NCBI GenBank assembly: GCA_017631385.1
Contig: JAGBTH010000025.1
Span: 1-32,751, forward strand
Direction of reading: 5' to 3'
Source of the DNA: Kiritimatiellia bacterium
GTDB taxonomy: Bacteria; Verrucomicrobiota; Kiritimatiellia; RFP12; UBA1067
DNA: 32,751 nt
Below the pieces are notes generated by a model. That model saw only the letters and a program-made list of their open reading frames with translations, was not told the DNA's origin and searched no databases. The position numbers were made by a program, and so were the translations under genes. Shown piece by piece: positions 1-32,751 of this stretch (position 1 is the first letter of the stretch; the number at the start of each line of letters is the position of its first letter).

Positions 1-2023
1 CTCCCGCGACTACACCGTGACCAGCGTCGCCACTACCACCAAAAGCTGTTACATAATCAACACCATTGACCTTAAGAGAAGAATTGGATCCAGCAGCGCC
101 TGCGCCCTTACCATTAGTGCCTGTAGAATATGAAGTAGACTTTTTACCGCCATCGCCGCCAGCACCAACATTAAATGAGACTACATCGCCGGCTTTTAGA
201 CTGAAAATCGAACCCGCGACAACACCGCCGCCGCCGCCGCCAGCGCCACCTTCGTATTCACTCGTAGCGTATGCCGCGCGACCACCGCCGCCGCCGCCAC
301 CACCAACGACGAGATATTTTACATATTTTAAATCCTTAGGAGCCTTCCACGTATAAGAGGCAAAGAAGTTAGTAATAACAACAGCTACCTCATCACTATT
401 CTTACCAAGCCCGGTTACAGTATAACCCGCGTCAGAAATCGCATTCTTAGATATTCCTGCGCTAGCTACTACCTCTGTAATTGACCACGAAATCTGAGCA
501 TTAGCGGTAGTACCATCTTCCCAAGTATACCCTGACTTAAGAGCGAGAGTAGCAGTATAAGAGCCAATATCAGTCGCTTTCGAAACACCTGAAATTGTAT
601 AGCGAGCATCCTCAGGAACACCAACAAGTTCGCCGCCTGTATAAGTAAACGAATTACCAGTAGGCTTAGTAACTTTAGCTGCTACAGACTTCGTCTCGAT
701 ATCTTCGAGCATGATAGACTGGAAGTCGGCAATAACGGCGGCTGAATCGCTCGAACCGCTATACTTACCACTGGCAACAGCCTTAGCGCAACACTCCTTA
801 AGATATGCTACACAGGCTTCTTTAAAATTCGATCCATACGTATTAAGTAATGTGTTTTTAATATTAGTAAGACCGAGGTAACCCATTACATCGCTCTGAC
901 CAGAGGCGTTCATAAATACGTCACTCTTCGCGTCAGAATACCAGGTAAAGCCGAAGTCACGACGGCAATCAGTTTCAGAAACACCGAGAGAGCCTAAGAT
1001 AATATACGCGAGCGCACCAGTACGATCCTTACCATGGGAGCAATGGAAGAGAGCCGGTTCACCCTTCTTAATTGACTTATAAAGTTCATAAAAGCCCATC
1101 CAAAATGATGCTTTATATTTATCCTGGCTAAATAATGCGCTATAAGACGGGAACTGACCGGGAGCATAAAAGTCAACGCAATAACGCCTTACTTTAGGGC
1201 CAATACTAGACTCGTCAATCGTTAAATATCCGTAATTATTCCACTCACATCGCCAACCAGTCCATGCACCCTGCCAACCATTCGTAGCCGTAAACCCGTA
1301 CTTAACCAAATGATCTACACCTTGGCGAAGATCTACATCCAAGCGAATCTTTAAATTGTCCTGAAGATGGGTAATTGGAGAATAAATCTCTTCACCGTCT
1401 CTAGCACTACAGAATTCCAACTGCGCAGAACGATAGAGTAAACCCTGCTGTACTCGTTTAGTACCATCTGATGTAAGCCAGCCGCCGATATCACGCCCAA
1501 CACTAGCCTCGCCACCAGAAGCAAAAGGATTCTGATCGGCATAAATAACGCGAGGAGTACGCTGCATGGTATAGAAGTGACCCGTTACGCTCGCGCCGGT
1601 AGAGTCAGTAACTGTCCAAGTATAATTTCGGCCCACTTCAGGATCGAAATACGTAATAGCATTACCCTCAGTCTGAGCAGTATATAAAGGCTCTGCCGAC
1701 GCGTTCTTCTCTAAGTCACGCGTACGATAAAGCTTAACCGTACTCACACCCTTAGAGCCAACCCACTGTAATTTAATCGGTATTGAGTTAGTCGAAACAT
1801 CAACCATCGCATTCGCACGGAACGAACTCGTATGCGTACCTTCATAATAGGTCGACTGTTCAAGGTAGGTATCTGAATTAATATCCTCCCAAATGCGATC
1901 ACTGACCGTTTTAATTTCAGAGTAATCAGCCGGACTTACAATTACTGGCGCCGCGAAAGCACCAAATGCGAACGCTAATATAGTAGTAGCAATCGCTACA
2001 CCATAACGCACTAAACGAATCAT
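1..2023 (-). CDS. Secreted tyrosine phosphatase with Ig-like and glycine-rich domains (C-terminus beyond window)
   Basis: The open frame starts at an ATG with a strong ribosome binding site (AAGGAG) and stays open to the window edge, giving at least 674 residues. Residues 1-23 form a signal peptide ending in GAFAAP. A beta-rich stretch follows, then a Y_phosphatase3-type domain: YRSAQL near residue 195, DVDLR with Asp231, and the loop HCSHGKDRTG with nucleophile Cys328 and Arg334. Residues about 445-515 resemble a bacterial Ig/MBG-like domain (FTYTGGELV...). From about residue 555 the protein is glycine-rich, with runs of seven and six Gly coded by GGC/GGT codons, like the glycine-rich domains of surface proteins. 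The family hydrolyses phosphotyrosine, but related secreted enzymes can act on lipid or inositol phosphates, so the substrate is unknown. The stop codon and any C-terminal sorting signal are not visible. Start and phosphatase call are firm; the Ig-like assignment is weaker. Confidence 0.85.
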   Translation of the reverse strand, partial: MIRLVRYGVAIATTILAFAFGAFAAPVIVSPADYSEIKTVSDRIWEDINSDTYLEQSTYYEGTHTSSFRANAMVDVSTNSIPIKLQWVGSKGVSTVKLYRTRDLEKNASAEPLYTAQTEGNAITYFDPEVGRNYTWTVTDSTGASVTGHFYTMQRTPRVIYADQNPFASGGEASVGRDIGGWLTSDGTKRVQQGLLYRSAQLEFCSARDGEEIYSPITHLQDNLKIRLDVDLRQGVDHLVKYGFTATNGWQGAWTGWRCEWNNYGYLTIDESSIGPKVRRYCVDFYAPGQFPSYSALFSQDKYKASFWMGFYELYKSIKKGEPALFHCSHGKDRTGALAYIILGSLGVSETDCRRDFGFTWYSDAKSDVFMNASGQSDVMGYLGLTNIKNTLLNTYGSNFKEACVAYLKECCAKAVASGKYSGSSDSAAVIADFQSIMLEDIETKSVAAKVTKPTGNSFTYTGGELVGVPEDARYTISGVSKATDIGSYTATLALKSGYTWEDGTTANAQISWSITEVVASAGISKNAISDAGYTVTGLGKNSDEVAVVITNFFASYTWKAPKDLKYVKYLVVGGGGGGGGRAAYATSEYEGGAGGGGGGVVAGSIFSLKAGDVVSFNVGAGGDGGKKSTSYSTGTNGKGAGAAGSNSSLKVNGVDYVTAFGGSGDAGHGVVAG

Positions 2024-2062
2024 ACTTAACTCCTTAATATTCGTAGGAATACAATTCTAAGG

Positions 2063-2081
2063 GCAAGCGTCTCCCGCTCGC
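2063..2081 (-). promoter_or_regulatory. Hairpin in the likely 5' leader of the phosphatase mRNA
   Basis: On the minus strand GCGAGCG pairs with CGCTTGC (seven pairs, one G-U) around a GGAGA loop, about 40 bases before the ATG. It is a stable-looking leader structure in an otherwise AT-rich region. A GGA in a loop is the kind of site CsrA/RsmA binds, but nothing else here supports that. Confidence 0.3.
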
Positions 2082-2259
2082 TATTACCTTAAAAATACAC
2101 AATAAACACTCACGGCTAACGGTTCCCAGTCGTTATGCCTAAAGTAATCTAAAATGCTTATACTCCAACAAGATACCAAAATTTTATTATTTTTTTTACA
2201 AAGGCGCAAGCACGCCCAACATCAATAAACGAGCAAAATGTAATTAAATTAAGTAAAAG

Positions 2260-2320
2260 AGGTGTTTTTATGAATATATAAAAATTACATATAATTGAAT
2301 ACAGCTTTTATAAAACACCT
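2260..2320 (-). repeat. Inverted repeat, possible terminator after tRNA-Leu
   Basis: Perfect 9-bp arms (AGGTGTTTT and AAAACACCT) enclose a 43-bp AT-rich loop. On the minus strand the second arm is followed by CTTTTACTT, which is moderately T-rich. It could terminate the transcript that ends with the tRNA, but the loop is long and the arms are AT-rich. Confidence 0.3.
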
Positions 2321-2388
2321 AGCGATTTATTTTTAAGCCTTGCGCGATTTAGAGGAAAAAATTAAAAATAAAAAACGAGCCTAAGAAT

Positions 2389-2470
2389 TGGTGCACCCGG
2401 AGGGACTCGAACCCCCACGCCGAAGCAGTGGAACCTAAATCCACCGTGTCTGCCATTTCACCACGGGTGC
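2389..2470 (-). tRNA. tRNA-Leu (anticodon UAG), CCA encoded
   Basis: The minus strand folds as a class II tRNA of 82 nt. The acceptor stem is GCACCCG with CGGGTGC, the D-arm matches the leucine pattern (GTGAAATGGCAGAC), and the anticodon stem GTGGA/TCCAC holds loop TTTAGGT with anticodon TAG. A short variable arm and the T-arm GGGGGTTCGAGTCCCTC follow. The CCA end is encoded. The gene begins 7 bp after the dnaJ stop, so it is probably cut from the argG-grpE-dnaJ transcript by RNase P and other nucleases. Confidence 0.95.
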
Positions 2471-2477
2471 AGTAAAA

Positions 2478-3671
<1,194 letters not shown>

Positions 3672-3674
3672 TTA

Positions 3675-4319
3675 TCAAGAAGCCTTTCCAGAGCTTACGA
3701 CAACTTGAGCCGCGCGTAAGACCTTACCCTTAAGCATCCAGCCGCGCTTAGCCTCGTTAGAAACCTTACCCTCTTCTACCGTGTCGCTAGGAAGCTGAGC
3801 AATAGCATCCATCTTCTCGGTATCAAGTTCAAGCCCAACAGAATCGAACGGCTCAGCGCCATGATCCTTAAGAGCATTAAGAAAGGTATCATAAACGAGC
3901 TGAACACCCTTAACAAAAGGATCTTCTTTATTAGCAGTCGTAGAAAGAGCTAACGAAAGATTATCTACAACAGGTAAGAAATCCTTTAAAATATCGCTCT
4001 CGGCATAACGAAAGATATCTTCGCGATCACGTTGGGTACGCTTTTTAAAGTTGTCGAAATCAGCGAGAAGTCGAGCATAATGATCCTTCCAGTCGGGCTC
4101 GACTGGCTTTTCGGCTTTTTCTGCAGCCTTAGGCTCTTTTTCTGCAGATTCCGCAGCACCATCAGCCGCAGCCTCTTCAGGAACAGCCTGAGCTTCGCCT
4201 TCAGCAGCTTTAGGCTCCTTAACCTCAGCCGTCGCTTCAGACGCTACTTCATCTTTCTTGTCAATTTCGCTATTCAACTTCCTATACCTTTTAGCTTGTC
4301 GTGATCTACCGAACTGCAT
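3675..4319 (-). CDS. grpE: Nucleotide exchange factor GrpE
   Basis: GrpE releases ADP from DnaK in the DnaK/DnaJ/GrpE cycle. The 214-residue protein has a basic N-terminus, a low-complexity Ala/Glu/Lys-rich coiled-coil region (about 20-75), and the GrpE core from DWKDHYARLLADFDNFKKR through to the conserved C-terminal beta domain (LRAAQVVVSSGKAS). The core length and motifs are normal for the family. The start lies 7 bp after the argG stop, so the two genes are almost certainly co-transcribed and possibly translationally coupled. dnaJ follows after 15 bp. Confidence 0.95.
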   Translation of the reverse strand: MQFGRSRQAKRYRKLNSEIDKKDEVASEATAEVKEPKAAEGEAQAVPEEAAADGAAESAEKEPKAAEKAEKPVEPDWKDHYARLLADFDNFKKRTQRDREDIFRYAESDILKDFLPVVDNLSLALSTTANKEDPFVKGVQLVYDTFLNALKDHGAEPFDSVGLELDTEKMDAIAQLPSDTVEEGKVSNEAKRGWMLKGKVLRAAQVVVSSGKAS

Positions 4320-4326
4320 AGCTTAA

Positions 4327-5559
4327 TTAAGCCTTAATCTGGCCGGATTTAGCGAGCATCTTAGCCTCGACAGACTGAATCTCGGCGAAGCCCTGGGAGC
4401 TATGGGGGTTAAGACCGTCCGAAGCTTCCATGGAGCTGTCGGCCTCATTATAAATCGTAGCCTTAAGACCCTTTAAGGATTCAAAGAAGATATTACCCTT
4501 ATAAAGCCCAAGCGTAACCTCAGCCGTAGCCTTATCAGCCCAAACCTGAATAGCATTACGGGCAGCACGCGTAGCAGGATCGAACCAACGGCCATCATAA
4601 ATCTGGTCCGAAACGAACTTCGAAAGCTGCATGAAGAGTAAGTAGCTGCGACGATCCATTACACCTTCGTAGATGTACTTAAGACCCCATGAGAGAACTT
4701 CCATACCAGGAGCCTCATATACGCCGCGGCTCTTAGTACCGATAATACGGTTCTCAAGAGCGTGCTTCATACCAATACCATTACGCCCGCCGATCTTATT
4801 GACTTCGAGCATAACTTCATAAGGAGTCATCTTCTTACCATTAATGGCTACGCAGCGACCCTTCTCGAACTTAAGAACAATCTTCTCGACCTTATTAGGA
4901 GCCTTCTCGGGCCATACGCCCATCGTAGGCTTAACGATACGCATCGAAGTTTCCATCGACTCGAGATCCTCAGCCTCATGAGAGAGACCAGCGAGATTAG
5001 CGTCGGTCGAATACTTCTTCTTAGTGCCGACGAACGCTTCAATACCGCGCTTCTTAAGAAACGCTACCATCTCGGTACGACCGGGGAACTCCTTAAGGAG
5101 GTCGCTGTCGCGCCAAGGCGCATAAACACCAAAGTTCGGATCAAGAACATTGGTATAACGCTCAAAGCGCATCTGATCATTGCCGCGGCCCGTAGCGCCG
5201 TGGACGAGAACCTGGCAACCAGCCTTCTTCATCGCGGGAAGAAGCTTCTGAACCGTTACAGCGCGAGCGATGCCCGTCGAATTCCAATATCCGCCATCAT
5301 ACATAGCCTGACACTTAACAGTCTCAAAGCAGATATCGGCCATCTCTTTAGTAACATCAACGATGGTCGTATCGACGCCAGTAGGAGCCATACGCTTAGC
5401 AATATCGTTAATATCCTTCTCGTCAGCCTGGCCTACATTAGCAGAAAACGCCTTAACCTTAACGCCAGCATCAAGAAGAACACAGCAAATCGTCTTAGAA
5501 TCAAGACCGCCAGAAACGCATACACCTACGGTCTTACCTTTGAGATCTTCTAGTTTCAT
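4327..5559 (-). CDS. argG: Argininosuccinate synthase
   Basis: Joins citrulline and aspartate with ATP to form argininosuccinate, the penultimate step of arginine synthesis. The 410-residue protein has the N-type ATP-pyrophosphatase loop (VSGGLDS, residues about 15-21, where many homologues have SGGLDTS), the ATGRGNDQMRFE motif for ATP and citrulline binding, and the conserved C-terminal segment with LYKGNIFFE. The start has a good site (AAAGGA six to seven bases before ATG) and an extended -10 promoter upstream. It heads an operon with grpE and dnaJ rather than sitting with argH or other arginine genes. argH is not in the window. Confidence 0.95.
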   Translation of the reverse strand: MKLEDLKGKTVGVCVSGGLDSKTICCVLLDAGVKVKAFSANVGQADEKDINDIAKRMAPTGVDTTIVDVTKEMADICFETVKCQAMYDGGYWNSTGIARAVTVQKLLPAMKKAGCQVLVHGATGRGNDQMRFERYTNVLDPNFGVYAPWRDSDLLKEFPGRTEMVAFLKKRGIEAFVGTKKKYSTDANLAGLSHEAEDLESMETSMRIVKPTMGVWPEKAPNKVEKIVLKFEKGRCVAINGKKMTPYEVMLEVNKIGGRNGIGMKHALENRIIGTKSRGVYEAPGMEVLSWGLKYIYEGVMDRRSYLLFMQLSKFVSDQIYDGRWFDPATRAARNAIQVWADKATAEVTLGLYKGNIFFESLKGLKATIYNEADSSMEASDGLNPHSSQGFAEIQSVEAKMLAKSGQIKA

Positions 5560-5592
5560 ATCGATATTCCTTTCAATTCAAATTGAGCACAT

Positions 5593-5601
5593 ATTATATC
5601 A
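5593..5601 (-). promoter_or_regulatory. Extended -10 promoter element of argG-grpE-dnaJ
   Basis: The minus strand reads TGATATAAT: a perfect TATAAT with the TGn extension, about 33 bases before the argG ATG. No good -35 sits at 17 bp (GTGACA lies at 20 bp), which is acceptable for extended -10 promoters. The same nine bases recur before fucI and proS and at the end of the racemase gene. Confidence 0.7.
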
Positions 5602-5653
5602 CATTTCTCAATAAATTGTGTCACTATTTTTTAAAAAGTCTATATTTCAAGGC

Positions 5654-5680
5654 AAAACAACCTTCTTTTACTAGGTTTTT
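5654..5680 (-). terminator. Weak intrinsic terminator after rpoN
   Basis: On the minus strand AAAACCT and AGGTTGTTTT can pair around the loop AGTAAAAGA, followed by a T-rich run. It lies about 40 bp after the rpoN stop and before the argG promoter. The stem is AT-rich, so termination would be weak. Confidence 0.4.
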
Positions 5681-5720
5681 ATTAAAAACTCAAAAAAATA
5701 TGCACAGCACACCAAAGCTT

Positions 5721-7139
5721 TTATAGCGCTTTCGTGCGTTCTGACGCGCCTGGGATTCCTAAAATAGTTCTATACTTAGCAACAGTACGACGAGCTACTG
5801 AATAGCCTTTCGCTTTTAAAATTGAAGAAATTTTATCATCAGAGAGCGGTTTTGAATGATCTTCAGAATCAACAATAGCCTTAAGTTCATTAAAAACTGC
5901 ATCTTTAGACACTACCCCACCATCACTCGTCGCGCAACCTGATACAAAAAACCGTCGCAATTCTACCGTTCCACGTGGGGTTGAAACATACTTATCATTA
6001 ACAGTGCGAGAAACTGTCGCTGCATGAACACCAACCGTTTTCGCTATTTCCTGCATCGTAAGAGGCTTTAAACCCTTAAGCCCCTTTTCAAAAAACTTTT
6101 TTTGGGCGTCAAAAATAGCTTGGGCAATATTCGTCACAGTCTCCTCACGCTTTTTTATTGCCTCAATAAGCTCCTTAACAGAAGCAATTTTAACGCGAAT
6201 ATATTCCCTCGTTTCAGCATCAATAGAGGGATCATTGAGCATTTTAAGATAGCGCGGCGAAATTCTAATTTCAGGTAAGCTCCTAGCATCAACACGAGCC
6301 TCCCAGCCATCAACAGTCTTAACGGCGTGAACTTCGGGATTAACATAATTAACGCCCTTACCAGAGCGCGAATATGCACGCGCTGGACGAGGATCTAAAG
6401 TTCTAAGAGCCGAAAGAACATCAGCGTAACGCTCATGACTCATGCCAAGAGACTTTTCAACGTTAGCTATTCGACCTTCAGCAACATCTTTTAAGAGCTT
6501 TTTCTCCAATAACTCGCGAACCTCATCTTTATATGGTGATGAATCTAGTTTATCTATTTGAGCTAAAAGACATTCTTCTAACGTTATCGAGCCACATCCA
6601 GGCGGATCAAAGGTCTTAATTATACTTAATACTTCACAAATCTTCTCTTTACTCTCACCTGTAACCATCATTAAATCAGGTATTGAGCCAGAAAAATATC
6701 CATCATCATTCAACTCTCCAATGAGAATCTCAGCTAGTTGAAAATCATCCTCCTCAAGTTCAGATGTTTTAATCTGAGATAAAAGATGCTCTTCTAAAGT
6801 CTCTTCACTCGTCCTTGACTCTAAAAAACTCTGTCGACGATCCATAGCCTCGGCATCGGCTTCATAAAAGGAATCGGGAGCTGAATCGTCTTCGGGATAA
6901 TCGTCTTCGCGAGACTTTTCTTCTTGAACGGATTCTCGTTCTTTTTGAGAAACAGTATCTTTTTCTAATGTTCGCTCAACATCATCAATAATCGGATTAG
7001 TTTCAAGTTCACGATTAAGCTCAGCTCGCAATTCAGGTAGGCTCATCGCCAACATATCCAACCCGCGCAGAAGTCGCGGCATAAGGACCATCGACTGAGA
7101 CTGAGACCCATGCTGTGAACCTGATAATATTTGAGGCAT
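5721..7139 (-). CDS. rpoN: RNA polymerase sigma-54 factor RpoN
   Basis: Alternative sigma factor that recognises -24/-12 promoters and needs AAA+ activators. At 472 residues it has the glutamine-rich region I at the N-terminus (QSQSMVLMPRLLRGLDMLAM), an acidic region II (about 55-95), the core-binding domain, a helix-turn-helix around residues 365-400 (LTMQEIAKTVGVHAATVSR), and the RpoN box ARRTVAKYR at 449-457. All hallmarks are intact. Its ATG overlaps the stop of the upstream ATPase gene in the sequence TAATG, which suggests translational coupling. No bacterial enhancer-binding protein is encoded in the window, so its regulon cannot be judged; linkage to a pilus or secretion ATPase fits the common role of sigma-54 in surface structures. 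Confidence 0.97.
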   Translation of the reverse strand: MPQILSGSQHGSQSQSMVLMPRLLRGLDMLAMSLPELRAELNRELETNPIIDDVERTLEKDTVSQKERESVQEEKSREDDYPEDDSAPDSFYEADAEAMDRRQSFLESRTSEETLEEHLLSQIKTSELEEDDFQLAEILIGELNDDGYFSGSIPDLMMVTGESKEKICEVLSIIKTFDPPGCGSITLEECLLAQIDKLDSSPYKDEVRELLEKKLLKDVAEGRIANVEKSLGMSHERYADVLSALRTLDPRPARAYSRSGKGVNYVNPEVHAVKTVDGWEARVDARSLPEIRISPRYLKMLNDPSIDAETREYIRVKIASVKELIEAIKKREETVTNIAQAIFDAQKKFFEKGLKGLKPLTMQEIAKTVGVHAATVSRTVNDKYVSTPRGTVELRRFFVSGCATSDGGVVSKDAVFNELKAIVDSEDHSKPLSDDKISSILKAKGYSVARRTVAKYRTILGIPGASERTKAL

Positions 7140-8830
7140 TACTGATCCTCTGTAACGCGCATAATTTCCTTAACACTCGTAACACCACGAAACGCCTTAG
7201 CCCAACCGTCTTCACGAAGGGTTTTCATACCCTTCGCTAAAGAGCGGTTTCTAATTTCAGTAGCGTTCTCGCGACGAACAATCGCGCCTTCAATCTCCTC
7301 ATCGACTTCCAGAACTTCAAAGAGAGCGCGTCGTCCTTTATAACCAGTACGCGAACAAGCGTCACACCCATTAGGCTCAAAGACTGTATTCTTTTCAGGA
7401 GCGTAATTAAGAGTATAATACTTCATATCCAAAGGTACTTCCTTCATGCACTTCGGACATAGGCGACGGCAGAGACGCTGACCCATAACGCCAGCAACAG
7501 CCGAGGCGATCAAGAACGGCTCTACACCCATATCAATAAGACGAGGGAATGTGCCAGCAGCATCATTCGTATGCAAGGTCGAAAATACCATGTGGCCTGT
7601 AAGAGAAGCGTTAATCGCGATTTCAGCAGTCTCACGGTCACGAATTTCACCGACCATGATAATATCGGGATCTTGACGCAAGAACGCTCGTAAGGCTAGC
7701 GCGAAGGTCATACCTATATCAGGATGCATCTGAACCTGATTGATGCCAGCCATGTGATATTCAATCGGGTCTTCGGCAGTCATTATTCGAACATCTATCT
7801 TATTGACCTCATGAAGGAACGAATAAAGCGATGTCGACTTACCGGAACCTGTAGGACCTGTAACAAGAAAGATACCATTAGGGCGGTGAATAATCTTATC
7901 TACAACAGCGAAATCGCGCTCATTAAAGCCCAGATCAGCCATTTTAACGAAGCTACCGCTCTTAGCGAGAAGACGCAATGAAATAGACTCACCATACGCC
8001 GCGGGCATAGTCGAAACACGAATATCAATATCTTGACCCGCGATTCTAATACCGATACGACCGTCCATAGGTAAGCGCTTCTCGGCGATATCAAGATTAG
8101 CCATAACCTTAATACGTGAAATAATAGCAGCTTTAAGCCTATTAAGTTGAGGGGGTACATCAACCTTATGGAGCATGCCATCAATACGATAGCGGATTCT
8201 AAGCTCTGTTTCTTGAGGCTCAATGTGGATATCAGTCGCACCTTGGCGATCAGCTTCAACAATAATCTGGTTTACAAAGCGAACGATCGACGCCTCTTCG
8301 CCCATTTCGTTGACATCAATTTTGGTCATCGCTCCAAATTCATCGTCAACGGAATAGCGATCGTCCTCAATCATTTTTTCGATCGCATCGGCACCAACAC
8401 CATAATATTTCTTTACAGCCTTTTCGACTTCTTCCTTAGTCGCTAAAGCCATCTTAATAGGACAATTAGCGATAAGGCGTAAAGAATCAATAGGAGTCGT
8501 ATCGAATGGATCAGAAGCAACAATCGTCATTGACTGACCATCACAACGATACGGCAATACATTATATTGGTAAACTGCACTAGCAGGAATTTTAGTTAAA
8601 GCTTCAGCAGTCGGCTGATTATGCTCTAAATCAATAATCTCAAGCCCCAACGCTGAGCCTACCCCCGCTAAAACCTCAATCTCACGATGACCACCAAATT
8701 TGATAGCCGCCTCACAAAGACTCATACCTGGATTTTCAGCGCGAGCAGAAATAATGCGAGAAATCTGCTCGCTTGAAAAAACACCAGCAGTCTTTAAGAC
8801 AATATTCGTTAGTGATGCATTTTCAGTCAT
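7139..8830 (-). CDS. Type II secretion / type IV pilus assembly ATPase (GspE/PilB family)
   Basis: Hexameric ATPase that powers pseudopilus or pilus assembly from the cytoplasm. The 563-residue protein has an N-terminal MshEN/T2SSE_N domain (about 1-150), a linker, and the secretion ATPase domain with Walker A GPTGSGKST at 325-333, the Asp box and Walker B DPDIIMVGE at 387-395, and the His box with HTND. A zinc-binding module has cysteines at 454, 458, 461, 489 and 492. Extension-type features (zinc site, MshEN) favour GspE/PilB over the retraction ATPase PilT. GspE and PilB cannot be told apart without the rest of the machinery, which is absent here. There is no clear ribosome binding site: a -10 element sits 9 bp before the ATG. 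rpoN follows with a 1-base overlap. Confidence 0.92.
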   Translation of the reverse strand: MTENASLTNIVLKTAGVFSSEQISRIISARAENPGMSLCEAAIKFGGHREIEVLAGVGSALGLEIIDLEHNQPTAEALTKIPASAVYQYNVLPYRCDGQSMTIVASDPFDTTPIDSLRLIANCPIKMALATKEEVEKAVKKYYGVGADAIEKMIEDDRYSVDDEFGAMTKIDVNEMGEEASIVRFVNQIIVEADRQGATDIHIEPQETELRIRYRIDGMLHKVDVPPQLNRLKAAIISRIKVMANLDIAEKRLPMDGRIGIRIAGQDIDIRVSTMPAAYGESISLRLLAKSGSFVKMADLGFNERDFAVVDKIIHRPNGIFLVTGPTGSGKSTSLYSFLHEVNKIDVRIMTAEDPIEYHMAGINQVQMHPDIGMTFALALRAFLRQDPDIIMVGEIRDRETAEIAINASLTGHMVFSTLHTNDAAGTFPRLIDMGVEPFLIASAVAGVMGQRLCRRLCPKCMKEVPLDMKYYTLNYAPEKNTVFEPNGCDACSRTGYKGRRALFEVLEVDEEIEGAIVRRENATEIRNRSLAKGMKTLREDGWAKAFRGVTSVKEIMRVTEDQ

Positions 8831-8839
8831 AACGATACT

Positions 8840-8869
8840 ATTTTACCAAAAGAAGTACGGTAAGCTCAA
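8840..8869 (-). promoter_or_regulatory. Promoter of the gspE/pilB-rpoN pair, probably leaderless
   Basis: The minus strand has TTGAGC, an 18-bp spacer ending in TGG, then TAAAAT (an extended -10). Only 9 bp separate the -10 from the ATG, so transcription should start at or just before the start codon. It begins right after the stop of the DUF5009 gene. Confidence 0.5.
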
Positions 8870-8871
8870 CA

Positions 8872-9999
8872 TCAGACCTTAAGGAATATTTTCTTACGAT
8901 AGAAGAAATATAAAATTACCCAAAGAACAACAATACTAATGGCTCTATCAGCTACAGGAGCCCAAAGCGCACTAGCCTCACCGATCTCTTTAATTATTCC
9001 ACCGAAGAAATATTTAGTTATTCCACCAAACCAAATAAATCTTACCATCAAATAGATTGTAATCGAATTCATACCGATAACCATAAAAGGAAACGCCCAC
9101 TTCTTAAGCCCCCAAACATCGATTATATGGTAGAAGATGGCCAACATCGCAGTCGAATAAGCCGCAGCGGCAAGAACGAATGAAGGCGACCAAAGACTCT
9201 TAACAATCTTATCTCCCATAACGAAAATGAACAATGCATCTAAAGCTAAAAGACCGACAAATCCAGAAAGAAGAACTAAAGTCTTCTTAACAGGCTTAAA
9301 GTTATCGGATTTTAGGAGGGAACCCGCCGTCATACCGAGGAGCGCCATCGCTACGCCACCAGCAAATGCAAAGAGTGACTCAGGATCGTAAAGCGGACGA
9401 AAGATGTGCTTAGCCATAAGAGTACGATCAAGCCACGAAACGATATTATATTCTACCGCGTATGTATCACACCCTTGAGGCGCGCCAGGAGCCGTAACAA
9501 AGCGCAAAACGCCCCAATATCCAAAGAGAAGCGCTAAGGTTATAACGCCACGAAGCCAGGACTTTTTAACATGATAAAATATAACCGCACCTATCGCCCA
9601 GCTAAGACCAATAAAGCCTAAAACACTGGGAATGCGAAATTCCGGCTTAAATTCCCTAAAAACGCCATTATAAAGCATACCTAATACAAAAAGTATCACA
9701 GCTCTCTGGAGTATCTTTAAGTGAATCTGAAGAGATGTGCGACCATTAGCCTCTTGTGAAGAAAGCGAGAAAGGCCACGATACACCCGCTAAAAAGAGAA
9801 AGAGCGGGAATATCGTATCGTGATGACGTAAGCCCTCCCACGGAACATGGCTCATCTGCTTAACTATTTCGCAGTCACCACATCCAAAGGCCTTACAAAT
9901 CATTGTAATTAGCCCAGCGCCACCAATGATGAAAAACATATCGAAGCCGCGAAGAGCGTCTATCGACATAAGTCTAACTTTATTTTCTTTCTTTTCCAT
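8872..9999 (-). CDS. DUF5009 / HGSNAT-like membrane acyltransferase
   Basis: A 375-residue polytopic membrane protein with about ten hydrophobic segments. The N-terminal motif SIDALRGFDMFFIIGG and the following HDTIFPLFLFLAGVS match the COG4299/DUF5009 family, relatives of heparan-alpha-glucosaminide N-acetyltransferase. These proteins move acyl groups, probably from acetyl-CoA, across the membrane onto sugars; the substrate here is unknown. The conserved His in the HDT segment is the candidate acceptor of the acetyl group by analogy with human HGSNAT. AAAGGT lies before the ATG and hisC ends 14 bp upstream, so it is the last gene of the lipoprotein-hisC-DUF5009 operon. The family is common in gut Bacteroidetes and PVC bacteria that use host or algal glycans. 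Confidence 0.85.
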   Translation of the reverse strand: MEKKENKVRLMSIDALRGFDMFFIIGGAGLITMICKAFGCGDCEIVKQMSHVPWEGLRHHDTIFPLFLFLAGVSWPFSLSSQEANGRTSLQIHLKILQRAVILFVLGMLYNGVFREFKPEFRIPSVLGFIGLSWAIGAVIFYHVKKSWLRGVITLALLFGYWGVLRFVTAPGAPQGCDTYAVEYNIVSWLDRTLMAKHIFRPLYDPESLFAFAGGVAMALLGMTAGSLLKSDNFKPVKKTLVLLSGFVGLLALDALFIFVMGDKIVKSLWSPSFVLAAAAYSTAMLAIFYHIIDVWGLKKWAFPFMVIGMNSITIYLMVRFIWFGGITKYFFGGIIKEIGEASALWAPVADRAISIVVLWVILYFFYRKKIFLKV

Positions 10000-10013
10000 T
10001 TTTATCTACCTTT

Positions 10014-11048
10014 TTATGCTTTAAGTTTCTTTAAGGTTAAAAGTAATTTATACATCTCATCAAGCGTACCAATCGTTATACGCAATCTATCACCGGTAAG
10101 AGGTCCTGGGAAATATCGCACAAATATATTGCGCTTACGTAAAGCGTCGAATAAATCCGCCGCCGCCATTCCTTTAGGACGCGCAAAAACGAAGTTAGCT
10201 TCACTAGGTAAAACATCCCAACCTAACTTTTTAAGCTCAGTTACAAACGCTTCACGTGTTTGAACAACCTTTTTAACGGTTTTAGCGTGATACGCGCGAT
10301 CCTTAATAGCAGCTAGCGCTACGGCCTGCGCTATAGCATCGACATTATACGAGTCTTTAATTTTATAAAGAGCTTCGATTAAATCTTTAGGCCCGACACA
10401 ATACCCAACGCGCAATCCCGCTAGAGAATAACTCTTAGAGAATGTACGCATTACGATAATATTATTATTTTTAGGCGCGATCGCTAATTTCATGCAATTT
10501 TCTTTAGCGAAATCGCCATACGCCTCATCAACAATAACAACGCCTTTAAACTTTTTGGCGAAAGCAGATATCTTTTTAGGCGATGTAAATCCACCAGTCG
10601 GTGCATTAGGATTAGTCCATAGAAAAAGCGACGCGTTATCGGGAATATCAATTTTAGCTGATTCTACTGAAGAGCCCACCCATTTTACATCGCGAATCGC
10701 CGCGAGTGTTTTGTATAGAGAATAACTAGGGTCTAACGAAGCTATCATCTCATCATTTTCAACAAACGCCCGCGCCGCAAGAGTAAGAATCTCATCAGAG
10801 CCATTACCTACAAAAACGTTCTCTACCTTTGCTCCATTAATTGATGCAATAGCTTCGCGCAGAGCCATAAATACAGGATCAGGATAACGCCTTAACTTAT
10901 CAAGATCAAAATCCTTTAAAACCTTAGCGCACTTAGGCGAAGGCGGATAGGGATTCTCGTTAGTATTAAGCTTTATAACCGACTTTGACTTCGGCTGTTC
11001 GCCCGGCGTATACGCTTCAAGATTTGCTGTCGCTTTTGTTATTCTCAT
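10014..11048 (-). CDS. hisC: Histidinol-phosphate aminotransferase
   Basis: PLP enzyme converting imidazole acetol phosphate and glutamate to histidinol phosphate in histidine synthesis; relatives also transaminate aromatic acids. The 344-residue protein has the family pattern LNTNENPYPPSP, GNGSDEIL (phosphate binding), TNPNAPTG, VDEAYGDFA, and SKSYSLAGLRVGY with PLP-binding Lys205. The start chosen begins MRITKATANLEAYTPG, which matches the usual N-terminus and has AAAGAAAG upstream; an in-frame ATG nine codons earlier (to 11075) adds MRLLKKVKV, which looks like read-through of the upstream gene. With this start it overlaps the second lipoprotein gene by 32 bp. No other his biosynthesis genes are nearby. 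Confidence 0.93.
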   Translation of the reverse strand: MRITKATANLEAYTPGEQPKSKSVIKLNTNENPYPPSPKCAKVLKDFDLDKLRRYPDPVFMALREAIASINGAKVENVFVGNGSDEILTLAARAFVENDEMIASLDPSYSLYKTLAAIRDVKWVGSSVESAKIDIPDNASLFLWTNPNAPTGGFTSPKKISAFAKKFKGVVIVDEAYGDFAKENCMKLAIAPKNNNIIVMRTFSKSYSLAGLRVGYCVGPKDLIEALYKIKDSYNVDAIAQAVALAAIKDRAYHAKTVKKVVQTREAFVTELKKLGWDVLPSEANFVFARPKGMAAADLFDALRKRNIFVRYFPGPLTGDRLRITIGTLDEMYKLLLTLKKLKA

Positions 11049-11424
11049 CACTTTTACTTTCTTTAGCAGCCTCATCTAGCACTAATTCTGCGCTAGTATG
11101 AATAACGTGGCGCTTCATAAAAAGTATAAAAACGCTCTCGTCATCCCAAAAGCTTTGTAAAGATTTTACAGTCTTAACACCGTATTTTTCGGAAATCTGA
11201 TCTAGGATTTTCAAATTATTTTCAATTGTCGCAGTCTCACAAAAGAATTTTGTCGATACTTGATTGACTTTTTCTGGATTACCCGAAGCTATCGGTATTA
11301 AATTTAAAAAATACCATGAAGAATTAGATACGACTACCATTGTATGATCACCAGCTTGACTATACTCAATAGTTGCACACCCTGAGAAAACAAGTCCCAT
11401 CAATACAGCAAGTATTTTTTTCAT
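11017..11424 (-). CDS. Lipoprotein with VSN..WY motif (second of a tandem pair)
   Basis: A 135-residue predicted lipoprotein: a short basic N-terminus, a hydrophobic core and lipobox FSGC with Cys16 as the lipidation site. The mature part contains VVVSNSSWYFLNLIPIASGN, clearly related to the segment at the same place in the upstream neighbour. The last 25 residues are rich in Lys, Ser, Asp and Glu. It overlaps the upstream lipoprotein gene by 4 bp (ATGA) and overlaps hisC downstream. Function is unknown; the pair probably arose by duplication and sits in the cell envelope. It may match a lipoprotein family found in several PVC genomes, but I cannot name it with confidence. Confidence 0.8.
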   Translation of the reverse strand: MKKILAVLMGLVFSGCATIEYSQAGDHTMVVVSNSSWYFLNLIPIASGNPEKVNQVSTKFFCETATIENNLKILDQISEKYGVKTVKSLQSFWDDESVFILFMKRHVIHTSAELVLDEAAKESKSDENNKSDSKS

Positions 11425-11837
11425 TTCACCTCCTTTTTCGAGGCTAAAACACCACTTAACTGAATTTCTTTATAAGTAAAAATATATGGTAAAGGTATTG
11501 GAATATTCGTTCCTGGAAATTCAAACAATACTGTCTCATGAGTACGATATGAAACACTTACAGGCTTAACATCTTTTTGACCAGCTACATAAGAGAAAAA
11601 GCGACTTTGAATCTTATCCATAGTTACATCATTACGAAAAATGACCCATGGCGTATACCGCTCTTCACAAGCATTACCACTCGCTAGAGGTAGAAAATGA
11701 AAAAGATACCAACCATAATTAGAAACCAGCACATGCTCTTCACCAGTCGTTTGTAAACGCCCTTTTTCAATAGAAAAGCACCCAGTTACTATTATAGTTA
11801 AGAGAACTAAAAAACTAAACTTTATATAACACCACAT
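11421..11837 (-). CDS. Lipoprotein with VSN..WY motif (first of a tandem pair)
   Basis: A 138-residue predicted lipoprotein starting MWCYIKFSFLVLLTIIVTGC, with lipobox VTGC and Cys20. The mature part has VLVSNYGWYLFHFLPLASGN, which shares the VSN..WY....P.ASGN pattern with the next gene. The rest is divergent and includes a Pro-rich stretch (FPGTNIPIPLPYI). It is the first gene after a good -35/-10 pair but has no strong ribosome binding site. The end overlaps the start of the second lipoprotein gene by 4 bp. No function can be assigned; an outer-membrane or periplasmic location is inferred from the lipobox. Confidence 0.8.
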   Translation of the reverse strand: MWCYIKFSFLVLLTIIVTGCFSIEKGRLQTTGEEHVLVSNYGWYLFHFLPLASGNACEERYTPWVIFRNDVTMDKIQSRFFSYVAGQKDVKPVSVSYRTHETVLFEFPGTNIPIPLPYIFTYKEIQLSGVLASKKEVK

Positions 11838-11858
11838 ACAATTTCATTCTTTATTAAT

Positions 11859-11887
11859 ATTATATCTTTTACATTCCTCGCACGCAA
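11859..11887 (-). promoter_or_regulatory. Sigma-70-type promoter of the lipoprotein-hisC operon
   Basis: TTGCGT, a spacer of exactly 17 bp, and TATAAT on the minus strand, about 21 bp before the first lipoprotein ATG. This is one of the best -35/-10 pairs in the window. Confidence 0.65.
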
Positions 11888-11902
11888 GAGGGAAAAAATA
11901 TA

Positions 11903-11911
11903 ATTATATCA
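11903..11911 (-). promoter_or_regulatory. Second extended -10 element, using the racemase stop codon
   Basis: TGATATAAT again, where TGA is the stop codon of the racemase fusion and TATAAT follows at once. It may be an additional upstream start point for the lipoprotein operon, about 65 bp before its first ATG. Confidence 0.4.
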
Positions 11912-14095
11912 TTCTACTAGAGCGTTCCAAGTTGCACCAAGTGACTCTTTAATAAATGTATTTCTTTTAGCGTCATTAGCGCCATAAGGTACGATTTTAG
12001 TCCAAACTGTATCATCGTTAAGATTACGCCCGTATTTGCATTCGCGGGTAAGATTACCATTCTTATCGAGATATTTCTTATCTAAATTTGGCGAAGGAAC
12101 CGAAATATAAGCTTTAAGGTTCATATTCCCGTTTTTTGAAAGCATTTTCTTTTTAAGAAGATTTAAGTAACATGTTTCCGCCGTCGCCAAAGCTGGGTCG
12201 ACGAAATCCATATTGGGTGATTCCTTTTTTAAATGCGAAAGAACAAATGGATAATGGGTACATCCTAAAATTATAGCTTCTAAAGCTCCCGCATCTTTAA
12301 GCACGGCATACTTAGCTAAAAGCTCTCGAAAATTCTTTACAGCAATTTTCCCCGCCTTAGGATCGCCCGCTTCAACAGCATCAGCGAGCCCCGCGCACCC
12401 CTGAGAGATAACATTAATCTTAGCTTTTATGCCTAATCTCTTCGCTTCCGCTGCAATCGTGCGCTCATACGCGCCGGAGGCGATTGTTCCAGGCGTTGCC
12501 ATAACACCAATAGAAATCGCATCCTCTGCATTGCGGATTTCGTTTAGAGAAAGCGCGCTTAAGACTCCTGCGCCAATTACACCTACAGTATCAACATCTA
12601 CTTTAGATGACCTTTCACTTACACCTTCTAAACCCCACGCTGTAGCTGTATTACACGCGATTACTAAAGCTTTCGCATTATTTTTAAGTAAAAATTCCGC
12701 ATCTGCTAAAATAAGACTTTTTAAATAATCGCTTTTACCAGCTGCCGCATAATCACCATAAGGCATATTGGCCTGATCGCCAAAATAAATGAAACTTTCA
12801 TTTTCAAAATCGGGTCTACCATCGCTATTACGCTCATAAGTGGAATTATTATATAAATCCATCGTAAGCATCTTCTCTAAAACCGTCATTCCGCCAATAC
12901 CAGAATCGAATACACCGATAGGATCATCGGCTTTTACCTTAGTTAAAAAGTCTCGCGCCATTTTAAGCGCCGCGTCAGCGCTATTGGCACATTCAACTTT
13001 AAGTCCATGATATTTAGCAGTTTCAATTGATCTCCCCCAAGCTATTACGCGCCCGCCTCGCGCCATGAATTTCTCAGCTAAAAGTATATTGTCGCCATAA
13101 AGACCTTTTTTCGCCATATCAGGCGCGACATTATGTGGAGCGAGTACGACATCTACTTTATCTAAGCCGCCCTTAGCTACAATATGCCCTACTAAAGGAA
13201 CTATATTAAATTCATTATCTTGTAAAAGTTTTTGAACAAACTTAGTTGTTTTAACGCCCAATGAAAAATCACATACTAAACCAATAGTTTTTAGCTCTTT
13301 ATTAAGAGTAGGCGTTTCCCATTTAACATCACGCCCTGTTACATACTTAATCGCGCTTTTAATAACGCCATGGTCATTAAAGTCCATCTCTGGATGCACT
13401 GTAATCGCAAAAATCTTACCCTTACCATAAGTACAAGCAAAAGCAGCAGGATGACCAGGAAACTGAATCCAAGGTTCTTCACCCATAGATTTAATACTTT
13501 TAGCGTAACTAGCTACAACAACAGTATTTAAGTCTTTTTCTTTAGTTGTTGTTTTAACGGGTACTGGACCTTGGCTATAACGAATTGGCCAAGGGCCGTT
13601 AGCAATTCCAACAATTTCGGTCGCCTTGTCATTAAAGTCAATATCGACATCAGCTTTACCTCCACATACTCCAAACGTATATGGGATAATATCCATCATA
13701 TTCTTATGCTTTTTATCGTCAGATTGCATTAAAACGCAGCATCCAGCGCAAGTTCCTATATATCCACCGCCAGAGCGGATGAACGATTTAACCTTTTCGT
13801 GACCAACTTCGCCGAGCGATTTAGAAATGCGCTGAGAGCTCCCGCCTGGCATAATTAAAAGATCAATATCATCTAGAACGCCTGAACGCACCGCCTCGCC
13901 ATCAATAAATGTAGATGTAATATTTTCCGCAATTGTCGCTATTTGAACCCATCTAAACGCGCCTTCACCGCGTGCACCATTATCAACATAAACGGCAACC
14001 TTTAGAGGTTTAACACATTCGCTAGATTGAGCTAATACACTTCCTGTATAAGCAGTTATAATAACACACACTAACAATTTTAATATTTTTGCCAT
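11909..14095 (-). CDS. Exported BPL_N (amidotransferase-like) - glutamate racemase fusion
   Basis: A 728-residue protein with four parts. Residues 1-22 form a signal peptide (MAKILKLLVCVIITAYTGSV, then LAQ). Residues about 30-255 are a BPL_N/class I amidotransferase-like domain with GTCAGC (Cys116) and HPE (His234, Glu236), a plausible Cys-His-Glu triad. Residues about 265-385 are a second alpha/beta segment I cannot name. Residues about 392-700 are a complete glutamate racemase: GVFDSGIGGM, ACNTAT with Cys481, and GCTHYP with Cys612, so both catalytic cysteines are present. Ordinary MurI is 250-290 residues, cytoplasmic and makes D-Glu for peptidoglycan. The start was chosen because AAGGAAAG lies six bases upstream; an ATG seven codons earlier would put the site inside the gene. 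The catalytic call is strong, the exported location is inferred from the signal peptide. Confidence 0.85.
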   Translation of the reverse strand: MAKILKLLVCVIITAYTGSVLAQSSECVKPLKVAVYVDNGARGEGAFRWVQIATIAENITSTFIDGEAVRSGVLDDIDLLIMPGGSSQRISKSLGEVGHEKVKSFIRSGGGYIGTCAGCCVLMQSDDKKHKNMMDIIPYTFGVCGGKADVDIDFNDKATEIVGIANGPWPIRYSQGPVPVKTTTKEKDLNTVVVASYAKSIKSMGEEPWIQFPGHPAAFACTYGKGKIFAITVHPEMDFNDHGVIKSAIKYVTGRDVKWETPTLNKELKTIGLVCDFSLGVKTTKFVQKLLQDNEFNIVPLVGHIVAKGGLDKVDVVLAPHNVAPDMAKKGLYGDNILLAEKFMARGGRVIAWGRSIETAKYHGLKVECANSADAALKMARDFLTKVKADDPIGVFDSGIGGMTVLEKMLTMDLYNNSTYERNSDGRPDFENESFIYFGDQANMPYGDYAAAGKSDYLKSLILADAEFLLKNNAKALVIACNTATAWGLEGVSERSSKVDVDTVGVIGAGVLSALSLNEIRNAEDAISIGVMATPGTIASGAYERTIAAEAKRLGIKAKINVISQGCAGLADAVEAGDPKAGKIAVKNFRELLAKYAVLKDAGALEAIILGCTHYPFVLSHLKKESPNMDFVDPALATAETCYLNLLKKKMLSKNGNMNLKAYISVPSPNLDKKYLDKNGNLTRECKYGRNLNDDTVWTKIVPYGANDAKRNTFIKESLGATWNALVE

Positions 14096-14147
14096 ATTAT
14101 CTTTCCTTGTTTTCATTTTTCATTAATTCATTATCCTCAACAAAAAA

Positions 14148-14540
14148 CTAATTAAACCCAAGCGCCTTAAAACCATCAATGTCGAAAAACGCCTCGTGCA
14201 TTCCTGTTATCCATCGAATGACAGGAACTCCTGGCAGACTCCGAATCCTATTATTTTCGATCCTTAATGATTTGCGCCAATCATTTTCCATTCTTACAGT
14301 CCAATTTCGGGCATTTATAAAAGTATTATTACGGACAACGAAGTTTTCAGTTATAGCCTTATTTTCATAAAATAAAAGATGTGCGCCGTTTATATCTGGG
14401 CGCTGATCATACCCCCAACCAAAACCTGCATCGCGACATACATCACCGTTAATCGAATCTACATAATACTCTACTGATAGCGAGACTGAAGAAATTAATA
14501 CTATTACACCAGCTAAAATAAATCTAAAACTATTCAACAT
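14148..14540 (-). pseudogene. Remnant of an exported parallel beta-helix protein (internal deletion)
   Basis: An open frame of 130 residues with a signal peptide (about 1-22) followed by YYVDSINGD, which is the usual first strand of large secreted right-handed beta-helix proteins (pectate-lyase fold, 400-700 residues). It then jumps to VCRDAGFGWGYDQRPD and NFVVRNNTFINA, segments typical of late coils in such proteins. The middle coils are missing, so it looks like an in-frame internal deletion that left head and tail joined. It starts 7 bp after the mgtC stop. It may still be expressed as a small exported protein, but an intact beta-helix enzyme is unlikely. Loss of most of the fold is inferred from family layout, not from an alignment. 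Confidence 0.55.
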
Positions 14541-14547
14541 ATAATTA

Positions 14548-15000
14548 TCACTTCCCTATATCGCTTTCAACATCATTAGCTTCATTTTCTTTAGAACGAT
14601 TAAACACAAAAAACGCACACTCTAAACCAATAAGCGATAAGGCCGTCGCCGCTAGAGCTAAAATGTACATACCCGCAGCTACAGTCATCCCTATACCCGC
14701 CGAAACCCATATACCAGCGGCTGTCGTTAATCCATGAACAGCATGACGGCGATCCATCATAATAGCGCCAGCACCGATAAAACCTATACCACTGACAATC
14801 TGCGCGGCAATACGAGCTGGATCACCCTGACCGCCAAAACCATATTGCGATAATAACATAAAAAGAGCCGAACCAATCGCAACGAGCAGATGCGTTCTTA
14901 AACCGGCGACCTTAGACCGATACTCTCGTTCTATACCTATTAAAGCGCCTAATAATGCAGCTACCAATAAACGAATTACCATTTCTCCATTACCAATCAT
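14548..15000 (-). CDS. MgtC/SapB family membrane protein
   Basis: A 150-residue inner-membrane protein with four hydrophobic segments and the MgtC signature: LLGALIGIEREYRSKVAGLRT near the N-terminus and IVSGIGFIGAGAIM with GLTTAAGIW in the middle. MgtC in Salmonella affects growth at low magnesium and inhibits the F1Fo ATP synthase; many homologues lack the C-terminal soluble domain, as here, and their role is less certain. TAGGAG lies before the ATG. An extended -10 is present in the 42-bp gap after xerD, so it can be transcribed on its own as well as from the fucI promoter. Confidence 0.9.
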   Translation of the reverse strand: MIGNGEMVIRLLVAALLGALIGIEREYRSKVAGLRTHLLVAIGSALFMLLSQYGFGGQGDPARIAAQIVSGIGFIGAGAIMMDRRHAVHGLTTAAGIWVSAGIGMTVAAGMYILALAATALSLIGLECAFFVFNRSKENEANDVESDIGK

Positions 15001-15028
15001 ATCAATCTCCTATTTTAGTTGAAGCATT

Positions 15029-15037
15029 ATTATAACA
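15029..15037 (-). promoter_or_regulatory. Extended -10 promoter element before mgtC
   Basis: The minus strand reads TGTTATAAT, a perfect TATAAT with the TGn extension, 28 bp before the mgtC ATG and in the short gap after xerD. No convincing -35 was found. Confidence 0.5.
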
Positions 15038-15042
15038 TTAAA

Positions 15043-15942
15043 TTATGCTCGCGGATGATATTTACTATGAACTTCGTCGAACTTACTAGCGTCAACGTGA
15101 GTATAGATTTGAGTAGTACCAATATCAGCGTGGCCTAGCATTTCTTGAATAGCGCGTATGTCAGCGCCGCGTTGCAACATGTGAGATGCGAAACAATGGC
15201 GTAAAACATGGGGCGAAATTCTATTAGCTGCTATTCCTACAGCTGCTGATCTTTCACGGATAATTTTAAAAATCCCCTGACGCGTAAAAGGCTTACCTAG
15301 CCTAGTAAGAAATACATAACCTAAAGCCATCGCTGACTTTGCAAATGTACCCCTCGCAAAAGAAAGATAATTTTGAAGCGCTTTCGCGGCTAAACCTCCT
15401 AATGGAACAAGACGCTCTTTAGAGCCTTTACCTAAAATGCGCAACAACTCACCATCCGAAACAATATCCTCAATCTTTAATTCACAGGTCTCGGTTACAC
15501 GTAACCCCGAACCATACATTACTTCTAAAATAGCTCTATCTCTTAAATCGCGCGGTGAATCTCCCTTAACGGAATCAATAAGCGCGAAAGTCTCTTCTTC
15601 AGATAAAACTCGCGGCAAAACTCTACCTTTTTTAGGCCTATCAACCAAATCCATAGGATCTGACGAAATAAGACGCTGCTCTAAAAGATGGCGATAAAAC
15701 ATTTTTAGCGCTACGAGTCGGCGCGCACGAGTTGTAGACGCCATAGCCCTTTTACGCTCGGCCATAAAATACTCGTCTATATCATGCCGCGTAACCTCTC
15801 CGGCTGAAGCATAACCCAGCGACTTCATTACACCCGCGAAATGGACAATATCACGCCCATACGCCTCACATGTATTAGCCGCCATTTCACGCTCAAAGCG
15901 TATGGAACTGATAAACAACTCTATTTCGTCATCAAAATTCAC
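15043..15942 (-). CDS. xerD: Tyrosine recombinase XerD/XerC
   Basis: Site-specific recombinase that resolves chromosome dimers at dif together with a partner Xer protein and FtsK. The 299-residue protein has the N-terminal SAM-like core-binding domain (about 1-95) and the catalytic domain with all six residues in place: Arg148 (GSGLR), Lys172, His245 and Arg248 (HVLRH), His271 (LGH) and Tyr280 (IYTHVD). Length and motifs fit a housekeeping Xer protein better than a phage or transposon integrase, and no att-like repeats or phage genes are nearby. XerC and XerD are hard to separate without comparison; the -SPHVLRHCFASHML- stretch favours XerD. The start overlaps the punA end by 4 bp (ATGA). Confidence 0.9.
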   Translation of the reverse strand: MNFDDEIELFISSIRFEREMAANTCEAYGRDIVHFAGVMKSLGYASAGEVTRHDIDEYFMAERKRAMASTTRARRLVALKMFYRHLLEQRLISSDPMDLVDRPKKGRVLPRVLSEEETFALIDSVKGDSPRDLRDRAILEVMYGSGLRVTETCELKIEDIVSDGELLRILGKGSKERLVPLGGLAAKALQNYLSFARGTFAKSAMALGYVFLTRLGKPFTRQGIFKIIRERSAAVGIAANRISPHVLRHCFASHMLQRGADIRAIQEMLGHADIGTTQIYTHVDASKFDEVHSKYHPRA

Positions 15943-16757
15943 AATCGTAAAATAAAATCCTCAAAAAAGGCTTTCATTTTAGTTTTAGCCTCGTTAGCAG
16001 CGTCAACGACTTCTTGATGATTCAATTCGCGTCGAGAAATACCCGCGGCAAAATTAGTCACTAAAGAAAGCCCCGCTATTTTAAAACCGCATGCCTTAGC
16101 GAAAACAGCCTCTGGAACTGTCGACATTCCTACTACATCCGCACCCTGAGCCTTATAAGAGAGAATCTCAGCAGGAGTCTCATAACATGGACCTAAAGTA
16201 TATGCATAAACACCATCCATCGCTCTTAAATCTAGCTTATTAGCTGTAGCGTGCATGAGCTCACTAAGATGCTTATTATACACCTCGGTCATATCTGGGA
16301 AACGCTCTCCCCACTCAGGATGATGCGCGCCAATAAGAGGATTTAGCCCAACAGTATTAATGTGATCTCGAATAATCACAAAATCCCCTGGCCTTAAAGC
16401 AGGATTAATGCCACCGGCAGCATTGGTAACAATTAACGTCTGACACCCCATCCTTCGAAGAATCTCAACTGGGAGAACAACGCTCTCCCAGCCTACACCT
16501 TCGTAAAAGTGCCTTCGCCCACACCATGCAGCAATACGCTTATTACCGTAGCGATATAAGATGAATTCACCCGCGTGCCCTTTAACCGTCGAAGCGCCTA
16601 AATTAGGAATATCGGAATATGAAATTCTTGCATAAACCTCATCCATAGTCAGAGCGTCGCTCCAGCCGCTTCCTAGCATTATGCCAAGATCGACTGGACG
16701 CGAAAAGCACTCATCGGGCAAACAACCCGCCGCCTTATCAAATAATAAGGTATTCAT
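15939..16757 (-). CDS. punA: Purine nucleoside phosphorylase (trimeric, PunA type)
   Basis: Splits inosine and guanosine with phosphate into the base and ribose 1-phosphate for purine salvage. The 272-residue length fits the trimeric class (about 270-290), not the hexameric DeoD (about 235). Visible motifs are LGSGWSD near residue 30 (phosphate loop), VTNAAGGINPALRPGDF around 110-126, GADVVGMSTVPEAVFA for the base and ribose, and TNFAAGI with the purine-binding Asn. It lies between fucI, 12 bp upstream, and xerD, which it overlaps by 4 bp, so it belongs to the fucI transcript. The metabolic link to fucose is not obvious. Confidence 0.93.
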   Translation of the reverse strand: MNTLLFDKAAGCLPDECFSRPVDLGIMLGSGWSDALTMDEVYARISYSDIPNLGASTVKGHAGEFILYRYGNKRIAAWCGRRHFYEGVGWESVVLPVEILRRMGCQTLIVTNAAGGINPALRPGDFVIIRDHINTVGLNPLIGAHHPEWGERFPDMTEVYNKHLSELMHATANKLDLRAMDGVYAYTLGPCYETPAEILSYKAQGADVVGMSTVPEAVFAKACGFKIAGLSLVTNFAAGISRRELNHQEVVDAANEAKTKMKAFFEDFILRL

Positions 16758-16769
16758 TTAGAATAACGA

Positions 16770-18572
16770 TTAACGGTTCGTCGCGTATAAGGGACCGAAG
16801 TTCTTACAAGCGCGGTAATCAGCGCCCGTCGGATCGTCGCTCGAACCAAAAAGACCCCAGCAATGAGGCTGGAACACCTTCTCTTCGTCAACGTTATGCA
16901 TCGCAACTGGAATGCGAAGCATCGACGCGAGCGTAATAAGATCAGCACCGATATGACCATAAGCGATTGCGCCATGGTTAGCCGCCCAAGCGTTCATTAC
17001 CGAGTAGACATCCTTAAAGAAGCCCTTACCGGTAAGACGCGGCGTAAACCATGTGCAAGGCCATTCAGGATTCGTGCGGAGCATGAGAGTCTCTTGCTGC
17101 TTATCATCAAGCGTAGTCGACCAGCCCTCAGCAATCTGAAGAACAGGTCCCTGACCCTTCACAAGAGCGAGACGAATCATCGTAAGGGGCATACCCTTAG
17201 GAGTTAAGAACGACGAGCTAAAGCCACCGCCGCGGAAGTATTCAACGCCAGCTGGGACCCACTTAGTAGCCTTAAGCGTAGCGTTAATATCCTTCTCGGT
17301 AACATCCCACCAATTCTTAAATACGCTCTTACCCTTCTCCTTCATCTCACCGGCAGCATCTAAGCAGCAGCTACCCGAGTTAATGAGGTGAATAATACCA
17401 GCCTTAGCGTCCTTAGGTAAGCCCTTACCCGTAGCGCGCTTAACAGCAGCGTCCGACCAATAAGTACGGACATCCGCGAACATCGAAGCCTTGTTCGTAA
17501 GAAGCCACTGAAAGAGCATACAAACGCCATTAAGCGCATCATTCTCAGTCGCGAGAATCTGGGGCATCTTCTTACCGTTCCAGTCGAAGGAACTGTTGCA
17601 CATAACCTCAGCAACGTCACCGTTCGGCCAATGATCAGTCCACTGACGCTGACCTTGGAATCCACCCGCGATCGCATTACGCCCAACAGCCTCCTCACCA
17701 AAGCCCATCTCAGCGAGCTTAGGATTACCAGCCATCATATCGCGAATAATAATCGACATCTTGGCAATAAATTCCCAATCGGCATCCTTTTGCTCACGCG
17801 TCTTCTGAATGGCCTTAGGATTATAGTCCTTACCTTCCTTAAGATTCTTACGCATCCACTTAAGAGCCTTTTCGTACTCTTCTTTATCGTAGATACCCTC
17901 TTCCATACGACGAAGAATCTCGCACTCATCCATATTCTCAGTAGCAAGACCAAGATAATCCTGCATAAAGTCAACATCGACGAAGCTACCGGCGATACCC
18001 ATCGAAGAAGTACCAATCGAAAGATAGCTCTTACCCTTCATCATCGCAACAGCGAGACCCGCCTTAGCGAAACGAAGAATCTTCTCGGCTACGTCAGATG
18101 GAATCTTATCAGATTCATCGCGATTTTGAACCTCATGACCATAAATACCATAAGCGGGCATACCGCGCTGAGCGTAACCGGCGAGCATACAGGCGAGATA
18201 AACAGCGCCGGGACGCTCAGTACCGTTAAAGCCCCAAACAGCCTTAGGAATCTGAGGATCAAGATCCATCGTCTCAGTACCATAGCACCAGCAAGGAGTT
18301 ACCGAGAGCGAAACGCCTACATTATTGTCGCGGAACTTATTAGCGCACATCGCCGCTTCAAAGCGACCGCCAATCGTGGTATCGGCGATTACGCACTCAA
18401 CTTTAGAGCCATCGGGATAAGTAAGATTATCAGAGATGAGCTTAGCAGCAGCTTTAGCCATATCCATCGTCTGAACTTCAAGAGATTCACGAACGCCGCG
18501 CCTGCGACCATCAATAATAGGACGAATTCCAATTTTAGGAAAACCATTATGTGTCCAAACTGTCTGAGCCAT
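16770..18572 (-). CDS. fucI: L-fucose isomerase
   Basis: Mn-dependent ketol isomerase turning L-fucose into L-fuculose, the first step of fucose use; it also acts on D-arabinose. The protein is 600 residues, close to the 591 of E. coli FucI. The N-terminal [12 protein letters not shown] and the metal and catalytic residues are in place: Glu343 (LATENDALN), Asp367 (FADVRTYW) and His533 ([10 protein letters not shown]), matching E. coli Glu337, Asp361 and His528. A strong Shine-Dalgarno (AAGGAG) and the best promoter of the window lie upstream, suggesting high expression. No fuculokinase, aldolase, fucose transporter or fucosidase is nearby, so the rest of the pathway must be elsewhere. Confidence 0.96.
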
Positions 18573-18608
18573 TTTATAACTCCTTAATATGTTTAATTTG
18601 ATTTTTAC

Positions 18609-18637
18609 ATTATATCAGAATGCCTAAATCTTAACAA
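18609..18637 (-). promoter_or_regulatory. Sigma-70-type promoter of fucI-punA-xerD
   Basis: TTGTTA, a 17-bp spacer ending in TGA, and TATAAT on the minus strand, 36 bp before the fucI ATG. It has both a -35 and an extended -10. The -35 begins only 8 bp after the stop of the HAD phosphatase gene. No operator-like repeat was noticed around it. Confidence 0.75.
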
Positions 18638-18645
18638 TCAGAAAA

Positions 18646-19266
18646 TCAGTTGATAGCTATAGAAACAGCTTCTACTAATGTTCGGGCTACGGGCGCTAAA
18701 CTAATTAAGCGAGAGGGATCGTGACTGCCGCCACCGTAGAAAACACAACGCGCACCTATAGCATCGGCGACCTCTTTATCATGTAACGAGTCGCCAATAA
18801 CAACATATTCATCACTTTTGCCGACTAATGCAACATAATCCTTTATTCGAGAAAGTTTAGAGCATCCATCTAAATTATTCGTCCCTAAAACCGCCTCAAA
18901 AAACGAGCGTATGCCAAATTTATCCATATCGGATTTTAAATAGTCTTCACGCATTGCCGATACGACAGCTTGAGGGACGTTATTCTCTTTAACTAAACTA
19001 AGCGCCTCTAAAGCATCACCTGTTAAACGTAACTGCGCCTCATGATATGCGTCATGATATTCTTGGGCTAACTTATCCCAATCTTCGCATTCTATTTTTA
19101 CTCCTAGCGACTCATAAAAATACCTAACCGGGAAAGCAAAATTCTTACGGTAATAATCAAGATCGACAGTTTTTAGACCCCTTCTAGACAATATAGCATT
19201 TAGCGCCGAAAGTGACGCGTGATTATCATCTAAAAGCGTACCGTTCCAATCCCAGATTATGCGCAC
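18646..19266 (-). CDS. HAD-family hydrolase (phosphoglycolate phosphatase-like)
   Basis: A 206-residue haloacid-dehalogenase-type phosphatase with the cap domain in the first third. Motif I is WDWNGTLLDD with nucleophile Asp6; the second Asp of the classic DxD is Asn here, a known variant (DWNGTL subgroup). Motif II is the VVSAM segment (Ser), and motif IV is VIGDSLHDKEVADAIGARCVF with the metal-binding Asp pair. The substrate cannot be read from the sequence; small sugar phosphates are likely. Its start overlaps the end of the YmdB-like gene by 10 bp, so it is the last gene of the proS-hisS-Sel1 series. Confidence 0.88.
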   Translation of the reverse strand: MRIIWDWNGTLLDDNHASLSALNAILSRRGLKTVDLDYYRKNFAFPVRYFYESLGVKIECEDWDKLAQEYHDAYHEAQLRLTGDALEALSLVKENNVPQAVVSAMREDYLKSDMDKFGIRSFFEAVLGTNNLDGCSKLSRIKDYVALVGKSDEYVVIGDSLHDKEVADAIGARCVFYGGGSHDPSRLISLAPVARTLVEAVSIAIN

Positions 19267-20045
19267 TTATAAGGCTCCCTGACTCTTATCGCTTCAATCG
19301 AAGAAGCCTTTTTAGAAATCGGATCAAACTCAATAACGGCGCCTTCTAAAACTGATGGTCCTTCAGCGACATCAAACCTAGCGGGCATTCCAGTAATAAA
19401 GCGCTTGGTAACTGGCTTTAAATCACGACCGATAGAACTTATGTAAGGTCCTGTCATGCCTAAATCCGTAATATACGCGGTTTCTTTAGGTAAAATAATC
19501 GCGTCAGAAGTCTGCACATGAGTATGAGTTCCAACTACAGCTGTTACTCGGCCATCCAGATAATGACCTAAAGTTATCTTCTCGCTCGTAGCCTCAGCAT
19601 GAAAATCGACGAATACCGGTATATCTTTAGGTATCTCTAAAAGCGCGCGATCTATCGCCTTAAATGGACAATCTACGGGATTCATAAAGACTCTTCCGAG
19701 CGCGTTTATTACCGCAAAGCGAAAAGTTGGCATAGTAATAATGCGCCAACCTTTACCGGGGCATTCAGCTGGAAAATTTACAGGTCTAACTAATTTATCT
19801 ACAGAATCTATTTGACCCGCGAACTCCTTCTGACCCCAGACATGATCGCCTAATGTTATCGCGTCCGCCCCCGCCTCAAAGATTTCTTTAGCCAACGCCG
19901 CCGTAATCCCAGAGCCAGCTGCGCAATTCTCGGCGTTAACAATTACTGCGCCTAGCGAAAGCTCTCGTCTAAGACGCGGCAATTCTCGCTTAAGAATCTT
20001 ACGCCCTGGAGAGCCGACAACATCACCGACCATTAAAATCTTCAT
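19257..20045 (-). CDS. YmdB-like metallophosphoesterase (TIGR00282 family)
   Basis: Dimetal calcineurin-like phosphoesterase of the YmdB family. Bacillus YmdB hydrolyses 2',3'-cyclic nucleotides and influences biofilm and motility. The 262-residue protein has MVGDVVGSPGR with Asp8, VNAENCAAGSGI with Glu39 and Asn40, LGDHVW with catalytic His68, FHAEATSEK, and GTHTHVQTSD. Position 67, a metal-binding Asn in many YmdB proteins, is Asp here, which should still bind metal. Length is as expected (about 260-270). It overlaps the Sel1 gene upstream by 4 bp and the HAD gene downstream by 10 bp. The native substrate in this organism is unknown. Confidence 0.9.
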   Translation of the reverse strand: MKILMVGDVVGSPGRKILKRELPRLRRELSLGAVIVNAENCAAGSGITAALAKEIFEAGADAITLGDHVWGQKEFAGQIDSVDKLVRPVNFPAECPGKGWRIITMPTFRFAVINALGRVFMNPVDCPFKAIDRALLEIPKDIPVFVDFHAEATSEKITLGHYLDGRVTAVVGTHTHVQTSDAIILPKETAYITDLGMTGPYISSIGRDLKPVTKRFITGMPARFDVAEGPSVLEGAVIEFDPISKKASSIEAIRVREPYKCA

Positions 20046-21046
20046 AACTCCTCCTTATTAGCCATTAACCAATCTTTAGCGCTTTTATCACCACGCGCCG
20101 CACGAGCGCGAATACGCCAAAGCATTGTTTTATAAGAATCTTTTTTTATTCCGCCGATTCCTTTAGAATAACACTCAGCTAGTAAATCCATAGTCTCAAC
20201 ACAACCTTTAATAGATTCTTTTTCTAATATTTCAATTGCTAACGCTTCATTCTTTTTACAACCTAACCCCATTAATAATGACGTAGCTCTATTTATCGTA
20301 CCCCATACATTACCTAACGACGAACTTATTTCAAAGCATTTTAACGCGCGTTCAGGATCTTTTTGTACTCCAATACCTTCGAGATAAAAGCGCCCCAGAT
20401 TATTAACCGCTTCAGGATGACGCTTCTCAGACGCTTTATAGAAACATTTAAAAGCTATTTTATCATTCTTTTCGCACCCGTAACCATTTTGATAACAAAG
20501 CCCAAGACTATTTAAAGCATTTACATCACCCTGTTCAGCAGCCCTCTTATACGCTGAATAACATTCCTTCATTACCATATCATATTTCTCAGGGAACGTA
20601 TCTTTTAATTCCATCACCTCTGACATCTTTATTGTCGCGTACGTATTAAGAGCTTGAACGTTACCAAGATCGGCGGCGTGCTTTAAAATCGCCATGTTGT
20701 TGTTTTCTAAAGACATAAGAAACCACGCCATTGAATTATTCTTGGTTTTAGCCAAATCAAAAATAATATCTCGCGACGACTCTAAATATCTCGATCTTTC
20801 TTCTTCGGATATTCTAGCTACGCTAGGCGCGTCCTTCTCGCGCGAAATAAGCGCGATTAGAAACTGCTGAAGAGGCTTACCTGACTTAGCGTCTTTTACT
20901 AAGGTCTCTACGGCTTTTTCGTAAGACTCTATACTGCCGGCATTTTTTTTATTAAGAACTCTAATTATAGCTTCACTGCTATTAGATGCTGCTCCAAGCG
21001 AAAACAGGCTGAGCAGAACCGAAAAAAACAGAATTAGAGTCTTCAT
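20042..21046 (-). CDS. Exported Sel1-repeat protein (second paralogue)
   Basis: A 334-residue protein with a signal peptide (about 1-21, ending LFSLGAA) and an alpha-helical repeat body. At least four Sel1-like repeats can be seen from about residue 125 on, for example ALNSLGLCYQNGYGCEKN and AVNNLGRFYLEGIGVQKD. Sel1 repeats are TPR-like scaffolds for protein contacts, so a periplasmic or surface binding role is likely. The N-terminal 110 residues resemble those of the upstream Sel1 gene (QF..A..SRE.D.P......R..YL...R), so the two are tandem paralogues. Genes overlap by 4 bp on both sides. Confidence 0.85.
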   Translation of the reverse strand: MKTLILFFSVLLSLFSLGAASNSSEAIIRVLNKKNAGSIESYEKAVETLVKDAKSGKPLQQFLIALISREKDAPSVARISEEERSRYLESSRDIIFDLAKTKNNSMAWFLMSLENNNMAILKHAADLGNVQALNTYATIKMSEVMELKDTFPEKYDMVMKECYSAYKRAAEQGDVNALNSLGLCYQNGYGCEKNDKIAFKCFYKASEKRHPEAVNNLGRFYLEGIGVQKDPERALKCFEISSSLGNVWGTINRATSLLMGLGCKKNEALAIEILEKESIKGCVETMDLLAECYSKGIGGIKKDSYKTMLWRIRARAARGDKSAKDWLMANKEEL

Positions 21047-22314
21047 TTGAGACTATGCGATTCTATCCAAATTCTGGCGTTACGAACGCCGCGCTCTGCA
21101 TCGGCTCGAGTTTTCCACCAATTGGCGTTATAGTGACTTTTTTCTAAATCACCTACACCTTCCTCGTGACACTTGGCTAAACTTATCATCGCTGGAATAC
21201 AACCTAAATCAGCAGCCCTCTTGAACCATAAAACCGCCGCGACCTCATTCTTATCAACTCCGCGCCCATCTAAGAAGCATTGCCCTAAATAATGCATGGC
21301 CGGAGGATACTCTAATTTATTAGCGCAGTGATACCACCACGAAACCGCTTGATGATCACGCTGAGCCTTAGCCTTAGCTAAAGTCTCACACGCCTTATCA
21401 AGCTCAGCACCGCGCAACTTGTTGGTAAATGAAGAATTTATGCCAATATCATCATAAAGACATCTCGCGTATTCTACCATAGCATTGAGATTTCTCTGAC
21501 GAGCGGCGCCTTTTAGTAATTCAACCGCCTTTACATCATTAGTGCCAGTATCTCCGTCAATTTTAAAGAGCTCCATCGCGTAATTATACTGCCCTAATGC
21601 ATTTCCTGACGCGGCGCACTCCGCAAAATACTCTAAAGCCTTACCGACATTTATCTCAACACCATCCCCACCGTCACGATATATCTCGCCTAACGCATTC
21701 ATAGCTTTAGGATAATTCATTACCGCCGCTCTTTCAAAATGCTCTATAGCGCTTGCCAAATTTTGCTCACATCCATAGCCTTTTTGATAACAAACTCCAA
21801 GATTATATATCGCGGCAGCATTGTGCTTCTCAGCAGCCCTGCTAAAATAATTGAAGCTATCTCTCAACATTCTCTCATTTTTAAATTTTGATTGATTCAT
21901 CAACCAAACACCATATTCATTCAACGCATATTCATTATTGCGTTTGACAGCCTCGCGAATTCTTGAAACATAATTGGTCTCAAGGGCTAAGATATATAGA
22001 GCCGAAGAATTCTTTTCGGCTAAAGCTCTTATTTTTATTCTGTTCTTTATTAAATAATCTTCTCTATCGGTATCGCTTATAACCACTTCGCGCGGGAAAT
22101 CCGCCTCACGCGATGTCGCTGCCAAAACAAACTGATGTACAGGATGACCTTCGGCCGCTAAGCGAGCTAATTCTTTCGCAGCTCTAGCATACCGAATAGG
22201 ACTTTCAGCAGCTCTAGCATCTAAAAACTCCTCTAATACCTCAAGAGCTATATTATTAGCATTCATCGATATACTAACGAACGCTAAACTTATAAAAAAC
22301 AGAACCTTCTTCAT
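21043..22314 (-). CDS. Exported Sel1-repeat protein (first paralogue)
   Basis: A 423-residue protein with a signal peptide (about 1-20, MKKVLFFISLAFVSISMNAN) and an alpha-helical body of Sel1-like repeats, for example AIYNLGVCYQKGYGCEQN, AMNALGEIYRDGGDGVEI and AMHYLGQCFLDGRGVDKN. It is longer than its downstream paralogue by roughly two repeats. Function is unknown; such proteins often bind partners in the periplasm or host interface. It overlaps the methyltransferase-like gene upstream and the second Sel1 gene downstream by 4 bp each, which makes it part of the hisS operon. Confidence 0.85.
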   Translation of the reverse strand: MKKVLFFISLAFVSISMNANNIALEVLEEFLDARAAESPIRYARAAKELARLAAEGHPVHQFVLAATSREADFPREVVISDTDREDYLIKNRIKIRALAEKNSSALYILALETNYVSRIREAVKRNNEYALNEYGVWLMNQSKFKNERMLRDSFNYFSRAAEKHNAAAIYNLGVCYQKGYGCEQNLASAIEHFERAAVMNYPKAMNALGEIYRDGGDGVEINVGKALEYFAECAASGNALGQYNYAMELFKIDGDTGTNDVKAVELLKGAARQRNLNAMVEYARCLYDDIGINSSFTNKLRGAELDKACETLAKAKAQRDHQAVSWWYHCANKLEYPPAMHYLGQCFLDGRGVDKNEVAAVLWFKRAADLGCIPAMISLAKCHEEGVGDLEKSHYNANWWKTRADAERGVRNARIWIESHSLK

Positions 22315-22799
22315 GATCTACTCCTAAAAGGCGTAAATGGTAATGACCCCTCACGGATGAATCCTTTATGCTCGCGCCACGCCTTCTTGCGCGCACATAT
22401 AGTCATAGTCTTACCATCACGCCCGAACTTCCACCACTTAGGTCTCTTAAGCTCGACGATGTCAAAGCCATCTCTAATTATCTTATAAAGTTCAGGCGCT
22501 GTATATCCATCGTCATCGCCAGAACGCTCCTTTACAGTAAAAAAGAGACAACCCTCAGGCTTTAGAATACGATTCGCTTCGCGAACCCGCTCACGGGTAA
22601 CCCCTGAACCATGCATCACGACAACCTCGAACTGACTATCCTCAAATGGAAATTCTTCCATAAGAGGTAAATCCATCCAAACACCTTCACGCTGAGTCTT
22701 CAGTATTGACATCGTCTCATCATTATATCCAACGACGAGCCCAGCGCGTACACGCTGAAAACGAGCCAATACCGAAGATACCTCAGGAGTTAGATGCAT
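22311..22799 (-). CDS. Small class I methyltransferase-like protein
   Basis: A 162-residue protein that keeps the second half of a class I SAM-dependent methyltransferase fold: EEFPFEDSQFEVVVMHG (motif II region), then EANRILKPEGCLFFTV (motif III). The glycine-rich SAM-binding motif I (E/DxGxGxG) is not visible; the corresponding place reads GLVVGYNDETM. The protein is also shorter than usual (above 200). It may therefore be a degenerate or non-catalytic relative, or an enzyme with an unusual SAM site. It overlaps hisS by 10 bp and the Sel1 gene by 4 bp. Target unknown. Confidence 0.65.
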   Translation of the reverse strand: MHLTPEVSSVLARFQRVRAGLVVGYNDETMSILKTQREGVWMDLPLMEEFPFEDSQFEVVVMHGSGVTRERVREANRILKPEGCLFFTVKERSGDDDGYTAPELYKIIRDGFDIVELKRPKWWKFGRDGKTMTICARKKAWREHKGFIREGSLPFTPFRSRS

Positions 22800-24016
22800 A
22801 ATTCACTTTCTTCGCGCGTTTCAAGATTCTTAATCTTTACAACACCCTTCTCAACATCATCGGGCCCTACAAAGATCGCCTTCGCCGCCTCGATCGAATC
22901 AGCGCGGGAGAAGAACTTTTTAGGCTTAAGAGGCTTTAAAGCGAGATCGACGCGCTCACCTGAAGCGCGCAACATCGCGGCTAGTTTAACGGCTACATCA
23001 CGCTCGCCGGGGAACATAAAGCCTACCGCTACACCCTTACGCTCTTTAGCGCTATCGCCAAGGCGGGCTTTAAGAAGTTCGCTGACAACAACATCGCCAA
23101 AGCCTAAGCCAACGGCCGAAGTAGGCTCGCCGCCGATCGTAGTTAAAAGATTATCATAGCGCCCGCCGCCAAAAATAGCGCGGAACTCGCCCGCAGTATC
23201 AAAACACTCGAAGACTACGCCTGTATAATAGCTTAAGCCGCGGATAACCGCAATATCGAATACGAGACAATCAGCGAAGCCAGCCTCGCCCGCAATAGCG
23301 AAAAGCTCCACAAGCTCAGGACACTCCTCATACGATTTCGTATCCATAATCTTAAATGTAGCCTCAACATCAGCGTCGGTTAATCCGCCGTCGCGAAGCA
23401 TCGCGGCGATTTCGCTATCGGGCATCTTGCCTCGCTTATCAAGCGCTAAAAACACCTGAGCGTGCTTCTCGGGCGCAATGCCGCTCTTAGCTAAAAGCTC
23501 ACCTAAAAACTTACGCGACGAAACATGAACCTTAAAATCATTCGAGGTTAAGCCCATGCGCTTAAGAGCATCACACGCCGCGCCGATTACCTCAGCCTCG
23601 GCTAAAGTAGAATCCTCGCCGATAATATCGAGATTCCACTGATAGTGCTCGCGCTTGCGCCCTTTGGTCATGCGTTCATAGCGAAAGCACTGCGCAATCG
23701 TCGTCCACTTAAGCGGAAACGCGAGCTCTTTTTGACGCTGCGCGACCATGCGCGCCAATGTCGGAGTCATTTCGGCGCGTAGCGCGAGATGGCGCTCTGA
23801 CTTATCTAAGAAATGATAGATCTGCTCGCCGACCTCTTCGCCCGCCTTACGCGCCAAAAGCTCATAGCTCTCGACTACACACGCGTCATAAGGCTCGAAT
23901 CCGTACGATTCGGCAGACGCGCGAAACGCGTCAAATATCTTATTGCGCCAAACCATATCCTCGGGATAAAAATCTCTCATCCCGCGAGGTGGTTCAAAAC
24001 TGATTTTCTCGGCCAT
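22790..24016 (-). CDS. hisS: Histidyl-tRNA synthetase
   Basis: Class II synthetase charging tRNA-His. The 408-residue protein has PRGMRDFYPEDM at the N-terminus, motif 1, ALRAEMTPTLARMVA, motif 2 RCFRYERMTKGRKREHYQWN, the histidine-specific loop GLSYYTGVVFE, and motif 3 around AVGLGFGD, followed by the anticodon-binding domain. Length is normal (400-430). GGAG lies about 11 bases before the ATG, and proS ends 23 bp upstream. The end overlaps the methyltransferase-like gene by 10 bp. Confidence 0.96.
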   Translation of the reverse strand: MAEKISFEPPRGMRDFYPEDMVWRNKIFDAFRASAESYGFEPYDACVVESYELLARKAGEEVGEQIYHFLDKSERHLALRAEMTPTLARMVAQRQKELAFPLKWTTIAQCFRYERMTKGRKREHYQWNLDIIGEDSTLAEAEVIGAACDALKRMGLTSNDFKVHVSSRKFLGELLAKSGIAPEKHAQVFLALDKRGKMPDSEIAAMLRDGGLTDADVEATFKIMDTKSYEECPELVELFAIAGEAGFADCLVFDIAVIRGLSYYTGVVFECFDTAGEFRAIFGGGRYDNLLTTIGGEPTSAVGLGFGDVVVSELLKARLGDSAKERKGVAVGFMFPGERDVAVKLAAMLRASGERVDLALKPLKPKKFFSRADSIEAAKAIFVGPDDVEKGVVKIKNLETREESELCI

Positions 24017-24039
24017 TTTTATTAACTCCGATTATTAAA

Positions 24040-25761
24040 TCAACCCTTAATTAACTCTTCAATCACTGCCGCGGCATCTTCAGGCTTAACAACGCGCGTC
24101 TTGGATTTATCTTCGCTTCTCAGCTTAACCTCAACTCCGCCATTGGTAAGACCCTTAGCGCCAACAACAACGCGAACGGTAAAGCCGATTAAGTCGGCAT
24201 CTTTAAACTTTACGCCGGGGCGTTCAGCTCGATCATCAACAATAACATCAATACCCTTAGCTTCGAGCGCCGCTTCAAGTTCGTCAGAAACCTTAACGAC
24301 TTCAGCCTGATCGGGATCTAGAAGGCAAATACAAACCTGATAGGGCGACACTGACGCGGGCCAAATAATACCATCCTTATCGTGGCTGTACTCTATAACC
24401 GCCTGGAGAGTACGGCTTACACCGACACCGTAACAGCCCATGACGATTGTCTTATCTTCGAGCTTATCATTTTTGTAGACAGCCTTAAAAGCTTCGGTGT
24501 ATTTAGTTCCAAGCTTAAATACCTGACCAACTTCAATACCGCGCTTGATGACAATCGTCTTACCACAAACGGGACAAACATCACCCGCAGCAACAACGAT
24601 AAGATCGGCGAAATCAGCGTCGCTAAGAGACGTATCGCGCTTAAGGTCGACATTCTTAAGATGGTAACCATCCTTATTCGCACCGACAATACGATTGACC
24701 GCACCCTTAAGGGAAATATCAGCAACGATTCTAAGCGTTTTATCAGAGGGATTAACGGGACCAACAAAACCCGCATTCGCGCCAGTAACATCGAGAACCG
24801 AGCCAAAGTCCGCGAGCTCCAAGCTCTTAGCGCCGAGAAAACGCTTAAGCTTCACGTCATTAACATCGCGATCGCCAGGAACGCATACCATAACGCACTT
24901 GCCGTCGGCCTTATAAACGAGAGATTTTACAAACTTCGAACTCTCAAGCCCCATAAACGACGAAACCTCTTCAATCGTTCTAGCGTTAGGAGTTTCGACT
25001 TCTTCGATTTCTCCCGCCGACTCTTCCGCCGCGGCAGGAGAAGCAGCGCGAGTAGCCTTTTCGAGATTCGCCGCATAGCCGCACGCTTCGCAAAACGCGA
25101 TTCCATCTTCACCAGCGTCAGCGAGAACATGGAACTCATGAGTCTGGCTGTCACCCATATCACCACCATCAGCTTCTACAGGAACAGCCTTAAGCCCGCA
25201 ACGCGCGAAAATGCGCTCGTAGGCGTGATACATCGTCCAGTACGTCTTATCGGCGGCTTCGGCATCAACATCAAAGGAATATCCATCCTTCATTAAAAAT
25301 TCCTTCGAGCGCATAAGCCCAAAACGCGGACGCGTCTCATCGCGGAATTTCCACTGAATCTGATACAACGTAACAGGAAGCTGACGATAAGATCCGACAA
25401 CGCTCTTAACAAGATCGGTAACCTCTTCTTCAGCCGTAGGCCCGAGAGCCGCCTCGCGTTCGCCGCGATCCTTAAGCTTGAACATATTAGCGCCCATCGT
25501 ATCCCAACGACCGGTAGTACGCCAAAGTTCCGCAGGTTGGAGAATCGGCATAACAATTTCGAGCGCGCCCGCCTTATCCATCTCATCGCGAACGATGGCC
25601 TGAACCTTCTTCAGCGAGCGCATACCAAGAGGTAAATACGTATAAAGCCCACCCGCGAGCTTCTTAACGATGCCAGCGCGAACGAGCAGCTTGTGAGAGT
25701 CAATTTCGGCATCCTGCGGATTATCACGCAGGGTTTGAATTAAAGTCTTTGTCCATTTCAT
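24040..25761 (-). CDS. proS: Prolyl-tRNA synthetase (bacterial type with editing domain)
   Basis: Class II synthetase charging tRNA-Pro. At 573 residues it is the bacterial type: catalytic core with FRDETRPRFGLMRSKEFLMKD (motif 2), a YbaK-like insertion that clears Ala-tRNA-Pro at about residues 225-395 (FVKSLVYKADGK carries the editing Lys), motif 3 GCYGVGVSRTLQA, and a C-terminal anticodon-binding domain. There is no Shine-Dalgarno; instead a full promoter ends 9 bp before the ATG, so the transcript is probably leaderless. It begins a block with hisS and the Sel1 genes, and can also be reached by read-through from ileS, which ends 34 bp upstream. Confidence 0.96.
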   Translation of the reverse strand: MKWTKTLIQTLRDNPQDAEIDSHKLLVRAGIVKKLAGGLYTYLPLGMRSLKKVQAIVRDEMDKAGALEIVMPILQPAELWRTTGRWDTMGANMFKLKDRGEREAALGPTAEEEVTDLVKSVVGSYRQLPVTLYQIQWKFRDETRPRFGLMRSKEFLMKDGYSFDVDAEAADKTYWTMYHAYERIFARCGLKAVPVEADGGDMGDSQTHEFHVLADAGEDGIAFCEACGYAANLEKATRAASPAAAEESAGEIEEVETPNARTIEEVSSFMGLESSKFVKSLVYKADGKCVMVCVPGDRDVNDVKLKRFLGAKSLELADFGSVLDVTGANAGFVGPVNPSDKTLRIVADISLKGAVNRIVGANKDGYHLKNVDLKRDTSLSDADFADLIVVAAGDVCPVCGKTIVIKRGIEVGQVFKLGTKYTEAFKAVYKNDKLEDKTIVMGCYGVGVSRTLQAVIEYSHDKDGIIWPASVSPYQVCICLLDPDQAEVVKVSDELEAALEAKGIDVIVDDRAERPGVKFKDADLIGFTVRVVVGAKGLTNGGVEVKLRSEDKSKTRVVKPEDAAAVIEELIKG

Positions 25762-25770
25762 AACATTTAA

Positions 25771-25799
25771 ATTATATCATTTTGAACGAATAAGTTTAA
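25771..25799 (-). promoter_or_regulatory. Promoter of proS, probably leaderless
   Basis: TTAAAC, a 17-bp spacer ending in TGA, and TATAAT on the minus strand; the ATG follows after 9 bp. The -35 overlaps the ileS stop region. An out-of-frame ATG lies between the -10 and the proS start. Confidence 0.6.
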
Positions 25800-28700
25800 G
25801 CCTTATTAATTTTAATCTTGGTGGCGTGGGAGTTAAGAGATACTTCAGGCGCATCGCAAGAAGCGAACTCTAACGAAAGAGCGAGCGTCTCACCCTTTAC
25901 GTACTGGGCGTGAACTTCAAGCGCAGAGCGCATCTCCTCGTCAGTTTCGACCGTAAGAGCAATTCTCTGAGTAACCTCAAAGTCAGCCTCCTTGCGCATC
26001 GACTGGACATGGCTTACAAACTCGCGGGCAAGACCCTCGGCGACGAGCTCAGGCGTAAGAGCCGTCTCAAGACCGACGACCACCGCACCCTCGGACGCAA
26101 CAACGAGACCTTCTTTGGGCGAGCGCGTCACGAGCACATCATCTGCTGTAATCGCAACTCCTTCGATCTCTTTCGTCCAACCCTCTTCCCTCATCCCTCT
26201 TCCCTCTTCCCTCATACTCGCTATCGCCGCAGCGACCGCCTTCATCTTAGGTCCGCACTTCTTGCCGAGCGTCTTGAAGTTAGCCTTATAGGAAACATTG
26301 CAAAGTTCAGTCTCATCGGCTACGAACTCAACCTTCTTAACATTAAGTTCATCTTCAATAAGCGACTCAAGCCCCGCAACATCGCCACCCGCCAACTTAA
26401 GCGCGGAAAGCGGCTGACGGACCTTAAGATCGTTATCAGCTCTCAAACGGCGACCAAGCTCGACAGCGGCCTGAACATCAGCCATGCGGCGCTCAAGATC
26501 AAGATCGCGCGCAGCGGCGTTAGCCGTCGGGAAATCGCAGAGGTGTACTGAATCAGGATCGCTCTTACCCTTCAAGTTGCGGTAAATCTCTTCGGCGATG
26601 AACGGCGTAAAGGGAGCCGCGACCTTAGAAAGCTGAACGAGAACATAGCGCAATGTTCTATAAGCGGAGAGCTTATCCCCATCATTCGTCGACTTCCAGA
26701 AGCGGCGACGGCTCCGGCGGATGTACCAGTTGGTCAAGTCCTCGACAAACTTGACGAACGGACGGACGGACTTCTGGAGATCGTAGTTATCCATCGCGTC
26801 AGTAACTTCGGCGATAAGCGTCTCCATCGAGGAGACGATCCATCTGTAGAGAACGTTCTCCGATTCGGGGAAAGCGACTTCTTCGTCATGGAAACCGTCG
26901 ACATTCGCGTAAGTGACAAAGAACGAATAGGCGTTCCACCACGGAATGAGCAAATCGCGCATCAACTGCTTAACGCCATTCTCAGAGAACTTGAGCGACT
27001 CCGCCTTGACGACGGGCGAATAGATCATGTAAAGACGGATTGCATCAGCACCGTACGTATTGAGCATCAAATTAGGATCGGGATAGTTCTTAAGACGCTT
27101 CGACATCTTCTTGCCGTCTTCAGCGAGAATAAGCCCGTTAACAATGACATTCTTATAAGGCGACTTGTCGAAAAGGCAGGTTCCGAGAACCATGAGCGTA
27201 TAGAACCAACCGCGCGTCTGATCAAGACCCTCGGCGATGAAGTCGGCCGGGAAGAACTCATCAATACTCTTCCCGTTCTCCGTTCCCTGTTCCCCCATAT
27301 AATGCTGCTGAGCGTAGGGCATTGAACCAGACTCAAACCAGCAGTCGAGAACTTCGGGCGTACGGTGATAAGTCTTACCATCCTTCTTAATGACGATCTT
27401 ATCGACGAAATGCTTGTGAAGATCAGTAACCTTCTCGCCTGAAAGCTCCTCAAGCTCCTTGATGGAGCCAACGCAGATCATGTCTTCGGGATCCTCGTCG
27501 TTGATCCACACGGGGATGCAGCTACCCCAGAAGCGGTTACGCGAAATATTCCAATCGCGGGCCTCTTCGAGCCAGTTACCGAAACGCTTCTCGCCGACAT
27601 AATCAGGCGTCCAGTGTACGGGCGCATTATTCTTAGCGAGGCGCTCATGGAGATCTTCGACGCGTACGTACCAAGCGTCAATCGCGCGGTAGATAAGCGG
27701 CGTATCGGTACGATCGCAGAAAGGATACGAGTGGACGATAGTCGCCTGATGAACGAGCTTACCCTCGGCCTTAAGCCACTTGATAAGATCCTTATCACAA
27801 TCCTTGCAGAAGCGCCCTTTAAGTTCAGGAATCGCATCGGTGAATGCGCACGCGTCATCAAGAGGATCGACGAACGCCGTCATACCCGCTTCCTTACATA
27901 CGCGGAAGTCGTCTTCACCGTAAGCGGGCGCAATATGAACGAGACCTACACCATCATCAGTCGTTACATAATCATCGTTCGTTACGCGGAACGCGCCCTC
28001 AGCCTTCTTATCGGCGAAATACGGGAAAATCGGCTCGTACTCAACACCCTTAAGCTCAGAGCCCTTAAACTCAGCGACAATCTCGCGATCGCCTTCCTTT
28101 TTAAAGATGTGCTCAAGTCTCGCCTTAGCCATAATATAAACGCTCTTCGCCTCATCCATCAAATCCCTGACTGCAACGTAATCGATTGACGCGCCAGCGC
28201 AGATCATAAGGTTCTCGGGAAGCGTCCAAGGAGTCGTTGTCCATACGAGCAGATAAACCGTCTTCTCAGCGGAGAGAAGCGATTTCATCGTTTCACTCGT
28301 AGCGGCGAGCGCCTTAGTGCGAACCGTCACCGTAGGATCTTGAACATCCTTATAGTTATTACCAGCCTCAAAGTTAGAAAGCGGAGTTGAAAGCTTCCAG
28401 CTATAAGGCATAATGCGATGAGACTTATAAACGCGACCCTGATTCCAAAGCTGCTTGAAAACCCACCAGATCGTCTCCATGAACTCGGGGTTCATTGTCT
28501 TGTAGTCGTTCTTAAAGTCGACCCAACGACCCATGCGCGTAACAGTCTTCTCCCACTCATTGACGTACTTAAGAACCATCGAGCGGCACTGCTCATTGAA
28601 CTTATCTACGCCGAGAGCCTTAATCTCGGGCGCACCCGCTACGCCAAGGGCTTCCTGAGCGAGAGCTTCGATCGGAAGACCATGGGTATCCCAGCCGAAG

Positions 28701-28945
28701 CGACGCTCGACATATTTACCACGCATCGTCTGGTAGCGCGGCACAATATCCTTAATGATACCCGCTAAAAGGTGACCATAATGAGGTAATCCCGTAGCAA
28801 AGGGAGGACCGTCATAGAATCTATACTGGCTCTTACCTTCGTTCTTGGCGAGAGACTTTTTAAAAGTACCATCCTTCTCCCAATAGGCGAGAATTTCTTC
28901 TTCCATCTTGGGGAACGCAATCTTATTCGAAACACTCTTAAACAT
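25796..28945 (-). CDS. ileS: Isoleucyl-tRNA synthetase, IleS2 (eukaryote-like) type
   Basis: Class I synthetase charging tRNA-Ile, with a CP1 editing domain. The chosen start gives 1049 residues (MFKSVSNKIAFPKMEEEILAYW) and has GGGAG nine bases upstream; a start 21 codons earlier would overlap yidC and adds an atypical N-terminus. The HIGH motif is HYGH (residues 55-58, in GLPHYGHLLAG) and the KMSKR loop is at 613-617. These, the length, and the lack of a visible C-terminal CxxC zinc finger fit the IleS2 group, which includes mupirocin-resistant enzymes. Two stretches (about residues 550-560 and 910-922) are coded by purine-rich 7-bp repeats. It starts 19 bp after the yidC stop. Confidence 0.95.
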   Translation of the reverse strand: MFKSVSNKIAFPKMEEEILAYWEKDGTFKKSLAKNEGKSQYRFYDGPPFATGLPHYGHLLAGIIKDIVPRYQTMRGKYVERRFGWDTHGLPIEALAQEALGVAGAPEIKALGVDKFNEQCRSMVLKYVNEWEKTVTRMGRWVDFKNDYKTMNPEFMETIWWVFKQLWNQGRVYKSHRIMPYSWKLSTPLSNFEAGNNYKDVQDPTVTVRTKALAATSETMKSLLSAEKTVYLLVWTTTPWTLPENLMICAGASIDYVAVRDLMDEAKSVYIMAKARLEHIFKKEGDREIVAEFKGSELKGVEYEPIFPYFADKKAEGAFRVTNDDYVTTDDGVGLVHIAPAYGEDDFRVCKEAGMTAFVDPLDDACAFTDAIPELKGRFCKDCDKDLIKWLKAEGKLVHQATIVHSYPFCDRTDTPLIYRAIDAWYVRVEDLHERLAKNNAPVHWTPDYVGEKRFGNWLEEARDWNISRNRFWGSCIPVWINDEDPEDMICVGSIKELEELSGEKVTDLHKHFVDKIVIKKDGKTYHRTPEVLDCWFESGSMPYAQQHYMGEQGTENGKSIDEFFPADFIAEGLDQTRGWFYTLMVLGTCLFDKSPYKNVIVNGLILAEDGKKMSKRLKNYPDPNLMLNTYGADAIRLYMIYSPVVKAESLKFSENGVKQLMRDLLIPWWNAYSFFVTYANVDGFHDEEVAFPESENVLYRWIVSSMETLIAEVTDAMDNYDLQKSVRPFVKFVEDLTNWYIRRSRRRFWKSTNDGDKLSAYRTLRYVLVQLSKVAAPFTPFIAEEIYRNLKGKSDPDSVHLCDFPTANAAARDLDLERRMADVQAAVELGRRLRADNDLKVRQPLSALKLAGGDVAGLESLIEDELNVKKVEFVADETELCNVSYKANFKTLGKKCGPKMKAVAAAIASMREEGRGMREEGWTKEIEGVAITADDVLVTRSPKEGLVVASEGAVVVGLETALTPELVAEGLAREFVSHVQSMRKEADFEVTQRIALTVETDEEMRSALEVHAQYVKGETLALSLEFASCDAPEVSLNSHATKIKINKA
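26181..26215 (-). repeat. Heptamer tandem repeat inside ileS (C-terminal part)
   Basis: On the minus strand five units of GGGA(A/T)GA follow each other (one truncated), coding MREEGRGMREEGW in the IleRS C-terminal region. The same 7-bp pattern recurs upstream of rpmH and in the glycosyltransferase gene. Confidence 0.8.
27269..27296 (-). repeat. Heptamer tandem repeat inside ileS (middle)
   Basis: Four degenerate units on the minus strand (GGGAACA, GGGAACG, GAGAACG, then GGAAGAG) code GEQGTENGKS in the loop before the FPADFIAEGLDQTRGW block. The units differ from the GGGAAGA type but have the same 7-bp period. Confidence 0.6.
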
Positions 28946-28964
28946 TTCTTTAACTCCCTTTAAA

Positions 28965-30734
28965 TCAACCATGGCGGCGCATCTGACGCGTCGGAGATGG
29001 AGGGTCAATAACTTCAGGCTCTAAAACCTTCGCCTTACGGGCGGTCTCACGACGCATCATCCACATCTGGATAATGCTGAGAACCTGAGAAACCGTCCAA
29101 TAAAGCGAGAGAGCTGATGCGAAATTATAGAACATAAAGAGCATCATAATCGGCATAAATACCATCATCATCTTCTGCTGATTCTGATCCCCAGCCGAAG
29201 GCGTAAGCTTACTCTGGAGGAACATCGTTGCCGCCATTAAAATTGGTAGGATATTAAGCCCGCCAAATGGGAAATACGCCGCGAAGAGATGCTCCGGCGC
29301 CGAGAGATCGTCAATCCAGAGAAAGCCCGCATAACGAAGCTCGACCATCGAGCGCAAAACATTAAATAGCGCGATGAAAATTGGAATCTGAATAAGCATC
29401 GGTAAGCAGGAGCTTAATGGATTAACCTTCTTCTCGCGATATAACGCCCATGTCTCCTGCTGAAGACGCTGAGGATTATCCTTAAATTTAGCCTGAAGTT
29501 CCTTAAGAAGAGGCTGAATCTCCTGCATCTTCTTCATACCCTCTGTCGATTTACGCGTAAGAGGCCAAAATACGAGGCGAACTAGAATCGTAAGTAAGAT
29601 AATTCCAATACCATAATTAGGAATCAACTTATTGAACATATTAAGAATCCAAACCATCGGATAGCAAAGAAAACTCCAAAAGCCGAATTCCATTACTTCC
29701 TTCATATTATTCTCGGCTAAAAGCGACTGCTCCTTAGGCCCGATAAAGAACTCAGTCGTACGCGCTTCAGCGCCCGCGCCAAAAAGAACTTTAACCGCGG
29801 CATCATCTGGACGATATTCAGCAGTATCGAGCTTACGACGCACAGTCGTAGCGAACCCCTTATTCTCCTGAGTTGAGCGCGTCAAAGCCGTTACAAAGAA
29901 GCGATTCTTAAGAGCAATCCACTCCTTAGGATTAGCGATAGTCCTAGTCTCCTCCTGAGGATCGTCAGGGCGAACCTTACGAGAATCATTACATCCGCAG
30001 CCCCCCGCGATTCCACCAGCTAAAAGCGGATAAAGAGCCGTATCATCATCAGTACCATAATATACAACTTCGCCCTTATCACCTAAGCTCTTAGCATCGA
30101 TCGAAAGAATATCGTCAGCTGCCGAACCCATAGCCATTACACCGAGCGAAATGGAGCTACCATTCTCGCAAAGTGAAGGATCTAAGAACTTATCTTCAAA
30201 CGTAACCTTATAATTATCGCCAAGTGTAACCTTACGCTCAATCTTAGCCGCGGCATTCACAAAAACAACGCTTGTAGCAGTTTTTTCTTTTATCTCATAA
30301 GCTGCATTAGCGTAAATACCCTTTAAGCCGTCCATCGCTCCTAAAGGTGCGCGCGAATAATCTAAAACTACCGAAGGATTATCTTCATTAATATCGCCAG
30401 CTTTAAGAGCGTACTTCTTAAGTGTCGCCGATTTTACACCAGCTCCCCATGTCGTAAGCTCAAGTTTAAGATCATCATTCTCAAGAACTATAATCTCCTC
30501 AGCTACAGATGGCTTTTGAATTATGGGAGCGGGGAGCTCCTTTTCTACAGCCTTCGCAACCTCATTCGTCACCTGAACAGTAACATTACTAACAGCATTA
30601 GTCGCCGACTCAGCAGCTACTACTTCATTCGCTGCGGCAGTATCCTTAACCGGCTCAGCATTCCTATTAGACAAAAAGCACCACACAAGCGCCATGCCCA
30701 AGAATAAACAAATTAACTTTTCTGTCTTATTCAT
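28965..30734 (-). CDS. yidC: Membrane protein insertase YidC
   Basis: Inserts and folds inner-membrane proteins, alone or with SecYEG. The 589-residue protein has the Gram-negative layout: an N-terminal transmembrane helix (about 5-22), a large periplasmic beta domain (about 60-335), then the conserved core of five helices starting near FGFWSFLCYPMVWILN. The positively charged cytoplasmic loop carries TRKSTEGMKKMQEIQPLLKE. An acidic, Ala/Val-rich linker follows the first helix. A GGCGC stretch in the periplasmic domain adds two cysteines that are not typical. The start overlaps yidD by 4 bp. Confidence 0.96.
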   Translation of the reverse strand: MNKTEKLICLFLGMALVWCFLSNRNAEPVKDTAAANEVVAAESATNAVSNVTVQVTNEVAKAVEKELPAPIIQKPSVAEEIIVLENDDLKLELTTWGAGVKSATLKKYALKAGDINEDNPSVVLDYSRAPLGAMDGLKGIYANAAYEIKEKTATSVVFVNAAAKIERKVTLGDNYKVTFEDKFLDPSLCENGSSISLGVMAMGSAADDILSIDAKSLGDKGEVVYYGTDDDTALYPLLAGGIAGGCGCNDSRKVRPDDPQEETRTIANPKEWIALKNRFFVTALTRSTQENKGFATTVRRKLDTAEYRPDDAAVKVLFGAGAEARTTEFFIGPKEQSLLAENNMKEVMEFGFWSFLCYPMVWILNMFNKLIPNYGIGIILLTILVRLVFWPLTRKSTEGMKKMQEIQPLLKELQAKFKDNPQRLQQETWALYREKKVNPLSSCLPMLIQIPIFIALFNVLRSMVELRYAGFLWIDDLSAPEHLFAAYFPFGGLNILPILMAATMFLQSKLTPSAGDQNQQKMMMVFMPIMMLFMFYNFASALSLYWTVSQVLSIIQMWMMRRETARKAKVLEPEVIDPPSPTRQMRRHG

Positions 30735-31009
30735 TTATCGTTTTCCTTTAATAAAAAATCGTTTTTCCACCTCCCCTTTGGAGGAACAGGATCATACCCG
30801 CTCGATCCAAACGGACGGCATCTTAAAAGTCTCAATACTCCTAACAAGAACCCCTTCGCTGCTCCATGAACTTTTATCGCTTCTATCATATAATTAGAAC
30901 AGCTCGGCTCAAACCTGCAACATCCTCTAAACAACGGACTTAAAGTCACCTGATAAGCCCGCACAAAGAAAATCAACGCTGACGAGATGTATTTCGAGAA
31001 AACACCCAT
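30731..31009 (-). CDS. yidD: Membrane protein insertion efficiency factor YidD
   Basis: A 92-residue protein with an N-terminal amphipathic or hydrophobic helix and the YidD signature YQVTLSPLFRGCCRFEPSCSNYM, then LLRCRPFGSSGYDPVP. It helps YidC and is associated with the inner membrane. It sits in its usual place between rnpA and yidC, overlapping rnpA by 37 bp and yidC by 4 bp. Length is slightly above the common 70-85 residues because of the C-terminal tail. Confidence 0.95.
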   Translation of the reverse strand: MGVFSKYISSALIFFVRAYQVTLSPLFRGCCRFEPSCSNYMIEAIKVHGAAKGFLLGVLRLLRCRPFGSSGYDPVPPKGRWKNDFLLKENDK

Positions 31010-31311
31010 TTCATTTCATCCATCACATCTGCGCAATGCTTATCGATAATCGCTCGGCGGGCAATAAAAACCCACTCAGTTTCCAGAGGAGCTAAGCCCT
31101 CTTTAACTAAAAGCCGATAGGCCTCGCGCATTAAACGCTTAGCCCTATTCCTATCGACAGCATCATGAAACGTTTTCTTAGAAACAACAACGCCGGCCAT
31201 CTGGTCGGCGTCAGAATGCGAAAGACGCCACGCGACGAGGAGACGCCCCTTAATGGAACGCCCCCGGTCGAAGACTTGCTTGTACTTCGCGCCGGGGAGC
31301 CGCGTGGACAT
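30973..31311 (-). CDS. rnpA: Ribonuclease P protein component
   Basis: Protein subunit of RNase P, which removes 5' leaders from tRNA precursors with the M1 RNA. The 112-residue protein has the RNR signature (RNRAKRLMREAYR, residues 54-66) and the central VVVSKKTFHDAV strand and turn. It follows rpmH after 12 bp; the only Shine-Dalgarno-like sequence (AAGG) overlaps the rpmH stop. The end overlaps yidD by 37 bp. Confidence 0.95.
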   Translation of the reverse strand: MSTRLPGAKYKQVFDRGRSIKGRLLVAWRLSHSDADQMAGVVVSKKTFHDAVDRNRAKRLMREAYRLLVKEGLAPLETEWVFIARRAIIDKHCADVMDEMKWVFSRNTSRQR

Positions 31312-31323
31312 TGTCGAACGACC

Positions 31324-31461
31324 TTAGACCTGCGTCAAACGCTTACGGCCCTTGGCGCGACGAGCTGCGAGAACCTTGCGCCCACCCTTTGTCGCCTTAC
31401 GCGCACGATATCCGATTTTCCTTTTACGCTTGATCTTTGACGGCTGCCATGTCATCTTCAT
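31324..31461 (-). CDS. rpmH: 50S ribosomal protein L34
   Basis: A 45-residue, very basic protein: [20 protein letters not shown] at the start, then the conserved [17 protein letters not shown] near the end. The usual L34 start is MKRTFQPS, so both start and length fit. AAAGGA lies about 10 bases before the ATG, and a promoter is visible 40 bp upstream. It is the first gene of rpmH-rnpA-yidD-yidC, a cluster that often lies next to dnaA and the origin; what lies upstream here is repeat-rich DNA and a glycosyltransferase gene instead. Confidence 0.95.
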
Positions 31462-31502
31462 AATTTATGTTCCTTTCGACTAAAAATTGAAATTTAAGAT
31501 AT

Positions 31503-31531
31503 AGTTTATCATATCCAGCGCCGAACTTCAA
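31503..31531 (-). promoter_or_regulatory. Promoter of rpmH-rnpA-yidD-yidC
   Basis: TTGAAG, a 17-bp spacer ending in TGA, and TAAACT on the minus strand, about 41 bp before the rpmH ATG. The spacer holds one copy of a 15-bp direct repeat (TTCGGCGCTGGA core), a second copy of which lies about 60 bp further upstream. Confidence 0.55.
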
Positions 31532-31592
31532 GCAGATATTGACCTGGAAAGTGTCAACCGATTTTTGCCCTCAGCGTTCCAGCGCCGAGCTT
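31514..31592. repeat. Pair of 15-bp direct repeats at the rpmH promoter
   Basis: TCCAGCGCCGAACTT at 31514-31528 and TCCAGCGCCGAGCTT at 31578-31592 differ at one base and are 64 bp apart. The first overlaps the promoter -35/spacer. They could be binding sites or repeat debris. Confidence 0.5.
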
Positions 31593-31594
31593 CC

Positions 31595-31621
31595 GTCCTT
31601 TTAGTCCTTTTAATCCTTTCT
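31595..31621 (+). repeat. Triple 9-bp tandem repeat (GTCCTTTTA type)
   Basis: Units GTCCTTTTA, GTCCTTTTA and ATCCTTTCT stand in tandem between rpmH and the glycosyltransferase gene, directly next to a heptamer array. Confidence 0.7.
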
Positions 31622-31662
31622 TCCCACTTACCTCTTCCCTTTTCCCAATTCCCTCTTCCCTC
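31620..31662 (-). repeat. Heptamer tandem repeat, non-coding copy
   Basis: About six units on the minus strand (GGGAAGA, GGGAATT, GGGAAAA, GGGAAGA, GGTAAGT, GGGAAGA) between rpmH and the glycosyltransferase gene. Each unit is 7 bp and begins GGGAA with two variable bases. Confidence 0.85.
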
Positions 31663-31670
31663 TACGACTC

Positions 31671-31697
31671 CTTTGCGCTCTTTGCGTTCTTTGCGGA
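31671..31697 (+). repeat. Triple 9-bp tandem repeat (CTTTGCG type)
   Basis: Units CTTTGCGCT, CTTTGCGTT and CTTTGCGGA in tandem just after the glycosyltransferase stop. The order of the last two bases (CT, TT, GG-like) is the same as in the CTACACG triple inside that gene. Confidence 0.8.
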
Positions 31698-31709
31698 TAA
31701 AACATCCCC

Positions 31710-32751
31710 CTACACCATCATCATCAACGCATCTTTCAACAGCTTAATACGCTCCTTCTCACTCCCATCCCTAAATCCCCTCAAATAGATCAACCGCTCA
31801 CCTACATCTTCCCTCTTCCCTTTTCCCACTTCCCTCTTCCCAATCTCCCCCCACGCTGGCGCGCCATCCGTCGTAATAACGCGCTTGCCGCGCTCAAGCG
31901 CCTCGGCAACAACTAGCCCAAAATTCTCGCTCAACGTCGGTAACACCAGCACATCACACCACTCCCAAACCTTCTCCAATTCCTCACCCTTCGCATCACT
32001 TACAATTCTCAGTTCAATATTTAACCGTGTAGAACGTGTAGAGCGTGTAGAAATTTCACGTACCGCCCGCTCCAAATACTCCACGCCCTTAAGCGGATGC
32101 CTCCGACCCAAATAAAGAACATTCAGCTTCTTGTTATTAGAATCTACTTCCCCACACTCTCTTCTCTTTTCCCATTTCCCACTTCCCTTTTCCCACTTCA
32201 AATTGTAAAACCTCTTCACGTCCTCCACCACAATCTCCGGACACTTCTGACCTAAATACGCCTCAATCCACGCCTTCTCCGCATCGCACGTCGCGACGAT
32301 CCGATCCGCCTTCCTAAGCCAATACCGCTCAATCGGCCCGACGAGCCACTTCTTCCAACGTCCTTGCTGCTTCAAATAGATGGGGCTTAAACTCCCGTGC
32401 GTCATCCTCATCAAGCGCTTACCCGCCTTAATTACGCGCCTGCAAATCGCCCACTCCTTCGGGAGCCACATCCCATGCACCCAAACCTCCTCCAAACTCT
32501 CAACTCCAAACTCTTCCCCCTTCCCACTGCCCATTCCCACCCCTGCTAGGGCATCGCCTTCGGCGACTCCTCCCTTCGGTCGTCGGAGGATACCTTCCCC
32601 TCTTCCCAATTCCCTCTTCCCTCTTCCCAATTCCCTCTTCCCATTATTCAAATCCACCACCTCCGCGTCGCCCTGCTCCTTCGCCAAAAGCCGCGCGACT
32701 CTCGCCATACCATTGGCGACATCATCCGCCCCGGGAACTATATGCAGATAC
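31710..32751 (-). CDS. Family 4 glycosyltransferase, 5' end outside window, with repeat insertions
   Basis: A GT-B glycosyltransferase of the GT4 type, probably in lipopolysaccharide or capsule synthesis. The frame is open to the window edge and codes YLHIVPGADDVANGMARVAR before the first internal ATG (32706-32708). LHIVPG is a typical GT4 first strand, so the true start lies beyond the window. Motifs seen are VHGMW, HGSLSPIYLKQQGRWKK, VLYLGRRHPLKG (start of the second Rossmann domain), and LPTLSENFGLVVAEALERGK with the EX7E element. Four stretches of odd Gly/Lys/Arg/Glu-rich residues (GKRELGRGKRELGRGE, KWEKGSGKWEKRRE, GKREVGKGKRE, and STRSTRSTR) are coded by short tandem repeats and lie between the conserved blocks, apparently in loops. 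The enzyme may still be active. No ribosome binding site can be judged. Confidence 0.85.
   Translation of the reverse strand, partial: YLHIVPGADDVANGMARVARLLAKEQGDAEVVDLNNGKRELGRGKRELGRGEGILRRPKGGVAEGDALAGVGMGSGKGEEFGVESLEEVWVHGMWLPKEWAICRRVIKAGKRLMRMTHGSLSPIYLKQQGRWKKWLVGPIERYWLRKADRIVATCDAEKAWIEAYLGQKCPEIVVEDVKRFYNLKWEKGSGKWEKRRECGEVDSNNKKLNVLYLGRRHPLKGVEYLERAVREISTRSTRSTRLNIELRIVSDAKGEELEKVWEWCDVLVLPTLSENFGLVVAEALERGKRVITTDGAPAWGEIGKREVGKGKREDVGERLIYLRGFRDGSEKERIKLLKDALMMMV
31808..31841 (-). repeat. Heptamer tandem repeat in the glycosyltransferase (C-terminal)
   Basis: Five units on the minus strand (GGGAAGA, GGGAAGT, GGGAAAA, GGGAAGA, GGGAAGA), coding GKREVGKGKRE in frame. Confidence 0.85.
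32024..32050 (-). repeat. Triple 9-bp tandem repeat (CTACACG type) in the glycosyltransferase
   Basis: Units CTACACGCT, CTACACGTT and CTACACGGT on the minus strand, coding three TR(S/L) steps in frame. It shares its unit template with the CTTTGCG triple at 31671-31697 but lies in the opposite orientation. Confidence 0.8.
32162..32198 (-). repeat. Heptamer tandem repeat in the glycosyltransferase (middle)
   Basis: About five units on the minus strand (GGGAAAA, GGGAAGT, GGGAAAT, GGGAAAA, GAGAAGA), coding KWEKGSGKWEKRRE in frame before the second Rossmann domain. Confidence 0.85.
32511..32540 (-). repeat. Degenerate heptamer run in the glycosyltransferase
   Basis: Units close to GGGAATG, GGGAAGG and GGGAAGA with one 6-bp step between them, coding a Gly-rich stretch (VGMGSGKGEE). 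It flanks the palindromic element on one side. Confidence 0.6.
32550..32594 (-). repeat. 45-bp palindromic element in frame in the glycosyltransferase
   Basis: On the minus strand the outer arms GGTATC and GATGCC pair (one mismatch), with two inner hairpins: CCTCC/GGAGG, and TCGCC-GAA-GGCGA. It codes GILRRPKGGVAEGDA, exactly 15 codons. It is bounded on both sides by heptamer runs and resembles small palindromic elements that insert in frame into genes. Confidence 0.65.
32593..32642 (-). repeat. Heptamer tandem repeat in the glycosyltransferase (N-terminal)
   Basis: Seven units on the minus strand alternate GGGAAGA and GGGAATT, coding GKRELGRGKRELGRGE in frame. It is the longest run of this repeat in the window. 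Confidence 0.9.

Follow-up and report, generated by a model that had tools for sequence, protein, structure and literature searches.

Glutamate racemase (MurI) is treated as an essential enzyme of the cytoplasm with a single purpose. Outside the cytoplasm, periplasmic broad-spectrum PLP racemases exist, e.g. BsrV. Ordinary MurI is often missing in Planctomycetes or Verrucomicrobia; it is reported to be absent from most PVC bacteria, in which DapF may supply D-Glu (PMC5885031). Glutamate racemase hits are taken up in a 2025 survey of D-amino-acid genes, whose sections concerned do not consider protein location (PMC12363236). Phrase searches of the literature for an exported, secreted, extracellular, or periplasmic glutamate racemase gave nothing relevant, which is weak evidence because subscription papers are thinly covered. 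To our knowledge, the MurI-type racemase and the BPL_N-type hydrolase are the known components of the protein described here, and the exported clade as a movable module is new.

Gene and domain layout of the fusion

The window, i.e. the whole stretch of 32,751 nucleotides that was analyzed, comes from a gut bacterium of the Kiritimatiellia represented by a 2.0-Mb MAG bin of 183 contigs that is 74% complete. Positions 11909-14116 on its minus strand hold an open reading frame of 735 aa counted from the first ATG, with the stop codon at 11909-11911. Translation possibly starts at Met8, an inner ATG at 14095, which the original prediction had taken as the start; its residue numbers equal the present ones minus 7 (i.e. 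Cys481/Cys612 correspond to Cys488/Cys619, and Cys116-His234-Glu236 to Cys123-His241-Glu243). The central observation of that prediction, a single frame combining a signal peptide, a BPL_N-type domain, and a MurI domain, was borne out. It had also known of no described system with this layout; the domain order is not limited to one protein.

A second whole fusion was found in the MAG of another genome (G009; 76% identity over residues 30-735), and a third genome (G025) encodes the N-terminal 210 residues of the fusion at 77% identity, running up to the contig end. The nearest named loci are from Kiritimatiellae MAGs of ruminant guts. A chimera created during metagenome assembly would be in keeping with the fragmented state of the bin, but the second fusion lies in an independent MAG between different flanking genes. 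Because two MAGs hold the whole fusion and a third holds its N-terminal part, we consider an assembly accident hardly conceivable. Between the two whole fusions, dN was 0.12 for the amidotransferase domain, 0.25 for the degenerate copy described below, and 0.18 for the racemase, with saturated dS; from this comparison, all parts are kept by purifying selection.

Directly downstream of the fusion gene, two adjacent small lipoprotein genes (11017-11837, minus strand) resemble paralogues of each other (SNxxWYxxxxxPxASGN). Pfam gave no match for this pair, and the genes flanking the other whole fusion differ from it. A short exported open reading frame, which reads like what is left of a right-handed beta-helix protein, precedes the fusion gene by 31 bases (14148-14540, minus strand).

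The predicted Sec signal peptide (residues 1-29; 14030-14116) reads MAKILKLLVCVIITAYTGSVLA and is followed by QSS, with a VLA/Q cleavage motif. It is followed by a module (residues ~36-270; 13307-14011) that matched Pfam BPL_N (PF09825) with 3e-12 and 46.5 bits against a gathering threshold of 24.2, the best stretch covering only residues 85-126. Its AlphaFold model (pLDDT 92.4) matched PdxT, HisH, and ThuA-like proteins in Foldseek, and PdxT was also found (1.6e-6) when PDB sequences were searched with a profile. The triad proposed in the original prediction is intact, with Cys123 at the nucleophile position (GTCAG; 13748-13750) and His241-Pro-Glu243 (13388-13396) supplying the remaining members. 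Homologous copies keep the cysteine in 27 of 28 cases, and both His and Glu in 27/27 where present. Conservation and model together show, at the level of prediction, a BPL_N-like domain of the class I glutamine amidotransferase fold in which the Cys-His-Glu triad is complete.

The alpha/beta segment that had been left unassigned (residues 274-372; 13001-13297) turned out to be a degenerate repeat of this domain. It aligned with the first half of the BPL_N domain over 89 columns (hhalign probability 98.1, E = 9.4e-14), and its model has the same order of strands and helices. Since the nucleophile elbow GTCAG of the first copy is replaced by AWGRS in the second, the N-terminal module consists of one active-looking and one degenerate copy; the latter probably serves structure or substrate binding.

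An exported clade of MurI-like racemases

The racemase core (residues 397-667; 12116-12928) passed the gathering threshold of Pfam Asp_Glu_race (PF01177; 1.6e-11, 44.8 bits against 31). The NCBIfam model for glutamate racemase (TIGR00067) matched residues 400-666 with 1.5e-31 and 109.7 bits, i.e. below its cut-off of 146.65, and the match to the structure 3out had an E-value of 2.5e-23. The AlphaFold model of the core (pLDDT 96.1, pTM 0.93) found only glutamate racemases as best PDB matches in Foldseek (TM to target ~0.75). The two cysteines, aspartate, and histidine of MurI are all present (Asp404, Cys488, Cys619, and His621). Both catalytic cysteines named in the original prediction, Cys488 in ACNTAT (12653-12655) and Cys619 in GCTH (12260-12262), are found in 83/83 exported and 35/35 ordinary rows of the alignment. 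In the exported rows, Ser405, Pro-Tyr-Gly 452-454, Cys488-Asn-Thr, Thr541, and Cys619-Thr-His are likewise invariant (83/83), Asp404 occurs in 82/83, and position 582 is Glu in 76/83 and Asp in 7/83.

Searches for this clade recovered about 80 relatives from Kiritimatiellae, Verrucomicrobia, Planctomycetes, Bacteroidota, and KSB1; none were present in the viral contigs searched for a viral origin. Three marks set the clade apart from ordinary MurI: (i) an insert after the first helix (residues 420-436; 12809-12859; D-x3-N-x7-DG-x2-D, with D420, N424, D432-G, and D436); (ii) the run GDQANMPYG-x-Y, which places Gln448, Asn450, Met451, and Tyr456 beside the PYG loop; and (iii) a C-terminal extension (residues 668-735; 11912-12115) with Lys694 in 82/83 and Arg697 in 83/83 exported rows, both absent from nearly all ordinary rows. 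The invariance of Gln448-Met451 is partly a search effect, because YFGDQANM was among the search patterns; finds made without patterns also keep GDQANMPYG, and the catalytic cysteines lay outside the patterns.

A maximum-likelihood tree was built from 53 exported and 31 ordinary proteins, most of the latter from the same genomes as the former. In it, a single branch with support of 100/99 separated the two kinds, and the fused racemase did not group with ordinary MurI. The family profile gave the same division in the phylum sample, with 384-525 bits for exported proteins, at most 110 for ordinary ones, and none in between.

The fusion in the other genome retains its signal peptide within otherwise diverged sequence. 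Across the clade, a signal peptide or lipobox was detected in 75 of 78 proteins, compared with 0 of 9 ordinary MurI, by our own simple hydrophobic-core plus cleavage-motif rule, a crude screen rather than a trained predictor; the fusion was positive in it and thus departs from the cytoplasmic, signal-free state of ordinary MurI. Partners joined to the exported racemase include normally extracellular types (glucuronyl esterase, GH5, and GDPD). Export, as originally proposed for the fused racemase, is therefore well supported by these sequence features, and we hold the predicted architecture and export of the fusion with high confidence. Alignment, tree, and model together show the C-terminal module as a predicted MurI-fold racemase of a clade apart from ordinary MurI, with export signals and a full glutamate-racemase active site.

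The genome of the window also encodes an ordinary MurI of 244 aa (G000:C169), which scored 190.8 bits with TIGR00067, above the cut-off, and each of the five further genomes of the genus that carry a full exported copy has one too. The original prediction was to fall with the absence of another murI together with a non-functional signal peptide, or with the loss of the triad in homologues; the second murI was found, and the triad is kept. Because an ordinary murI exists elsewhere in the same genome, the fusion is not the housekeeping enzyme. That it is simply a cytosolic MurI with an extra domain would explain the genuine fold and active site, but the second murI, the signal peptide, and the separate position on the tree make this very improbable.

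The family profile was used to search 39 genomes with an exported copy. About 24 of these also have an ordinary-sized MurI, and the remaining 15 comprise nine Planctomycetota and MAGs of unknown completeness. One Planctomycetaceae group was sampled with 61 genomes around G386; none of them has an ordinary MurI over the cut-off, which is consistent with the published absence and an alternative source of D-glutamate (PMC5885031). A match to either racemase kind was missing from 58 of these 61 genomes. This again speaks against a cytosolic MurI role, and the idea that the exported racemase substitutes for a missing MurI in Planctomycetes was rejected, as most genomes there lack both.

Partners, neighborhoods, and possible function

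Full-length members of the exported clade occur in 6 of the 61 genomes of the genus, in four architectures: (i) alone (G003 and G043); (ii) joined to BPL_N (the genome of the window, G000, and G009); (iii) joined to a glucuronyl-esterase-family domain (G036); and (iv) joined to a VTT/DedA membrane domain (G006; L184, 2894-4774). Outside the genus, the partner is GDPD (L040) or, in Planctomycetes, a GH5-type domain (L078 and L105). The phylum sample contained the clade in 5 of 289 genomes. On the tree, the two BPL_N fusions group together as sister branches, closest to a standalone protein (L007) and the esterase fusion (L035). This position marks the BPL_N fusion as a single recent joining, and the wider find is the exported clade. 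BPL_N is not the essential partner, as close relatives of the racemase module stand alone or are joined to other enzymes.

The racemase module is predicted to act on glutamate, and we consider this rather probable. The fold may instead have been adapted, outside the cell, to a different carboxylic acid (e.g. a sugar acid or an amino acid other than glutamate), with the carbohydrate-active partners, i.e. glucuronyl esterase and GH5, reflecting the substrate. Such a change would fit the family-specific Gln448, Asn450, Met451, and Tyr456 by the PYG loop, Lys694/Arg697 in the extension, and the score below the glutamate racemase cut-off. Against it, no variation is seen at the positions where MurI is expected to contact glutamate, the best structural matches are uniformly glutamate racemases, and the conservation of Gln448-Met451 is partly inflated by the search pattern, although the pattern-free finds share it. 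We regard another substrate as unlikely, yet worth keeping in mind.

Clustering of flanking genes gave no family-wide neighbors of the exported racemase. Only clade-specific partners were found (alanine racemase, a Gate-domain membrane protein, cytidine deaminase, and a HisJ-type phosphatase), and fixed neighbors were therefore rejected as a clue to function. In one Verrucomicrobia clade, the exported racemase gene directly follows an alanine racemase gene at 10 loci, the assignment of the latter resting on TIGR00492 (318 bits) for one of the ten. This arrangement, together with the relative joined to VTT/DedA, a family linked to recycling of the peptidoglycan carrier lipid, would suit an enzyme that serves the cell's own wall by making or removing periplasmic D-glutamate during peptidoglycan remodeling or recycling. 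The patchy occurrence in both the phylum sample and the genus, and the lack of a conserved wall gene adjoining the racemase across the family, argue against this role, which we judge distinctly unlikely.

As a whole, the locus is best explained, tentatively and at somewhat less than even confidence, by an exported two-module scavenging enzyme working in the periplasm or on the cell surface. The first module would hydrolyze an amide, most likely glutamine, a gamma-glutamyl compound, or another glutamate conjugate, and the second would interconvert D- and L-glutamate by two-thiol proton exchange. Glutamate from foreign or own peptidoglycan and from other conjugates would then be taken up and used. 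The complete scheme is possible but doubtful; for the fusion, we infer racemization, substrate, and passage of the product between the modules. That the first domain supplies glutamate to the second is plausible, and this reading is weakened because the partners of the racemase vary among close relatives; as several of them act on carbohydrates, a partner need not feed the racemase. Paired catalytic thiols could form a disulfide in an oxidizing periplasm, which counts against the scheme. The gut is anoxic; other carriers of the exported clade are probably aerobic.

Scavenging is favored because relatives of the BPL_N domain are joined to C26 (L003), M20 (L015), and S41/PD40 (L196) peptidase proteins, and because tandem BPL_N genes lie near AbgT. 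Tandem BPL_N lipoproteins form a further group of relatives (L008-L014). In G014 and G009, the tandem BPL_N gene adjoins a transporter gene of the AbgT family, and in G001 one gene separates the two; they are probably also adjacent in G036, and in G045 they lie about 5 kb apart on one contig. The BPL_N protein encoded near AbgT is a paralogue with about 47% identity, and the 74%-complete genome of the window showed no AbgT. Since AbgT is a broad family and the score lies below the specific cut-offs of NCBIfam, this proximity is a hint at amide-linked glutamate or a similar compound and no more; the names of the AbgT and peptidase families do not fix the substrate.

Several of these loci have features of their own. 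Exported tandem BPL_N lipoprotein genes beside or near an AbgT-family gene were seen in several genomes of the genus, at L190, L236, L237, and L234, the first of which also has a serine ammonia-lyase gene. In the genome of the window, L003 (1408-2958; G000:C49) encodes an exported fusion of a BPL_N domain with a C26 peptidase of the gamma-glutamyl hydrolase-like kind. The 1801-aa protein of L196 (900-6305; G037) has a tricorn-like layout, in which PD40 propeller repeats and an S41 peptidase domain accompany two copies of BPL_N. Another BPL_N relative (L194) had a weak GH42 match.

Significance and comparison with known systems

The coexistence of ordinary MurI with an exported clade whose active site is intact implies that, in some bacteria, D-glutamate may be processed outside the cell. 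This would bear on how peptidoglycan and recalcitrant D-amino acids are turned over in the gut, in freshwater, and in sediment. For annotation and surveys of D-amino-acid genes, a 'glutamate racemase' match in Planctomycetes or Verrucomicrobia may represent the exported kind and not the enzyme of wall synthesis. The chances appear about even that a cofactor-free MurI-type clade has moved outside the cell in several phyla and serves there as an interchangeable module of secreted D-glutamate-handling enzymes, a use for which we found no description.

Among described proteins, the N-terminal module shares the nucleophile elbow GxCxG, the HPE motif, and the overall fold with BPL_N (PF09825), PdxT, HisH, and ThuA. 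It differs from these in being exported, in being followed by a degenerate copy, and in having no synthase partner within the protein. The C26-BPL_N protein of the same genome is likewise an exported cysteine hydrolase of the amidotransferase fold with a BPL_N domain, but its partner is a C26 peptidase, whereas that of the fusion is a racemase. With MurI (TIGR00067; 3out, 1b73, and 2gzm), the exported clade has in common the fold, both catalytic cysteines, the aspartate, histidine, and threonine, the PYG loop, and the GCTH motif. In contrast to MurI, it carries a signal, the insert after the first helix, and the 68-residue C-terminal extension, falls below the TIGR00067 cut-off, and forms a separate clade that coexists with MurI and is joined to other enzymes. 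With racemases of the BsrV type, it shares the predicted action outside the cytoplasm; BsrV, however, has an unrelated PLP fold, whereas the exported clade is of the cofactor-free two-cysteine type.
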